The position numbers and the translations under genes were made by a program. A stretch of DNA of 64,000 bases, from contig JAAERL010001045.1 in the NCBI GenBank assembly GCA_024230435.1, forward strand, positions 62,001-126,000. The letters run 5' to 3'. The stretch's first letter is position 1, and every line of letters begins with the position of its first letter. Below, one piece after another: positions 1-64,000 of this stretch. The stretch comes from Desulfobacteraceae bacterium. GTDB lineage: Bacteria > Desulfobacterota > Desulfobacteria > Desulfobacterales > Desulfosarcinaceae. The notes beneath the pieces were generated by a model. It saw nothing but the letters and a program-made list of their open reading frames with translations, had not been told where the DNA came from and searched no databases.

Positions 1-2
1 CC

Positions 3-488
3 GAGTCGGATATTTCCCTGGCGGCCGTTTCAGAAGCTATTATTATTGGCTTCAATGTCAGGCCTAATCCCAAAGTTCAGGAAATGGCCAACGAAGAACG
101 GGTCGATATACGCTATCACAATATTATCTACAATGTAATCAAAGAGATCAAAGACGCCATTGTGGGTATGATGGAATCCACCTTCGAAGAACGCATTCTC
201 GGCCAGGCAGAAGTGCGTCAAATTTTCCATGTGCCTAAGATTGGCACCATAGCCGGTTGTTATGTTACAAACGGCAAAATAGAACGTGGCCAGAAAACAC
301 GGCTTTTACGTGATGGTATTGTTGTTTATGACGGAAAAAACTCATCTTTAAGGCGCTTCAAGGATGATGTAAAGGAAGTCCAGAGTGGTTATGAATGCGG
401 TATCGGGCTTGAAAATTATAATGACATTAAAATCGGTGACATAATTGACTGTTATTACTTAGAGGAAATTAAACCCGAAGTCGATTAG
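3..488 (+). CDS. infB: Translation initiation factor IF-2, C-terminal part
   Basis: The 161 residues visible here are the C-terminal end of IF-2, the GTPase that places initiator tRNA on the 30S subunit. The frame is open to the left edge, so the G domain and most of the protein lie outside the window. The segment contains the conserved IF-2 stretch [20 protein letters not shown] and then the C-terminal beta-barrel domain ([16 protein letters not shown]). A methionine at 84 is internal, not a start. The following genes (DUF503, rbfA, nrnA-like, truB, rpsO, pnp) are the standard downstream neighbours of infB, which supports the call. Stop codon TAG is at 486-488. Confidence 0.96.
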
Positions 489-520
489 CCTGTTTGATAT
501 GGGATGAAAAATTGACGATT

Positions 521-583
521 TAGGCGATTGGCGGAAAAGAAGAAAAACAAGATGACATATTATTTGACTGCAAATCGCCTTAG
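521..583 (+). repeat. PAL1 repeat, core-deleted short copy
   Basis: This 63-bp stretch has both terminal arms of the dispersed palindromic repeat described at 28374 (left arm TAGGCGATTGGCGGAAAAGA, right arm TTTGACTGCAAATCGCCTTA). The about 100-bp central hairpin is missing. It lies between infB and the DUF503 gene inside a tight operon. Internal deletion with retained ends is typical of MITE-like elements. Confidence 0.8.
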
Positions 584-635
584 CGCCAGCACAAATGGCA
601 AATACGCCATTTCCGGTTAAGAACAATTAAAAAAT

Positions 636-953
636 ATGGGCAAGCGCAGCACAGATAACCCTCATATGGTGGTGGGATACGGAGTAATGATTTTCCGCTT
701 GCACGATTGCCGTTCACTTAAGGCAAAACGCAGCATAGTTAAAACCATCATTAAGCAGATTCGCAACCATTTTAACGCCTCCGTGGCGGAAGTTGGGTTA
801 AACGATGTGCATCAGCACACTCATATTGGATTCTCAATGTCAGGGTCCGACACCCAGGTAATCGATGCCAAAATGGATAAATTAATAAATTTTTCCGATG
901 ATTTAGGATTGGCAGAAATGATAGGAACAGAAACGGAAATTCTGCATTTGTAA
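636..953 (+). CDS. DUF503 (YlxP-like) family protein
   Basis: A 105-residue protein of the DUF503 family, found in many bacteria between infB and rbfA. The family core is clear: VGYGVMIFRLHDCRSLKAKR near the start, then a short alpha/beta domain. Molecular function is not established; the location suggests a link to ribosome biogenesis or translation. The start is uncertain: ATG at 636 has no clear ribosome binding site, and ATG at 666 (MVVGYGVM) would give a protein of more usual length. A shortened PAL1 repeat lies just upstream. Confidence 0.88.
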   Translation: MGKRSTDNPHMVVGYGVMIFRLHDCRSLKAKRSIVKTIIKQIRNHFNASVAEVGLNDVHQHTHIGFSMSGSDTQVIDAKMDKLINFSDDLGLAEMIGTETEILHL

Positions 954-975
954 AACGGCGGTAAACAGAGTAATC

Positions 976-1338
976 ATGAAACCTTACAATCGAAGTGAGC
1001 GCGTAGGCGGACTCATCAAACAGGTAATTGCAGAAATGCTTAAAAAGCGAATCAGCGATCCACGTATAGCTGATGTGACCCTGACCGGTATCAAGCTTAG
1101 CCGTGATCTGCGCGTTGCCACTATTTATTTTTCTATTACCGGTGATAAGGCCTGCCGGCAAGAAGCCCTGAATGGATTAAACCGTGCTTGTGGATTCTTT
1201 AAGCGTGAACTTGCCCAGCAACTTGATTTACGTTACATGCCAGATTTAAAATTTTTTTATGACGAATCCATTGATTATGGAGCCAGAATTGAACAATTGC
1301 TAAGCCAAGTGAATCAGAGCGATGAAAGCAATAGTTGA
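976..1338 (+). CDS. rbfA: 30S ribosome-binding factor A
   Basis: RbfA, 120 residues, a cold-shock and ribosome maturation factor that binds the 30S subunit and assists 16S rRNA 5'-end processing. The family signature is present: an opening RSERVGGLIKQVIAEMLKK, the SDPRIADVTLTGIKLSRDLR strand, and PDLKFFYDESIDYGARIEQL near the end, containing the typical F..D.S...G..IE pattern. Length is normal. The stop codon lies 17 nt inside the next gene, indicating translational coupling. Confidence 0.97.
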   Translation: MKPYNRSERVGGLIKQVIAEMLKKRISDPRIADVTLTGIKLSRDLRVATIYFSITGDKACRQEALNGLNRACGFFKRELAQQLDLRYMPDLKFFYDESIDYGARIEQLLSQVNQSDESNS

Positions 1339-2320
1339 TCAACTCCGAAAAAGCAAAACGGTTTTGATAGCTTCGCACACGCATCCTGATGGAGATGCCG
1401 TTGGAGCGCTATTGGCAATGGGATTGGCACTGAAATCCATGCATAAACAAGTCCGTATGTATAATGAAAGCCCTATTCCTGCGGTATATCGTTTTTTACC
1501 ATCCGTATCATCTATTATGCAGCAAACCGGGGCTATTGATTCATACGATTCGGTAGTGATAATGGACTGCGGCACAATTGAAAGAGTAGGAGCAGCAGCC
1601 GATGATTTTAAAAAAGCCGCCATATTGATTAACATCGATCATCATGTCACTAACACGGGATTCGGAAATCTGCGCCTTATCGATACCAAAGCCTGCGCAA
1701 CGGCTGAAATCATTTACCGGCTCATTGAATCATTGCCGGTACAAATAGACAGCGTCATGGCAACTGCCATATACACTGGAATTTTGAGCGATACAGGGTC
1801 ATTCAGATTTTCCAATACAAATAAACAGGCTTTTGCGATCTGTTCAAAAATGATTGATTATGGTGCAGACCCTTACGAAGTGGCCCAATATGTTTACGGT
1901 ACCTATTCGTTGGGGCGCATCAAATTGCTCAATCTGGCGCTCGATTCCCTGGAAATCGCTTTCAACGGCAAATTGTCCGTCATGACATTGACCCGCCGTA
2001 TGTTGACTGAAACGGGAACACAACCCGAAGATATCGATGGCATCATCAATTATGCCAGGCGTATAGAAGATATTAAGGTTGCGGCCTTGATCCATGAAAT
2101 CAGCAGCACCGGTAAAGATTCGTTTAGCGAATCTTCAGATTACCACGTCAGTCTGCGCTCGGATGGCTATGTGGACGTGGCTAAAATCGCCGCCCAATTT
2201 GGTGGTGGCGGACATTCGAGTGCAGCCGGGTTTAGTGTTGAAAAAATTACTCTGACTGAACTCAAAAAGACTATTTTCAACTGGACGGTTACCATCCCCG
2301 GCCTACGTGAATTGGATTGA
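1322..2320 (+). CDS. nrnA: DHH/DHHA1 phosphoesterase, NrnA-like
   Basis: A 332-residue DHH-family phosphoesterase, probably the bifunctional nanoRNase/pAp phosphatase type (NrnA). Metal-binding motifs are visible in order: SHTHPDGDAVG (H19, D23, D25), VIMDCG near residue 80, NIDHHVTNTGFGN near 105, and TGILSDTGSFRF near 155. The DHHA1 domain ends with GGGGHSSAAGF near 290. Its place between rbfA and truB is where this family is commonly found in many phyla. It overlaps rbfA by 17 nt and ends in a TTGA overlap with truB. Exact substrate (short oligoribonucleotides, pAp, or a cyclic dinucleotide product) cannot be read from sequence. Confidence 0.93.
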   Translation: MKAIVDQLRKSKTVLIASHTHPDGDAVGALLAMGLALKSMHKQVRMYNESPIPAVYRFLPSVSSIMQQTGAIDSYDSVVIMDCGTIERVGAAADDFKKAAILINIDHHVTNTGFGNLRLIDTKACATAEIIYRLIESLPVQIDSVMATAIYTGILSDTGSFRFSNTNKQAFAICSKMIDYGADPYEVAQYVYGTYSLGRIKLLNLALDSLEIAFNGKLSVMTLTRRMLTETGTQPEDIDGIINYARRIEDIKVAALIHEISSTGKDSFSESSDYHVSLRSDGYVDVAKIAAQFGGGGHSSAAGFSVEKITLTELKKTIFNWTVTIPGLRELD

Positions 2321-3237
2321 ACGGATTGAACGGACTCGTTGTTCTAAATAAACCGGCGGACATATCATCCGCCAAAGCCGTGTCCAAGGTTAAAAAGCTG
2401 GTTGGCGCTGCTAAGGTCGGCCATACCGGTACTTTGGACCCCTTCGCCACTGGGGTGCTGGTTTGCTGTATCGGCCAGGCTACGCGATTGGCCCGCTTTT
2501 TTCTTCACGGCAACAAAACGTATGAGGCAGTATTGCAATTAGGGACTGAGACTGATACGCAGGATGCAACCGGTCAAATTGTATCCCGGGCCGGCGTCCC
2601 TGATTTGGAACGCCCGCAGATTGAATCGGTTTTTAAAACTTTTAAAGGCAAACAGATGCAACACCCACCGGTTTATGCGGCGCTAAAGCACAAAGGCACC
2701 CCGCTATATAAACTGGCGCGGCAGGGAAAACCGGTTCAAAAGCCTCCCAGAGCCATAAACATATCGTCACTAAGAGTACTGGATGTGAACTTGCCGCAAA
2801 TTCGGTTTGTGGTTACCTGTTCGGGCGGTACGTATATCAGGACGCTGTGTGCTGATATCGGCCGGAAGATGGGAAGCGTTGGGCATTTAGCCAAATTACA
2901 CCGTACAGTTTCTAGCGGCTTTAATATTGATCAAGCCGTGTCGTTGGAAACGCTCCTGGAGCTAAAAAAACAAAGCCGGCACAATGATGTCATTATTCAT
3001 ATGTCTGCCGCCTTGAAAAAAATGCCAGCCTTCATTGCCACCGGGAAGGTATTGGAATGCATTCTCCAGGGTAAACAAATATCATCGGAGCTGGTGCCGT
3101 CATCAATCATAAAGCTCCCTGAAAACGTTGAGTTTGAAGACTACCTAAAAGTGGTTGATGGTAAAAACAGGCTTAGAGCCGTGCTGGAAAGAGCACCCAG
3201 TGGCGCCCGCTATAATTATTGTTGTGTTTTTCACTAA
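2317..3237 (+). CDS. truB: tRNA pseudouridine(55) synthase
   Basis: TruB makes pseudouridine 55 in the T loop of tRNAs. The catalytic motif [15 protein letters not shown] is intact with the nucleophilic aspartate at about residue 41, and the second signature [14 protein letters not shown] is present in the middle. A TTG start at 2317 overlaps the upstream TGA stop (TTGA). TTG at 2326 ([10 protein letters not shown]) is a plausible alternative. Length of 306 aa is normal, with a short C-terminal PUA-like part. Confidence 0.96.
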
Positions 3238-3287
3238 TCCATAGCAAACTTTCCGAAATGGTCTTACTTGAAGGAGGAAAAATATCA

Positions 3288-3557
3288 GTGGCACTTACAA
3301 CCCAAGACAAACAAGGCTTAATAAAAAAATACAAGTTGCATGAATCCGATACCGGAAGTCCGGAGGTGCAAATCGGATTGTTGACTCACCGGATTTTGTA
3401 TCTGACGGAGCATTTAAAAACTCATAAAAAGGATCATCACTCTCGTCGCGGTCTACTTATGCTGGTAGGGCGCCGCCGCCGGTTGTTAAACTATGTTAAA
3501 AATAATGATGTGCATCGGTATCGTACCATTATTGAGACATTGGGATTAAGACGATAA
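3288..3557 (+). CDS. rpsO: 30S ribosomal protein S15
   Basis: Ribosomal protein S15, which binds the central domain of 16S rRNA. The GTG at 3288 is chosen because it is preceded by a perfect AAGGAGG at 3271-3277 and yields exactly 89 residues, the family length. An upstream in-frame ATG at 3219 would overlap truB and add residues S15 does not have. Signatures seen: [35 protein letters not shown] and [10 protein letters not shown]. It is followed by an intrinsic terminator and then pnp, as in many bacteria. Confidence 0.98.
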
Positions 3558-3608
3558 CGCCTGATCTGCATGTGAATACGGCAGCCCGAAACCAGAGTCA
3601 TGAGAGTA

Positions 3609-3650
3609 GCCGCCGTTGGCCCCTTTTTTAGAGCCGGCGGCTGGTTTTTG
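3609..3650 (+). terminator. Intrinsic terminator between rpsO and pnp
   Basis: GCCGCCG at 3609-3615 pairs with CGGCGGC at 3635-3641, followed by TGGTTTTTG and a second T tract. A terminator in the rpsO-pnp gap is a known arrangement in enterobacteria. Here the pnp start lies about 140 bp downstream, so readthrough or a second promoter would feed pnp. Confidence 0.7.
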
Positions 3651-3785
3651 AATTTTTGGTTCGTGTAAAAAAACACAGATTCGTTTTTAAAAAGCTGCCA
3701 TAAGTCAGGAATGAGGATTAACGATTACCCATTGGCGAAATGGCCAATTTGAACTTATTTAATCCTTATTTCGTAGGAGAAATTA

Positions 3786-5870
3786 ATGGAAACTATAGTA
3801 TCAGCGGATTTGGGCGGTAAGCCCTTAACAATTCGCACGGGTAAAATCGCCAAACAGGCTGATGGCGCCGTTTTAGTTCAATACGGCGAGACTATGGTGC
3901 ATGTCACCGTGGTTGCGGCAAAAGATTCAAGTCCTGCCGATTTTTTACCCTTATCAGTTGAATACCAGGAAAAAATTTATGCCGCCGGACGAATTCCCGG
4001 AAATTATTTCAGGCGTGAAATCGGCCGCCCCAGTGAAAAAGAAACCCTCACAGCCCGTTTGATTGACCGTCCCATCCGGCCACTTTTTCCCAAACAGTGG
4101 CGTTATGAAACCCAGGTTATCGCCACCGTATTGTCAATGGACCAGGAACATGACCCGGATGTGCTGGCAATGGTGGGCGCCTCGGCTGCACTGACAATCT
4201 CCGATATCCACTTTGCCGGTCCCATCGCCTGCGTCCGCGTGGTGCGTGTCAACGGAGAACTCATTGCCAACCCGAGCTTGGAACAATCTCAAAATGCAGA
4301 TATTAATCTGATCGTGGCCGGTTCAAAAACCGGTGTGGTCATGGTGGAGGGCAGCGCAAATATCGTACCTGAAAAAGACATGCTGGAAGCGATCTTTTTC
4401 GGCCACAAAGCCATGCAACCGCTGATTGACATTCAAGAACAACTTCGGGACGCACTGGGAAAACCCAAACGTATCTTCGAACCTGCTGAAAAAGACGAAG
4501 ATTTGATAAACCGGGTGGCTCAAATAGCTACGGAAAGTATTCAAAAAGCAATCGTAATTCCGCAAAAAATGGAACGCGCTAAAGCTATGCGCCAAGCCAA
4601 AGAAGAAGCTTTTGCTGCTTTAGGCGAAGATTATGAGGAACGAAAAAAAGAAGTATACGAAATTTTATCTGATCTTCAAAAACAGCTTAGCCGTAATCTC
4701 ATTTTAAAAGAAGGCCGCCGTATCGATGGCCGCCGTTTTGATGAAGTCCGTCCTATTTCCTGCGAAGTTGGAATCCTTCCGCGTCCGCACGGCAGTGCTT
4801 TATTTACCCGTGGTGAAACCCAGGTGCTGGGTGTGCTGACCTTAGGATCAGGTCAGGATGAACAACGTGTTGAAACCCTAATTGGTGAAGAAGCCCGCCC
4901 CTTCATGCTGCATTATAACTTTCCTCCTTATTCAGTAGGAGAAGTCAAACGCATGGGAGGCCCCAGCCGCAGGGATATCGGACACGGCGGACTATCCACG
5001 CGAGCTTTGGAAAATGTTTTGCCAGAGCGAGGTGAAACATTTGATTACACCATCCGTCTGGTTTCCGAAGTTCTTGAATCCAACGGATCCTCGTCCATGG
5101 GAACAGTATGTTCCTGCACCCTGGCTATGATGGACGGAGGTGTACCCATCAAGGCTCCGGTATCGGGAATCGCCATGGGGCTGGTTAGCGAGGGCGATCA
5201 AGTCGTTATCCTTTCGGATATTTTAGGAGATGAAGATCATACCGGAGACATGGATTTCAAAGTCACCGGTACCAGAGACGGCGTTACCGCGTTGCAGATG
5301 GATATCAAAATTCTAGAGCTTTCCAGGCAAATCATGGAAAATGCCCTGGGACAGGCTCGTACCGGCAGAATTCATATCCTTGATAAAATGCTCGAATCGC
5401 TGTCAGAACCTCGCACAGATATTTCACCCCACGCGCCTAAAATTTTCACCCTTCGCGTTAACCCGGATAAAATTCGTGATATTATCGGCCCAGGTGGAAA
5501 AGTTGTTCGTGGAATACAAAGTGAAACAGACACAAAAATCGAAATCACGGATGATGGTCTGGTAAAAATTGCTGCCAATAACCAGGAAAAAGGCGAACAG
5601 GCCCTGGAGTCTATTCGTGCAATTGCCTTGGACCCTGAGGAAGGCGCTATTTATGAAGGTAAAGTGGTAAAAACCACAGATTTTGGCGCTTTTGTACAAT
5701 TAGCTCCAGGTACCGATGGATTAGTGCATATTTCCCAACTGGCAAACTATAGGGTTAAAAAAGTAACTGATATAGTAAATGAAGGCGATATCATTAAAGT
5801 CAAAGTTCTTGAAGTTTCCCAGGACGGAAGAATTCGTCTCAGCCATAAGGCAGTTACACAAGAGGACTAG
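3786..5870 (+). CDS. pnp: Polyribonucleotide nucleotidyltransferase (PNPase)
   Basis: PNPase is the phosphorolytic 3'-5' exoribonuclease of the degradosome. The 694 residues show the full order: first RNase PH domain ([20 protein letters not shown]), helical linker, second RNase PH domain ([20 protein letters not shown]; catalytic-side segment [20 protein letters not shown], shown as [15 protein letters not shown]), KH domain with the GxxG loop in [10 protein letters not shown], and C-terminal S1 domain ([19 protein letters not shown]). AGGAG at about 3775-3779 supports the ATG start. The stop lies 6 nt before the M16 protease GTG. Confidence 0.98.
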
Positions 5871-5876
5871 AATTAA

Positions 5877-7160
5877 GTGACCGTCAAAAAAACCCTTCTG
5901 CCTAACGGTATTGTCGTAATAACCAGGAAAATGCCCGATGTACGATCAGTATCAATGGGCGTATGGGTCAATGTGGGCGCCAGGGACGAATCCTTTGAGC
6001 AAAGCGGATTGTCTCATTTTATTGAGCATATGATCTTTAAAGGGACCTTTCGCCGCACAGCTTATCAAATTGCCAAAGAATTCGATGCAATAGGCGGACA
6101 CACCAACGCTTTTACCGCCATGGAGCACACATGTTACCATGCCAAAGTAATGGATTCACATGTGGAAACCATGGTGGAAATTCTCTCGGACATATTCCTT
6201 AATTCCATATTCGATCCCGATGAGGTAGAGCGTGAACGTCCTGTAATTTTCCAAGAAATTGATATGGTTGAGGATACACCCGAAGAATATGTCCACCTGC
6301 TATCAGGCGGAAATTTTTGGGGCAACCACCCTTTGGGCCGTTCCATTTTAGGTACCCGCGAAAATATTAGCGACTTTGGAGCGGCTGCAATTAAGGATTT
6401 TTTTAATAATTTTTACCATCCAGAACATATAATCATTTCAGCCGCCGGGAACATCGAGCACGACCGTTTGCTGGACCTTGCAGGACCGGCGTTTGAAGCT
6501 ATCAAACCAAGCGATACAAAACTTCCGGAACGTATCTGCCCAAAAATTTACAGCGGTGTGAAGCAACATATACGTCCCCTGGAACAGGTACATATCTGCT
6601 TGTCCGCGATGGGCCTTTCGATAACCGATTCCCGCAGATTTGCCTTTTCATTGCTCAGTACCATAATTGGCGGGAACATGAGTTCGCGCCTATTCCAGCA
6701 AATCAGGGAACAACGCGGGTTAGCGTATGCTGTTTACTCGTTTACAACATCTCATGTGGACAGTGGCATGTTCGGTGTTTACACCGCAGTAAATGAAAAA
6801 AATGTCTTGCAAGCAACCCAATTGATTCTTCAAGCTTTGGAACAGCTATGCAGTTCGGCTGTTTCTGAAGAAGCGCTGCAGGATGCCAAGGAATACACCA
6901 AGGGGAACCTTTTCCTGGCCTCTGAAAGTGTGGACAATCAAATGGTTCGATTGGCCCAGAATGAAATCCATTTTAACCGCTTTATACCTCTGCAATCCAT
7001 CGTTGAACAGGTAGAAGCGGTAACGGTTGACGATATTGTCTCATTAGCCAGAACATTGTTCCAGCCGGATCGAATGTGCCTGACATTTTTAGGCCCGATG
7101 GCTGAAAAGCAAATTGACAACAATCTGATTGAACACCATATAAGCCGAAGAAAGGCTTAA
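5877..7160 (+). CDS. M16 family zinc metalloprotease (pitrilysin/YmxG-like)
   Basis: A 427-residue M16 peptidase, the family located just after pnp in many bacteria. The inverted zinc motif HFIEH is at residues 47-51, with the distal glutamate expected in ERERPVIFQEIDMVED around 120-130. The C-terminal half-domain carries the R/Y region GGNMSSRLFQQIREQRGLAY. No signal peptide is visible, so it is probably cytoplasmic. Start is GTG at 5877, close behind pnp. Substrate is not known. A tiny PAL1 remnant follows the stop. Confidence 0.93.
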   Translation: MTVKKTLLPNGIVVITRKMPDVRSVSMGVWVNVGARDESFEQSGLSHFIEHMIFKGTFRRTAYQIAKEFDAIGGHTNAFTAMEHTCYHAKVMDSHVETMVEILSDIFLNSIFDPDEVERERPVIFQEIDMVEDTPEEYVHLLSGGNFWGNHPLGRSILGTRENISDFGAAAIKDFFNNFYHPEHIIISAAGNIEHDRLLDLAGPAFEAIKPSDTKLPERICPKIYSGVKQHIRPLEQVHICLSAMGLSITDSRRFAFSLLSTIIGGNMSSRLFQQIREQRGLAYAVYSFTTSHVDSGMFGVYTAVNEKNVLQATQLILQALEQLCSSAVSEEALQDAKEYTKGNLFLASESVDNQMVRLAQNEIHFNRFIPLQSIVEQVEAVTVDDIVSLARTLFQPDRMCLTFLGPMAEKQIDNNLIEHHISRRKA

Positions 7161-7167
7161 ACCGGGG

Positions 7168-7190
7168 GGTGATTTACAGTCAATCGCCTT
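7168..7190 (-). repeat. PAL1 repeat, minimal remnant
   Basis: The 23 bp between the M16 protease and dut contain GGTGATTTACAGT joined directly to CAATCGCCTTA. These are the two outer ends of the PAL1 repeat with the whole interior missing. It is the second core-less copy within the infB operon. Confidence 0.6.
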
Positions 7191-7217
7191 AAACACCCAT
7201 CCAGTCGAATTAAAATT

Positions 7218-7679
7218 ATGAAAACCGACCGGCCTTGTATATTTTTCAAACGACTTGATAAAGCAGATGCAGATATTGCTTTGCCACGATATATGACCAA
7301 TCACGCTGCGGGTATGGACATTTACGCGGCCATCAGCGAGAGCCTGATCCTGGAACAAGGCCAAATCCGCTTGATTCCTTCCGGATTTGCCATGGCTCTG
7401 CCTCCGGGCTATGAAGCCCAGATCAGGCCACGAAGCGGGCTGGCTATAAAACACGGCGTTACCGTTATCAATTCGCCGGGCACCATAGATGCGGACTACC
7501 GCGGCGAGATAAAAATCGGTTTAATTAATCTGGGTCCATCGCTTTATACGATTCACCGTGGCGAACGTATCGCTCAGATGGTCATTCAACAGGTTTGCCA
7601 TCCCGATATAAAAGTGGTCAGCCAACTGGATGAGACCCTGCGAAACGATGACGGTTTTGGCAGCACAGGGCTTTTCTAG
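7218..7679 (+). CDS. dut: Deoxyuridine 5'-triphosphate nucleotidohydrolase (dUTPase)
   Basis: dUTPase hydrolyses dUTP to dUMP and pyrophosphate, keeping uracil out of DNA and feeding dTMP synthesis. All five trimeric dUTPase motifs are present in order: AGMDIYA, RPRSGLA, GTIDADYRGEIKI (catalytic aspartate and uracil pocket), GERIAQMVI and DGFGSTG at the C-terminus. Length of 153 aa is normal. It is co-directional with the M16 gene and overlaps the region upstream of the MBL hydrolase. Confidence 0.97.
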   Translation: MKTDRPCIFFKRLDKADADIALPRYMTNHAAGMDIYAAISESLILEQGQIRLIPSGFAMALPPGYEAQIRPRSGLAIKHGVTVINSPGTIDADYRGEIKIGLINLGPSLYTIHRGERIAQMVIQQVCHPDIKVVSQLDETLRNDDGFGSTGLF

Positions 7680-7689
7680 GACCTTTCCC

Positions 7690-8481
7690 ATGACTGTAAC
7701 TGAGCAAATGCTCAGCGTTTGCGTGTTGGCCAGTGGCAGCAAGGCAAATGCCATCTACGTAAGTGATGGTGAAACCGCGGTTCTGGTTGATGCCGGACTA
7801 TCCGGCATTGAGATTCAACGCCGTATGCAAGCTGTGAATTTGGATATCCAAAAGTTAAACGCGATCATTGTATCCCATGAGCATAGTGACCATATTCGCG
7901 GGGTGGGGGTTCTGGCCCGGCGGTATGACCTGCCGGTCTACATATCGAAACAAACCTATGACGTTGCCTCAACCGCCTTGGGCCGAATAGGTTTCCTGAA
8001 CACCATAGAAGTTGGAACAGCATTTTACATCAATGGCCTAAACATTTATCCATTTTCAACCTGTCATGACGCCGGCGATCCGGCGGGCTTTACAATTTGC
8101 AGTAATAACAAAAAAATCGGCATCGCAACGGATCTGGGCATCGCAACAAACATTGTCAAACAGCACCTGAGAAATAGCTCTATCCTGGTTCTTGAAGCCA
8201 ACCATGATCCCCGCATGCTGACACAAGGCCCCTACCCCTGGCCCTTAAAACAACGCATCAAAGGCCGTAACGGACATTTGTCAAATGAAAGTTCACGGGA
8301 TCTGCTGGCCGAAATCAAGCATAGCGGCCTAAGTCATGTGATCCTGGCTCATCTTAGCGAAATAAACAATACGCCCCAAAAAGCGTTGGAAACCATATCG
8401 CCGGTTTTCGGTCAGGAAAATCATAAAACAAAATTGCATGTTGCTTACCAGGGCCATTGTACGGATCTATTAACCCCATAG
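7690..8481 (+). CDS. MBL-fold metallohydrolase (YycJ/WalJ-like)
   Basis: A metallo-beta-lactamase-fold hydrolase with the metal motif HEHSDH (HxHxDH) and a later histidine in FSTCHDAGDPAGF. It opens with the sequence MLSVCVLASGSKANAIYVSD, typical of the YycJ/WalJ group, proposed 5'-nucleases. The open frame begins at 7630 inside dut; ATG 7690 is preferred because AGGA at 7678-7681 is well spaced and the overlap is avoided (263 aa). Last gene of the infB operon seen here. Confidence 0.88.
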   Translation: MTVTEQMLSVCVLASGSKANAIYVSDGETAVLVDAGLSGIEIQRRMQAVNLDIQKLNAIIVSHEHSDHIRGVGVLARRYDLPVYISKQTYDVASTALGRIGFLNTIEVGTAFYINGLNIYPFSTCHDAGDPAGFTICSNNKKIGIATDLGIATNIVKQHLRNSSILVLEANHDPRMLTQGPYPWPLKQRIKGRNGHLSNESSRDLLAEIKHSGLSHVILAHLSEINNTPQKALETISPVFGQENHKTKLHVAYQGHCTDLLTP

Positions 8482-8770
8482 CGCCCCATCCGGAATTTTT
8501 CGCATCTCCATGCCTTTAGCTCGGATTTTGTTGATATTATAGTGATAAGGGTCTTGGTTTGATTTTTTGTTCAAATATTATAAATTTTTGATGAAAATCG
8601 GTTTGAAAGAACTGTGATTCATAGAACACGAACTCAGCGCCTTCTGAAAAAAACTATTTTCTGCGGACAGAAAGCATGAGCGTATAAAATTATCTCACAT
8701 GAAATACATATTCCAAAACGTGCGGGAACCAGTATTGAACGGCCGTTATTAAAAAAGAATATTTTCTTAT

Positions 8771-9625
8771 CTAAAGAAAACCTTTTGGATTGTCTCTTTG
8801 AACAACAAACCACGGATTGAGCAAGTCAGGTTTGTTGTATGTTAGGGGTTGATCGCTTTCGTAAATTCGAATAGACGCGCCTGCGGATTCGGTGACGCCC
8901 TGGCCCGCGGCGGTATCCCACTCCATGGTCGGGCCAAGCCTGGGATAGATATCGGCTGTTCCTTCGGCCACTAGACAGATCTTCAGCGAACTGCCGGCCT
9001 GGATAAATTTTACGTCGCCTTTTTCTTTTTTCTTTTGATCGACAAATGCATTCAGTTCGGCCGTGCCATGAGAACGGCTGCCGACAATTGTATAAATCTG
9101 ATTAGGCGACTTGGCAAAAGGCAATTTTTCCGCAATGTCCATTAACGCCTTAAGCGTATCTTCCGGGTTGGATTTTGTATAACTTTGAAAATCAATATTT
9201 TGCACGCCAACCAGTTTATAAGCGCCGATTTGAGCGGAGCCAAAATAAAGCCACTGGGCCGCTGGCGCATAGACTACGCCCATTATGGGTTTTTGATTTT
9301 CAACAAGTGCGATATTTACAGTAAACTCACCGTTTCTTTTGATAAACTCCTTGGTTCCATCCAATGGGTCCACGATCCAAATCGTATCCCAGTTGCGCCT
9401 TTCTTCGTACAAAATATCCCTGCCTTCCTCGCTAATGGCTGGAATACCATGAACATTTAAGCGCTCTTTAATGATTTTATGGGATTTCTGATCGGCGATG
9501 GTTAGCGGTGAATTATCGGCCTTGGTTTCTACGCCGAAATCAGTTTCATACACCTTAAGGATTGCTTTGCCAGCGTCAACGGCAGCATGCACGGCATCAA
9601 CCAGATAATGAGCATATCTGTCCAT
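8771..9625 (-). CDS. cysQ: 3'(2'),5'-bisphosphate nucleotidase CysQ
   Basis: Inositol-monophosphatase superfamily enzyme that removes the 3'-phosphate of pAp (and PAPS), the by-product of PAPS-dependent sulfonation or reduction. Metal-binding motifs are intact: EE at residues 66-67, DPLDGT at 86-91 and MEWDTAAGQ near 230. The 284-residue length is slightly above average because of a lysine-rich insertion (DQKKKEKGDV). It starts 3 nt after the sat/cysC stop, so the two form an operon whose logic is PAPS synthesis and pAp removal. Confidence 0.95.
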   Translation of the reverse strand: MDRYAHYLVDAVHAAVDAGKAILKVYETDFGVETKADNSPLTIADQKSHKIIKERLNVHGIPAISEEGRDILYEERRNWDTIWIVDPLDGTKEFIKRNGEFTVNIALVENQKPIMGVVYAPAAQWLYFGSAQIGAYKLVGVQNIDFQSYTKSNPEDTLKALMDIAEKLPFAKSPNQIYTIVGSRSHGTAELNAFVDQKKKEKGDVKFIQAGSSLKICLVAEGTADIYPRLGPTMEWDTAAGQGVTESAGASIRIYESDQPLTYNKPDLLNPWFVVQRDNPKGFL

Positions 9626-9628
9626 AAC

Positions 9629-11344
9629 TTAGATGTATCCTTTTTGGCCTAAATAAAGCAAAATCTCTTGAGCGGCCTCATCCGGCGTAATATTGGTGGT
9701 ATTGATGCTCAGTTCGGGCGCTTTGGGCACTTCATAGGGGTCGTCGATGCCTGTGTAACCTTTAATCAGACCTGCCCTGGCCTTGGCGTACATGCCTTTG
9801 CGGTCCCGCTTTTCACACTCTTGAAGGGGAGTCGATACATGCACCTCAATAAAGCCGCCGTGGGCTTCAATGGCCTTTCTAATTTCAAGCCGTGTATTTT
9901 CATAAGGCGCAATGGGCGCACAAATGGCAATCCCCCTATTTTTTGTGATTTCACAGGCGACAAAACCGATTCTGCGAACGTTAATGTCGCGGTGTTCTTT
10001 GGAAAAACTCAATTCGCTGGAAAGGTTTTGCCGCACAATATCGCCATCGAGCAATGTTACCGGCCGATCTCCGATCTCGAGCATTTTAGAAAAAAGGACT
10101 CTGGCCACGGTAGACTTGCCGGCCCCGGACAAACCCGTACAAAAAATGGTAAGGCCCTGCTTCGATGGCGGAGGATAGGCCTTTGACAGCTCATCCAACA
10201 CTTCGGGAAAGGATGCCCAGTCAGGCACTTTTCTGCCAGTTATGATCCGTTCCCGGATTTGGGCCCCTTTCATTTCAATCGTTTTTACCCCTGCTTCTAC
10301 TTTATTTTTAAACTGATGCTCATCTTCAAAGGGCAGATAGACCATTTCATCAAAATGTATCAATTCGACATCAAGTTCTCTGCGGCAATCATTGAGAATT
10401 TTTAACGATTCCTGGCTGTCGTAAAAGCATTGGTTGTTGTCCTTATGACACGGATCTGCGTGGTCGCGGCCTGCAACGAAATGAGTACAACCGTAGTTTT
10501 TGGATATAATGGCATTGAGTATGGATTCTCGAGGTCCGGCAAAACGCATAAAATGAGGTAAAAGTGAGAAAATGTAAGTTTCCGGAGGATAATAACGTGT
10601 AACTGCCTTATTACACCGGACACGTGTGTAATAATCAAAATCATCAGACCTGACCACCCCCACAATGGGCAGCAGCAGCAGATTGGCTTTTGCCTGACGC
10701 ATAGCCTCAAGGGTCATTTCAAACTGCGGACGATGAATCACGCTGTTTGTTTGATAAGCAACAATTCTCTGCCAGCCTAACTTTTGATATTCTAAGCGGA
10801 TCTCGCGGGGTGTCCTGCGCAATGTACGGTAATCATAATGCAAAGGAAGGCTGATCACCTCCACGCGTCCACCAATATAGTGATTCTTGGTATTTTTATT
10901 TAGGTACCGGACACCAGGGTGGTCATCGTTAGATGTTCTATAAATTAACCTGGCTTCCTTTTCCTTATCGGCGGACCAGATATCCTCGATATGCATCACC
11001 GCAAGCAAAAATCCTTCAGGATCGCGCAGCGCCACTGACTGACCGGCTTCCAAATTACGGGCCTTGGTTTGATCAATATCCAGACAGATGGGGATGGGCC
11101 AAAGGGTATTGTCCTGAAGCCGCATACGATCCAATACTGACTCATAATCAGCCCGGACCATAAAGCCTTCAAGGGGCGAGAATGCCCCTGTGGCGATCAG
11201 CTCCAGATCGCAAAGGTGGTGGTCACTAAGGGTAATATCTGCAAGGCTGAATGAAAGATCTTTTAAGGTGTCCGCCCTATCGCCATCCACCACCAAGTCT
11301 TTGAATTCACCGCCATGCGGTGCTACTACGGAAACATTATCCAT
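9629..11344 (-). CDS. sat-cysC: Bifunctional ATP sulfurylase / APS kinase fusion
   Basis: A 571-residue fusion: PUA-like and ATP sulfurylase domains (about 1-385) followed by an APS kinase domain (about 395-571). The kinase P-loop GLSGAGKST is intact at 404-412, with the later motifs LLDGDIVRQNLSSELSFS and GLIKGYTGIDDPYE. The sulfurylase domain keeps GRDHA at 292-296 but its nucleotide-binding motif reads QTNSVIHR (198-205) where functional enzymes have QTRNPxHR. The kinase half is therefore probably active; activity of the sulfurylase half is doubtful. A separate sulfurylase elsewhere could supply APS. Paired with cysQ, so likely dedicated to PAPS for sulfonation of a cell product, not to energy metabolism. 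GAGAGG precedes the start. Confidence 0.93.
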   Translation of the reverse strand: MDNVSVVAPHGGEFKDLVVDGDRADTLKDLSFSLADITLSDHHLCDLELIATGAFSPLEGFMVRADYESVLDRMRLQDNTLWPIPICLDIDQTKARNLEAGQSVALRDPEGFLLAVMHIEDIWSADKEKEARLIYRTSNDDHPGVRYLNKNTKNHYIGGRVEVISLPLHYDYRTLRRTPREIRLEYQKLGWQRIVAYQTNSVIHRPQFEMTLEAMRQAKANLLLLPIVGVVRSDDFDYYTRVRCNKAVTRYYPPETYIFSLLPHFMRFAGPRESILNAIISKNYGCTHFVAGRDHADPCHKDNNQCFYDSQESLKILNDCRRELDVELIHFDEMVYLPFEDEHQFKNKVEAGVKTIEMKGAQIRERIITGRKVPDWASFPEVLDELSKAYPPPSKQGLTIFCTGLSGAGKSTVARVLFSKMLEIGDRPVTLLDGDIVRQNLSSELSFSKEHRDINVRRIGFVACEITKNRGIAICAPIAPYENTRLEIRKAIEAHGGFIEVHVSTPLQECEKRDRKGMYAKARAGLIKGYTGIDDPYEVPKAPELSINTTNITPDEAAQEILLYLGQKGYI

Positions 11345-11617
11345 TCGACCTCTCTATGTAAAATTATAATTTTCACCATAACTCATACATTCATAAAATA
11401 GCTTAAATGATCACTATCACTTTCATTTCAACTTGCCAACCGATCTATATCAAGATAAGCGGATTTGGAATAAATCAGGACTCAAACGCCCTTTGACATC
11501 AACTTGATGGATTGAAGAATTCTCATTCCTGTCTTGACTAAAGACCAATGGTTATGAAATTATCCCCGCTGGCGTTCAAGGCCCGATAATATAAACTTAT
11601 CTAACAAGGAGCTTGAC

Positions 11618-12487
11618 TTGAAACCAATTTTAAAATTAAATTTTGTTTTTGTTTATATCTTTGTAATTGCCCTGTGCCTGCCAAGCATTCTTTTTGCTAA
11701 AGGCAATATTGTTTGGGAAGAACTGAATCAGCTTTCCTTAGAAGAAAAATCCATTGATACTGCTATCTCATATGAAAATCGCATGATTTTTATTCTGACA
11801 AAAAAAAAGATACACTTTTACTCGATGGATAAAAAAAGTATCATCGAGAGTATTGAGACTGATCAGAAATATAATACAATCACCAGCGCTGAAAATGGCA
11901 TTCTGATACTTACCTCAAATAATCCTGCCAGCATGAAAATCAAACAGTTCAGCATCGTATATGATATCGATATTTCCAACAGGCCCTTCCGCGGCGCAGA
12001 AAATGCTCCGGTAACCTTGGTGGTTTTCGATGATTATCAATGCCGCTATTGTTCTCGGTTAGAGGGTTTAATTGATAAAATGCTGGAAAAACACCCCAAA
12101 AATCTTAAAATTGTTATTAAACACTTCCCCTTGCCAAAGCACAAAATGGCCTTTGATGCAGCCATGGCAGCTCTGGCTGCCAATAAGCAAGGCAAATTCT
12201 GGGAGTTCCATTCAGAACTGTTAAAAAATTTCAACTCGGTAACCGAAGAAAAAATAAAGTCCACAGCACAAAATCTGAAACTGAATATGGACGCGTTTGA
12301 AGCAGATAGAAAATCACCGGAGCACAAAGCTATAATCGAGCAGGATATGGAACATGGTAAAACATCATCAGTGAGCGGCACCCCTGCGGTTTTCATAAAC
12401 GGTAAAAGAATAAAAAATCGCGAACTGGGTAATTTGCAGAATTTTATTGAAAAAGAGCTGAAACAAAAAGAGCAAAATCAAAAATAA
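11618..12487 (+). CDS. Exported DsbA-like thioredoxin-fold protein
   Basis: A 289-residue exported protein. An N-terminal hydrophobic signal (residues 1-27, cleavage near FAKG) is followed by an about 85-residue beta-rich segment of unknown kind, then a DsbA/thioredoxin_4 domain from about 125. The redox motif CRYC is at 142-145 and the cis-proline loop is in VSGTPAVFING. This suggests a periplasmic thiol-disulfide oxidoreductase. TTG start at 11618 is supported by AAGGAGC at 11606-11612. No paired DsbB is seen nearby. It is divergent from the sat/cysC operon, sharing a 273-bp intergenic region. Confidence 0.87.
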   Translation: MKPILKLNFVFVYIFVIALCLPSILFAKGNIVWEELNQLSLEEKSIDTAISYENRMIFILTKKKIHFYSMDKKSIIESIETDQKYNTITSAENGILILTSNNPASMKIKQFSIVYDIDISNRPFRGAENAPVTLVVFDDYQCRYCSRLEGLIDKMLEKHPKNLKIVIKHFPLPKHKMAFDAAMAALAANKQGKFWEFHSELLKNFNSVTEEKIKSTAQNLKLNMDAFEADRKSPEHKAIIEQDMEHGKTSSVSGTPAVFINGKRIKNRELGNLQNFIEKELKQKEQNQK

Positions 12488-12500
12488 GTTATAAAATTTC

Positions 12501-12560
12501 TTATTGCCCATCTGGAAATAGGACAATTTGATGCATTGGTAATTTTTGGATGGGCAATAA
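12501..12560. repeat. 12-bp perfect inverted repeat after the DsbA-like gene
   Basis: TTATTGCCCATC at 12501-12512 is matched by GATGGGCAATAA at 12549-12560, separated by 36 nt. There is no T run after the second arm, so a simple intrinsic terminator is unlikely. Similar ends (GATGGGCGCAATAAG and CGCCCATTGTATTAA) bound the palindromic block at 32308-32485, so these may be two members of one small repeat family. Confidence 0.55.
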
Positions 12561-12647
12561 CGGCTATTTGTAACTTGTACGAATTTAAATCAAGCTGGCG
12601 ATAAAACAACCGCCGCCACCCGAACCGGACGGTTGGACCTGATCCGA

Positions 12648-12989
12648 TTACTCATCTAATTCGGCAATAAAAACAGGCGCTCCGATATCAATAACCATGC
12701 CGTCCGCAACAAGTATATCGTCACCTGTTTGACCATCTGCAAAATGCAGCGTTAGAATATTCCCATTGATTTGGGCGCCGGTTTGATTGTTATACATAAA
12801 TTCGTACCAATGATCTGTGGGATCATCCGGGCTTGGACCATATTTATAAGAGGTGGTTACCGTCCGGACTCGCAGCCAAACCGCATGCACCGTCGAGTAT
12901 GGGCCCTGCATAGCGGGCCTGCACGAACTGTAAAGACGGCCAGCAATAAACCAGGCAGGATGAATGGCATCGTCAGCGGTAAAATCCAT
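12648..12989 (-). pseudogene. Fragment of a choice-of-anchor U-type surface protein
   Basis: The open frame encodes 113 residues. The last 70 (YKYGPSPDDPTDHWYEF, INGNILTLHFADGQTGDD, ADGMVIDIGAP) closely resemble the end of the choice-of-anchor U domain, a C-terminal anchoring region of large surface proteins in Deltaproteobacteria and relatives. The 40 residues before this do not match that domain well, and another hydrophobic frame is open at 12857-13114, so the gene looks truncated and frameshifted. There is no signal peptide and no good ribosome binding site. Probably a remnant of a larger secreted protein gene. Confidence 0.5.
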
Positions 12990-13249
12990 AGCAGGCCTGC
13001 AATAAGAGTCTTGCCAATATCCGGGGCCCTAATTTTTATAGTTGGAAATATGTATAAGATTAGACGGTTATTATAATCAGGCGAAAATCGGAAAATAGAG
13101 GGAAAAACAGGCATAGTCGATTTTCCTTACTGTTAGGGATATCAGCTATAATTGAGCTGCACAGTAATTAATCGGACAGATTGCCTCAGATCTTTAGTTC
13201 GTCCCCTTCATTATAGGTATCGTCTGCTATGGCCGGATGGTATATTCGC

Positions 13250-14167
13250 CTATTTTTGAAAATCCGATCTTTTCCCTATAGCTTCGCCATAGCGCACCCG
13301 CGTTTCAATCCCTTTGGCTGAATGCCGCATAATATCTTCATCTATGATTACCCGGTCAGGCTTTACAATCACCAGAACGGTGGAGCCTCCGAACTGAAAA
13401 TAGCCTTTTTCTTCACCCCGGCGGACCGGACCGCCGGAGCAGTTGTGCTGAATAATGCTGCCAACCATCATAGCGCCGATTTCAATCTGAATCAGGGTTC
13501 CCCAATTTTTGGTTTTTATGTGGCACCATTGCCGAAAGTTGAGGGCAAGGACATCAGGCTTGTGCCTTAACGCCAAAGGATTAACTGAGTGGTACATTCC
13601 CGGCTGACTGTGAACCGGGCCCTGTTCACCGTCTTCAACATAGCCGAACCGGTGATAATCACTGGGAGCCAAACGAAAACACAAACATAAACCGCCCTGA
13701 TAGTTATTGCCGATATCAGCTCCGCCCAGCAATTCGGGCAATGTCATTTGAAAACCTTTTACCTGATGCGAAAAATTACGCGTAATTTCAAGCACTAGCA
13801 AACGGCTATCTGCAGGTGAAACAAAGCGATCAGGGGATCTGTTGACCGGCCGCGCTCCGGGTTTCAAGTGACGGATAAAAAAATCGTTAAATGAGCGAAA
13901 TCCCCCGGCGGGCATCACAGCCTCTTTTAAATCGATATCATAGGATTCAACAAAGGGAATAATCTGCCGATGACTAAAAGCACGTACCTGCAGCCAGCCG
14001 TAAAATCTGGAAACACTGCGGCGGCTGAGCAGCAGGCAAGTAACCCGCCGGCCAATGGAATTTGCATAAAGCAGTTCCATCCATTTTCGCCCTGGGACTT
14101 TTTCGCTTTCAAACAGTTTCAGTTTACGGTTATACACCAGGATGGCAGTGTTTGATGTCATATTCAC
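13250..14167 (-). CDS. psd: Phosphatidylserine decarboxylase
   Basis: A 305-residue PSD-family proenzyme that converts phosphatidylserine to phosphatidylethanolamine through a pyruvoyl group. The self-cleavage site is present as FGGSTV (GS at about 261-262), close to the usual LGST. The family opening FNDFFIRHLKPGARPV and the APSDYHRF segment with its conserved histidine are also visible. It follows the doxX gene by 6 nt on the same strand, probably one operon with doxX. Confidence 0.93.
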   Translation of the reverse strand: MNMTSNTAILVYNRKLKLFESEKVPGRKWMELLYANSIGRRVTCLLLSRRSVSRFYGWLQVRAFSHRQIIPFVESYDIDLKEAVMPAGGFRSFNDFFIRHLKPGARPVNRSPDRFVSPADSRLLVLEITRNFSHQVKGFQMTLPELLGGADIGNNYQGGLCLCFRLAPSDYHRFGYVEDGEQGPVHSQPGMYHSVNPLALRHKPDVLALNFRQWCHIKTKNWGTLIQIEIGAMMVGSIIQHNCSGGPVRRGEEKGYFQFGGSTVLVIVKPDRVIIDEDIMRHSAKGIETRVRYGEAIGKRSDFQK

Positions 14168-14173
14168 CCAATT

Positions 14174-14584
14174 TTATTTTTTTTCGATTTTTACAGCCAC
14201 GGCAAACTGCCCAGGTCCGGAAATTAATAATCCGATGCTTACAATTGTCAAAGACGCCGCATAAAGAGGTAGAATTGTATAACCCGCTGAAAAATAGTTA
14301 AAAAAATAAAAAGCGTATATTCCTGCCAGGCAAATACAGAACAAACGGAAAAAATAGCCAGTAATCATTCCCATTGCCGCCAGCACTTCGATCACCAGTA
14401 AAATTGCTCCCAAAACCTGAGCGGAAACATCGCCTTGCAAAAAACGTATATTTTTCCCCACAGTGGACCACGCACGCTTGCCGTCAATCAATCGTGGAAC
14501 GGCATAAACCAGCAGTGTGGCAGCCAGACCCAGGCGCATGATCAGCAATCCCAAATTAGTTTTGTTTTCTATAAAAGTACCCAT
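14174..14584 (-). CDS. DoxX-family inner membrane protein
   Basis: A 136-residue protein with about four hydrophobic helices and the DoxX pattern (LGLLIMRLGLAATLLVYAVP at the start, and a central VEVLAAMGMITGYFFR). The open frame starts further upstream at 14662, but ATG 14584 is chosen because AAGGAG stands 6 nt before it and gives the usual family length. Function of such small DoxX proteins is poorly known; some take part in membrane redox or surfactant/oxidative-stress complexes. Neighbour of psd. Confidence 0.85.
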   Translation of the reverse strand: MGTFIENKTNLGLLIMRLGLAATLLVYAVPRLIDGKRAWSTVGKNIRFLQGDVSAQVLGAILLVIEVLAAMGMITGYFFRLFCICLAGIYAFYFFNYFSAGYTILPLYAASLTIVSIGLLISGPGQFAVAVKIEKK

Positions 14585-14753
14585 ATATCTCCTTAACGAA
14601 TCGGAAGTAATTCCAAATATGGAATAAATTATCCCCCCTGCGGCATAGTCAGTCAAACTCAAAAAAAACTTTACGGCATATTGCGCAGGATTTACAGCTT
14701 CAAAGCCCCTTATGTAACTTTTGATACTGAAATAAAATCAATACAAAAAGATC

Positions 14754-15491
14754 TTATTTTTGACCTAAAAATAAAACTGCAATTCCAAGGGTTAGTTTAC
14801 GATAGCGCACACTGGAAAAACCCGCATTACGCATCATGGTTGCAAATCGGGTTGCAGTCGGAAATTTCGAAACAGAATCGGGAAGATACGTGTAAGCAAA
14901 ACTATTTCCAGAAAAAAAACGGCCAACAAGAGGTAATATCCGATTAAAATAATACTGATACAAATCCCGAAAAGGCCCTGGCCCGGGAGACGCCAGCTCT
15001 AAAACGGCCAGGGCGCCTCCGGGTTTCAATAGCGTGAAAAACTCAGATAAAATTTTTGGCTTATTTTGAATATTGCGTATCCCAAAAGCGATAGTAATCA
15101 AGTCAAAGCTTTCATGTCGAAAGGGTGGCTCAAACGCATCAGCCGCCACCAGATCAATCATGCTTTGGGCGCCTGCCTTTTCAATTTTTGGTTTTGCCAG
15201 CTTTAACATTTCACCAGCAAAATCGGCGCCGTAGACTTTAACAGGACCAGCCGCTTTTTTGCAGATCCCCAGGGCGACATCGCCCGTGCCGCATGCCATG
15301 TCCAGTACTTTGGAACCGTGTTTCAATTTCAGGCTATCGGTCAGGATGCGCCGCCAAACCACATCTTGGCGTAAACTTAAAATTTTATTCAAAAAATCGT
15401 AGCGCGGCGCTATGATATCAAACATCTTGCGTACAAATGATAATTCACTGGCATTGTCAATTGACATTTCAAAGTCTTGCATTAGTTTCAT
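14754..15491 (-). CDS. ubiE/menG: Demethylmenaquinone / ubiquinone biosynthesis C-methyltransferase
   Basis: A 245-residue class I SAM-dependent methyltransferase of the UbiE/MenG family, which methylates demethylmenaquinone (the likely quinone in an anaerobe). Family signatures: FDIIAPRYDFLNKILSLRQD near the start, SAM motif VLDMACGTGDVALGI, and the second signature ITIAFGIRNIQNK. Next to psd-doxX on the same strand but separated by about 90 bp. Confidence 0.95.
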   Translation of the reverse strand: MKLMQDFEMSIDNASELSFVRKMFDIIAPRYDFLNKILSLRQDVVWRRILTDSLKLKHGSKVLDMACGTGDVALGICKKAAGPVKVYGADFAGEMLKLAKPKIEKAGAQSMIDLVAADAFEPPFRHESFDLITIAFGIRNIQNKPKILSEFFTLLKPGGALAVLELASPGPGPFRDLYQYYFNRILPLVGRFFSGNSFAYTYLPDSVSKFPTATRFATMMRNAGFSSVRYRKLTLGIAVLFLGQK

Positions 15492-15599
15492 GGATCGTTT
15501 AAAAAAGGCACCTTAGTTTAGAATTTTTAGTTGATAAAACAAATGATAATTACTTAGCATATTACTTAAACAAACAACAAGCACCTATCAGGAAGCTCT

Positions 15600-16715
15600 A
15601 TGGCAGGAAAAAGGGATTACTACGAAATTCTTGGCGTTTCCAAAAGCGCCTCGTCAAATGAACTAAAATCAGCCTACCGAAAACTTGCGTTGAAAAATCA
15701 TCCGGATCGCAATCCTGATGATACGTTAGCTGAAGAGCGCTTCAAGGAAGCGGCTGAGGCTTATGATGTACTCAATGATTCTCAAAAACGTGAGATTTAC
15801 GACACCTATGGTCATCAAGGGCTTGAGGGGCAGGGATTCTCAGGCTTTGGCGGTTTCGATGATATTTTTTCCAGTTTCGGAGATATTTTCGAAGATTTTT
15901 TTGGGTTTTCAAATCGCCGTTCTTCACGCACCCGATCCCAGCGCGGATCGGATTTGCGTTATGACTTGAGCATTGATTTTATGGAAGCGGCCTTTGGCGT
16001 GGAAACCAACATCAACATCGATAAATACGAAGGCTGCGAGCAATGCCAGGGTACGGGCGCTGAACCGGGCACTCAACTGGCAATTTGCCCCCAATGTGGC
16101 GGTAGTGGACAAATCGGGCGCAGCCAGGGATTTTTTACCATCCGCACAACCTGTAACCGCTGCAGGGGCGCAGGCCAATACATCCCCAAGCCTTGCAAAG
16201 GCTGTCAGGGTTCAGGAAAAATCATGACCCCCAAAACCGTATCCGTAAAAATACCGGCCGGCGTGGATAACGGTTCGCGACTGCGGCTTACCGGTGAAGG
16301 CGAAGGCGGCATTTTTGGCGGCCCCTCCGGGGACTTGTATGTTTTTATCCATGTCAAAGCTCATGATTTATTTAAACGGGATGGCAGTGACGTGTTGTGC
16401 CAGGTGCCAATTTCCTTTGTGCAGGCGGCATTAGGGGATAAAATTACAATTCCGACACTTGGAGGCGAAACTACGATACAAATTCCCAAGGGGGCTCAGC
16501 CGGGAGAATTGTTTAAATTGAAAAACAAGGGCATCCCTTCTCTGAGAACCGGCGCACCCGGTGATCAAATCGTTCAGATCACTATTCGCACCCCTACGAA
16601 TTTGAGCAAAAAGCAGGAAATCTTGTTGAAAGAATTTTCCAGTCTTGAAAAAGATAAATTCTCAAGTAAGCTAAAGAACATTCTCAAGGGGAAAGCATCT
16701 TCAGCATTGAGTTAG
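15600..16715 (+). CDS. dnaJ: Chaperone protein DnaJ
   Basis: Full-length type I DnaJ (371 aa), co-chaperone of DnaK. The J domain carries HPD in [10 protein letters not shown] (about residues 31-40), then comes a Gly/Phe-rich linker ([20 protein letters not shown]), and the zinc domain with four CxxCxGxG repeats ([32 protein letters not shown]). The C-terminal substrate-binding domains follow. AGGA stands just before the ATG. dnaK and grpE are not adjacent. queD follows 26 nt downstream. Confidence 0.98.
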
Positions 16716-16741
16716 GACTGTAATTAAGGAGTTCGCCGCCT

Positions 16742-17110
16742 ATGTTTGAATTGACCGTGAAAACCCATTTTGCCGCCGCCCATCAGCTGACAATGGTTTC
16801 CCAAAAGTGTGAAAACCTTCATGGGCATAACTGGAAAATAGAAGTGAGCATTACCGGTGAAAAGTTGGACAGCAAGGGCATATTACTTGATTTCGGTGTA
16901 ATCAAAGCGCACATTAAAAATATCATCAAGGACCTGGACCACAAACACTTAAACGATATGCCGTGTTTTGAAGGCAATCCGTCATCGGAACGTATTAGCG
17001 TTGAAATCGCTAATCGCCTGAAAGAATTGATAGAAGATAAAAATGTGCGGGTCAGCCGTGTAAGTGCATGGGAGTCGGATAATGCTTGTGCGACCTACTT
17101 TCCCGATTAA
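16742..17110 (+). CDS. queD: 6-carboxy-5,6,7,8-tetrahydropterin synthase
   Basis: QueD/PTPS-family enzyme (122 aa) that converts dihydroneopterin triphosphate to carboxytetrahydropterin for queuosine. Zinc ligands H14, H27 and H29 and the catalytic C23 are visible in HFAAAHQL and KCENLHGHNW; the ending VSAWESDNACATYF supplies the conserved pterin-binding glutamate. AAGGAG precedes the start. Its TAA stop codon (17108-17110) is the first three bases of a PAL1 repeat. Confidence 0.96.
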   Translation: MFELTVKTHFAAAHQLTMVSQKCENLHGHNWKIEVSITGEKLDSKGILLDFGVIKAHIKNIIKDLDHKHLNDMPCFEGNPSSERISVEIANRLKELIEDKNVRVSRVSAWESDNACATYFPD

Positions 17111-17262
17111 GGCGGTTTGCAGTCAAAGAACGCACTATCTCTTATTTGTCTTTTTTACGTCTTGTGCATTATGCCAAAGGTGCGAATACGCTAAGTATGC
17201 AAACTTTAGCATGCCTTGAAATGGTATCTGTTAAGAAGCTATATTTTTTGCGCCGATCGCAT
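17108..17262 (-). repeat. PAL1 repeat, full copy abutting queD stop
   Basis: An inverted copy of the repeat described at 28374. It begins TAAGGCGGTTTGCAGTCAAA, has the core palindrome ATGCCAAAGGTGCGAATACG ... AAGTATGCAAACTTTAGCAT, and ends TTTTTTGCGCCGATCGCATG. The TAA that ends queD is its first triplet. The distal half (AGCTGTTAAGAAGCTATATT-like) is diverged from other copies and is shared with the fragment at 24233. Confidence 0.85.
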
Positions 17263-17274
17263 GAGTAAGAGTCT

Positions 17275-17341
17275 TGGAAGTTGCAAATCAGCCATTTTTG
17301 GATAGACGGCTAAACCATTAACGGATGATTTGCAACTTCCA
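17275..17341. repeat. 16-bp perfect inverted repeat beside pyrE
   Basis: TGGAAGTTGCAAATCA at 17275-17290 is exactly complementary to TGATTTGCAACTTCCA at 17326-17341, with an inner AGCC/GGCT pair and a 35-nt spacer. It lies between the converging queD and pyrE genes, 12 bp from the pyrE stop. No T tract follows either arm, so it is not a textbook terminator. Half-sites with the same word occur near 56050 and 42345. Confidence 0.65.
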
Positions 17342-17353
17342 GGGCTTTACCAG

Positions 17354-17917
17354 CTAAGAGCCAGTTTGCTCTATCGCTTTGATCAACTCATCCCTGCAAA
17401 TCAATGCCCTGACATCAGCGACATGTTCACGGATGTTGTCCAGACCGCCCTCCTGGCGATCTACCAGCACAACAGCGCGAATCACATTCAAACCCGCCTG
17501 TCTGGCGCGTTCAATGGCCTTTATGGTCGATCCGCCTGTAGTTGCTACATCATCAATGACAACCACCTGTGAGCCCTGAGCCAGATCGCCTTCCACCCAT
17601 TGGGCAATACCGTGATCTTTTTTGGTCTTGCGAATGGAAAAAGCTTGTATGGGACGCTGCTTTAATTCGGAGGCAAATGCGGTTGCCATTGCTATGGGAT
17701 CGGCGCCGAAGGTCAATCCTCCCACGGCATCCGGCTGCGCATCAATAATGGCATCGAACATTAAGTGGCCAACGAGATACATTCCGCGGGGATTTAAGAT
17801 TGTGGGTTTGCAATTCACGTAAAACCTGCTCAAACGGCCTGACACCAATTTAAAGGACGGCTCCTCGGTGTATCGAAAAGATTTGTCACATAATATACGG
17901 ATCAACTCTTGCTTCAT
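17354..17917 (-). CDS. pyrE: Orotate phosphoribosyltransferase
   Basis: PyrE (187 aa) joins orotate to PRPP to make OMP in pyrimidine synthesis. The PRPP-binding loop [13 protein letters not shown] is intact, preceded by the family pieces [13 protein letters not shown] and [12 protein letters not shown]. The ATG is preceded by GGAG. It converges on queD and diverges from ftsE across a structured 340-bp region. Confidence 0.95.
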
Positions 17918-17984
17918 GCTAACTCCATTGATAATAATGTAAAATTTACTGGAACACCTTGATTTCAGATCCTTTTATAGGTAT

Positions 17985-18110
17985 TAAAGCCCCCACTGAA
18001 GGAAGAAGCCTGTCTTTGGGATTCAGTGGAGGCTAAGCAAGGAAAACTGTAGGCAGCACTCCTTGAGCTATGAACGCGGTTCATAGCAGGTCTGGCCAGA
18101 CGGGTCAATT
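17985..18110 (+). ncRNA. Possible structured RNA or leader: four successive hairpins
   Basis: Within the 340-bp gap between pyrE and ftsE four potential stems follow one another. AGCCCCCACTGAA pairs with TTCAGTGGAGGCT (12 of 13). CAAGGA pairs with TCCTTG. GCTATGAAC/GTTCATAGC at 18067-18087 has a 3-nt loop. GTCTGGCCAGAC at 18090-18101 is a perfect palindrome. GGA triplets sit in or beside loops. No known RNA family was recognised (it lacks the SRP, tmRNA and RNase P signatures). It could be a leader of ftsE, an antisense-strand leader of pyrE, or a separate RNA. The rest of the gap to 18257 shows nothing else definite. Confidence 0.3.
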
Positions 18111-18257
18111 CCAAAAAGAGGAAATAAAAATTGCGGTAACTCACAAATAGAGAATAGGAAATTTTGTTCCAAACAAATGTGTGCGAAACATTTTACAATA
18201 GATATTTAGCTGATATTCAAAGAATAAAATTTAAAGCATAACTTTAGGGTAGCGGGT

Positions 18258-18956
18258 ATGACTGAAAGCCTTTCCAATGACGCCATCATCCGCATGTTTC
18301 ATGTTCAAAAGCGCTATGGCGTCAAGTGTGCTTTACAGGACATTTCGCTGGATATTTATAAAAACGACTATCTTTTTATAACAGGCCCCAGCGGAGCCGG
18401 TAAAACAACACTTCTGCGGTTGCTCTATTTAGGTGAAACCGGCAGCCAGGGCCAAATTGTTGTCGATGGCATGAACCTGTCGCGGATGAATAAAAAACGC
18501 ATCCCACGGTTGCGCCGTAAATTCGGAATTATATTTCAAGATTACAAATTGATTCCGGCAAAGACAGTTTATGAAAATGTGGCCCTGGTTCTTGAAGCCT
18601 CCGGGTGCAAGCAGCGCCTGGTTTTAAAAAAAGCAAACAGCGTACTGCGTGCCGTGGGCATGGCAGATCGTATGAGGGCCCTTCCGGCCAGTCTTTCCGG
18701 AGGAGAGCAGCAGCGTGTAGCCGTTGCCCGCGCCATGGTTGGGGATCCCAAAATTATCTTAGCCGACGAGCCTACCGGCAGCCTTGATGAAGCCTCTTCA
18801 TCCGTAATCATCAATTTTTTGGACAGCTTACATTCCCGCGGAACGACAGTAATTATTGCAACACACGACAAACAGTTGTTAAGAAAAAGCAATGCCCGTG
18901 TGATTCAGCTTCGTGAAGGCCGAATTTGGAAAACACATATAAATCCGGATGGATAG
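18258..18956 (+). CDS. ftsE: Cell division ATP-binding protein FtsE
   Basis: ABC-type ATPase (232 aa) that with FtsX controls amidase activators at the division septum. Walker [10 protein letters not shown] is at 43-51, the signature [14 protein letters not shown] and Walker [13 protein letters not shown] follow, and the H-loop is in IIATHD. The FtsE-specific FQDYKLIP Q-loop is present. Followed by ftsX, an EnvC-like gene and ctpA, the classical order. Confidence 0.97.
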
Positions 18957-19005
18957 GGTTCTGGAAGATCCCCGGGGGCAAATAATTCATTAAAAATTAG
19001 GATAT

Positions 19006-19884
19006 ATGAAGCTTTACTTTCAAAGAGCAATTAAAGATATACGGGATAATGTTTTCCTCACTGGCGTTACGGTAACCACTATCGCATTGTCTATTTTGAT
19101 TGCAGCGGCATTTGCGCTGTTTTTCACAAATACGCAAAACGTTATCAATGTCTGGCAACAGGACATACGAATGATGGTTTACCTTAACCCGGATCTGAGC
19201 CAAGCGGCAAGACTGGACACAAAGTTCCGCCTGGAAGCCATTGCAGGTGTCAGGGAAGCGGTTTATATATCAAAAACACATGCGATGAAACAGCTCAAAT
19301 CTCAAATGCAGCATCACTCGGCTCTGCTTGACAGCTTGAAAAAAAACCCGCTGCCCGACGCGTTTGAGGTATCCTTGAATGTTTCAGCCCGAAACAGCTC
19401 CGACCTGCAATCTGTAGCCGAAAGTATCGAATCGCTTAATACAGTGAACGAAGTGGAATACGGACGCCAATGGATTCAGCGTTTTAACGGCTTAATTAAT
19501 TTGTTTAGCCTGGCCGGATACGCCATTGGAGGTTTGTTTTTTCTGGCAACGGTATTTATTATAGCCAACACGATCCGCCTGATGCTCTATTCCAGACGTG
19601 ATGAAATAGAAATTATGCGGCTTGTAGGCGCAACGGACCGTTTTATCAAAATCCCCTTTTATCTTGGGGGTATGCTTCAGGGGGCAACCGGCACGCTTAT
19701 TGGCCTTGGAGTTCTTTTCTTCGGTTTTTTGTCAATAACTGCTCATTTTCAACAAAGTGTGAATTCCAATCTGCTTGAACTGAGTTTTTTTTCACCAACC
19801 GTATGTTTGGCCATTTTCACCGGCGGCATCCTGGTAGGTTGGCTCGGATGCCTGGTATCATTGACGCAGTTTATGAAAGAATAA
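19006..19884 (+). CDS. ftsX: Cell division protein FtsX
   Basis: A 292-residue permease-like partner of FtsE. An N-terminal helix (about 18-40), a large extracytoplasmic domain (about 45-170, which recruits EnvC-type activators in other bacteria), and three further helices (about 172-195, 222-245, 264-286) fit the FtsX topology. The conserved RRDEIEIMRLVGATDRFIKI coupling segment is intact. AGGA precedes the ATG. It lies 50 bp after ftsE. Confidence 0.96.
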   Translation: MKLYFQRAIKDIRDNVFLTGVTVTTIALSILIAAAFALFFTNTQNVINVWQQDIRMMVYLNPDLSQAARLDTKFRLEAIAGVREAVYISKTHAMKQLKSQMQHHSALLDSLKKNPLPDAFEVSLNVSARNSSDLQSVAESIESLNTVNEVEYGRQWIQRFNGLINLFSLAGYAIGGLFFLATVFIIANTIRLMLYSRRDEIEIMRLVGATDRFIKIPFYLGGMLQGATGTLIGLGVLFFGFLSITAHFQQSVNSNLLELSFFSPTVCLAIFTGGILVGWLGCLVSLTQFMKE

Positions 19885-19906
19885 TTTTAGAAACAGTTAT
19901 AAGATC

Positions 19907-21109
19907 TTGATAAAAAAATCAATTTACAAAAAAATATGCGGCGCTTGCATTTACCTTCTTATGTTTTTTTTATGTCTATCCTCCGATTCGTACGCTGAAA
20001 CCAAACTAAAGATTTCGAGCCAAAAAGCCGAAACCATTAAAAACAAGCTCAAACAATCCCGGAATGAACTGACTGCAATAGGTAAAAAGGAACAAAAAGC
20101 CCTTGAAGCTTTTGATAAAACGGAAAAAAAGCTTAACAAAATACGCAACCAGGTTTACGCTATAGAGGGGGAACTGGAAAATTTAGGCCTGCAAATCCAG
20201 GGGATAAATAAAACCTGTGCAGATCTGGAGACTAAGGTTATTCAGAACCAAGCTTATGCATCCAGGCGATTAACGGCTTTATACAAACTCAACCGTATGG
20301 GCCGTGTTCATTTGTTAGCCACCGCCGGTTCTTTTTTTGATTTTGTGAATCGCAAAAAGGCGTTGCACTATATTCTGAAACAGGATGAAATCTTACTGGA
20401 AAAATTACACAAGGATCAAACTCAATTGCACACACTTTTGGAACGGCTCCAGAACAGCAAGGCTGAAAAACATTCCCTGGAGTTGACCTTAAAAGAACGT
20501 ATTATCAGCTTAAATGATGAACAAAAAAAACGGTCAGCATTTTTAAAATCTGTCCACAGTGAAAAAAAACTGGCGCTTGCGGCGTTCAACTCACTTAAAA
20601 TTTCGGCCCGGAAACTGGAACAAACCCTCCTGGCGTTGCCTGAAACGAAGCTGAAACGAAAAAAGCTTCTAGCCCATGAGCCGGCTGCAAAACCATTCAA
20701 ATTATTCAAGGGCTTGCTCAGTTGGCCTGTAAAGGGTAAAATCGTTTCGTTTTTTGGCGCCTACCGGGACAAGAAATATAACGTCCTGAATTTTCAAAGC
20801 GGTGTCAATATTCAAACCGAACGAGGCGAACCCGTCCGTGCCGTATCCGGCGGGCAGGTCATTTTTTCTAGCTGGTTCAAAGGATTCGGCAATATGATCA
20901 TTTTAGATCATGGTGAGCACTATTATACGATTTATGCCCACTTGGAAGAAATGTTTAAAGGTAAGGCAGATTTTGTGGAAATTGGTGAAGTTATAGCAAC
21001 AACCGGGGACTCGGGATCTTTACAGGGACCTGCCCTTCATTTTGAGGTCAGGCATCACGGTAAACCCATGGATCCTCTGAAATGGATAAAAAATAATTCC
21101 AAGGAGTAA
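19907..21109 (+). CDS. envC: EnvC-like murein hydrolase activator (LytM/M23 domain)
   Basis: A 400-residue exported protein with a signal peptide (residues 1-30, ending SDSYAE), a long coiled coil (about 35-250) and a C-terminal LytM/M23 domain (about 270-395). The first zinc histidine of active M23 enzymes is replaced: FQSGVNIQ is found where HxGxDI is expected, while AHLEEM and LHFEVR remain. This degeneracy is what is known for EnvC, an amidase activator and not an enzyme. The position after ftsEX supports this role. TTG start at 19907 gives a good signal peptide. Confidence 0.92.
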   Translation: MIKKSIYKKICGACIYLLMFFLCLSSDSYAETKLKISSQKAETIKNKLKQSRNELTAIGKKEQKALEAFDKTEKKLNKIRNQVYAIEGELENLGLQIQGINKTCADLETKVIQNQAYASRRLTALYKLNRMGRVHLLATAGSFFDFVNRKKALHYILKQDEILLEKLHKDQTQLHTLLERLQNSKAEKHSLELTLKERIISLNDEQKKRSAFLKSVHSEKKLALAAFNSLKISARKLEQTLLALPETKLKRKKLLAHEPAAKPFKLFKGLLSWPVKGKIVSFFGAYRDKKYNVLNFQSGVNIQTERGEPVRAVSGGQVIFSSWFKGFGNMIILDHGEHYYTIYAHLEEMFKGKADFVEIGEVIATTGDSGSLQGPALHFEVRHHGKPMDPLKWIKNNSKE

Positions 21110-21116
21110 TAAACTC

Positions 21117-22478
21117 ATGTTTGATTCGCGTAAAGGATATCACTGGACCCTGCTCATCATCATCGCATTGGTTGCAGCAATAGCCGGTCCGGGTGTTTAC
21201 CGCGGTATGACCGATAACCGGGACGATACTTACCAGGGACTGAAAATATTTAGCGATGTTATTGACCTGGTAGAAAAAAATTATGTCGATGAAGTGCAAT
21301 CAAAAAAACTGATGGAAAACGCCATCCAGGGAATGGTCAGCAGTCTTGACCCCCATTCTGCGCTTTTGACGCCGGACGAGCTCAAAGAGTTGCAAATTGA
21401 CACCCAAGGCGAATTTACAGGCATTGGAATACATGTAACCATGCGAAATAATTTAGTTACGGTAATTTCGCCCATTGAAGGAACACCGGCTTACAAGGCG
21501 GGCATCAAGGCCGGTGATAAAATCATAAAAGTCGATGGAATGACCACCGAAGACTTGCGTGAGGCTGTCAAACGAATGCGAGGTCCCAAAGGAACAAAGG
21601 TCACCATAACCGTTATTCGGGAAGGCGAGTCCGCCCCGTTAAATTTTGACCTGATGCGCGATATCATTCCAATCCACAGCGTAAAATCAACCGTTCTTGA
21701 GCCCGGATATGGTTATATATGGGTCACTCACTTCCGCGATAACACGTATTTGGATTTGGTCAGCGCTTTAGAAAGCATGGAAAAAGTCAAGAAGCCCCCC
21801 TTAAAAGGCCTTGTACTGGATTTGCGCGATAATCCGGGAGGCGTTCTGGATCAGGCAATTCGTATTTCGGATCTATTTTTGGACGAAGGCGTTATTATGA
21901 CAAGCAAAGGCCGCCTCAAGCGTCACAACCGCATCTACAATGCCAACAAAAAAGACAGCAAACCACGCAGTTATCCCATTGTGGTATTGATTAACGGCGG
22001 AAGCGCCAGCGCATCTGAAATTGTTGCAGGAGCGCTTCAAGATCAAAAAAGAGCCCTGGTCATCGGTACAACGTCTTTTGGAAAAGGCTCCGTACAGTCC
22101 ATAGAGCACTTGCGCGACGGATATGCGCTTAAATTGACAATTGCCCGGTATTATACTCCAAGCGGAAGGTCGATCCAGGCAAAAGGCCTGGAACCCGATA
22201 TAACCGTACACCATTCAATCCTTGAAGAAACCGCTGAAGCCAAGAACCTGCGTATAAAAGAAAGAGATCTTACCAATCATTTGGAAGCGGAAATAAAGGA
22301 AAAAGGAAAGAAAAAGCAAACCGCTAAAGAAAAATCATCAGAAAAAGGCATGCCTGAACAATTACAATCAAGAGTAAGCCCCTTGGAACCAGAACAGCTT
22401 TTGCTAGATAATCAGATCCGCCGGGCCTTAGACATTCTGATCAGCCACGATATCTTTCAGAAAAAAGGGAATGGCTAA
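21117..22478 (+). CDS. ctpA: C-terminal processing peptidase, S41 family
   Basis: A 453-residue periplasmic protease with an N-terminal membrane anchor (about 10-27), a PDZ domain (about 100-175, with GIGIHVTMRNN and GIKAGDKIIKVDG) and the S41 domain. The Ser-Lys dyad is in NGGSASASE (serine within 296-300) and SFGKGSVQ (K323). The C-terminus is a charged Lys/Glu-rich tail. It starts 7 nt after envC with AAGGAG upstream and overlaps the next gene by 8 nt. CtpA proteases in such clusters often degrade peptidoglycan hydrolases. Confidence 0.96.
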   Translation: MFDSRKGYHWTLLIIIALVAAIAGPGVYRGMTDNRDDTYQGLKIFSDVIDLVEKNYVDEVQSKKLMENAIQGMVSSLDPHSALLTPDELKELQIDTQGEFTGIGIHVTMRNNLVTVISPIEGTPAYKAGIKAGDKIIKVDGMTTEDLREAVKRMRGPKGTKVTITVIREGESAPLNFDLMRDIIPIHSVKSTVLEPGYGYIWVTHFRDNTYLDLVSALESMEKVKKPPLKGLVLDLRDNPGGVLDQAIRISDLFLDEGVIMTSKGRLKRHNRIYNANKKDSKPRSYPIVVLINGGSASASEIVAGALQDQKRALVIGTTSFGKGSVQSIEHLRDGYALKLTIARYYTPSGRSIQAKGLEPDITVHHSILEETAEAKNLRIKERDLTNHLEAEIKEKGKKKQTAKEKSSEKGMPEQLQSRVSPLEPEQLLLDNQIRRALDILISHDIFQKKGNG

Positions 22479-23466
22479 AAAAATAAAGGTAAAATTCAAA
22501 GGGCAAAAGGAAAAAAAATTAAAAAAACAAAATCTAACGAGACAGTTGCTGAAAATTGCAAGCAGCGTGACTTTATTGATTTTGCTGGTGGCTGGCGCCG
22601 GGGTGCTGGGATATATATTTATTCTGAAACCACTCAAATCCGGTCCGGAACCAAAGCCAGCCACCATTGAACGGCCCGCAGACAAAACTAAAACGCACTC
22701 AAAACCGGATTATGAAATATTTCAAAATCCGATCGAAGAGCCCCTTGCTTTAACCAAGCTCAAGCCTATTCCTATTGATCTATTGCCCATCATAGCCATT
22801 ATCATCGATGATATTGGCTATGACCGCCACCTGGACTACCAATTTATCAATCTGGATAAAAATTTAACGTTTTCCCTGTTGCCCTTCGGGCCGGTGAGCC
22901 GTGAATTTTCGAAATTAGCCCGCGCCAAAGGTTGTGAAACCATGCTGCATTTACCCATGGAGCCGGTAGAATACCCAAAAATAAATCCGGGACCGGGAAC
23001 TTTGCTGTCCAGCATGCAGCCGGATTCGCTCATAGCCCAATTGCAAGCGAATTTAGATCAATTTCAGGGGCTAAAAGGTGTCAACAACCATATGGGGTCA
23101 CACCTGAGCACGCTGCCCGAACAAATGCGGCAAATATTTTCCGTATTGAAAAAGCAAAACCTTTTCTATATCGACAGCCGTACAACGGCCCAGACAGTGG
23201 CCAAAGCCTCAGCCGGACTGTTTGACGTACCTTTTGCAGAGCGCGATATTTTTATTGATCATTTTCAGGACCCCAGTTTCATCAAGAGCCAACTTAAAAA
23301 GCTGGTCAAGTGCGCTCAACTTCAGGGATATGCTATTGGAATCGCCCACCCGCATCCTGTTACCTACAAGCAGATCAAAAGCTACCTGCCCCGTCTTAAG
23401 GAAAAAGCCGATTTGGTTCCAGCCTCTCAGGTGATCCGGGCCATCATGGATGCTGACGCAAATTAA
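22471..23466 (+). CDS. Divergent polysaccharide deacetylase family protein (YibQ-like)
   Basis: A 331-residue protein with a basic cytoplasmic start, one membrane helix (about 30-52), a Pro/Lys linker, and a NodB-fold domain beginning IAIIIDDIGYDRHLDYQFI. The family (divergent polysaccharide deacetylase, YibQ) is regularly found after ctpA and envC. Family members keep the barrel fold but not all metal ligands of true deacetylases. Function is likely in the cell envelope; substrate unknown. Overlaps ctpA by 8 nt, so translationally coupled. Confidence 0.9.
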   Translation: MAKKIKVKFKGQKEKKLKKQNLTRQLLKIASSVTLLILLVAGAGVLGYIFILKPLKSGPEPKPATIERPADKTKTHSKPDYEIFQNPIEEPLALTKLKPIPIDLLPIIAIIIDDIGYDRHLDYQFINLDKNLTFSLLPFGPVSREFSKLARAKGCETMLHLPMEPVEYPKINPGPGTLLSSMQPDSLIAQLQANLDQFQGLKGVNNHMGSHLSTLPEQMRQIFSVLKKQNLFYIDSRTTAQTVAKASAGLFDVPFAERDIFIDHFQDPSFIKSQLKKLVKCAQLQGYAIGIAHPHPVTYKQIKSYLPRLKEKADLVPASQVIRAIMDADAN

Positions 23467-23604
23467 TAAAGGAAAATCGCGAAAAGCTGTAAAAAATTAG
23501 TGCCTCCCAACCATCACCTGCATGATCAATTCGACGATATCTCAGGGTTTCGAAAGATACGGCGAGCTGCTCAGAAAAAAACAATTAACTCGTGTCCATC
23601 TGCA

Positions 23605-23994
23605 CTAACTCACCTTGCCAAACGCTTTTTTGGTCCCCTCATCAATAAGAGCCATGAGGCTAAAAACACCAAGAATGGTTCCAAAGGGAAAAAATAAGCA
23701 GGTAAAAATGGAAGCAACCAAACACGTATTGTATAATTTTTTTTTGATGAAACAATACCCGATCGCCACGTTTGCCAGAATATGAACAATCACTAACGCG
23801 ATTAACGCGGGAACCAATGTTTCCAACAGGGTTCTGATAGTCATAATCGCCTGCTCAAATTCAGCATCTGCCATTGGCATGTTTTCAAAAACAGAATTCA
23901 GAATAGTTTGGTGAACCCATATCATGGGTAATCCCAGAATACCCAACAAGCCAAAAATAATATAAAAAATACCAATTATGCTCAGTTTATTCAT
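23605..23994 (-). CDS. Small inner membrane protein, unknown function
   Basis: A 129-residue hydrophobic protein with four likely membrane helices (about 5-25, 60-80, 82-97 and 100-120) and the ending LMALIDEGTKKAFGKVS. This helix pattern and ending resemble many unnamed four-helix proteins in which a final LLSP/EVKRAF-like motif occurs. ATG 23994 is preferred over 24075 because GGGAGCTGG precedes it. It stands alone, converging on the yibQ-like gene. No function can be assigned. Confidence 0.7.
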   Translation of the reverse strand: MNKLSIIGIFYIIFGLLGILGLPMIWVHQTILNSVFENMPMADAEFEQAIMTIRTLLETLVPALIALVIVHILANVAIGYCFIKKKLYNTCLVASIFTCLFFPFGTILGVFSLMALIDEGTKKAFGKVS

Positions 23995-24075
23995 GTTTCC
24001 AGCTCCCTTAATCGGCAAAATGAACCAACCCGACCTTCTACCCTTATCACGGATAACGGATCGAAAACATATCAT

Positions 24076-24463
24076 ACTGGGTTAGACTGGGGTTTCAAGA
24101 CTCTAATATTAAAAATTTTATAGACGGCGCCTATCAAAGAAATAGGCAAATTTTATTGAAATCAAGGTGTGCGATAAATGTTCCTATTTATAGACAGGCC
24201 CAATTTAAAGAGACAAAAAAGGATTAACAAGCTGGTAGCTGTTAAGAAGCTATATTATTGACAAAGATCTTCTAATGAATCAAAAAATGCCACATACAAA
24301 TCAAGTGTCATGCCCACTGAAGCCGTCACCGTCTAAAAATAACCAAGGCCCGCGCAAGTAGCTGCAATCGGTATTTCCGGAATATTGAATAAAATTCAAT
24401 TTTTTTGAGGGTTCAATTAATAATTGTGCTTTAAAAACTATATACGATTGAAATTGAATGTAG
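24076..24463. other. Non-coding stretch, AT-rich with a PAL1 fragment
   Basis: No convincing gene. It contains at 24233-24260 the words AGCTGTTAAGAAGCTATATT, also found in the distal half of the PAL1 copy at 17108, and at 24151-24180 TTTTATTGAAATCAAGGTGT GCGATAAAT-like sequence (24151-24179) that is repeated with small changes at 32189-32218. These look like decayed repeat copies. The rest has no clear feature. Confidence 0.5.
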
Positions 24464-24492
24464 TTGACATTTTTTTATAAACACATTATTTT
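24464..24492 (+). promoter_or_regulatory. Sigma-70-like promoter ahead of a 10-bp repeat array
   Basis: TTGACA at 24464-24469 is followed after 17 bp by TATTTT at 24487-24492. The predicted start point falls inside the six-copy 10-bp repeat that begins at 24495. The next substantial gene on this strand is the secreted carboxypeptidase about 700 bp downstream. Confidence 0.4.
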
Positions 24493-24494
24493 GG

Positions 24495-24554
24495 TGACGT
24501 TTTATGACCTATTATGACCTTTTATGACGTTTTATGACCTTTTATAACCTTTTA
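24495..24554 (+). repeat. Six tandem 10-bp repeats, TGACSTTTTA
   Basis: Six consecutive 10-mers: TGACGTTTTA, TGACCTATTA, TGACCTTTTA, TGACGTTTTA, TGACCTTTTA, TAACCTTTTA. One unit per DNA helical turn places every TGAC on the same face. Such phasing is expected for cooperative binding of a regulator. Neither an iteron origin nor a CRISPR fits. It directly follows a promoter-like sequence. Confidence 0.8.
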
Positions 24555-24970
24555 TCGCTTAATAAGCTCCAAAAATCGCAGATATTATTGCAGATTCTTT
24601 AAAAACAGCACTACCAGGAACCGGAAAACAAATAGTAGACAGGGTCCAGTATGGATACTGTTATTACTGGTTTCTTAAGATGATATGGCGCAACTATTCG
24701 CTCTGATGGACACAATTTGTAGCAAGTTGGTTGACAAGGGCATAAGGATATGCAGCAGCTATCGGAAAGAGATCACAAACACAGTCTAAAAAATTACCCG
24801 CCTTATCGGCTCTGTATCCGGCCATTAAAAAATACCGGAAGGTTAAGGGCGCTGTGACGGGCTTTAAAACCCTCCGGCCACAGTCTCAATGCGGACCTAA
24901 CCGCTACTTCACTTGATGGGCCTGAAAGCGTCTTGCTCAACATATCATTTAACATATCAAAGGATTAAAA
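24555..24970. other. Non-coding leader-like stretch
   Basis: No gene supported. GC-rich segments such as ACCGGAAGGTTAAGGGCGC and GACGGGCTTTAAAACCCTCC (about 24833-24880) could form local hairpins, but no riboswitch family was recognised. If the promoter at 24464 is used, this would be an untranslated leader or precede the small ORF at 24971. Confidence 0.3.
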
Positions 24971-25162
24971 ATGTTCGGCAAAATTCATTGCAAGGATATC
25001 GAGTGTTTCATATTCGGCAAGGAAGATACAGGGATTTTGACTTGCGAAAGCTCAACGGAGCAAAAAATCATGCATCCGCAAAAGCGAAAGATTAAATTCT
25101 TCTGGAATCGGCAAAAACTTTTTTTAGCAGAAAGGAAGGGCGCCGTTTGCTTTCCGGCCTGA
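24971..25162 (+). CDS. Possible small protein of 63 aa, unknown
   Basis: ATG 24971 is preceded by AAAGGA at the right distance. The 63 residues begin MFGKIHCKDIECFIFGKEDT and are rich in Lys and Cys. No family recognised, no signal peptide. It ends immediately before the open frame of the M14 carboxypeptidase. The frame is short and may be chance; the ribosome binding site is the main support. Confidence 0.3.
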   Translation: MFGKIHCKDIECFIFGKEDTGILTCESSTEQKIMHPQKRKIKFFWNRQKLFLAERKGAVCFPA

Positions 25163-25189
25163 ATGCCGGAGTCTTTACGGTGTATTTTA

Positions 25190-28132
25190 ATGGTGATGAT
25201 GATGAAAAAATCGTTATACAAATTCATGCTAATTTGGGCAATAATCAATCTTGTGTTCTTTGGAATGGCCGCTTCAGCTTCAGCCGAGCCATTGTTGAAA
25301 ATGGCGTTCATTGAAATTGATTCACCTGCTCAAGTTAAAAAACTTGCGCGCATGGGGCTCGATATTGCCGCTGTGCGTGAAATTAAGGATCAGGGCGAAA
25401 TTACCGGCTACCGCGTTGAAGCTGTTCTTAGTCCAAAAGACGAGCTGAAACTTTCACGCGATGGTATTCAATGGCAGGTGGCGCAACGAAAAAGAACCAG
25501 AATGTCAACAGTCAAACAATCCGTATACCACAGTTTCGACGAACCAGGACTGGGTATTAAAGATCAGCTTTACTGCATAGCTCAAACTTATCCGGACATC
25601 GTTAAAATGGAAACCATAGGGTACAGTCATCAGCAGCGCCCTTTGCTCGCTTTGTGTCTATCTTCTAGAGAAAAACTGTCTGAAAAACCGGAAGTCCTTT
25701 TTTTGGCGACACATCATGGCCGCGAGTGGGTAGCCCCTGAAATGGCCATGCGGTTGTCAAGGTATTTAGCTTCAAATTACGGCACGGATTCACGTGTTAC
25801 CAATCTGCTGGACAGCACTGAAGTCTGGATCGTGCCCGTTGCTAATCCGGATGGATATCAATATTGCTTTGATCATGAACGGCTGTGGCGTAAAAATTTG
25901 CGGGATAATGACGAAGATGGCGAAATCACCATTGCCGACGGTGTTGATCTGAACCGCAACTTCGCATCCCGATGGGGCATGGACGACGAGGGGTCAAGCC
26001 CCTTTATATCGGATATGACATACCGGGGACCGTCGGCCGCCTCCGAGCCTGAAACCATGGCTGTTGTGGATTTTATTAACAAACATGATTTTAAATTTTC
26101 AATTTCCTATCACACCTACAGCAATCTGATTCTTTACCCCTGGGGCTGGCAGGTAAAAACCACCAGTTTCGATGACCCGATTTTCGTTGCCCAGGCCGGA
26201 ACAGACGAAAGCCCTGCTATTTGGGATTCTATCCTGGACCAAGGATACGATCCAGGTGTGTCAGCCGATCTTTATATTTCCAATGGAGATTTTACCGATT
26301 GGACTTATGGCCAAGCCGGCATCCCCAGTTATACCGTTGAATTGACCTCGGGCGAAGATGCCGAGGGCAATCATTACGGATTTGAATTCCCTGACGACGA
26401 AGATCTTTTGCAGACGGTTTTTGAAGACAACCTGGAGTTTGCCTTGTGCCTGGCTGAAAGCGCCAAAACTCCGCTAAATCCCGTATCGCCCGTGGGAATC
26501 GGGGTGGAAAAAATTTATCATGAACCGCTTACGTCTTCTTATGGCCGGGAACAATTGATTAAAATCAACCAGGTCAATAAAAAATTCGGAAACACGTGGC
26601 TGCTGTACACCGTTAACAATTCATGCCTGGGCTGGTCAAAATTTACGCCGGCGTTTGGTTCCAACTACAATACCGCCTCCGGAACGTATTTCACAGGCTG
26701 CCAGGCTACTGTAAAAAACCAGCAAGAAGGTGATCAAATAACCTATTGTATTATTGGGCACGGTGTTTTTAAAGGCCCCTATACCTATACGGTGGAAAAA
26801 GCCAGCGGCAACCCGGTGCTTGTTATTAGCGCCGAAGATTATACTGGCGAAAACCCGGAGTATCCTGATACCAGCGGACCCAATTATTTGTCGTATTACA
26901 CTGACGCGATGGATGCTGCTGCAGTCGGTTATGATGTATGGGATGTAACCGCTGAAAACGGCGCACCGGACTATCTGAAAGTTCTTTCCGGCTATGATAC
27001 GGTCATCTGGTACACCGGCGATGATTTTCTCTCAGCTACTCCCAGTGAGTTAATTCATGAAGAACTGGTTCTTAATATTCGTGATTTTATGAATTACTCA
27101 GACGGCAAATTATTTGCCAGCGGTCAGGACATGGTTGTTCCGGCTGTTAATTTTGGTTTACTTTCGGACGATTTTTTTCAATACACACTGGGTGCGTACC
27201 TTACGGTTGACGGCGGCGGATTAAATTTAGAAACCAATGAACCATTTACTGTCACCGGCGAACCCGGTGATCCGGTATTCGATGGATTAACCCTTGCGCT
27301 CAACGGCGATGACAGCGCCAACAACCAAATTCGCCCTGACAGTTACCTGGCTACCAGCTCTTTTCTTCCCGGCTTTGAAAACTCCATAGCCGCCCGCTAC
27401 GACAGACCCGGCGGCCCTTATGATCCTCATACTGGCGATTATTACGTTTACAGTCAAATGTCGGATATGGCTTACAAGCGCCTTGGCGGAACGTTTACTA
27501 TACCTGAGACATGCCCGTCACTGGACTTCTGGATTTCCTATGATATCGAGCTGGCCTGGGATTTTGCCTTTGTTGAAATACGTGAAGCAGGAACCGAGGA
27601 CTGGACGACCTTACCGGATCTAAACGGCCTTACGGATCAAAGCACGGGAGATAGCTGCGCCGAAGGCTGGGTTGACTGGCTTTTCCCTAACCTATCCAAC
27701 TATATGGACACCGAATGCAACCCGGAAGGCGCTACCGGGCAATGGCATGCTTTTAGCGGCAACAGTAACGGATGGAATCATGTTCAAATGGATCTGTCGG
27801 CTTATGCCGGAAAAACCGTGGAAATATATTTCTCCTACGCCACGGATTGGGGCACCCAGAACTTGGGAGTTTTTGTGGATGACATCACCATAACCGGCTA
27901 TGAAACAGAAAGTTTCGAGACCGGTTTTGGTGAATTTACAGTCAGCTCAACTGCGGATAATACGCCTGTTAACAATTGGGACCGCACAGAAGGCGGCGGA
28001 TTTTCCGAAGGTCCCGTGCTGCGCACGAACAATTCGGTTTTCATGGGCTTCGGCTTTGAAGCGATTAACGGCGCCGAAACCCGCACCCAGGTTATGGACA
28101 ATATTATGAACTATTTCAGGGGTGAAGATTAA
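25190..28132 (+). CDS. Secreted M14 zinc carboxypeptidase with large C-terminal modules
   Basis: About 980 residues. A signal peptide (MKKSLYKFMLIWAIINLVFF, then ASASAE) leads a pro-region and an M14 domain. Zinc ligands are in THHGREW (HxxE) and SYHTYSN (H); DLNRNFASRWG is the substrate-binding Asn-Arg, and YTVELTSGE carries the catalytic glutamate. After about residue 470 come a beta-sandwich, an alpha/beta segment (VISAEDYTGENPEY to FGLLSDD) and a C-terminal MAM/jelly-roll-like region similar to that in immune inhibitor A type proteases. The start is ambiguous: the frame opens at 25163, and ATGs at 25190, 25196, 25199 and 25202 all precede the signal, with no strong binding site. Probably extracellular protein degradation. 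Confidence 0.9.
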   Translation: MVMMMKKSLYKFMLIWAIINLVFFGMAASASAEPLLKMAFIEIDSPAQVKKLARMGLDIAAVREIKDQGEITGYRVEAVLSPKDELKLSRDGIQWQVAQRKRTRMSTVKQSVYHSFDEPGLGIKDQLYCIAQTYPDIVKMETIGYSHQQRPLLALCLSSREKLSEKPEVLFLATHHGREWVAPEMAMRLSRYLASNYGTDSRVTNLLDSTEVWIVPVANPDGYQYCFDHERLWRKNLRDNDEDGEITIADGVDLNRNFASRWGMDDEGSSPFISDMTYRGPSAASEPETMAVVDFINKHDFKFSISYHTYSNLILYPWGWQVKTTSFDDPIFVAQAGTDESPAIWDSILDQGYDPGVSADLYISNGDFTDWTYGQAGIPSYTVELTSGEDAEGNHYGFEFPDDEDLLQTVFEDNLEFALCLAESAKTPLNPVSPVGIGVEKIYHEPLTSSYGREQLIKINQVNKKFGNTWLLYTVNNSCLGWSKFTPAFGSNYNTASGTYFTGCQATVKNQQEGDQITYCIIGHGVFKGPYTYTVEKASGNPVLVISAEDYTGENPEYPDTSGPNYLSYYTDAMDAAAVGYDVWDVTAENGAPDYLKVLSGYDTVIWYTGDDFLSATPSELIHEELVLNIRDFMNYSDGKLFASGQDMVVPAVNFGLLSDDFFQYTLGAYLTVDGGGLNLETNEPFTVTGEPGDPVFDGLTLALNGDDSANNQIRPDSYLATSSFLPGFENSIAARYDRPGGPYDPHTGDYYVYSQMSDMAYKRLGGTFTIPETCPSLDFWISYDIELAWDFAFVEIREAGTEDWTTLPDLNGLTDQSTGDSCAEGWVDWLFPNLSNYMDTECNPEGATGQWHAFSGNSNGWNHVQMDLSAYAGKTVEIYFSYATDWGTQNLGVFVDDITITGYETESFETGFGEFTVSSTADNTPVNNWDRTEGGGFSEGPVLRTNNSVFMGFGFEAINGAETRTQVMDNIMNYFRGED

Positions 28133-28162
28133 CCCATCCTCAAATAACGATTTGTACTCAAC

Positions 28163-28197
28163 CGGCCGGGTTCTCATTGAGCCCGGCCGTCTTTTTG
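28163..28197 (+). terminator. Intrinsic terminator after the M14 carboxypeptidase
   Basis: CGGCCGGG (28163-28170) pairs with CCCGGCCG (28182-28189) around an 11-nt loop and is followed by TCTTTTT. A strong rho-independent terminator 30 bp after the stop codon. Confidence 0.92.
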
Positions 28198-28216
28198 GTG
28201 ATAACCATCAAGCTCG

Positions 28217-28258
28217 GCTTTAGACGATTTGCAGTCAATTGCCCTGAATCGCCTCTTT
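28217..28258 (-). repeat. PAL1 repeat, short remnant
   Basis: TTTAGACGATTTGCAGTCAA followed by TTGCCCTGAATCGCCTCTTT: both outer ends of PAL1 with almost no interior. It is 115 bp upstream of the full copy at 28374. Confidence 0.55.
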
Positions 28259-28373
28259 AGAGTCAGTTGACAATAACTGACAAGAACGATATCTTTTCAG
28301 GTTCGGGGTTTAACCGTTTTTCAAGAGCCACCCATAACAAATTGATGCAATTTAATTGAAGAATAGATTATAT

Positions 28374-28538
28374 TTAGGCGATTGGCGGAAAAGAATATAC
28401 CAGATTGAGCAGGATTTTTTTTCGTATTCAAGGCGTGCCAAAGTTTGCATACTTAACGTATTCGGGCTTTGGCATAGCGCAGAAGACGGGAAAAAAGACA
28501 TACAAGATGGTATATTCTTTAACTGTAAATCGCCTTAG
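28374..28538 (+). repeat. PAL1 repeat, reference full copy upstream of metK
   Basis: Reference copy, 165 bp. It is a nested palindrome. Outer ends TTAGGCGATTGGCGG and TGTAAATCGCCTTA pair; then AAGAATATACCAGATTG with ACAAGATGGTATATTCTT; then TTTTTTTTCGTATTC with GAAGACGGGAAAAAAG; the inner loop is closed by CCAAAGTTTGCATAC / GTATTCGGGCTTTGG. T-rich tracts precede and A-rich tracts follow the core on both strands, so it is not an ordinary terminator. No coding capacity. Other copies are at 521, 7168, 17108, 28217, 35138, 38204, 41441, 48371, 50186, 56187 and 58250. Confidence 0.9.
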
Positions 28539-28550
28539 CAGATAGTCTTT

Positions 28551-28572
28551 GTTCAACGTTGGTTCAAACGTT
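28551..28572 (+). promoter_or_regulatory. Direct repeat in the metK leader, possible operator
   Basis: GTTCAACGTT (28551-28560) is repeated as GTTCAAACGTT (28562-28572), 11 bp apart, just upstream of a TATATTTTAAA -10-like sequence (about 28584) and 45 bp before metK. A regulator of the SAM cycle binding here is possible. No SAM or SAH riboswitch pattern was recognised. Confidence 0.35.
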
Positions 28573-28616
28573 AGGAACTTCGCTATATTTTAAACCTTAT
28601 TACACAGGAGAAGTGA

Positions 28617-29786
28617 ATGAATTCTGAACATTTTCTTTTTACATCTGAATCCGTAACGGAGGGTCACCCGGACAAAGTGGCGGATGCTATCTCGGATTCT
28701 GTTTTAGATGCCATTTTGGAACATGATAAAGCCTGCCGGGTAGCTTGCGAAACCATGGTAACCACCGGATTGGCTTTTATTGCCGGGGAAATTACCACTA
28801 ACTGTTACGTTGATATGCCTGAAATTGTGCGGCAAACCATACGTGATATCGGATACAGCTCATCACATATGGGTTTCGACTGGCAAACATGTTCCGTAAT
28901 TACCAGCATAGATCGGCAATCACCTGACATTTCCCAGGGAGTTGATGTTGGCAAAGGATTGTTCAAGGATCAAGGCGCTGGTGATCAGGGATTGATGTTC
29001 GGTTTCGCCACCGATGAAACTCCTGAACTGATGCCCATGCCAATTATGTATGCCCATAAATTAACCAAAAGACTATCCAAAGTGCGAAAAAATAACGCCC
29101 TGGATTTTCTCAGGCCAGATGGTAAGTCCCAGGTCACCATTGAGTACGAAAACGGCGCGCCGTTGCGAGTGGATACGGTAGTCGTATCAACACAGCACAA
29201 ACCGGATGTGACCTATAATGATTTAAAGGAAGCAGTTGTTGAAGAAGTCATCAAAAAGGTTATTCCCCGGGATATGATTGATGGTGATACCCGCTATTTT
29301 ATCAATCCCACCGGCCGGTTTGTCGTCGGCGGCCCAATGGGGGACTGCGGCCTCACCGGCCGTAAAATTATCGTTGACACCTATGGCGGACAAGGCAGTC
29401 ATGGCGGCGGCTGTTTTTCAGGCAAAGATCCTTCAAAAGTAGATCGCAGCGCTTCTTACATGGGCCGTTACGTGGCTAAAAATCTGGTAGCAGCAGGTTT
29501 GGCGAAAAAATGTGAAATACAGATTGCCTATGCCATCGGTGTTGCCGAGCCAGTATCGGTAACGGTCGATTTTATGGGCACCGGCAAAGTTTCCGAATCT
29601 ATTGCCCGAAAGATTATAACGCAAGTATTTGACTTAAGACCGTCGGCAATTATCGAACACCTTGATTTGTTGCGCCCAATTTATAAAAAAACATCAGCTT
29701 ACGGACATTTCGGCCGTAATGATCAGGATTTTTCTTGGGAAAAAACTAATAAGGCCGATACAATTCGTGAGATGGCGGGAATTTAA
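28617..29786 (+). CDS. metK: S-adenosylmethionine synthetase
   Basis: MetK (389 aa) makes SAM from methionine and ATP. All signatures are present: [16 protein letters not shown] at the start (catalytic His and metal Asp), [10 protein letters not shown], and the P-loop-like [25 protein letters not shown] precedes the ATG. It is followed after 17 nt by ahcY, so synthesis of SAM and removal of SAH are co-expressed. Confidence 0.98.
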
Positions 29787-29803
29787 GATTAATGGAGGTT
29801 AGG

Positions 29804-31258
29804 ATGGGAATTGCGCAAAGCAAACAAAATCAAAACGGTATCACCGAAGTTGATCCCAAACTGTCATATAAGGTCGCTGACTTGTCTCTTGCCCGGTTGG
29901 GGCACAAAGAAATGGCGTTGTCTGAAAACGAAATGCCAGGTTTGATGGCGGTTAGAGAAAAATATGGCGCTTCAAAGCCATTGAATGGAATGAAAGTTAT
30001 GGGAAGTTTGCACATGACGATTCAAACCGCCATGCTAATTGATACACTCAAAGAGTTGGGCGCGGATATTCGCTGGGCATCATGTAATATTTTCAGCACC
30101 CAGGATCATGCGGCGGCGGCCATCGCTGAAAAAGGATCCGCCGCAGTGTTCGCTTGGAAGGGTGAAACGCTGGAGCAGTATTGGTGGTGTACGGAGCAGG
30201 CGCTGATTTGGCCAGACGGAAGCGGTCCTGATCTGATTGTTGACGATGGCGGAGACGCAACTATCTTTATCCATCAAGGGGTTGCTGTGGAAAATGATCC
30301 TTCGCTGCTTGAAAAAACGTATGACAGCGAAGATATGGTCTGTCTTATTGACCGTTTGAAAATAAGCCATGGTCGCGATCCGGGCTTCTGGCAACGCATT
30401 GCAGAAGGTGTGCGCGGGGTTTCGGAAGAGACTACAACGGGCGTGCACCGTCTGTACCAATTGCAAAAAGACAACAAGCTTCTGTTTCCGGCTTTTAACG
30501 TCAATGACTCTGTGACAAAATCCAAATTCGACAATCTTTACGGATGCCGTGAATCACTTGCAGACGGAATTAAAAGGGCAACAGATGTTATGGTGGCCGG
30601 CAAAATTGTCGTTATCTGCGGCTATGGTGATGTCGGCAAAGGCTGCGCCCAATCCATGAGAGGCTATGGCGCAAGAGTTTTAGTTGCCGAGATCGATCCG
30701 ATCTGCGCCTTGCAGGCAGCCATGGAAGGCTACCAGGTGCTTACCATGGAAGAGGCCGCACCCATTGGTGATATTTTTATTACAGCCACGGGTTGTTACC
30801 ATGTCATCCGGGGCGAGCACATGGAACAGATGAAGCATGAGGCAATTATATGCAATATCGGCCATTTTGACAGTGAAATTGAAATGCGTTACCTGGAAAG
30901 CAAGCCGAACCATAAAAGGGAAACCATCAAAGCCCAGGTGGATCGCTGGACGTTGACCTCGGGCCGCGCCCTTATAGTGCTTGCCGAGGGCCGCCTGGTC
31001 AATCTTGGCTGTGCAACGGGCCATCCGAGCTTTGTAATGAGTAACAGTTTTACAAACCAGTGCCTCGCTCAAATCGCTCTGGCCGCAAATCCACATGATA
31101 AAAAAGTATATACTTTACCCAAACAACTTGACGAGGAAGTGGCCCGGCTGCATTTAAGCCGTTTGGACGCCAAACTGACGAAATTGACCAAAGAACAAGC
31201 GGATTATTTGGGGATTCCCGTTGAAGGGCCTTTTAAACCCGAGCATTATCGCTATTAA
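29804..31258 (+). CDS. ahcY: Adenosylhomocysteinase
   Basis: S-adenosylhomocysteine hydrolase (484 aa) splits SAH into adenosine and homocysteine. Visible motifs: the N-terminal [33 protein letters not shown], catalytic [16 protein letters not shown]-binding [16 protein letters not shown], and the C-terminal KPEHYRY. An upstream ATG at 29792 lies before the ribosome binding site GGAGG (29794-29798), so ATG 29804 is the likely start. Confidence 0.98.
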
Positions 31259-31269
31259 TCAATAAACGA

Positions 31270-31298
31270 ATGGGGATTGAATAGTATCCCCATTTTTA
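31270..31298 (+). terminator. Intrinsic terminator after ahcY
   Basis: ATGGGGAT (31270-31277) pairs with ATCCCCAT (31286-31293) around an 8-nt loop, followed by TTTTAG. It lies 11 bp past the ahcY stop. Confidence 0.88.
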
Positions 31299-31340
31299 GT
31301 CATAACTTTTTCGCTAAATTTTCTATTTCTCAAACAAGCT

Positions 31341-31718
31341 CTAAGGGGTGCGCTGATCCGTAATCTGAGCAATACGATCAATCCCTTCCTTGACAATTTT
31401 GTGCTCTTTCGGACTGTTAGCCATGGACTTGGCATGCTCGAGATTTTTCATGCTATCTTTGATTTCTCCTTTATAAGCCAGCGCAATAGCCAATCCAACA
31501 TAGGCGGAAAGATAATTGGGGTCGAGATCCATGGCACGCCTGAATTCACGGCAGGCGTGATCAATCTTGCCGCGATCAAGCAAATTGTGTCCATTGGAAA
31601 CATGCTGTAACGGGGAATCCAGACTCTGCCGCAAGCGAACGGTATCGGGTCCGCAAGCAGTCATAATCAATAGTGTAATCAATGATAACACCACTAACTT
31701 TATTCTATACATTACCAT
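31341..31718 (-). CDS. Small TPR lipoprotein
   Basis: A 125-residue lipoprotein: hydrophobic signal with lipobox LIMTAC (Cys about residue 22), then two tetratricopeptide-like repeats (GHNLLDRGKIDHACREFRRA and AYVGLAIALAYKGEIKDSMK). TPR lipoproteins are usually scaffolds in envelope complexes; partner unknown. ATG 31712 is an equally possible start. It converges on ahcY. Confidence 0.83.
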   Translation of the reverse strand: MVMYRIKLVVLSLITLLIMTACGPDTVRLRQSLDSPLQHVSNGHNLLDRGKIDHACREFRRAMDLDPNYLSAYVGLAIALAYKGEIKDSMKNLEHAKSMANSPKEHKIVKEGIDRIAQITDQRTP

Positions 31719-32307
31719 ACCTTTAATTCGATAATCAGGGCCGTGTGAGATGCAAACGTCAATTCAGTATAGAAGCTTGATAAAAGATAACAAGTTTTTT
31801 TTATCGCGAAAGAAGGAACCAAATATCATTTGATCTTCTGTTTTAGATAGTTAGCATAACCATGTTGACCACGAGCATAACTATATTGTAAGAATAATGG
31901 GAAGTCAACTTGTCCTATCGATGCTGCTATTGGTTTTGCGGGAAACAGGAATCGGAAAACTGATTCTTGCTTTTGAACAAAAAACAAGCGGCGCATTCTC
32001 CACCTTATAAGCGTAGCGTTAGCCGCTGTTCTGATTTTCGATATATTGCTTAATTATCGATAATATTATATTACTTGTCTTAATCAAAGTCGGGCGGCAA
32101 CCGTCCGAGGTGTGGAGATGGCGGGTAGCCGCCTCTATGAAGCACGAAATCGCCACCATGTGAAACATGGTGGCCTGTAGTTCATAATTTATTCGAGATC
32201 AAGGCGTGCGATAAATTTCACCGCCGGCATCGTAATTGATATGCCCGAGGGGTGATATTGCGAGGATAAATTATTGAGCACAGCTTAAGATATCGGGCGA
32301 ATTTGCA
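31719..32307. other. Non-coding stretch with decayed repeats
   Basis: No gene supported. At 31971-32035 there is a small palindromic unit with arms AAGCGGC and GCCGCT, preceded by TTTTGAACAAAAAACAAGCG. The same unit recurs split around a PAL1 copy at 38164-38430. At 32189-32218 the words ATTTATTCGAGATCAAGGCG and TGCGATAAAT repeat those at 24151. The remainder is featureless. Confidence 0.45.
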
Positions 32308-32485
32308 ATTTATGGATGGGCGCAATAAGTAATGTGAATTTAATAAAATTAGCACTATTGTTTGTTTTTTGGTCCGTCTGCGGTGTTGCGTAGCAGACCG
32401 GGTATGCAAAGTATGCAACCAGTTACGCGCCTTGCAGACGAACCCGGATCCCCAGCGCGGTTTTCGCCCATTGTATTAAATTCTC
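32308..32485 (-). repeat. Palindromic block upstream of mlaE, PAL1-like layout
   Basis: Ends AATTTATGGATGGGCGCAAT and TTTTCGCCCATTGTATTAAA (imperfect inverted repeats) enclose CCGTCTGCGGTGTTGCGTAG, GGTATGCAAAGTATGCAACC and GCGCCTTGCAGACG. The inner arms CGTCTGC/GCAGACG and the GTATGCAAA word recall the layout of PAL1, but outer ends differ and match the inverted repeat at 12501. It could be a diverged relative. Confidence 0.45.
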
Positions 32486-32507
32486 ATTCCTGAGAGAACA
32501 ACTTTTT

Positions 32508-33284
32508 ATGGAACGGGTCATTGGCTATATCGGCCGCAAAGCCATACATTCAATTAACCACATACTTGATCTTTTCGCCTTCACTTATCGGATTTTGCGT
32601 GTTGTGGTATCAAATCCTATGGGCGGCAGGGTGTTGGTCGGCAGGATTACCGTTCAACAGCTTTATTTTACTGCAGTTCAAGCATTGCCGGTCATTATAC
32701 CCATTGCTCTGCTGATTGGGACCATGGTGATCATTCAATTTGCCAGAATTTCCGGTCAGTACAACTTCGGCCGCATATCCGTTCTTCTTATTGTAAGGGA
32801 GCTTGGCCCAATTATAACCGCCTTGCTGGTGATTTTAAGAACTGCTACAGCGGTGACCATTGAAATAAGCTATATGCGTGTGCTCAATGAACTTGAGGCG
32901 CTTGAAATTGGCGGGATGGACCCTATACGCCTTGTGTGTCATCCCAGGCTGGTAGGTATCACCGCCGCGATGATCTGTCTTTTTATCGTATTTGATTTGG
33001 TCTCAATTTTAGGCGGCTACGCTATTGTCTGGTTGGCAACCTATATCCCGATGGGTAATTATTTGCATCAGATTGCAAACTCGATTACCATTTCAGATAT
33101 CTTTGTCGGTGTAATTAAAGCCATTGTTTTCGGCGTTGCTATAACGGTAACCTGTCTTTATCGCGGATTTGAATCAAAGTACCAGATGACCGAGGTCCCG
33201 GTGGCCACTTCACAATCCGCCATTGAGTGTTTTTTTTATTGTTTGGTTTTAAATGTTTTTATTTCTGTAATATTTTATCTTTAG
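32508..33284 (+). CDS. mlaE: MlaE-family ABC lipid-transport permease
   Basis: A 258-residue MlaE/YrbE permease of a phospholipid transport system between inner and outer membranes. The family segments are visible: an N-terminal amphipathic helix, TM helices near 55-80, 93-115, 150-175, 200-225 and 238-257, and the conserved coupling stretch RVLNELEALEIGGMDPIRLV. It is followed by an ABC-like gene (12 nt) and an mlaD-like gene, the expected partners, but mlaC and mlaB are not present here. Confidence 0.93.
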   Translation: MERVIGYIGRKAIHSINHILDLFAFTYRILRVVVSNPMGGRVLVGRITVQQLYFTAVQALPVIIPIALLIGTMVIIQFARISGQYNFGRISVLLIVRELGPIITALLVILRTATAVTIEISYMRVLNELEALEIGGMDPIRLVCHPRLVGITAAMICLFIVFDLVSILGGYAIVWLATYIPMGNYLHQIANSITISDIFVGVIKAIVFGVAITVTCLYRGFESKYQMTEVPVATSQSAIECFFYCLVLNVFISVIFYL

Positions 33285-33296
33285 AAGACGGATTAC

Positions 33297-33998
33297 GTGA
33301 TTTTTATCGAATTGTCAGATTATTCGCTTCCTCCCTTCGGAACCGGGGTCGGAATTAATGAATTTTATTTTAACATTAAAGATGGGGACGTTTGCGCTAT
33401 TGTGGCCGCCAATCCCGATGATGCCTGCACTTTTCTCAGGGCTTTGGCTATGCTGGTCAGCCCCATAAAAGGCAGCTACCGGTACAAGGGTGAATATCAA
33501 GATTTTAAAAATTATTCCAGATCGTTGCAAATCAAGAAAAAAATCGGATATATCGCACCAGACGCGGCCTTGATAAGCAACTTGACCATCAGGCAAAACC
33601 TACTGCTTAACCGGTTCTATCATGAAAACGATTTGCACATTCAAATTGATAAAAAAATGCGTTTTTTATGCGAAAGTTTTGATTTGTCAGACAAGTTGGA
33701 TCACCGTCCCGCCTCTTTAAATATTATGGAAATTCAGTCTGCTATTATCGTCAGGGAAATTTGTAAAGATCCTGAAGTTCTTTTACTCAACAGACCGGAA
33801 GATTTTATTGGTCACAGCAAGTTTGATTTTTTGACGGAGTCTTTTAATAGGTGGATCGGTCAAAAATTGCCAGTGGTTTTTATATCCTATGACCGGCGGT
33901 TGATCCGCAGATTCGCCAACCGCAAGATTTTGATCACTAATGGGACATTTGGCACTCTGGATATCAACCGTAATAACGGGACCAATAATGGGATATAG
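33297..33998 (+). CDS. MlaF-position ABC-fold protein with lost ATPase motifs
   Basis: A 233-residue protein in the place of the MlaF ATPase. Its framework matches an ABC domain, but the motifs are gone. Walker A is DVCAIVAANPDDACTFLRAL where GPNGAGKST is expected; the Lys is replaced. The signature region reads RPASLNIMEIQSAIIVREI instead of LSGGQ. Walker B is EVLLLNRPED instead of LLLDEPTSGLD. The H-loop is FISYDRRL, with Tyr for His. The reading frame is intact and tightly spaced, so it is a conserved gene product that probably cannot hydrolyse ATP, perhaps a structural or regulatory subunit with an ATPase supplied elsewhere. GTG start. Confidence 0.8.
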   Translation: MIFIELSDYSLPPFGTGVGINEFYFNIKDGDVCAIVAANPDDACTFLRALAMLVSPIKGSYRYKGEYQDFKNYSRSLQIKKKIGYIAPDAALISNLTIRQNLLLNRFYHENDLHIQIDKKMRFLCESFDLSDKLDHRPASLNIMEIQSAIIVREICKDPEVLLLNRPEDFIGHSKFDFLTESFNRWIGQKLPVVFISYDRRLIRRFANRKILITNGTFGTLDINRNNGTNNGI

Positions 33999-34046
33999 CA
34001 TGTAAGGGCTTTGATCCCTGAAGGGTGATTGGGAAATAAGTAATCA

Positions 34047-35090
34047 ATGGAAATGGAATTTACACGTTTAGAGAAAGTAGTCGGCACATTTATCGTCTGT
34101 GTGGTTATGCTGTCTGTGACAACACTTGTTATTATCGGCCGTGGAAAAGATTGGTTTGAGAACTATATCACTTACTATACAACGTTTAATGAGACCTATA
34201 ACATCCAGGAAAATGCAGCGGTTAAACTTTTTAAGGCCGATATCGGAAAAGTGATAAAAATTAACCTGGTTGAAAACAGGGTCCGTGTTAAATTGCTCAT
34301 CAAAGCTCAGTACGCTACCAGAATCCGGCAAAACGCCGTTGCAGTTGTGGAAAGCCCTACCTTTATCGGATCAGAATACATATCCATTATTCCAGGATCG
34401 CATAGTGAAGAAAAAATTGAGGCAGACGGCGAAATACCCTCCCGTGAAAAGCGTTCTTTCAACGATATTATGGCCGAGTTTGAAGTCGAAAAAACCGGCA
34501 AAATGGTCGTTAGAGCCATTCAGAATATTTCCGATGTAGCTGAACAGCTCAGCAACGATCAAGGACCTTTAGTAATCTCGCTGGCAAATATCAAAGAGAT
34601 CAGCACAAATATCCGGCAAATCACAGAAGACTTAAAAACCGGAAAAGGGCCTGTGGGAACCCTTCTGAAATCCGAACAGCTTTTACAGCAAATTATTTAT
34701 AATGTTGATCGAATGGGGGAAATTATACAAAATATTTACAATGCTACCTCCCAGGCTCCCGAAATTATGACTTTGGTGCAAAATAACCTGGAAAATTATA
34801 CTAAGACCGGAAATCTGGTTAGGCAAAGAGTTGATCAAACAGGGGTAATTATCTCTGATATACAAAAAGCGGCAAAGAACCTTACGGTGATTGCGGATAA
34901 CATTAAAGCAGGAAGCGGCAATATTCCCCGAATTACGACAACGTTCAGGGATGGCGTTCAGGAAATACGCGAAGGTGTAACCGAAATCAACAGAATCGTA
35001 AAGGCTCTGCAAGACAATATGTTCATCAAAAAAAAATTGAGACCCGACCCGGCGCCGGGTAATACTGATGCCGGCGCAAGATTGGAATAG
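34047..35090 (+). CDS. mlaD: MlaD-like MCE-domain lipid-binding protein
   Basis: A 347-residue protein with one N-terminal membrane helix (about 8-30), a single MCE domain (about 40-130; AAVKLFKADIGKVIKINLVE and AVAVVESPTFIGSEYISIIP) and a long helical tail (about 150-330) with repeated coiled-coil character. MlaD-type proteins form hexamers that take lipids from MlaE. The long tail suggests a tunnel-like assembly rather than a short MlaD. Third gene of the mlaE cluster. Confidence 0.9.
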   Translation: MEMEFTRLEKVVGTFIVCVVMLSVTTLVIIGRGKDWFENYITYYTTFNETYNIQENAAVKLFKADIGKVIKINLVENRVRVKLLIKAQYATRIRQNAVAVVESPTFIGSEYISIIPGSHSEEKIEADGEIPSREKRSFNDIMAEFEVEKTGKMVVRAIQNISDVAEQLSNDQGPLVISLANIKEISTNIRQITEDLKTGKGPVGTLLKSEQLLQQIIYNVDRMGEIIQNIYNATSQAPEIMTLVQNNLENYTKTGNLVRQRVDQTGVIISDIQKAAKNLTVIADNIKAGSGNIPRITTTFRDGVQEIREGVTEINRIVKALQDNMFIKKKLRPDPAPGNTDAGARLE

Positions 35091-35137
35091 CGGGCCTTGA
35101 TCGGCGGAAAACGGTATCTTTGCATTTTCCAAGACCA

Positions 35138-35164
35138 TTAAGACGATTGACACAAATCACCTAA
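35138..35164 (+). repeat. PAL1 repeat, minimal copy at nadK stop
   Basis: TTAAGACGATTGACACAAAT followed by CACCTAA: outer ends of PAL1 joined with no core. On the minus strand it supplies the nadK stop codon TAG (35161-35163) as TTAGGTGATT. It lies between converging mlaD and nadK. Confidence 0.65.
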
Positions 35165-36024
35165 GGTACCCGGCTGCCTCCCCACCGTAATTTGACCTTC
35201 AAGGCGTCGAAAAAATCGCGGTCCGGCAGGGTGATCAGATGAACCGGAATGTTGGCTTTGCGTACAATGATGGTATGGCGGCCATCAATCTCAAATCCCA
35301 CCTGGCCGTCAAAAGTCAGCATAATATCAGTGGATTGATCGGCAAGCTGGATTTTTATGACTGCTGTATCGGAAATGATTAAAGGCCTGTTGGTAAGCGT
35401 AAATGGACAAATCGGGGTAATCATGATGCCAGGGACCTGAGGATGAATAATCGGCCCGCCGGCCGCCAATGAATATGCCGTGGACCCTGTGGGTGTGGCC
35501 ACAATCAGACCATCTGACCTGTAATCGGTTAAATAGCCATTGTTTATATATGTTTTCATATGGGCAAGGCGGGCCAGCGCGCCTTTATTGATGACCACGT
35601 CATTTAGAACGCTTTCCTGGGCGATAAGTTTTTGATCATGCCACACTTGCACATTTAACCGCATCCTGGGCATGGTTTTCAGATTGCCATCGAGAACGTA
35701 ACCGGCCACTTTGTAAAGGTGCTCTTCGCTAGCCTCGGCCAAAAAACCGACTTCTCCGAATTTGATGCCCAGCAAAGGAATGGGTTTATCTCCTATCCAC
35801 CGGGCGGCGCTGAGCAATGTACCGTCTCCGCCAAGCATAAAAACACAATACAAATCCGGCGGGGCCGAAAAGCTGGGCCGATGGCCGGGTTCCACGGGCT
35901 GAGGCCCGTTATTGTTTGCACGTATAACTTTGTAGCCTTTTTGTATCAGCCAGTCTTCAAGTTCATCAGCTTTCTTGAGGACATTCGGATCGTTTTTAAC
36001 AACCAGTCCTATAGTTTTTGCCAA
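35161..36024 (-). CDS. nadK: NAD kinase
   Basis: NadK phosphorylates NAD to NADP. Motifs present: GGDGTLLSAARW (the GGDGT diphosphate-binding site), LNDVVINKG (NE/D motif) and DGLIVATPTGSTAYSLAAGG. The frame opens at 36060 with TTG, but a TTG at 36024 (MAKTIGLVVKN) has AAAAGGA at good spacing and gives a typical start, 287 aa. Its stop codon coincides with the end of a minimal PAL1 copy. Confidence 0.95.
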   Translation of the reverse strand: MAKTIGLVVKNDPNVLKKADELEDWLIQKGYKVIRANNNGPQPVEPGHRPSFSAPPDLYCVFMLGGDGTLLSAARWIGDKPIPLLGIKFGEVGFLAEASEEHLYKVAGYVLDGNLKTMPRMRLNVQVWHDQKLIAQESVLNDVVINKGALARLAHMKTYINNGYLTDYRSDGLIVATPTGSTAYSLAAGGPIIHPQVPGIMITPICPFTLTNRPLIISDTAVIKIQLADQSTDIMLTFDGQVGFEIDGRHTIIVRKANIPVHLITLPDRDFFDALKVKLRWGGSRVP

Positions 36025-36288
36025 CGTTTTTTCCTTTTCCAATTTAGGGTCATAAAACAACTATTACCATTGTTGCGGCAGATACTACACTCGGTCGCAT
36101 GATTGCATCAAGTATTTTTGTTTTTTAAAACTTAAAAAGCCTCTGATCAAGTGTCCATTGGCAAAAGCCCCCCCCCTAAAGCGAGGATAGATTTGATCTT
36201 GCCGCTTTTTCAACTTTTTGTTTGACCCATGTAAAGTGCATTTTGTAAATTGGTGAATCCAAGCAAATTTACCTAAATAGGATGGATA

Positions 36289-36921
36289 ATGGATAAAATA
36301 AAAAAAAATAGTGAACAGGATGGAGAAAAAGAAATTCAACAAGAAGTGGAAGCTTTACGAATCGGATCTAAAATGAGACGTTTACGGCAAAGAAGAAATC
36401 TTACACTCCAAAACGTGGCTGATCTTTCAGGGCTTTCCAAATCTCTTTTATCTCAAATTGAAAATAAAAACTCGGTTCCTCCCATTGCAACCCTGCTTCG
36501 TATTTCAAAGGCACTGGGCGTTTCCATCGGTTATTTTTTCAAAGAATCAAAAGCTGAGAATTTTATTTCCTATGTCCCGAAAAATAAACGTTACCGGGTC
36601 CAGGGCTTGCCGCATAATCGAACACAAGATCTTGGTTATTATTATCAGGCCCTGTCCCGGCCCATTGCCAATCAGCACATGGAGCCTTTTTGGATCGAAT
36701 TTAATCCCCGCAGCAAACAAGATGTTGAATTTTACCAGCATGTTGGGGAAGAATTCATTCATCTTCAGCAGGGCCGTCTCGAATTTCAGGCAGGCGAGCG
36801 CACAATCGTGATGGAACCGGGTGACAGCCTGTATTTTAATTCCAGCATTGCCCATGCCGCCCGCAGTCTAAATAATCAGAAAGCCAGCGCCATTGCAGTA
36901 ATTTATTCTCCGCATGATTGA
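36289..36921 (+). CDS. XRE-cupin transcriptional regulator
   Basis: A 210-residue regulator: helix-turn-helix of the XRE type (about 24-82; SKMRRLRQRRNLTLQNVADL then SGLSKSLLSQIENKNSVPP) and a C-terminal cupin_2 domain (about 130-207; EEFIHLQQGRLEFQAGERTI). This architecture is typical of regulators of amino acid or polyamine metabolism (PuuR-like). The ligand is not predictable. A run of nine C bases is present about 110 bp upstream. It converges on the ArgA-like gene. Confidence 0.9.
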   Translation: MDKIKKNSEQDGEKEIQQEVEALRIGSKMRRLRQRRNLTLQNVADLSGLSKSLLSQIENKNSVPPIATLLRISKALGVSIGYFFKESKAENFISYVPKNKRYRVQGLPHNRTQDLGYYYQALSRPIANQHMEPFWIEFNPRSKQDVEFYQHVGEEFIHLQQGRLEFQAGERTIVMEPGDSLYFNSSIAHAARSLNNQKASAIAVIYSPHD

Positions 36922-36938
36922 AAAAAAGCGTAACCGGT

Positions 36939-37937
36939 TTAAACTTCGATAGAAAACATTCTAACACCGGGGGAAGCCATCTGGCGATCGGCATAGCAGG
37001 ACGTATCGGCAGGACAAAATCCCATCCTGTTGTACAATTTAATCAGCGATGGATTGTTGGTCAGCGAGATAATCCGGGAAAATCCCTGTTGCCGCATGGC
37101 TTGAATGAATGCCTGAATCGTAAAAACGCCGACACGTTGATTTCGGAAACGTGTGGATATGGCCAGTGCCCCGATTTCCACGGTGTGTTGATCAATTGTT
37201 TTTTTTTCAACACAGCCCACAACAATGCCGTCTATCAGGGTAACGAAAAATCGGGACCGGTTTTTTAGAAGATAATCCTGCGTTCTGGGGATCAAGTATC
37301 CCTGGTCTTTATACAGGTTCAGAATTCCATTGATAATCCGGACATCGTCATCCGAACTGACCGGCTGAAAATACTCCACAAAGTTGTTGGCGATAAGTGT
37401 ACCGGCCCCCTCAATGGTAAACAATTCATGCTTAATGGCATGTTTGCCGGCCGGTAAAATATGAACGCGGTCATAACTGCCCTGATCGATGCGTGTGCAA
37501 ATCCGGTCAAGTACGCTTCTAAAATTTACATTGGCAATGAGATCTCCCCAGTCCTTTTCCTTGCTGCGCACCGCCGCAGTGGACAGGGCGTTGATTTTAT
37601 CGCCGGCTTGATCAATAAGCTGTTTACGCTCTAAAAAAATGAGCTTAAAAACATATTCTTCATGATCCAGCACGAAGCGGTAAAAATCCTTTTCCGGCGA
37701 TACCCTGACAATCCGCGTTTCAGGCAATCGCGTTTCAAGGGTTCTAAAATATTTTTGATTTGCAAAACGGTTGGGAATATTGTGGTACAGGACCGTTTTG
37801 ATTCCTTGCCGGTCCAAAAATTTCAGATCCGCCAAAATTTCGCTAAAGTGATCCCACAAAATACCTGCACGGCAAGCAATGCATACCGTCTTGCCTGTCA
37901 AAGTTTTTGTATATTCATCGATATAAAGCTGCGGCAT
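36939..37937 (-). CDS. ArgA-like GNAT acetyltransferase with reduced N-terminal domain
   Basis: About 332 residues. The C-terminal GNAT domain (about 190-330) contains IGALAISTRFRNQRVGVFTI (acetyl-CoA loop) and the ending LYNRMGFCP. The N-terminal 180 residues resemble a shortened amino-acid-kinase fold as in N-acetylglutamate synthase ArgA, including VHILPAGKHAIKHELFTIEG before the GNAT domain, similar to the ArgA junction. ArgA is about 440 aa, so the kinase-like part is reduced. Role in arginine synthesis is possible but unproven. ATG 37937 is preferred; 37973 is an alternative. Confidence 0.68.
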   Translation of the reverse strand: MPQLYIDEYTKTLTGKTVCIACRAGILWDHFSEILADLKFLDRQGIKTVLYHNIPNRFANQKYFRTLETRLPETRIVRVSPEKDFYRFVLDHEEYVFKLIFLERKQLIDQAGDKINALSTAAVRSKEKDWGDLIANVNFRSVLDRICTRIDQGSYDRVHILPAGKHAIKHELFTIEGAGTLIANNFVEYFQPVSSDDDVRIINGILNLYKDQGYLIPRTQDYLLKNRSRFFVTLIDGIVVGCVEKKTIDQHTVEIGALAISTRFRNQRVGVFTIQAFIQAMRQQGFSRIISLTNNPSLIKLYNRMGFCPADTSCYADRQMASPGVRMFSIEV

Positions 37938-38163
37938 TTTATTAAAAAATACTTCCTTTAAAAAAAAAATCAAGAAACAAATTGTTACTGCAAAATCCTT
38001 AGCAGTACGATTGCATGTATATCAAACCTATGGCCAAGCACAACCCTGCGGCGCAATAATGGTATATTGGCATCTTCCAAGATCCTAAACATGTCGCCGG
38101 TCACACGTGTCTGATGGGAAACCATTTTCCTTCGTATTCTGATTCAAATAATTGTCCCATACA

Positions 38164-38430
38164 TTTTGAACAAAAAAACAGGCGGCCCATTTTCTATGTT
38201 CTAATGCGATTGGCGGAAAAAAACATAACATCTTAACAAGATACCATATTGGCTTAGCTTTTTTTTCGTTTTCAAGGCGCGCCAAAGTCTGCATACTTTA
38301 CGTATTCGCACCTTTGGCATAACGCACAAGATACAAAAAAAAGACATGCAAGGTGGTTATTTAACACAAACCGCCTAAGCATAGTACGGGGCATAGCAAG
38401 GGCCGGAGTTAGCCGCCATTTTGTTTTTTT
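38164..38430. repeat. Small palindrome interrupted by a PAL1 copy
   Basis: Left part TTTTGAACAAAAAAACAGGC GGCCCATTTTCTAT and right part GCATAGCAAGGGCCGGAGTT AGCCGCCATTTTG pair through AGGCGGC/GCCGCC(T)-like arms. An uninterrupted relative is at 31971-32035. The simplest reading is that PAL1 inserted into this unit. Confidence 0.5.
38204..38378 (+). repeat. PAL1 repeat, full copy upstream of tnaT
   Basis: A 175-bp copy: AATGCGATTGGCGGAAAAAA at the left, core CAAGGCGCGCCAAAGTCTGC ... GCACCTTTGGCATAACG, right end AACACAAACCGCCTAA. It lies between the diverging ArgA-like and tnaT genes. The other parts of this 620-bp gap hold the split palindrome at 38164-38430 and, at 38060-38093, TATTGGCATCTTCCAAGATC, a word also inside the copy at 48371. 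Confidence 0.88.
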
Positions 38431-38596
38431 ATAGCTGCAGTTGGATTCTGCAGCCGTCTTGTGATACAAGGGAAGTCTTTTTTTTCATTTCACATAATGT
38501 TGGCAAAGGATAAACAGCTTTACATCATTGAATTGGGTTTTGGTTAAAGAAGCCTTGTATCCACTACACGGGGTAAAAAAACAGAAAGGATAATGA

Positions 38597-39985
38597 GTGA
38601 AAATGAAGACAGGAAGAGAACAATGGGGTTCGAGAATCGGTTTCATATTAGCAGCAGCAGGATCCGCAATCGGATTGGGGAACATTTGGAAATTTCCGTA
38701 TATTACAGGTGAAAACGGCGGAGGCGTCTTTGTTCTCATCTACCTTGGATGTATCGCTTTAATTGGAACACCGATACTTATAGCAGAAATATTGATCGGC
38801 CGCTCCACTCAAAAATCATCAGTTAGTGCATTTAGCGATCTTGCCGGAAAAGAGAGTAATTGGCGGATGGTGGGTTTTTTAGGAGTTGGAGCCGGATTCA
38901 TTATCCTGTCTTATTATAGTGTCGTGGCTGGTTGGGCCATGAACTATACGTTTATGTCAATTACAAATTTTTTTGAAGGAAAGTCCGCTGAACAGATCGG
39001 AGCCACCTTCGGCACATTATTCACCTCGGCGGATATAAATTTGCTCTGGCATACGGTATTCATGGTCATGACGATCGGCGTGGTAATTGCCGGAGTGAAG
39101 AGAGGAATTGAAAAATGGAATAAAATTTTAATGCCGCTTTTACTCGGTATTTTTCTTTTACTGGCTATTTTTTCCATATTCCTGCCAGGGTGGAAAGCCG
39201 CTGTAAATTTTGTTTTCTATCCTCATTTGGATAAGCTGAAACCTTCCGGAGTGCTTGAAGCGCTGGGGCATTCGTTTTTTACCCTGAGCCTGGGTATGGG
39301 AACTATGATTACATATGGAAGCTATTTGAACAAAAAAACAAATGTTGTAAAATCTGCAGTTATGGTTTCCGCTTTAGATACAGGTATTGCTCTGCTGGCT
39401 TGCCTGGTGATGTTCCCCATCGTTTTTTCATTTGGTCATGATCCAAGCGCCGGACCGGGGCTGGTTTTTAAGACATTGCCAATCATATTTGGAGAAATCG
39501 GCAATATCGGAATGTTGTTGTCTATTATCTTTTTTGCCCTTTTGGTGTTTGCAGCGCTTTCATCCGCCGTATCCATGTTAGAAGTAACCACCGCGTACCT
39601 GATTGACGAAAAAGGCTGGAGCCGCAAAAAAGCCACTTATATCACCGGGGGCGCGATTTATTTGTTTGGCATCCCAAGCGCCACGGCAGGAGCGAACACA
39701 ATTTTTCCGGATTGGGCCGGTATGTATGGGAAAAACTTTTTTGATTCCTTTGATTACCTCGCCAGCAATTGGATGCTGCCGTTAGGCGGTCTTTTTGTTG
39801 CAATTTATGCGGGATGGTTCATGGACCCCATGCTTAGACAAGCGGAATTTAAAGGGGGTACCAAGTTCACCCAAAGCTGGTTCTATTCAGTATGGCTTTT
39901 CTTTTTGAAATTTATTGCTCCCTTGGCGGTTATTCTCATTATAGCTCAGCGCGTCGGAGTGATCGATATTGACAAATGGATTTAA
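38597..39985 (+). CDS. tnaT: Sodium-dependent amino acid transporter, NSS family (TnaT-like)
   Basis: A 462-residue neurotransmitter:sodium symporter family protein with about 11-12 helices. The family signature GSAIGLGNIWKFPYITGENG in TM1, with Na+ and substrate ligands, is intact; the second half-site is in HSFFTLSLGMGTMITYGSYL (TM6). The gene lies just upstream of tryptophanase, and a bacterial NSS member (TnaT) is known to carry tryptophan, so tryptophan uptake is likely. GTG start at 38597 has AAAGGA 8 nt upstream. Confidence 0.9.
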   Translation: MKMKTGREQWGSRIGFILAAAGSAIGLGNIWKFPYITGENGGGVFVLIYLGCIALIGTPILIAEILIGRSTQKSSVSAFSDLAGKESNWRMVGFLGVGAGFIILSYYSVVAGWAMNYTFMSITNFFEGKSAEQIGATFGTLFTSADINLLWHTVFMVMTIGVVIAGVKRGIEKWNKILMPLLLGIFLLLAIFSIFLPGWKAAVNFVFYPHLDKLKPSGVLEALGHSFFTLSLGMGTMITYGSYLNKKTNVVKSAVMVSALDTGIALLACLVMFPIVFSFGHDPSAGPGLVFKTLPIIFGEIGNIGMLLSIIFFALLVFAALSSAVSMLEVTTAYLIDEKGWSRKKATYITGGAIYLFGIPSATAGANTIFPDWAGMYGKNFFDSFDYLASNWMLPLGGLFVAIYAGWFMDPMLRQAEFKGGTKFTQSWFYSVWLFFLKFIAPLAVILIIAQRVGVIDIDKWI

Positions 39986-40007
39986 TTGACTAAGCAACAG
40001 TTAACTT

Positions 40008-40036
40008 AAAGGCGCCGTTTTTGGCGCCTTTTTTAT
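40008..40036 (+). terminator. Intrinsic terminator between tnaT and tnaA
   Basis: AAAGGCGCC (40008-40016), a loop of about 6 nt and GGCGCCTTTTTT (40023-40034): a clear rho-independent terminator. It lies only 25 bp before the tnaA start codon and ahead of its ribosome binding site, so it separates the two genes or acts as an attenuator. Confidence 0.88.
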
Positions 40037-40060
40037 TCAAAGTCAGGAGGAAAGATACAG

Positions 40061-41443
40061 ATGTCAAATTCGCACCTTGCTGAACCATTTAAGATAAAAA
40101 TGATCGAGCCTATCCGTAAAATTTCGCGGGAAGAACGTTTAAAAGCCTTGCAGGAAGCCGGGTACAATCCGTTTCTATTAAAAGCTAAGGACATATATAT
40201 TGACCTGTTGACAGATAGCGGCACTGGAGCCATGAGCGACAGGCAATGGGCAGGGCTGATGTTAGGTGATGAATCTTATGCCGGCAGCACAAATTATTAC
40301 AACTTGTCTGAAGCCGTAAAAGATGTGTTCGGGTATGCTTTAACGATTCCGACTCATCAGGGCCGCGGAGCGGAGCAGATTCTGTTTCCAATGTTAATTA
40401 AAAAAGGCCAGCATGTGTTGGGCAACATGCACTTTGATACTACAAAAGCACACATAGAGCTGGCCGGCGGACACGCCCGGAATTTTATTGCAGATACCGC
40501 ATTTGATACGGCAACCTATGACCCGTTTAAAGGCAATTTTGATGTCCCGAAAATGGAACGATTTATTAAAGAAGCCGGATCGGAAAATATCGCCTTTATC
40601 CTTGTGACTGTTACATGTAATTCGGCCGGTGGTCAGCCGGTATCCATGGAAAATATTAAGCAGGTCAAAGAGTGCGCCGACCGTTATGGAATTCGAATGT
40701 TTTTTGACGCGGCGCGATTTGCCGAGAACGCCTATTTTATCAAACAGCGCGAACAAGGCTATGCCAATGTTTGCGTAGCAGATATCATTCGTGAGATGTT
40801 TTCTTACGGACAAGGAGCCACGGTGAGCGCAAAAAAGGACGGCCTTGTGAATATCGGCGGTCTGCTGTGTTTTAAAGAAGATGAGGCGTTATTTAACGAA
40901 TGCCGGACCATGACTGTTCCCCTGGAAGGATTTCCCACTTATGGAGGATTGGCCGGACGGGATATAGAATGTCTTGCACGGGGAATTCGTGAAGTTGTTG
41001 ATGACGATTACCTCGAATATCGTATCAGTCAGGTGGCATACTTAGGCGACCGGTTGCGGGAAGGCGGCGTGCAGATTCAGTATCCTACAGGAGGACATGC
41101 CGTGTTTGTGGATGCGGCAAAATTACTTCCTCATATACCCCCTGAACAATTTCCCGCTCACGCGCTTGCCAACGAACTTTATATTGAAAGCGCTGTTCGT
41201 ACGGTAGAAGTCGGTTCGCTATTAATGGGACGAGATCCGGAAACCGGAAAACAACAAAAATCGCCAATGGAGCTGCTGCGTTTAACAATCCCGCGCAGAA
41301 CTTATACTAACAACCATATGGATGTTGTTGCAGACGGTTTAATTAAAATCAAAGAACGCAGTAAAGAAGTTCGCGGTGTTGAATTTACCAGCGAACCAAA
41401 AATTCTGCGGCATTTTACCGCCCGCTTTAAACAGATTGACTAA
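40061..41443 (+). CDS. tnaA: Tryptophanase
   Basis: A 460-residue PLP-dependent beta-eliminating lyase that splits tryptophan to indole, pyruvate and ammonia. Motifs: [48 protein letters not shown], and the PLP lysine in SAKKDG (258-259). It is tryptophanase and not tyrosine phenol-lyase because the position of the TPL phenol-binding Arg381 is Val ([10 protein letters not shown]), as the Ile in TnaA. The ending [12 protein letters not shown] is normal. AGGAGGAAAG precedes the ATG. Its TAA stop is the first triplet of a PAL1 repeat. Confidence 0.95.
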
Positions 41444-41619
41444 GGCGATTGGCGGAAAAAATATAACATCTTAACTGATACCATATTGGGCTTAGATTTT
41501 TTTTCGTCTTTAAGGCATGCAAAAGTTTGCATGCTTAACGTATTCGAACCTTTGGAATAACACACAAGACGGGAAAAAAGACATACAAGACGGTATATTC
41601 TTTAACACAAATCGCCTAA
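41441..41619 (+). repeat. PAL1 repeat, full copy abutting tnaA stop
   Basis: A 179-bp copy starting TAAGGCGATTGGCGGAAAAA, where TAA is the tnaA stop codon. Core CAAAAGTTTGCATGCTTAAC ... GAACCTTTGGAATAAC, right end TTTAACACAAATCGCCTAA. Confidence 0.9.
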
Positions 41620-41800
41620 GGGCGTAGAGGGTGTAAATAATTAACAATCACAGGTGTTTAGTCCCGGATTAGGTCATGCCGGCAGATGGCTGCGCCACAC
41701 CCTTTAGATGTAAGGATGAGGCTGTTGCCATCCCGGCGCAAACACGAAGCTTCACGTTGAAACAAAGCCGGTGTTTTTTGGGCAAGGGGAAGCTGCAATG

Positions 41801-42145
41801 TTAGCAGCGGCTAATCAAAAGCAGCGGCCCAGGATTTTCCGGTCTGTTTCGAAAATAGACAGGCGTATTTATCCCGGCATAACCAAGACAGATGCCGTTT
41901 GTGTTTACGGTAAAAATTTCGGGCCGGGCGCCGATGTCATTGATCGTCCAATATGTATAATCTTTACGCGTGGATGCCGCCAAGCCTGACACCCCGGCCT
42001 GGGCTTCATGCTTAAGATGGCCTGCTTGAAAAGTCTTTACGAATATAAATGCATTTGGTACTGTAGCCAGTGTTGTGTTGTGCTGTAATTGATGAACAGG
42101 GCTGTTAGGAATACCCCCAGCCGTCATGATCAGAAGGCGTTTCAT
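41801..42145 (-). CDS. Possible small protein, unknown function
   Basis: ATG 42145 is preceded by AAAGGTGG, a good ribosome binding site, and opens a 114-residue frame beginning MKRLLIMTAGGIPNSPVHQL. No family, signal peptide or membrane helix is recognised, and a second frame is open on the other strand, so it may be spurious. It lies alone in the 880-bp gap after tnaA; the rest of that gap (41620-41800 and 42146-42500) shows no further feature. Confidence 0.3.
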   Translation of the reverse strand: MKRLLIMTAGGIPNSPVHQLQHNTTLATVPNAFIFVKTFQAGHLKHEAQAGVSGLAASTRKDYTYWTINDIGARPEIFTVNTNGICLGYAGINTPVYFRNRPENPGPLLLISRC

Positions 42146-42500
42146 AAGCCACCTTTGGTTATCTTGCAGAGATAATAACATGACGGCCTTTTACCCGCCT
42201 CATCCTATCCGGTCAAGGATAAGGGCGATGAATCTGATGATTACTCCAATCTTGCATGCCTTTGAATTTATTTTCGTGAATGGACACAGCAAATGAGTAT
42301 GCACCTTGTGACGAAAAAAACGAAAATGAATCCAAATCCACCGTTATAACGGATGATTTGAGACCTGTTCGCTTCTTAGGTCTAATTCAGGCTTTTTGAA
42401 AATGACTGCTGTTGAAATGACGATAGAGACTGCTGAAAATGTGAATCTGTAACTGAACTGCTGAACTGCTGAACGAACCTGTCTGAGGAGGCCCCCCGCC

Positions 42501-43046
42501 ATGTACCTGTCACCTATCCAGAAATCGTCGCCTGTCCCAAAATCAATCCTGTACTTACTTGTATTTGTTTGGACCATCGTGTTCCTGTTAGCCGGTCTTG
42601 AGCAGGTCCATGCCGATTCGCCTTATGATACGTATCTGTGGGTTGCCAAGCAAATGAATATTAAAACTATTCCGCAAATGCCTGAAATCAGGTTTGTGGG
42701 AAAAAAAGAGCTTCAGAAAGCGTTTATAAAAGGCAACAAAGAATCTTATATGCGTTGGGAAACCGAATTCGGTCATATTCAGGCCCAAAAAATAATGGAT
42801 CGTTATCTGAAAGTTGTTGTAGGACTTTTTATTCCCAAAACTGAGACTGTATATATTTGCAATACGTTATCGCCTTGCCGTCGCGCTGCGGTGCTTGCCC
42901 ATGAGATGTGCCATTTTTTTCAGCATATCGCCCATGGAGTTATTGATCCTAATGAATATGAAGCAGATGCCTTGCATATGGTCAGGGAGAAGCAAGCTTA
43001 CAAAATTGAGGGGCAATATCAGGACTCTTTTTGTAATGCCAAATAA
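42501..43046 (+). CDS. Small exported HEXXH putative metalloprotein
   Basis: A 181-residue protein with an N-terminal hydrophobic signal (about 15-38, cleavage near VHADS) and a zincin-type motif HEMCH at 134-138 in RRAAVLAHEMCHFFQHIAHG. A possible third ligand is in EYEADALHM (152-160), the pattern ExxA found in HEXXH peptidases of the gluzincin type. It resembles small secreted proteins of the DUF6647 kind. Substrate unknown. GGAGG lies about 12 nt upstream of the ATG. It converges on the methyltransferase. Confidence 0.78.
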   Translation: MYLSPIQKSSPVPKSILYLLVFVWTIVFLLAGLEQVHADSPYDTYLWVAKQMNIKTIPQMPEIRFVGKKELQKAFIKGNKESYMRWETEFGHIQAQKIMDRYLKVVVGLFIPKTETVYICNTLSPCRRAAVLAHEMCHFFQHIAHGVIDPNEYEADALHMVREKQAYKIEGQYQDSFCNAK

Positions 43047-43072
43047 GTCCATCCAATAGTTCAATGAATGGA

Positions 43073-43969
43073 TTAATCTGATTTTACTGCAAGTGTCGTT
43101 TTGCTTACCCCTGGGAGTAATATTTTGTAACGGGTTGCTTTTTCCACAGCTTGGGCTAACACGCCGAATCCGCAGCTGCATATCCCCAAGATCGGATTTG
43201 CAGGCAGAGTATAACCGCCGGTGCAGGTAATGACCGGATCATAACCGCATTGTTTTAAAAGCATTCCGATGGCGCCTGGTGAAAAGTCAAAAAGGTGGTA
43301 AGGGCTGTGATAGATATCAAATTTACGGGCCAAAGGTCCCAGCAAACGAACAATGGGAGTGCTATGGGGCCAACGCAAAAGCAACACTCCTTTAGGTTTT
43401 AACCAGTTTCGCAGACGATTGAGCATTGCTTTAGGATCAACCAAATGCTCAATCACATAAAAAAGGGTAATCACATCAAAACAATCGTCCGGCCAGCGAG
43501 CCTGTTCCACCGGTTGCCCGGATACAGGCAATCTTAATTGCTCACGGGCGTAACGGCGTCCGGCGGGCGAGATTTCAAGACCTTGCACCCGCCATCCCCG
43601 CCGGGCCATCTCTTTTAGAAAAAAACCATAGCCGCAGCCCACATCCAACACCTTGCCGGGTTTAGCCTTTTCGCGGGCCGGAGCATGAGCTTGAATCAGA
43701 TCCGCTGCGCGTTGAATCGGCAGACGCATCATACGTTGCCAGTCGGCAATAATTTGCTTATCCGATGAAAGATAATCATCATAAGCGTTTACGGCCGCAG
43801 CGTTATCGGGGCCTGGGTAAAGGCGCACCAGGCTGCAACGGGTACACTTATAGTAGAAGTATTGATTTTTTTGAAAAATCAGCTTGAAAATTTGGCCGGA
43901 ACAAAGCAGGCACTCGATTTTTGGGGTTGGATGGACTGGCACATCAACCTGTTCAGCTTTTCTCAGCAT
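43073..43969 (-). CDS. Class I SAM-dependent methyltransferase with N-terminal Cys pairs
   Basis: A 298-residue protein. The first 60 residues hold two CxxC pairs (IECLLCSG and YKCTRCSLVRLYP), a zinc-ribbon-like module common in methyltransferases of surface-polysaccharide loci. The methyltransferase core follows: motif I KVLDVGCGYGFFLKEMA, then DCFDVITLFYVIEHLVDP. Substrate unknown. It overlaps the 3' end of the SRPBCC lipoprotein gene by 17 nt, so the two form an operon. Confidence 0.9.
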   Translation of the reverse strand: MLRKAEQVDVPVHPTPKIECLLCSGQIFKLIFQKNQYFYYKCTRCSLVRLYPGPDNAAAVNAYDDYLSSDKQIIADWQRMMRLPIQRAADLIQAHAPAREKAKPGKVLDVGCGYGFFLKEMARRGWRVQGLEISPAGRRYAREQLRLPVSGQPVEQARWPDDCFDVITLFYVIEHLVDPKAMLNRLRNWLKPKGVLLLRWPHSTPIVRLLGPLARKFDIYHSPYHLFDFSPGAIGMLLKQCGYDPVITCTGGYTLPANPILGICSCGFGVLAQAVEKATRYKILLPGVSKTTLAVKSD

Positions 43970-44531
43970 GTTGTTTCAAATTGTCTAAAAGCGTTTCGAT
44001 GATCACATCATGACGTTTCCGGGCTTTGAAGTTCCAGATAAAAGTATGGAACCAGCCCTCAGGTGAAACGATAATTGTTTGAATAACAAGTGTTTTATCA
44101 TTTTTAGGTACCAATTCCCAAATTTCGGCGCCCCCTTTGAATAAGCCGTCAAGAAACGTTAACCTTGTCTTGCGATTGGAAACGACTTCTTGAACTTCAG
44201 AGTACCAGGAAAAGTTCAGCAGATGGTCGATATCTATTTTAAAGCGGCTTCCCTTGCGGTAAGGCGGCGGTGTATAAAAAGCAATATGGGTATATGCAGG
44301 AGCCAGCGAGGTATATTGTACCGGATCGGTCAAAATACCGAAAATTTTTTCGGGCGAGGCATTGATCAAACGGGAATGCTGGTTAATCTCGCCCGAATAA
44401 GAGTTATAGCGTTTATAAACGCTGGTTTGAGGGGTACTGCAAGCCAGGCAAAACAAAACGGTAAACAGTATCAGGACCCTTAAAAGAAAATACCGAAGGC
44501 AATTGTTACGGGAAAATGAGAGGATAGACAT
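43953..44531 (-). CDS. START/SRPBCC-domain lipoprotein
   Basis: About 192 residues. A lipoprotein signal ends in LFCLAC (Cys31), followed by an SRPBCC (polyketide cyclase/START) fold: INASPEKIFGILTDPVQYTS opens the domain, and TRLTFLDGLFKGGAEIWELV lies in the sheet. Such domains bind hydrophobic ligands, which fits the neighbouring lipid-type genes. The frame opens at 44642; ATG 44531 is chosen because it starts the signal. It diverges from the acyltransferase operon. Confidence 0.75.
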   Translation of the reverse strand: MSILSFSRNNCLRYFLLRVLILFTVLFCLACSTPQTSVYKRYNSYSGEINQHSRLINASPEKIFGILTDPVQYTSLAPAYTHIAFYTPPPYRKGSRFKIDIDHLLNFSWYSEVQEVVSNRKTRLTFLDGLFKGGAEIWELVPKNDKTLVIQTIIVSPEGWFHTFIWNFKARKRHDVIIETLLDNLKQHAEKS

Positions 44532-44703
44532 TGCTGTTAGGACCCAATTGACTTTAAAATATAGGTAATTACAATAACCGGACATCAATGACGAATTAAG
44601 GTCTTTGGAGTTACAAGACTTTAAAAAATAACCACAATTCACTATTGGTGTAAAGTTTTTTTCATCGAATCCGCCGTTTTTGATCGTAAGGAATATTGAA
44701 AAT

Positions 44704-45609
44704 ATGCGCCAGCACGCATTTGATTCACCGTTATCATACTATGCAATCTACTATACGGTACGCTACCTTCCCAGGAGGATATGCCGGTTGCTTGGACACC
44801 TCGTGGGCCGGATAATCTATATTGTTTCTAAAAATGATTGTAAAAATCTGGCCCGCAACTTTTCCCTGGCTTTGGGCAAACCCGTTCATCACCCGGATGT
44901 ACGCAAGGCCGTGCGCGGTATTTTCCTGAATTATTCGCGCTATATGATTGATTATTTCTTGTTTCCGCAACTTGATGCCGGGAAAGTCAAATCCTATTTC
45001 AGCACCATCCGGGGCCAACGCGTGCTTGACCAGTCCCTGGCCAAGGGCAAAGGCGTGATTCTTGTATCAGCTCATGTAGGTAATTGGGAAATCGGCGGTA
45101 ATTTACTCAGGGTCTTGAATTACCCGTTAACCGTTGTAGGCCTGCCCCATAATACAGACCGGACGAACATGCTGGTTACCCACTTAAGAAAGATCCGCGG
45201 CATCGATATCATTGAAGTCGGCCAATCAACTCTTTGCGTGGTTCCCATCATTGATGCGCTGCGCAAGAATCGTATTGTGGCCATGATAGGCGACCGCGAC
45301 CACCTGGGAACCGGACGGCCGGTAAATTTTCTTAACACTCAGATATGTCTTCCTATCGGGCCCATTGTGCTGGCCATGATTTCCGGTGCGGCTCTTATAC
45401 CGACATTTGTCATTGAAAAAGCAGACGGCACCTATTATGGTGTTCTTGAACAGCCTCTGCCCATTCAAACCAGTGGCGATCGTGATCATGCAATTGATTG
45501 CAACCTTCGTCGCCTAGCGGCTGTTTTTGAAACCTATATTCGACGTTACCCAGACCAATGGTATTGTCCCGATCCACTGATCAGTAAACCTGATAATCTT
45601 TTGAAGTAA
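44704..45609 (+). CDS. LpxL/HtrB-family lysophospholipid acyltransferase
   Basis: About 301 residues of the lipid A biosynthesis acyltransferase family. The catalytic HxxxxE is H124 and E129 in SAHVGNWEIGG, and IGDRDHLGTGRPVNF is the second conserved block. Members transfer acyl chains from acyl-ACP to lipid A or, in aryl polyene-type and ornithine-lipid loci, to other acceptors. ATG 44704 is preferred because AAGGA precedes it; the frame opens at TTG 44680. Its stop overlaps the next start (TAATG). Confidence 0.88.
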   Translation: MRQHAFDSPLSYYAIYYTVRYLPRRICRLLGHLVGRIIYIVSKNDCKNLARNFSLALGKPVHHPDVRKAVRGIFLNYSRYMIDYFLFPQLDAGKVKSYFSTIRGQRVLDQSLAKGKGVILVSAHVGNWEIGGNLLRVLNYPLTVVGLPHNTDRTNMLVTHLRKIRGIDIIEVGQSTLCVVPIIDALRKNRIVAMIGDRDHLGTGRPVNFLNTQICLPIGPIVLAMISGAALIPTFVIEKADGTYYGVLEQPLPIQTSGDRDHAIDCNLRRLAAVFETYIRRYPDQWYCPDPLISKPDNLLK

Positions 45610-46286
45610 TGAAATTAATTTACCCACATCGGCTTTATTTTCTCATATGTCTTACCGGCTTGTTTATTGTCTATGGTATCGTGGCGGCCGATGCCCCCGG
45701 CCTGGATAAACAAACGTTTGATGTGATTACCAAAATAAAAAAAGTCGAAAACTCCCTTAAAAGTTTCAGCGCCAATTTTATTCAGCTTCAGAAATCAGAC
45801 CTGCTTGAGTCAGTGGTGCGTTCACAAGGAACGATTTACTATGAAGCCGATGGTAAGCTGCTCATTAAAGTTACCAGCCCATCATCCTATAGCGTCCTTT
45901 TTGATGGAGAGTGGGTATTGATTCATGACCCGGAACAAAAACAGACAAAAAAACATAGTATTAGCGGAAAAGAGAACATTTTGAAGAAATATTTTGGTTT
46001 TGGTCAACCTATCGAAGATTTAATTCAGCGGTTTGAGGTCAAAGCAACGAAAAACATGCCGTTGCCGGATGTAACTCTGGTTATGAGACCCAAGAAACGC
46101 GCTATGGCCAAACGGGTAAGGTTGATTTCCGCGATAGTTGACGATCAACGATGGTTGCCTGGACAAATTTATGTTCAATTCAATCAAAAGGAATGGATTA
46201 GACTTACGTTAAACTTTAAAGCGGTTAACCAACCTCTGCCGCCCGATACCTTTATTCTGGACGGCTCGTCTGAAAAAAACGAATAG
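45609..46286 (+). CDS. LolA-like outer membrane lipoprotein carrier protein
   Basis: A 225-residue exported protein with an N-terminal signal (about 8-27) and the LolA/LppX fold: VENSLKSFSANFIQLQKSDL, GTIYYEADGKLLIKVTSPSS and WVLIHDPEQKQTKKHSI. LolA carries lipoproteins across the periplasm; LolA-like proteins inside fatty-acid-type gene sets are thought to carry the final lipid. Begins by TAATG overlap with the acyltransferase. Confidence 0.85.
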   Translation: MKLIYPHRLYFLICLTGLFIVYGIVAADAPGLDKQTFDVITKIKKVENSLKSFSANFIQLQKSDLLESVVRSQGTIYYEADGKLLIKVTSPSSYSVLFDGEWVLIHDPEQKQTKKHSISGKENILKKYFGFGQPIEDLIQRFEVKATKNMPLPDVTLVMRPKKRAMAKRVRLISAIVDDQRWLPGQIYVQFNQKEWIRLTLNFKAVNQPLPPDTFILDGSSEKNE

Positions 46287-46300
46287 AATAAGGAGATCTC

Positions 46301-46942
46301 ATGTACAGAGCAACGCGAACAATACTGTTAACTGTCTTTGTTACGATACTTTTTACCACAATAGCGCTGTGCCAGCCATCTGAACAGATTGCGCCTCAGA
46401 GCGAAGATGACAAAGTAATAAAAGAGGCCACGGAGCATTTCAAGGATAAACGATTCGACGAGGCCATCCAGATGCTGGAGGAACCGGCTGCTGCCAATCC
46501 TAATAAATTAGATGTCAATATCCTGCTGGCCAAGGCACTGAATGAAAAATGCCTGCGGTTAAAGCAAATTGATGATAAAAGCTATATACACTTGGTTCAG
46601 CGTCCTTACCGCATCGGAAAGCAGCTTGCCAAATTACATCCCGACCGGCCGGAACCTTATTATGTCGTGGCCAAAAGCCTGCTGATTAACGAGCGGCTCA
46701 TCAGAGCCGGAAAAGCAATTAAAAAGGCCATTTCAAACTCTTCGCCGGAGAATAAAGACTATGTCCAATACCAGGTTACCCTGGCGGACTACTATGCCGC
46801 ATTAATGGAAAAGGGTGATCCCTTGGCATATGAGAAGGCAAAAAAGGCTTATCTGCTGGCAATCCAACTCAAAAAAGATGACTCGGAAACTACTGACTTG
46901 ATTAAACAAAAGTTGCAAAAGTTAGAAAAAAAAAATAAGTGA
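46301..46942 (+). CDS. Exported TPR-like protein
   Basis: A 213-residue protein with a signal peptide (about 5-24, ending IALCQ) and helical repeats of the TPR type (ATEHFKDKRFDEAIQMLEEP and HPDRPEPYYVVAKSLLINER). It lies 14 nt after the LolA-like gene in the same operon and is probably periplasmic. AAGGAG precedes the ATG. Partner unknown. Confidence 0.78.
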   Translation: MYRATRTILLTVFVTILFTTIALCQPSEQIAPQSEDDKVIKEATEHFKDKRFDEAIQMLEEPAAANPNKLDVNILLAKALNEKCLRLKQIDDKSYIHLVQRPYRIGKQLAKLHPDRPEPYYVVAKSLLINERLIRAGKAIKKAISNSSPENKDYVQYQVTLADYYAALMEKGDPLAYEKAKKAYLLAIQLKKDDSETTDLIKQKLQKLEKKNK

Positions 46943-46952
46943 GTTTTTTTAA

Positions 46953-47924
46953 TTGAAGAATAATACAGCATACCTTTATCCGGGGCAAAGCCCCCAGCCA
47001 GTGGGGATAGCTCTGGACCTTTACGGCAAGCAGCCCAGGGTAAGGCGGATATTTATGGCTGCAGACGAATTTTTGGGTTTTCCCCTCAGCCGGATCTGCT
47101 TTGAGGGGTCCAAAGAACGGCTCAATGAAGATCTTATCTGTCAATTGGCTGTATACACAGTCAGTTGCGCTCTAACGGACCTGCTGGTAGAAAGGGGCGT
47201 CCAGCCAGTCCGTTTAACAGGTTACAGTTCAGGGTTTTATGCAGCGGCATACGCGGCAGGTTGTTTTGATTTTATAACCGGTCTTGGCATTGTCCGTAAA
47301 GCCGGTGAATTATTGCTGGACACCGGAAAGCATCAAAACGGCGGAATGGCAGTGATCTTCGGACTGTCCGCCGATGAAATTCAGGCCATTTGCAATGATA
47401 TCGGCGGCATTGAACCGGTCATCTATAACACCCCCCGGCAGACCATCATTTCAGGCGCCGCCCCGCAGCTTGAAAGCGCCATCGGCAAGGCGATGGCTCA
47501 AGGTGCGCTGGACGCTTACAGGCTGCCTGCCGCAATAGCGTATCATTCGGTTTATATGGAGCCGGCCGCGAAAGCCTTTCTGGCAGAAATTGACCTCAAT
47601 AAGCTCAAACCGGCCCGGTGTCCCCTGATTTCGTATTCCACCCTTCATCCTGTAAATTCTCCCAAGCAGTTGGCCGAATCCATGGCCATGCAATTGAGCA
47701 GCCCCGTTCGTTGGGTGGAACTTATCCAAAGTTTTAGCGCAGCCGGAATCCGGTATGGCTTTGAGATCGGTCCCGGGCAGGTGATTACCCGCAGTATCCG
47801 CTGGATAGACCGGCGCCTTATTATAACTCCCATAGGTGACATGGAAAGCTTAAACACATTGGATATGTCGTTAAATAACTTGAGTGCATATAACGGCAAA
47901 AATCAATCAAGAACGGAATCATGA
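46953..47924 (+). CDS. FabD-like acyltransferase lacking the malonate-binding Arg
   Basis: A 323-residue protein of the ACP S-malonyltransferase family. It begins AYLYPGQSPQPVGIALDLYG and has the nucleophile elbow GYSSG (S92, Tyr in place of the usual His of GHSLG) and catalytic-type H199 in IAYHSVY. At the position of E. coli FabD Arg117 (MRG), which pairs with the malonyl carboxylate, it has Ala117 (RKAGELL). It may thus load or remove another acyl group. TTG start at 46953; a clear binding site is absent. Its stop overlaps the FabZ-like start (ATGA). Confidence 0.8.
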   Translation: MKNNTAYLYPGQSPQPVGIALDLYGKQPRVRRIFMAADEFLGFPLSRICFEGSKERLNEDLICQLAVYTVSCALTDLLVERGVQPVRLTGYSSGFYAAAYAAGCFDFITGLGIVRKAGELLLDTGKHQNGGMAVIFGLSADEIQAICNDIGGIEPVIYNTPRQTIISGAAPQLESAIGKAMAQGALDAYRLPAAIAYHSVYMEPAAKAFLAEIDLNKLKPARCPLISYSTLHPVNSPKQLAESMAMQLSSPVRWVELIQSFSAAGIRYGFEIGPGQVITRSIRWIDRRLIITPIGDMESLNTLDMSLNNLSAYNGKNQSRTES

Positions 47925-48373
47925 TGACCATAAAAACCTTTCATCCTGACATCATCAGACAAATTTTGCCCCACAGAAAGCCGTTTTGTTTCGTTGATGA
48001 AATTATTTCATATGATGAGCAAAAGGACATCACCGCAAGCGTGTATCTGGCTGCGGACATGGTTTTTTTCGCCGGACACTTTCCCGGAAATCCCATCATG
48101 CCGGGTGTTCTTGTAACAGAGGCCCTGGCGCAGACCGCAGGCCTGCTGGCAGGACTGCAACAATCCGGCGAATATGAAAACAACCGTAGTTTTTATTTTC
48201 TGGCCAGCACCGATATCAAATATTTGCATCCGGCAACCCCCGGTCAGACACTGATTCTCCAGGCCACCCTGGAAAAATCCTTCGGGGGCCTTTTTCGATT
48301 CAAGGTCAAAGCCCGCGTTGAAGACAAGCTTATCGCATCGGGTAATCTATCCCTGGCCAGGCAACCGGATTAA
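47921..48373 (+). CDS. FabZ-like 3-hydroxyacyl-ACP dehydratase
   Basis: A 150-residue hot-dog-fold protein of the FabZ family. It opens with the family motif ILPHRKPFCFVDEI and keeps both catalytic residues in AGHFPGNPIMPGVLVTEALA (H53 and E67). It overlaps the FabD-like gene by 4 nt. Together they suggest synthesis or editing of an ACP-bound acyl chain used by the LpxL-like enzyme of the same operon. Its TAA stop is the first triplet of a PAL1 repeat. Confidence 0.9.
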   Translation: MMTIKTFHPDIIRQILPHRKPFCFVDEIISYDEQKDITASVYLAADMVFFAGHFPGNPIMPGVLVTEALAQTAGLLAGLQQSGEYENNRSFYFLASTDIKYLHPATPGQTLILQATLEKSFGGLFRFKVKARVEDKLIASGNLSLARQPD

Positions 48374-48557
48374 GGCGATTTTGCCTAAGAATATAACATG
48401 GTGCTTTTTTGCCTTCTTGAGTTGTGCCAAAGGTGCGAATACGTTAAGTATGCAAACTTTGGCAAACTTTGAAGATGAAAAAATCTAAGCGCAATAACGT
48501 CTATATTGGCATCTTCCAAGACCCTAAAATGTTATATTGTTTTCGCCAATCGCCTAA
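48371..48557 (-). repeat. PAL1 repeat, full copy abutting the FabZ-like stop
   Basis: An inverted 187-bp copy beginning TAAGGCGATTTTGCCTAAGA, where TAA is the FabZ-like stop codon. Core GTGCCAAAGGTGCGAATACG TTAAGTATGCAAACTTTGGC is well kept; it ends TTTTCGCCAATCGCCTAA. Inside it lies TATTGGCATCTTCCAAGACC, also found at 38065. The repeat fills most of the 306-bp gap. Confidence 0.88.
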
Positions 48558-48679
48558 TATTCAGCCGGAAATGGTCAATTCGGCCGGCACGTTAGGACCT
48601 TTGGAAATCGCAACATTCACATTCCGAATACAGTGTTTCTATTAGCGAAAACAAACCCTGATAGTTTACCGGTAACGGG

Positions 48680-49516
48680 ATGAAAAAAATGACGGCTGTG
48701 AAAAAAATCATAAAAACCTGGTGGGCCTGGTTTGATGGCCTGGTTTTCTTTCATCCAACCCGCTGGCCTCATGGTGAGGCGCTTAGCCGTATTTGCGCCA
48801 TGATCATTATCGGCGCGTTTATTGCTCGGCGAGTATATCAGTTTAAGGAGTTTCCGCAAACATTTCAATGGTCCGCACATTTTTATAGCAATATCACAAA
48901 TGCCTTGGGGCATAAGATTTACAGCGGCCCCGAAATTATCGCCATATGGTCTCTGAAGCTGGCTCTGTGGAGTGTGGAAACAGCTATTTTCCTGGGCTAT
49001 ATCGCTTCCTACCTTAGCCGCTCAACAGCTGTGGCCAAAGCCAAAGGATTCATGGAAACAGCGTTTCCAATCATCATCGCAGGCCTGCCCGTTCTAATGA
49101 GCCTCGCACCTTTGAATCTGCCGCGATGGACGCCGGTTTCAAACCCTTCGCATCTGTATGTTTACATTGCAATTATGGCGCTGATGGTAACGGGCGGCGC
49201 CATTAACCTAGTGGGGCTTTTAACCCTGCGAAGAGCATTTACCATTATGACTGAAGCCCGCCAATTAATTACAATCGGTATTTTCAGGCATGTGCGCCAT
49301 CCGCTTTACAGCAGTCATTTTGTCATGTTTTTGGGAAGCCTGTTTTTACGATTGCAGCCCCTTACTATTTTTCTGTATATTGCTTTCGTTAGCGGACAAA
49401 TTTACCGGTCTTGCATTGAGGAGCGCAAAATGACGCAAGCTTTTCCCCAATATCAAGTGTATAAACAACAAACAGGTATGTTTTTTCCGCGTATTGGAGC
49501 CTTTAGGCGCCGCTAA
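48680..49516 (+). CDS. PEMT/ICMT-like integral membrane methyltransferase
   Basis: A 278-residue protein with five to six membrane helices and the C-terminal phospholipid/isoprenylcysteine methyltransferase pattern: GIFRHVRHPLYSSHF (RHP..Y) and later CIEERKMTQAFPQYQVYKQQ (EE...F..Y..Y). These enzymes methylate lipids or lipidated substrates at the membrane. The target is unknown; the lipid-type operon upstream is suggestive. Confidence 0.83.
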   Translation: MKKMTAVKKIIKTWWAWFDGLVFFHPTRWPHGEALSRICAMIIIGAFIARRVYQFKEFPQTFQWSAHFYSNITNALGHKIYSGPEIIAIWSLKLALWSVETAIFLGYIASYLSRSTAVAKAKGFMETAFPIIIAGLPVLMSLAPLNLPRWTPVSNPSHLYVYIAIMALMVTGGAINLVGLLTLRRAFTIMTEARQLITIGIFRHVRHPLYSSHFVMFLGSLFLRLQPLTIFLYIAFVSGQIYRSCIEERKMTQAFPQYQVYKQQTGMFFPRIGAFRRR

Positions 49517-49588
49517 AAATTGGTATTTAAGGGTCTTGGAACTTACAAGGTGCTGAAATCAAGATGGATAGACAAAGGAGCGGATTCC

Positions 49589-50155
49589 GTGCCGAAAAGA
49601 GCAAGCACTGTTTTCCTTATAGTCATGTTATGTTGGGCTTTACTATCAGGTTGCGCTGTAAGCCCTGAAGTTGAAAAGACCTCCTTATCCGGTCCTGCGA
49701 AGCAACTGAAAAATACATTGGTTGTTTTTCGCAACTTTGACGTGCCGCCGAACACATTCAACGGAAGGTATGCTTTAGCAAAATGCAAAATCACCGCACT
49801 GGAATATTTGCAGGATATGGTTGTTTTTAAAGATGTTCTGGAAAAAGATGACTCGGAACATGAGGGCCTCGCCGTGTTTGTAGACGCCAAGATAACATCG
49901 ATGCGTATTGTCATGAGGGGAAACCGTTTTGGGAGCAAAGTTTTAGTGAACCGTTCTCACATGAAACTGTTGGTCACTCTTACCGATCAAAGCGGCGCTC
50001 AAATTGCCCGTAAGGAACTGCTCGGATCCCCGAGCGCATTTAGACCAAGCAATTCCAGAAGGCAAAGCGATCAAATTTTACCGGAAAACATGGGGTACCT
50101 GCTGGGAGATTTTGTGCTTCAAGAAGCTAGCTGGATGTATAAAGACAATAGCTAA
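49589..50155 (+). CDS. Lipoprotein of unknown function
   Basis: A 188-residue lipoprotein. GTG 49589 is chosen because AAAGGAG (49574-49580) precedes it and it starts a clean signal (MPKRASTVFLIVMLCWALLSGC, lipobox LLSGC given as the last five residues). The mature part is a beta-rich domain with NTLVVFRNFDVPPNTFNGRY and a C-terminal helix, similar in layout to DUF4410-type lipoproteins. No function assigned. The frame opens further up at 49520. Confidence 0.7.
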   Translation: MPKRASTVFLIVMLCWALLSGCAVSPEVEKTSLSGPAKQLKNTLVVFRNFDVPPNTFNGRYALAKCKITALEYLQDMVVFKDVLEKDDSEHEGLAVFVDAKITSMRIVMRGNRFGSKVLVNRSHMKLLVTLTDQSGAQIARKELLGSPSAFRPSNSRRQSDQILPENMGYLLGDFVLQEASWMYKDNS

Positions 50156-50185
50156 GGAATGTGAATTAAATTAATTAAACAACAC

Positions 50186-50262
50186 ATTGTTTGTCTTTTT
50201 TCGTTTCCTGCGCAATATGGGTACCTGTTAAGATGTTATATTTTTTAGCGCCAACCGTCTAA
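50186..50262 (-). repeat. PAL1 repeat, partial copy
   Basis: TTGTTTGTCTTTTTTCGTTT CCTGCGCAATAT followed by TTAAGATGTTATATTTTTTA GCGCCAACCGTCTAA. One outer end and the inner core are missing. It lies between the converging lipoprotein and B12-radical SAM genes. Confidence 0.65.
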
Positions 50263-50289
50263 AACCAAGCCCCCTATTTTTTTTTGAAC

Positions 50290-51627
50290 TTATTGTGTCA
50301 AAAGATGTAATCCGAATTTTCGCAGGCGCAGAAAACGGATAAATCCGAGAATGGAATCTTTATTGCGCATGTAAAAGCGAATGTAAGCCCATATATGCCA
50401 CATCTGCATCTCAAAAGGGGCAATATGGGGATGGCGGAAAATGGCATGAACACCATCAAAGCCTTTGCCGGCCTTTTCAATTAAGCGGCTTTCCAGTTCG
50501 TCCCACAGTTCTGTGCCTGGATAAGGGGTCAGTATGGTGAATTGAGCTGTTGTGGTGTTAAGCTCGCATGCGAATTTAATGGTGTCGCGGATGCTTCGCC
50601 GGTTTTGAGAAGCAAATCCAAGAATATAGCTGGACCAGATGTTCAGGCCGTTGGCCTTGAGGATTTGGACAGCTTCGCGGGCTTGTTCGGCTTTGATGCC
50701 TTTGTTGCTTTCACTTAAAATATTGGAAGACGGCGATTCGATTCCCACGAAAATCGAGTAGGCCCCGGCGCGGACCATTTGGGCAATCATCTCCGGGTTG
50801 CGCACGATGGTGTCTACCCTGCAAAAACACCACCACCGCAGCTTCCAGCCTTTTTTGAGGATTCCATCACAAATGTTTGATATTCGGTCTTTGGAACCCG
50901 TAAAATTATCGTCCAGAAAGGCCAGGGCCCGATACCCCATTGAAACCAGATTATCAATTTCTTCCAATACGCTATCAGCACTGCGCGCCCGCCAGGCAGA
51001 GCCTTCAAGCCTGGAAGAAGCACAAAATCGGCATTGGAAGGGGCAGCCGCGGCTGGTATGCAAGGATGTCAGTGGCCAGCCATCCAGCCGGGTGCGCTGA
51101 TAAAGGGCCGTATTCAAAAAATCGCGGGCAGGCACAGGCAGCGCATCTACATCCTGGATCAGATCCGGTGGCCCGCCGTCTGAAATCCTGTGTTTATGTT
51201 TTACCAGGACCCCTTTAATGGCCAAGCCGGATTGCCCGTTTTGCCATGCGTCAAGCAAGGCCACAAAACTTTGTTCTCCTTCTCCGCGAACGATGGCGTC
51301 CACATCCCCGGACTCAAAGATGCTCCGGGTGTCGAAACAAGGATGGGGACCTCCGAGCACCACCTTTGAACCACTGCGCCGGGCTTGCCTGGCAAGGGCC
51401 ATGGCTTCAAAAAACCGGGTTGTATCTGAATGAATTCCAACGACGTCAAAATTTGAAAAATCAAGCTTTCGATGGTCCACCATCTGGTCCAGAACAGTTA
51501 CATCGTGACCGGCCGCACGAGCGGCGGTAGCGATATATAGTAATCCCAGGGGCGGAAAAACAACGCCCAGGGCATTAAACACTGAACTTGCGGATGGATT
51601 GATTAGTAAAATACGCATGGCTGACAT
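50290..51627 (-). CDS. B12-binding domain radical SAM protein
   Basis: A 445-residue protein with an N-terminal cobalamin-binding-type Rossmann domain (about 1-150; INPSASSVFNALGVVFPPLG, VVLGGPHPCF) and a radical SAM domain with the cluster motif CPFQCRFC (CxxxCxxC) around 205-212. It belongs to the BchE/methylthiotransferase-like class, whose members methylate or rearrange unactivated carbons, often in lipid or natural-product pathways. Substrate unknown. It lies 30 bp downstream of the RND transporter gene on the same strand. Confidence 0.9.
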   Translation of the reverse strand: MSAMRILLINPSASSVFNALGVVFPPLGLLYIATAARAAGHDVTVLDQMVDHRKLDFSNFDVVGIHSDTTRFFEAMALARQARRSGSKVVLGGPHPCFDTRSIFESGDVDAIVRGEGEQSFVALLDAWQNGQSGLAIKGVLVKHKHRISDGGPPDLIQDVDALPVPARDFLNTALYQRTRLDGWPLTSLHTSRGCPFQCRFCASSRLEGSAWRARSADSVLEEIDNLVSMGYRALAFLDDNFTGSKDRISNICDGILKKGWKLRWWCFCRVDTIVRNPEMIAQMVRAGAYSIFVGIESPSSNILSESNKGIKAEQAREAVQILKANGLNIWSSYILGFASQNRRSIRDTIKFACELNTTTAQFTILTPYPGTELWDELESRLIEKAGKGFDGVHAIFRHPHIAPFEMQMWHIWAYIRFYMRNKDSILGFIRFLRLRKFGLHLLTQ

Positions 51628-51657
51628 TTCCTATTGCCGGATACGCACCAGCCTTAC

Positions 51658-54600
51658 TTATTCTTGACTTATTGTATCCGGTAGCTTTTCCGGTTTTCTG
51701 ATGCCTGCGAAACGCAAAAATTTATCCCCAATACTGTGAATATCATTTAACACCAGATACCCGCAAGGAATAAGAATCAGCGTGATGACGGTTCCGAAAA
51801 GAACACCGAATCCCAGACTGACGGCCATTGGGATTAAAAAACGGGCCTGTATGCTACGCTCCAACAGCATGGGCGTCAATCCTGCAAATGTCGTCAGCGA
51901 TGTTAGGGCAATGGCCCTGAAACGAGCTGCACTGGCTTTTTGAACAGCTTTTAGCGGCGTAAGCCCTTCGCGGCGAAGAGCGTTGGTCCGGTGAACCAGC
52001 ACAAGACTGTCATTGACCACCACGCCGGTAAGCCCCACGATTCCGAACAGGCTGATAATCGAAAGGTTAAAGCCCATGATAAGGTGCCCCCAAACCGCTC
52101 CGACGATTCCGAAGGGAATGGCGCCCATGACCACAAAAGGCTGACTAAAGGATCGAAAAGGGATGGCCAGCAAGGCATATATGCCAAAAAGGGCAATGAT
52201 AAAGCTTCGAAAAACATCACTAAGCGATTCTTTGCGGTTACGGCCTTCGCCTTCCGTCGTGTGCCTCAAATTAGGATATTTGTTTTTCAAGCCGGGTAGA
52301 AACTTAGCTTCAAGTTCTTGACGGATTTCGTCCGCATTGGCTTTGTTTTCATCCACATCAGCAGAAACAGTAATGACCCGCCGTCTTTGAGTTCGCTCAA
52401 TCAAGGCATAGCCTCTTTGCATATCCACTTCGGCAATGGCGGTAAAGGGAATTTGTTTGCCTTCCGGTGTTCGAATGCGCATCTGTTCCACATTTACAAG
52501 TGATTGACGTTCGCTCTCGGGAAAGCGCACCATCACTTTAACTTCATCCTGATCACGTTGAAAGCGCAGCGCTTCCGCGCCGTAAAGCGCATGGCGAACC
52601 TGACGGGCCAGATCCTCCAAAGTAATCCCCAGATTGTTGGCCCCAGGTTTAAGCTTGAGTTGCATTTCCACTTTGCCGGGTAAAAAGTTGTCTTCGATAT
52701 CCGATACGCCGGTATAGCCCCGAAGCTTGTCTTTTAAATCTTGAACCGCAAGCAGGAGCATTTCATTGTTATCATGAGACAGATCAACTTCTATGGCGTT
52801 GCCGAAGCTGTGCAACGAGCTTTTGAACGATAGGGATTCGGCATCGGGAACCTGGCCCATGGCTTTTCGCCAGCTCCTGGTAAGCTCCAGGGTACTGACA
52901 CTGCGATCCTCGCCCTCAATTAACTGCACCTGGACCATGGCCAGATTGTTGCCGCTGTTGCCGGAAACACCCCTGCCGTAATGGGCCCCCATGGTGGTGG
53001 AAATATATTGCAGTAATGCAGGGCTTTTCTTTGGCAGGGCCTGTTGCTTGTCATTGATTGCCTTGCGGGCGCTGTTTTCCAAACGATTCACCACGTGCTG
53101 AGTACGCTTTACCGGAGTACCCGCTGGCATGGTCAAAAGCGCCTGCATGGTGTCGCTTTCCACTTTTGGGAAAAAAACGAACTTGATTCTTCCGCCTTTC
53201 CAAACACCCATAGTAATGATTAAAGTAAAAAGTCCTAAAGACAAAGTAATATAACGCCAGTTAAGAGCCGTAGAAAGCAGCCTTTTATAGGGACCGTTGA
53301 TAAAACGCCTGAGCGCGTAGGCAGCTACATTGGGCTTGGTGGTATGGGAAGATTTCATCGTTCGGCTGCGGACCAGATGGGCAGGCAGGATATATAGGGA
53401 TTCGACCAGGCTGCCCGCCAGCACAAGAATGACCACAATAGGGATATTACGCATTAATTTGCCCATGGTGCCGCCTGCCTGGAGCAGAGGCCAAAATGCC
53501 ACCATGGTGGTCAGCACCGAAAAAATCACCGGCCGTCCCACCTCCAGGGCGCCCTGAACCGCCGCCTTTAAAGGCGGCGAGCCTTTTTCGCCGTGGCGAA
53601 AGATATTTTCGCCCACAATAATGGCGTCATCGACCACAACTCCGAGAACCATGATAAAAGCGAACAAAGAGATCATGTTAATAGAGACATCATAGTAGGG
53701 CAAAAAAATTAAACTGGCTGCAAATGAAATAGGAATACCCAACGTGACCCAAAACGCAAGGCGCAGGTTGAGAAATATACCCAGCATCAGCGCCACCAGG
53801 CACAAACCATAAAACATGTTCTTATAAAGCAGTTCCATACGTGAACGTAAGATTTTGGATCTGTCTGCAAACAGAGCGGTTTGCACTCCCTCGGGCAGCG
53901 TTCCGGTTTTTGCGGTAATAAATTTTTTGACCGTATCGGCAACAGCCAAAGCGCTTTGGTCTGCAACACGATAGACGCTGATCACACCCGCAGGCTGGCC
54001 TTCAAAGCGGGCAAACAGATCCACATCTTCAAAATGGTCCCGGATAACGGCAAGTTGTCCCAGAGTAACTTGACTGCCATCGGTACGAGTGATGATAGGA
54101 ATATCCCTGTAATTGTCCGCCTGATAACGGCGTCCCTTTGTACGCACCAGAACTTCACCGCCCGAGGTATCTATGCTGCCCGCCGGTAAGTCAAGACTGT
54201 GCTGAGCCACGATGCCCGATATCGTGGCCAGGGTCAGGTTGTAGCGGCGCAAGGTGGCTTCGGATATCTCAATATGTATTTCACTTTCCCGAACGGCGGA
54301 AATATCGGCCTGGGAAATTCCAGGCAAATTGGTCAACTCATCACGCAGTTGCTCGGTCCAGTACTTTATGGCGGCTTCGTGCACATTGCCGTAAACGGCG
54401 ACATTAATCACCTGGCTGCGGCGCACAGCTTGGCTTACTACCGGCTTTTCGGCCTCGTCAGGCAGGGTTGTAATCCGGTCCACTTCGGATTTAATGTCGT
54501 CCAGAAGCTGGTTGGCGTCCCAATCTTTCATGACTTCCACTTTAATAGATGCTGTTCCTTCGCGGCATTTGCTATCAATTCGTTTTATTCCCGAAAGACC

Positions 54601-54819
54601 AGCGATTTTTTCTTCAATACGGCGTACCACGGCTTCTTCAACTTCCGATGGAGATGCGCCGGAATAAATGGTGGTAATATTGATTTGATCCAGGGTTGTT
54701 TCGGGAAAAATCTCAAGCTTAATCGATGAAAGCGTAAAAACACCGGCCACGATTAAAAAAAACATCAGCAAATTAGCGGCCACGTGATTTTCCGCAAACC
54801 AGGCTATGGATGTTTTCAT
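51658..54819 (-). CDS. RND efflux transporter, inner membrane permease (AcrB-type)
   Basis: A 1053-residue HAE1/AcrB-type proton-driven efflux pump with 12 membrane helices in two halves. The proton-relay aspartates are in TM4 (GVVVDDAIIVGENIFRH). TM10 reads LTGVVVNDSLVLVHRTN, with Asn where AcrB has Lys940, a variant seen in a subset of this family. The N-terminal FPETTLDQINITTIYSGASP is typical. It forms an operon with the upstream MFP gene, while the OMF gene is one step further upstream. Confidence 0.95.
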   Translation of the reverse strand: MKTSIAWFAENHVAANLLMFFLIVAGVFTLSSIKLEIFPETTLDQINITTIYSGASPSEVEEAVVRRIEEKIAGLSGIKRIDSKCREGTASIKVEVMKDWDANQLLDDIKSEVDRITTLPDEAEKPVVSQAVRRSQVINVAVYGNVHEAAIKYWTEQLRDELTNLPGISQADISAVRESEIHIEISEATLRRYNLTLATISGIVAQHSLDLPAGSIDTSGGEVLVRTKGRRYQADNYRDIPIITRTDGSQVTLGQLAVIRDHFEDVDLFARFEGQPAGVISVYRVADQSALAVADTVKKFITAKTGTLPEGVQTALFADRSKILRSRMELLYKNMFYGLCLVALMLGIFLNLRLAFWVTLGIPISFAASLIFLPYYDVSINMISLFAFIMVLGVVVDDAIIVGENIFRHGEKGSPPLKAAVQGALEVGRPVIFSVLTTMVAFWPLLQAGGTMGKLMRNIPIVVILVLAGSLVESLYILPAHLVRSRTMKSSHTTKPNVAAYALRRFINGPYKRLLSTALNWRYITLSLGLFTLIITMGVWKGGRIKFVFFPKVESDTMQALLTMPAGTPVKRTQHVVNRLENSARKAINDKQQALPKKSPALLQYISTTMGAHYGRGVSGNSGNNLAMVQVQLIEGEDRSVSTLELTRSWRKAMGQVPDAESLSFKSSLHSFGNAIEVDLSHDNNEMLLLAVQDLKDKLRGYTGVSDIEDNFLPGKVEMQLKLKPGANNLGITLEDLARQVRHALYGAEALRFQRDQDEVKVMVRFPESERQSLVNVEQMRIRTPEGKQIPFTAIAEVDMQRGYALIERTQRRRVITVSADVDENKANADEIRQELEAKFLPGLKNKYPNLRHTTEGEGRNRKESLSDVFRSFIIALFGIYALLAIPFRSFSQPFVVMGAIPFGIVGAVWGHLIMGFNLSIISLFGIVGLTGVVVNDSLVLVHRTNALRREGLTPLKAVQKASAARFRAIALTSLTTFAGLTPMLLERSIQARFLIPMAVSLGFGVLFGTVITLILIPCGYLVLNDIHSIGDKFLRFAGIRKPEKLPDTISQE

Positions 54820-54857
54820 AAATCAGTCCTTTATCGCATTTTTAGAGACGAATTTGC

Positions 54858-56012
54858 TCAAGGCTGTTCAACTCTGACACGCATTCGGTTACTTACCCCT
54901 TTGAGCGATGAAGTCACCACCTGTTCGCCGTTTGATAATCCCTTGCTGATAAGTGCGCCGTGGGTATTAATACGGGCCACTTCAACATTTCTGAAAATCA
55001 GCCTGTCTTCGTTTTCAATAACCCATACCTGATTGTTTTCCCGAAGTGCCGACCGCGGTATCAAGGTGGCTTCGGCCAAGGTATTGCCTTTTATGGTCAC
55101 TTCGGTGAAAAGCCCCACCGCCAAAGGAGGACGGGTCGCATATGGCTCATCAACCCGCAGCACAATGTTTACCATGCGGGTTTGTTCATCAAGCACGCCT
55201 TCGGCCCGGACCACGCGGGCCCCCCAACTTTTGATCCGGCCCGCCACCTGCGCCCGGACATCGGCCGGGGCTCCGGGGCCATCGCCGTGTGTAAAACCGG
55301 GCACATGAAACCATGCCAAATCTTCAAAGGCCATGGGAACAACGATCTCAACCGCATAGGTCGCAAACAAGGTGGCCAGTTTTTGCCCTGCAGTGGTATA
55401 TTGGCCCATATCCGCCAGCTTTTCAGATACGCGTCCGTCAAAGGGCGCTTTGAGCGCTGTCCGCTCCAATTGCAGGCGGGCTTTTCTCAGCTCGGCCCCG
55501 GCTGCATCAAGCCTGGACAGCGCCGCGGCCAGTTGGGGCTGCTTGGCCACCAGGGGCGGCGGCACTGTTTTTCCGTGAAGCTCACGCCATTCGTCACGCG
55601 CTGCCCCGGCCTCTTGCTTGACTTGGGCATATTTATTTTCAGCGTCCTTGAGATTGGCTTCGGCAAGGGTGACGGCAATCTCATAATCCTGTGGATCGAT
55701 CCGAAGCAGAACATCTTCTTTTTCGAATGCGCCGCCATTGACCAGGGATGGTGAGATTTCGATTATTTTTCCGGCTACCTGGGGCACAAGGGATATTTTA
55801 TGAATGGGGCTGACCGTGCCGTAACCGTTCAGAGAAACCACCTGCGGTCCAGTGCCGGTCTTAATGGTTTGAACAGAGGGCAAAGGGATATCCGGTTTAT
55901 TTAACTCCACAGAAGAACGGCTCTCTTTCAAGATGGAAAAAATCACAATTCCCGCAATAAGGATGCAAACCGCTAATAACGCTTGAATTGCCCTTTGTTT
56001 TCCTGACGCCAT
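54858..56012 (-). CDS. RND efflux membrane fusion protein (HlyD/MFP family)
   Basis: A 384-residue periplasmic adaptor: N-terminal membrane anchor (about 7-26), lipoyl halves (GYGTVSPIHKISLVPQVAGK and LKAPFDGRVSEKLADMGQYT), an alpha-hairpin between about 100 and 180, and the beta-barrel and proximal domains. It links the RND pump to an outer membrane channel. It ends 38 bp before the pump gene. Confidence 0.94.
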   Translation of the reverse strand: MASGKQRAIQALLAVCILIAGIVIFSILKESRSSVELNKPDIPLPSVQTIKTGTGPQVVSLNGYGTVSPIHKISLVPQVAGKIIEISPSLVNGGAFEKEDVLLRIDPQDYEIAVTLAEANLKDAENKYAQVKQEAGAARDEWRELHGKTVPPPLVAKQPQLAAALSRLDAAGAELRKARLQLERTALKAPFDGRVSEKLADMGQYTTAGQKLATLFATYAVEIVVPMAFEDLAWFHVPGFTHGDGPGAPADVRAQVAGRIKSWGARVVRAEGVLDEQTRMVNIVLRVDEPYATRPPLAVGLFTEVTIKGNTLAEATLIPRSALRENNQVWVIENEDRLIFRNVEVARINTHGALISKGLSNGEQVVTSSLKGVSNRMRVRVEQP

Positions 56013-56186
56013 ATGCTTTACCCTGCTTGTTTGAAAAATATATACTTAGAGTGCTGGAAGTTGCAGATCCCCCTCTGTTGATAGTCTTGATCTATATGCG
56101 CCCGTTGAATCCGTTTTTGTCTGTTGCCTCTTGAAAACAAGTACGAATCAGGCGCGATAACGTTATATTTGCCATTTTCAACACCC
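56013..56186. other. Intergenic stretch, decayed repeat words
   Basis: This stretch carries GCTGGAAGTTGCAGATCC near 56049, which resembles the arm of the inverted repeat at 17275, and AGGCGCGATAACGTTATATT near 56151. No gene or clear promoter is seen; it precedes the MFP gene on the minus strand. Confidence 0.35.
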
Positions 56187-56364
56187 TTAGGCGATTTACA
56201 GTTAAAGAATATACCATCTTGTATGCCTTTTTCCCCTTCCTCTGCGTTATTCCAAAGCCCAAATACGTAAAGTATGCAAACTGATCAGCAAAACTTTGGC
56301 GCGCCTTGAATACGAAAAAAAATCGAAGCTCAATCTGGTATATTATTTTTCGCCAATCGCCTTA
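56187..56364 (-). repeat. PAL1 repeat, full copy abutting the OMF gene stop
   Basis: A 178-bp inverted copy: TTAGGCGATTTACAGTTAAA at the left, core CCAAATACGTAAAGTATGCA with an extra CTGATCAGCA insertion, right end TTTTTCGCCAATCGCCTTA. Read on the minus strand, the OMF stop TAA is its first triplet (TTAAGGCGATTGGCG). Confidence 0.9.
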
Positions 56365-57837
56365 ACCAACTGAATTGTTTATTTCGAGCGGAGCCTGATG
56401 CTCACCTTTTGGTTCATTTTGCACGTCTTCCCAACTGCCTCCCAAGGCGCGATGCAGGTCCACACGATTCTGATATATGGTCTGTTCGGCATCGATCAAG
56501 TCCAATTCGGCCTGTACGCGAACCTGCTGGGCATCCAGCACGGTCAGATAGTCTACCAGCCCGCGTTCATAGCGCTGACGCGCTGTACGTTCTGTTGCAC
56601 GGGCCTCATCTAGGAAAAGTAAGAATCTTTGCCGGCGCTGCAACTGCTTTGAGCGTGTCATCAATGAATTTTCAACCTCGGCAAAGGCGTTAAGAACCGT
56701 TCGGGCATATTCGATTTGCCCATAAGCCAAACGCGCCTGCGCGGCTCGCTGAGAAGCCTTAAGCTTGCCGTAATCAAAAACAGGTTGCACGATTCCCGCG
56801 GCAATCTCCCAGAACTTGCTTTGTTTTTTGAATAAATTTCTTAGAGCCTCTGATCCGTAACCCAGTTCCGCCGTTAAGCTAATTTTTGGAAACCGGTTGG
56901 CATAGGCTACACCCGCCTGAGCATGCAGACTGCGCAAATCGGCTTCGGCCTTGCGGATATCCGGTCGTTTGGAAAGCAGGTCCGAAGGCAGGCCCGGTGG
57001 TACGGGACGTAATTTTTTGTAATAATTTTCATCCACTGTCCTGGCAGGTTGTGTTAGTGGATAGCTTCCCGCCAATACCTCAAGTTGTTGCTGGGAATCT
57101 GCCAGTTGCTGGTCAAGCAGGGGAAGTCCCGCTTGGGCCTGGGCCAGAGCCCTGCGGGCCTGACGGACATCGAGAATGGAAATAATACCTTTATTATACC
57201 GGCGCATCACCAGCTCAAGGTTGTCCTGAAAACCGTTAATGCTTTCTTCGACAGCCTCTATCTGACGTTCCAGGGAAACCACTCTCAGATAAAGAGATAC
57301 CGCATCGGCCACAACGGTTTGGGCAATAACGCGCCGGTTTTCCTCTTTAGCCAGCAATTGAGCCTTCAAATCATCTTCGGCCCTGGCTAGCCGTCCCCAT
57401 AAATCCAACTCAAAGGTTGCCGGCAAGGACAGCGAATAGGTGTTAATCGTGTTTGGCGCCGTTTCACCCGTTGCTGTACTAACGCTGTACGTGCGCGATT
57501 TTGCGGCGCTGGCTTCCACATTCAGGCTGGGCCAGCGCTCGGCTTCTGCTTGTCTGAATTGGGCGCGAACTTCTAAAACAGCTGCCGCGGCTTTCCGTAT
57601 GTCCAGGTTATTTTTCAATACCCGCATTACCAGGCCGTCAATGGCAGGATCGTTAAATACGCTCCACCAGTTACCCTGGGGCGCAGTAAGCCCGGCAGAC
57701 TCATGATCAGCACTCTGGAAAGCCTTCGGCGGTTTCACCGGCAGTTCGGCAGGAGTGTATTCAGAACCCATTCGCATACAACTGGTGCTGAACAGGAAAA
57801 ATAAAACCGAGCAATACAAACAATATCGTGTTGTCAT
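56362..57837 (-). CDS. Outer membrane efflux lipoprotein (NodT/OprM-type OMF)
   Basis: A 491-residue TolC-superfamily channel made as a lipoprotein (signal ending FSTSC, Cys about 20). Both OEP repeats are visible: LDLWGRLARAEDDLKAQLLA in the first and EVENSLMTRSKQLQRRQRFL in the second, with GLVDYLTVLDAQQVRVQAEL near the end. It completes the tripartite pump with the MFP and RND genes downstream, but a PAL1 copy lies between it and the MFP gene. Confidence 0.94.
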   Translation of the reverse strand: MTTRYCLYCSVLFFLFSTSCMRMGSEYTPAELPVKPPKAFQSADHESAGLTAPQGNWWSVFNDPAIDGLVMRVLKNNLDIRKAAAAVLEVRAQFRQAEAERWPSLNVEASAAKSRTYSVSTATGETAPNTINTYSLSLPATFELDLWGRLARAEDDLKAQLLAKEENRRVIAQTVVADAVSLYLRVVSLERQIEAVEESINGFQDNLELVMRRYNKGIISILDVRQARRALAQAQAGLPLLDQQLADSQQQLEVLAGSYPLTQPARTVDENYYKKLRPVPPGLPSDLLSKRPDIRKAEADLRSLHAQAGVAYANRFPKISLTAELGYGSEALRNLFKKQSKFWEIAAGIVQPVFDYGKLKASQRAAQARLAYGQIEYARTVLNAFAEVENSLMTRSKQLQRRQRFLLFLDEARATERTARQRYERGLVDYLTVLDAQQVRVQAELDLIDAEQTIYQNRVDLHRALGGSWEDVQNEPKGEHQAPLEINNSVG

Positions 57838-58249
57838 CTAAAATTCGGTGTAAAGACTATGGCTTTTATGCCAAAGAGCAAACACCGCCTCCTTTTTCTT
57901 GTTGATAGTTGCAACTACCGGCAATACTTGCTGCAGATATACTGAACAATGCCGGTAAGTTCTCAATAAGTCACGGCAGTAAATATTTTTTCAAAATTCA
58001 GGGCCAATAATATCAGAGTTTACAATTAGGAAACACAAAAAATGCTCTATCCCACTAGGACTTTTTGAGAATTTGCCAATGCCGCTTCGGGATTTTTGCC
58101 CAAATCCACAGAAAAGTCCAGCAGGAACTTTTAGCCGGTTGGGCAAAGATTCCAAATATCCGCTGAATTATAACTTTTTGGGTGAACGTGACACGAAATA
58201 ACGTTTTTTTCTCTTTTGCAGCCGATTTAATAATTCCCAAACAGGCTCT
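57838..58249. other. Intergenic stretch upstream of the OMF gene
   Basis: No gene supported. It must contain the promoter of the OMF gene on the minus strand, but no clear -35/-10 pair stands out. Confidence 0.4.
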
Positions 58250-58390
58250 TAGATTTTTTTTCGTCTTCAAGGCGCGCCAAATTTTTGCTGATCAGTTTGC
58301 ATACTGTACGTATTCGCACCTTTGGCATAACTTAAGAAGACGGGAAAAAAGACATACAAGATGGTAGATTCTTTGGCGCAAATTGTCTAA
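58250..58390 (+). repeat. PAL1 repeat, copy lacking one outer arm
   Basis: Starts in the inner T tract (TTAGATTTTTTTTCGTCTTC), has the core AAGGCGCGCCAAATTTTTGC with the same CTGATCAG insertion as the copy at 56187 in opposite orientation, then CACCTTTGGCATAACTTAAG, and ends GCAAATTGTCTAA. The CTGATCAG-bearing pair suggests a common origin of these two neighbours. The rest of the gap to 58917 shows no gene. Confidence 0.8.
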
Positions 58391-58917
58391 ACTTTCCGGT
58401 AATTTTGCCAAAAAAAAATTGCAAGCATTTTCCGCGCTGAAATGCCAACCCAACTACTTAAAAAATTATTTTTTCTGCTCATCTTTAGGGGTGTGATTTT
58501 AAAAAATATTGACAAGCTGGTCCGGAATGTATTTAAAATCGAGATTATATTCAGGATTCATTCCGTAGCGGTTATATTCATTATAGACAATCAGCAAGGC
58601 ATTTGACTTTACCGGGCCGTAAAAATTACTCTGAGATTCCCTTATTTTTAAACTTGCATTATTTCAAAGGTTATCCCGCTATCCGCATAGTGGAGCCATC
58701 AGGTGCTGATTCTTAACCCAATATTGAGATCAACCTGAACTGCCACTCAAATTTATCACCTGTGAATGAACGCCAACTAATTTGGTTTAAGGCTTTTTTC
58801 ATGTTCATAAATAGGTTCATCGACTGAACCCGGGCACAAGGTTTTTGATCCATTTTTGTTAATTTTAATAGATAGTATCGTGGATATAAAATCTGATTAA
58901 AAATTAAGGAGAGTAAA

Positions 58918-60072
58918 ATGAAAAATTTGCAAATCGAAAATTTGGTGTTCAGTGGCGGGGGCATCAAAGGGATTGCCTACTTGGGTGCGATTCAGGAAGT
59001 TCTGCAAAATTCAGATAAAATTGATATATCAAATGTTAAACGAACTGGCGGAACCTCTGCCGGATCTATACTGGCGGCTTTGTACGCTGTCTACAATGGC
59101 AACAGCCAGGAATTGAAAAAATTGATGGATGCGGATTTTTCACAATTTGAAGACTTAACGCCATTCGGAAAAGAAGTTGAAAGTGTTATTAAAAATTTTA
59201 AAACAATCCCCTGGGGTCTTTTCTTTGTATATTTGTTTACTCCGATGAAATTTACTTTACTCCCTGTTGCTTTGCATCTGCACCGTGAAATTAGTGATAT
59301 ATTAAAACAGCTATTTACTAAATTCGATGCAACAAAAGTAGGTATATGGAAAGGAGACGCCTTTAAAAAATGGCTCGAAAACTCAATAGATGATGGACTT
59401 GAAAAAGCATCGTTAAAAATCACAAGCAAAGAGTTAACTTTTAAAGCCATGCATGATGAAGCACACTTTAAAATGGACCCGTATTTGGTGGGGACGAATC
59501 TGAATACCGGGTACCCTGAGATATTTTCTTACGAAAATACACCGGATATGCTTGTTGCGGATGCCGTGCGTATTTCCATGTCTATTCCAATTTTTTTTGA
59601 GTCTATAGAAAGGCCTGTGACTCTGGCCGATGGTACTCAAAAAAATTGTCTATATGCAGATGGTGGCGTTGTCTGGAATTATCCCATAGAGATATTCGAT
59701 CAGAGACAGTATGTGGCCGATTATAAACCGGGTCCATATGGCAACCTTATGGCCAATCCGAAAACTATGGGCTTCAAACTCGATTCGCAAGAACATATTG
59801 ATGTTATGCAAAATCCATCCATTTTAAAACATTATTCCGGGGCGCCGATGCCTAAAACAGGTCTTGAATACGCCGGTATGGTAATCAATGATTTAATGAA
59901 CAGCCAAAACTTTTCCATGCTGTTGTTTTCAAGAAATGAGAGCAGAACTGTAAATGTGAGCGGCTGCGGTATACCGGCTACCGAATTTAAATTGACAAAG
60001 GAACAGGAGGATCAGCTTTTTAAAAGCGGCGTTGAGGGGGTAAAACAGTTTTTGACACGAACGTTTGGATAA
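58918..60072 (+). CDS. Patatin-like phospholipase
   Basis: A 384-residue patatin-family lipid acyl hydrolase. The oxyanion motif GGGIKGIAYLGAIQEV is near residue 13, the nucleophile elbow GTSAG has Ser47, and the catalytic aspartate is in YADGGVVWNYP (D248). No signal peptide is seen. AAGGAG precedes the ATG. It could act on membrane phospholipids or be exported by an unrecognised route. Converges on the MMPL gene. Confidence 0.92.
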   Translation: MKNLQIENLVFSGGGIKGIAYLGAIQEVLQNSDKIDISNVKRTGGTSAGSILAALYAVYNGNSQELKKLMDADFSQFEDLTPFGKEVESVIKNFKTIPWGLFFVYLFTPMKFTLLPVALHLHREISDILKQLFTKFDATKVGIWKGDAFKKWLENSIDDGLEKASLKITSKELTFKAMHDEAHFKMDPYLVGTNLNTGYPEIFSYENTPDMLVADAVRISMSIPIFFESIERPVTLADGTQKNCLYADGGVVWNYPIEIFDQRQYVADYKPGPYGNLMANPKTMGFKLDSQEHIDVMQNPSILKHYSGAPMPKTGLEYAGMVINDLMNSQNFSMLLFSRNESRTVNVSGCGIPATEFKLTKEQEDQLFKSGVEGVKQFLTRTFG

Positions 60073-60137
60073 ATGATTTGCAATCTGTGTGCGTTCACAG
60101 CAATGTCAGTAGAAAATTACCAAAATCAACATAAAGG

Positions 60138-62696
60138 CTATAACCGATTTTGTAACCAAGCCTCAAGTTTTTTTGATTTTTTTCTACTGACCAATGCCAT
60201 AACCGGCGGCAGAATAAACAAAGACGTCAGCAAGCAAGCGCCGACACCGATAAGAGCGACGTAGCCTAAGCTTTTTAAGCCGGGGTAATGGGATAATGAT
60301 ATGGAGCCGAATCCGACCATGGTTGTCAGGCTGGTCAATACGACGCCGCGGCCGGTGCGGGCAAGGTGCTGCGGTTTGAAACGGTAGCCGCTGGCTACGA
60401 ACGTGTTGGCAAGGTGAACGCCGTCGTCGATGCCGATACCGGCAATCATGGGAAGTACGATGACGTTGATGAAGCTGAAATGAATTTTAAGCACGGCCAT
60501 AGCGCCTGCCAGCATGGATAATGCCGTGGCCAGAGGCAACAGGCAGATCAAGAGCACTAAGACATTGCGGTAGTGAATGTATAAAATGGATAAGATGGCT
60601 ATAATGGCCAGGGTTAGGGCGGTGCGCAGGTTTTTCAGGATAATTGACTTAAGCTCGCCGGAGAGAAGTTGCGCGCCGGTGAGAATATAATCGTCCGGTG
60701 AAAAGCCTTCGTTTTCAAGGTGGATTTCCAGCCTTTGTTTAAATATTCCAACGTCCTGGCGGGTCCACAAATCCTTTGGCGGCCTGATGTGAAGGACTAT
60801 GTTGGTTTTTTCCCGGGTTGTATAAACAAACATGTTTAAAAAACGCCAGATGCCGGTGCTGCGCAGTTGGGACGGCAGGAAGAACGTAGTTGAAGAAAAT
60901 GCTTTTTGCAGGCTGGTAAAATAGTCATCGTATGCGGTTAAGGGCTCAAAACCGTTTTTAACCAGGGCTTTTTTAAACGTGCTGCGAATTCTTTGCCAGT
61001 CGAAGTCTGCGGACCTGGATTGGATAAAGTTCATGTTCTCTTGTTGCTGGACAGGAGCGGGCAAAAACTGCGGCAGGCCTGCCACGTTGCCGATGATGCC
61101 GTCGGATTCCAGGCCGGATAGGATGTCCCATAAGCCCGCCGCCCGGTTCATTACGATTTGTTCGTCCTCGCCGGACAGGATGAGAAGGCTGGCGGCGCTG
61201 GAGCCTCCCATCCATTGGGCTACCTTATCTTGAAGTAAAATTGCCTTGCTGTCGCTGGGCCTGAAGTTTTTTAAATTATCATCGAATTTGACTGAGAATC
61301 CTAAAATGAAAAATAGCCCTATGAAGCACCCGGTGATGCAAAGAAAAAGATAGGGCCGTTTTGCAGCACTTTGCATAACGGGTAGCAATCCGAATCCTGC
61401 AATTACCGGCTGTTTGGGTCTGTTGTGCCGGTAAACCAGAATTGAGGGAAGCACCAGCAGCATGGCCGCCAGGCAAAGTAAAAGACCGCTTCCGGTTAAT
61501 ATTCCCAGTTCACGAAATCCTTTAAAATCAGAAAATCCAATGGTGTAAAAGGCTGTACAAGTAGTCAAAGCGCCTATAATGATACCGCCTGCCGTTTCCC
61601 GTAAGGTGGTTTCCAGCCGCATCTTTACTTTGAAGTCTTTTTTTTCGGGGCTGAAATAGCGGTTAATGAGGTGTATGGCGAAATCGATGCCAAGACCGGC
61701 CAGCACGCAGGAAAAAATGCAGGTTAAAATATTCAGCCTGCCGAAGATAAGACCGGCCAGTCCCAAGGTCCAGATCAGGCTCAGAATCAGGGGAACGGCC
61801 ACGATCACCAGAACTCTGACTGTCCGGAAACAGATTCCGAAAAGGGCCAAAACGCCGATGATAGAGCTTATAATGGTAACCTGGATATCTTTACGGGTGA
61901 CGCTTTCGTCCTGAACTGCAATGGCGTAGCCCCCGGTGTAGTTAACGTAAAAAGGGAGCATGCTATCGCGCACATGCTGACCAGCCTTGCCGGATACCTT
62001 TTTCCGGATGGCCTGCGCCTCTTTCATGAGTTGTTTGCTAAAGGCAATGTCCTGGGGCGGTTTTTTAGGTTTGATAAAAAGAAAATAGACGCCGGTGTTC
62101 GAACGGTAATATCCTTGGTCCATGTTTTGAGCCGTTGTGGTGGAGGGAAGACTCAGGCTGTCCTGCAAAAGTTCGCCCAACGCCAGCGGGTCGGTTAACA
62201 CGATTTGTTTGGTTGCGAATCCAAAGGGAGTGCTCAATAGTTTGCGGTTGGCCGCGACTTTATTTTGAATGGCGGCATCTGAAAAAATTTCCGGCAGACG
62301 CTTCAAGGATTTGGGACTTAACAGCCGGGGCAGGTGTTGCAGCAACAGGGGATAAAAATTCATCAAATCGGTTTGCGTCTGCTTGCATTCCACGGCTTCA
62401 ATCAATGGGCTTTTTTGAAATTGTTCGGCAAGCAGATCGATAAATTCCTGGGTCTGCTTTTCAGGGATCTGTTTGTGCGGTTCAACTACTGCGATGAGAA
62501 AGGATTGCAGGCCGGTTTTTTCCGAAACATTCAAAAACGCCTTTACATGGGCATTTCTGGGGGGCAGCAGACTCAAAAAGTTCAAGTCCAGTGAAAGGCG
62601 TGTACATAGGCCGATGGCCGTAAGGGTCAATAGTGCGGCCATCCACAAAATCAACCGATGGTGTCGTAAAATAATGGTATGCAAAGGAAATTGCAT
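60138..62696 (-). CDS. MMPL/RND-family lipid exporter (HpnN-like)
   Basis: An 852-residue transporter with 12 predicted helices in two similar halves, each with a large periplasmic loop. The MMPL signatures are in GLGIDFAIHLINRYFSPEKK (first half) and GIGIDDGVHLANTFVASGYR (second half). Relatives export hopanoids, mycolates, aryl polyenes or related lipids. Lipid export fits the nearby acyl-chain genes, but cargo is unknown. It follows the radical SAM gene by about 45 bp on the same strand, so they are probably co-transcribed. Confidence 0.88.
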   Translation of the reverse strand: MQFPLHTIILRHHRLILWMAALLTLTAIGLCTRLSLDLNFLSLLPPRNAHVKAFLNVSEKTGLQSFLIAVVEPHKQIPEKQTQEFIDLLAEQFQKSPLIEAVECKQTQTDLMNFYPLLLQHLPRLLSPKSLKRLPEIFSDAAIQNKVAANRKLLSTPFGFATKQIVLTDPLALGELLQDSLSLPSTTTAQNMDQGYYRSNTGVYFLFIKPKKPPQDIAFSKQLMKEAQAIRKKVSGKAGQHVRDSMLPFYVNYTGGYAIAVQDESVTRKDIQVTIISSIIGVLALFGICFRTVRVLVIVAVPLILSLIWTLGLAGLIFGRLNILTCIFSCVLAGLGIDFAIHLINRYFSPEKKDFKVKMRLETTLRETAGGIIIGALTTCTAFYTIGFSDFKGFRELGILTGSGLLLCLAAMLLVLPSILVYRHNRPKQPVIAGFGLLPVMQSAAKRPYLFLCITGCFIGLFFILGFSVKFDDNLKNFRPSDSKAILLQDKVAQWMGGSSAASLLILSGEDEQIVMNRAAGLWDILSGLESDGIIGNVAGLPQFLPAPVQQQENMNFIQSRSADFDWQRIRSTFKKALVKNGFEPLTAYDDYFTSLQKAFSSTTFFLPSQLRSTGIWRFLNMFVYTTREKTNIVLHIRPPKDLWTRQDVGIFKQRLEIHLENEGFSPDDYILTGAQLLSGELKSIILKNLRTALTLAIIAILSILYIHYRNVLVLLICLLPLATALSMLAGAMAVLKIHFSFINVIVLPMIAGIGIDDGVHLANTFVASGYRFKPQHLARTGRGVVLTSLTTMVGFGSISLSHYPGLKSLGYVALIGVGACLLTSLFILPPVMALVSRKKSKKLEAWLQNRL

Positions 62697-62742
62697 TTTT
62701 TAAAGTCCTAGGGCCGTGAAAGACCCTTGTCTGAAGAGGCTC

Positions 62743-63999
62743 TTAATTTTTACGGCAAAAATATTTTTTCCATAACTCGTCGGCAACCTTACCGTAGCCG
62801 GCTGCGTAGCCGTCGATTTCTTGCGCAAGGCTGCTGTATACGATTTCAGCGCCTTTGTGTGTAAAGTAAGCGTTGTGTTTTTCAATGGCGCTTCGCCCGA
62901 TATGAGGCCGGTCCACAATGATACAGGGGCGCAGCAGGTTTTCATCCTTGCCCAATTCGCAGCGGATGGATTTGAATAAGGGCGAACTTACAGCCTCGCG
63001 CAGTGTATGCGTGCGGATATTGTGGGTTGCAAAATGGCAAAATACACATGGCTCGATATCACCGTTGGCATTAACGTGGAGGTATTTGCGGCCGCCGGAG
63101 ATGCACCCGCCCACCACCGGTCCATCGTTCCAGAAATCAGCGAGTAAAATGGGTTTATTATTGCGCAGTTGCACCAGCCTTTCGAATTGGCGGCCCCTTT
63201 GCCGGGGAGTCATCATCAAGTTCATATCGGGCTTAAAGCCCACGGGAACGTACATAAAATACCAGCCCAGCACACAGCCTGCGTCGATCATGGTGTCGAT
63301 GAACCGGTCGCTGCTCAACAAATCGGCGTTATGGCGGGTCAAGGTGGCTGAAAAGCCGAAGAGGATTTTGGCTTTACGCAATAACTCCATGGCCTTGATC
63401 ACCTTGGCCCAGTGGCCCTTGCCACGGCGTTCATCGGTTTGTTTTTCAAATCCTTCAACGCTGATCGCCGGTATGACATTGCCGGCTTTGGCCAGTTTGC
63501 CGGTGACGGCTTCATCGATAAGTCCGCCGTGGGTGTAGACATGAAAAATCATGTCGTTGTGCTTTTTAAATAATTCAAAGATGCGCGGATAGAAAAAAGG
63601 CTCGCCCCCGGAAACTACGCAAAAATAAAGGCCCATGGCCTTTGCCTGGTCAAGGGCGTCATCGATTTCTTCAAAGCTCAGTTCCGCCGATTTAGTGTAA
63701 GATCCCGCATAACAGCCAAAACAGTGCAGGTCGCATTTCATACTGGGGCTGATGACGAAAAAACCAGGCGGATACAAGCCGTTGTTTTTTTCACAAAACG
63801 CTTTGCGGCGGTTTGTGCCTACTAGCAACTGGTTGATGATGGCCGATTTAACTAGTGTGCGGCGATGGCGAGGATTGGTTTGTTGCAGGATTTTCCGGGT
63901 AACCGTAAGGCTGGGGTGGTTGCGGTCAAAGAGCCTTTTGACCCAGTAGATCTTTTCAGCATAATAGTCTTTTTTGGCCAAGGAGGCGGCCAAAAACGC
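62743..63999 (-). CDS. Radical SAM/SPASM-type protein, 5' end probably outside
   Basis: At least 416 residues of a radical SAM enzyme. The cluster motif CDLHCFGCYAG (CxxxCxxC) is followed by VVSGGEPFFYP (GGEP, SAM binding). Later cysteines in GGCISGGRKYLHVNANGDIE and PCVFCHF match a SPASM-like auxiliary cluster region. A TTG at 63993 can serve as start, but the frame stays open to the window edge, so the true start may be beyond it. It precedes the MMPL gene. Function unknown; a modification of the exported lipid is possible. Confidence 0.87.
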   Translation of the reverse strand, partial: AFLAASLAKKDYYAEKIYWVKRLFDRNHPSLTVTRKILQQTNPRHRRTLVKSAIINQLLVGTNRRKAFCEKNNGLYPPGFFVISPSMKCDLHCFGCYAGSYTKSAELSFEEIDDALDQAKAMGLYFCVVSGGEPFFYPRIFELFKKHNDMIFHVYTHGGLIDEAVTGKLAKAGNVIPAISVEGFEKQTDERRGKGHWAKVIKAMELLRKAKILFGFSATLTRHNADLLSSDRFIDTMIDAGCVLGWYFMYVPVGFKPDMNLMMTPRQRGRQFERLVQLRNNKPILLADFWNDGPVVGGCISGGRKYLHVNANGDIEPCVFCHFATHNIRTHTLREAVSSPLFKSIRCELGKDENLLRPCIIVDRPHIGRSAIEKHNAYFTHKGAEIVYSSLAQEIDGYAAGYGKVADELWKKYFCRKN

Positions 64000-64000
64000 C

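Follow-up and report, generated by a model that had tools for sequence, protein, structure and literature searches.

A predicted pseudo-ATPase at the MlaF position of an MlaEFD-type operon in a Desulfobacteraceae bacterium

Background

In Escherichia coli, the coupling helix between TM2 and TM3 of MlaE contacts MlaF (PMC7790496). MlaE without ATP adopts an open V facing MlaD, and the transfer of lipid from MlaD to MlaC is spontaneous, ATP hydrolysis being reported to prevent it (PMC10212509). The MlaEFD system of Veillonella, with its long MlaD, spans the envelope without MlaA or MlaC (PMC10665443), and PqiAB and LetAB function without an ATPase domain (PMC12436622). A search of the open literature, which left out most subscription papers and every bioRxiv preprint, yielded no report of an MlaF devoid of its motifs.

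The window analysed here, a stretch of 64,000 nucleotides from a Desulfobacteraceae bacterium, contains an mlaE-F-D operon whose middle gene, referred to below as pseudo-mlaF, begins 12 bp after mlaE and ends 48 bp before mlaD.

32508..33284, + strand: mlaE, the operon permease, 258 aa, no STAS domain (Pfam PF02405, 173 bits)
32874..32924, + strand: MlaE coupling-helix segment MRVLNELEALEIGGMDP, the expected NBD docking site (aligned with E. coli and canonical MlaE)
33297..33998, + strand: pseudo-mlaF, ABC NBD fold with all catalytic motifs gone (Pfam, canonical alignment, AlphaFold2, VIA)
34047..35090, + strand: mlaD, 347 aa, with a membrane anchor at the N-terminus, a single MCE domain (residues 40-117) and an extended C-terminal region (Pfam PF02470, 51 bits)

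The operon and its ATPase-like subunit

The mean column identity in the alignment of the operon MlaE is 69% over 31 sequences. Its AlphaFold2 model is helical (pLDDT 79.6), and a short helix (residues 128-134) lies at the coupling-helix segment, which is retained in the alignment with E. coli and canonical MlaE. Pfam finds the MlaE domain alone in the 258 aa, with no STAS fusion, and there is no mlaB in the operon. An mlaD orthologue is found 3' of pseudo-mlaF in nearly all loci. A small gene for a TPR lipoprotein (lipobox LIMTAC; window 31341-31718, - strand) is divergent from mlaE and adjoins the operon in most genomes of the same family; it is possible that the lipoprotein is an outer-membrane partner, or that this is synteny alone.

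The ORF of pseudo-mlaF (+ strand) has a GTG start, codes for 233 aa and has no internal stops. An initial annotation had described an intact ORF with an ABC-like framework between mlaE and mlaD, and both parts of that description hold: the frame is open between flanks that Pfam identifies as MlaE and MlaD, the Pfam ABC_tran profile scores 35.6 bits against a cut-off of 25, and AlphaFold2, run with 38 orthologues, predicts a complete NBD (pLDDT 89.9, pTM 0.86). At the level of the model, the fold is intact and confident. Foldseek and VIA-align match it to the ABC NBDs of MacB, MetN, FtsE, LolD and MlaF, with VIA Z values of 20.8-23.2 (21.1 for Pseudomonas aeruginosa MlaF, 7cha_I; 21.6 for E. 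coli MlaF, 6xgz_A). Nucleotide-bound states are frequent among the top VIA rows, which may be a habit of modelling and is not relied on here.

The positions of the motifs were assigned through alignment with 28 canonical MlaF.

33405..33431, + strand: Walker A site, AANPDDACT (A37 to T45) in place of GGSGCGKTT
33558..33560, + strand: Q-loop Gln site, Gln replaced by P88
33561..33620, + strand: post-Q-loop segment DAALISNLTIRQNLLLNRFY, the expected permease contact and the best-conserved part of the family
33717..33731, + strand: ABC signature site, LNIME (L141 to E145) in place of LSGGM
33777..33803, + strand: Walker B site, VLLLNRPED, catalytic Glu replaced by Arg
33888..33890, + strand: H-loop His site, His replaced by Y198

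In this alignment the Walker A Lys corresponds to A43, and the LDEP of Walker B to L164-N-R-P167, with N165 for the Asp and R166 for the catalytic Glu; the D-loop Asp is likewise gone. The old P-loop passes directly into a helix (residues 40-50) in the model. The losses listed by the initial annotation (AANPDDACT, NRPED, no LSGG, Tyr in the H-loop) are thus confirmed against the canonical proteins. On the evidence of its sequence, and with no biochemical data, pseudo-MlaF is catalytically dead, though automated annotation will label such proteins ABC ATPases.

Conservation and selection

Fifty aligned orthologues were compared, column by column, with 28 canonical MlaF drawn from the same set of genomes. 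None of the 50 orthologues has the Walker A Lys, which all 28 canonical proteins possess, and the same is true of the catalytic Glu, which is replaced by Arg in 30 orthologues and Gln in 10. The Q-loop Gln is kept in 4/50 and the H-loop His in 6/50 (28/28 for both in canonical MlaF); a few members retain a stray Asp, Gln or His. With the Walker A Lys and the catalytic Glu absent from every aligned orthologue, the motif loss is far beyond chance.

A new consensus has taken the place of the old one, namely Asp (45/50) followed by Ala (38/50) in the former P-loop, and R-P-E at Walker B. The motif columns are the most conserved in canonical MlaF (entropy 0-0.24 bits), but are at background in pseudo-MlaF (1.9-3.1 bits). 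The 20 columns after the Q-loop, in contrast, have a mean entropy of 1.07 bits, versus 1.94 for the rest of pseudo-MlaF. Loss of the motifs together with a kept post-Q region and a retained MlaE coupling helix is the pattern expected of a binding rather than a catalytic subunit, the contact with MlaE being inferred.

The pseudo-mlaF genes are under purifying selection (dN/dS near 0.2-0.3). Ten disjoint orthologue pairs had a usable dS, and their median dN/dS (NG86) is 0.23, compared with 0.16 for canonical MlaF pairs. No relative of the window gene is near enough for an unsaturated estimate, and the values come from its orthologues. In the same pairs ω ranges over 0.06-0.28 for MlaE and 0.08-0.45 for MlaD; it is lower for MlaE than for pseudo-MlaF in all pairs, and lower for MlaD in all computable pairs but one.

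Distribution and phylogeny

Strong orthologues with loci (E 1e-36 or better) occur in 29 of 60 related genomes, the window's own excluded, and sit between mlaE and mlaD in every locus where the contig extends far enough. A survey of the order, restricted to genomes at least 90% complete, found pseudo-mlaF in 71/241 genomes and 42/110 genera. Most of the genomes compared are metagenome assemblies. A search of a wider contig collection with the single protein gave no matches, whereas a search with an 11-row alignment did. The carriers named there include, among others, Desulfosarcina widdelii, Desulfatitalea, Candidatus Desulfaltia, Eth-SRB1/2 and Syntrophaceae, and neither a Walker A motif (GxxxxGK[ST]) nor an LSGG-type signature was found in these loci (L074-L112). 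The carriers place the host within Desulfobacterales or near that order. More all-dead genes are found in Ignavibacteriales, Aminicenantes, Myxococcota and Halobacteriovorax.

The MlaE trees place the E-F-D systems apart from canonical MlaE, and the window's group, in which every MlaF is dead, forms a starred clade with support of 99/93 in one tree and 99/97 in the other. The MlaE tree calls for about four switches between kept and lost motifs. At least two of them are required by its starred branches; the higher figure leans on rows with long branches (L145, L067) and on others recovered by searches biased toward the window family. In the F-protein tree canonical MlaF, including that of E. 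coli, is a single clade (100/97) with the window gene outside it, but the deep joins are poorly resolved and the deep placement of the window gene is uncertain. Because the F-protein trees have long branches, the conclusions about loss rest on the MlaE trees.

Relatives with graded loss elsewhere in the phylum were found by a search based on MlaE, which does not favour dead motors. For example, the proteins of L222-L229 keep Walker A, the Q-loop and the Walker B Asp, have LSxG or ISxG as signature and lack the H-loop His; in those of L231 and L238-L241 nothing survives beyond the P-loop GK and some fragments; in L236 and L237 all motifs are gone. The MlaF of Spirochaetes and of Pseudoalteromonas phenolica are also intermediate. 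The order of loss suggested by these sequences is H-loop and signature first and Walker A (the P-loop) last, although this is an inference from living species and does not amount to a reconstruction of their past. Comparative records of how a motor becomes a structural part are rare, and this graded series offers one.

Several single loci may be described in addition. In P. phenolica, L131 and L140 each have an mlaE-mlaF pair; an mlaD-like gene is next in L140, and none was detected after the pair in L131. In the MlaF of this cultured organism Walker A is kept, whereas Walker B reads WDSP and the H-loop His is missing; normal ATP hydrolysis by this protein is unlikely. In a 'Deltaproteobacteria' MAG (L119, 4189-4896, + strand), MlaE apparently lacks about 38 residues including the coupling helix, which could be real or an assembly artefact; the MlaF beside it keeps GAGKS and has lost the signature and H-loop. 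Still more degenerate MlaF-like proteins are encoded in Halobacteriovorax and a 'Deltaproteobacteria' MAG (L148, 4881-5585; L150, 4941-5633). That of L148 is beyond Pfam recognition, and the MlaE profile found no match in the flanks of either. A second, separate lineage of operons with mlaE, dead mlaF and mlaD, from the same taxonomic order as the window (L066, 5113-7791; L067, 5306-7949), has W-I-N after the Q-loop where others have I-S-N.

Canonical Mla genes in the same genomes

The window's genome has three MlaE and four MCE proteins, and mlaC and mlaA are adjacent on another of its contigs. In the two other MlaE the N-terminal part is longer (STAS-like by sequence only), and intact MlaF adjoin them; canonical mlaD, too, is present outside the window operon. 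The check for an intact mlaF elsewhere, which the initial annotation had proposed, therefore has a positive outcome. The fourth MCE-domain gene (G000:C265:34646-34834, L247) is on a contig without an MlaE match. Canonical MlaF genes are common in the genomes with the dead gene, and at least one further MlaE is present in every such genome of the relatives set; the dead system is therefore an addition and not a replacement.

Proposed mechanism

The operon may be regarded as a minimal MlaEFD-type MCE lipid transporter whose ATPase subunit would have turned into a dedicated pseudo-ATPase. Two copies of pseudo-MlaF most likely dock on both coupling helices of an MlaE dimer, and would hold MlaE fixed in a state like the nucleotide-free one. 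Lipids could then move passively, down their gradient, between the inner membrane and a hexamer of the long MlaD, without ATP hydrolysis. A passive conduit is inferred because lipid transfer in the E. coli system is spontaneous, the Veillonella system bridges the envelope, and PqiAB and LetAB are free of ATPase. By analogy with E. coli Mla, the flow would likely be outward (anterograde), alongside a canonical Mla that the same cell drives with ATP.

Taken as a whole, an MlaEFD complex in which a pseudo-ATPase clamps MlaE, leaving an ATP-independent and possibly outward lipid conduit, is the explanation that we favour with moderate confidence; its function, dimer architecture and direction are all inferred, whereas the motif loss, the modelled fold, the conservation, the selection, the clade, the operon context and the presence of canonical Mla in the same genome were observed directly in the data. 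That the transporter moves lipids without ATP is probable, again by inference and with no biochemical data. Substrate and direction rest on analogy only, and since the net physiological role argued for the E. coli and Veillonella systems is retrograde, outward transport would mean that the function has changed. The extension to a widespread and repeatedly evolved class of pseudo-ATPase MlaEFD systems, acting as passive inter-membrane conduits and possibly as the anterograde complement of retrograde Mla, is tentative, and we would place it a little short of an even chance.

An ABC-type transporter whose only motor subunit is dead, and which is nevertheless conserved over the order and outside it, calls into question whether permeases of the MlaE type need ATP. 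Such a transporter would also provide a natural test of phospholipid delivery to the outer membrane and of the direction of MCE transport, which is debated.

Alternative explanations

Transport might still be driven by ATP if an intact MlaF encoded elsewhere joins pseudo-MlaF or takes its place, a sharing of the kind seen in mycobacteria, where one ATPase serves several Mce systems. The further MlaE in every genome with the dead gene, the frequency of canonical MlaF there and the intact coupling helix of MlaE are all compatible with this. In a mixed dimer, however, the intact Walker A/B would be opposite the lost signature, and the intact signature opposite the lost Walker A; as pseudo-MlaF lacks all of these, such a dimer has no complete ATP site. 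Moreover, the dead gene is retained in the operon under purifying selection instead of being deleted, and canonical MlaE is a separate clade, most of whose members have the longer, STAS-like N-terminal part. The logic of composite sites argues against a borrowed motor, without experimental proof, but leaves room for a dimer of intact MlaF to take the place of pseudo-MlaF, and we consider a shared ATPase unlikely though worth retaining. Between the two options left by the initial annotation, another ATPase or a structural role, it is the structural role that is favoured, while a borrowed ATPase remains possible.

It is also conceivable, but a good deal less than likely, that there is no net transport, the complex being regulatory or locked, with pseudo-MlaF keeping MlaE and MlaD closed or tethering other proteins as an envelope spacer or lipid store. 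An NBD without activity might serve as a brake just as it might serve as a clamp, there are no data on transport, and the Arg that replaces the catalytic Glu in most members, together with the conserved degenerate P-loop (DDA), suggests a new selected surface. The strong conservation of MlaE and MlaD, on the other hand, is that expected of a lipid path in use.

A sensor of nucleotide or another ligand, bound non-canonically, would agree with the intact fold and with the conserved Asp, Ala and Arg in the old site, but is very improbable for a protein without the phosphate-binding Lys, the Mg-binding Ser/Thr, the Q-loop, the signature and the H-loop, and with acidic residues at the would-be phosphate positions.

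Finally, a decaying mlaF remnant retained by chance, for which the only argument is an ω that somewhat exceeds that of MlaE and, in most of the same pairs, that of MlaD, is scarcely credible and was rejected on orthologues, dN/dS and trees alike, given the open frame at this place in the operon in members of the order and outside it, an ω near 0.23, the new conserved residues where the motifs were and the monophyly of the dead clade. The initial annotation was right that this is no recent pseudogene, as the order-wide orthologues in the same slot and their dN/dS indicate, and the observation that would have refuted it, intact orthologues with relaxed selection on this copy, was not met: relatives with more intact motifs lie only outside the window's all-dead clade, and selection is purifying.

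Comparison with known systems

The pseudo-ATPase clamp that we favour may be set beside several known arrangements. Heterodimeric ABC transporters with one degenerate site, e.g. TAP and CFTR, likewise retain a degenerate NBD as a structural partner. They keep one complete catalytic site, however, whereas the only NBD of the window operon has none.

E. coli MlaFEDB (PMC7790496) resembles the window in having an MlaE with a coupling helix, an MCE-domain MlaD and an NBD-fold subunit at the MlaF position. The window differs in lacking the Walker A/B, Q, signature and H residues as well as MlaB, and in the lengths of its NBD subunit (233 aa vs 269 in E. coli) and MlaD (347 aa vs 183). Mpc of Brucella abortus shares the combination of MlaE/F with a long MCE protein, but its ATPase MpcF is reported to be well conserved as an ABC protein, and a STAS domain is present in MpcE (PMC12436622).

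The minimal MlaEFD of Veillonella parvula has the same mlaE-mlaF-mlaD operon, a long MlaD and no mlaA, mlaB or mlaC in the operon; its mlaF, however, is reported to be close to that of model diderms (PMC10665443), while the ATPase of the window is dead to judge by its residues. The closest functional precedent is PqiAB/LetAB (PMC12436622), in which an MCE tunnel is likewise combined with a membrane part without an ATPase domain. PqiA and LetA, however, are membrane proteins other than MlaE and have no NBD-like subunit, whereas the permease of the window is an MlaE.
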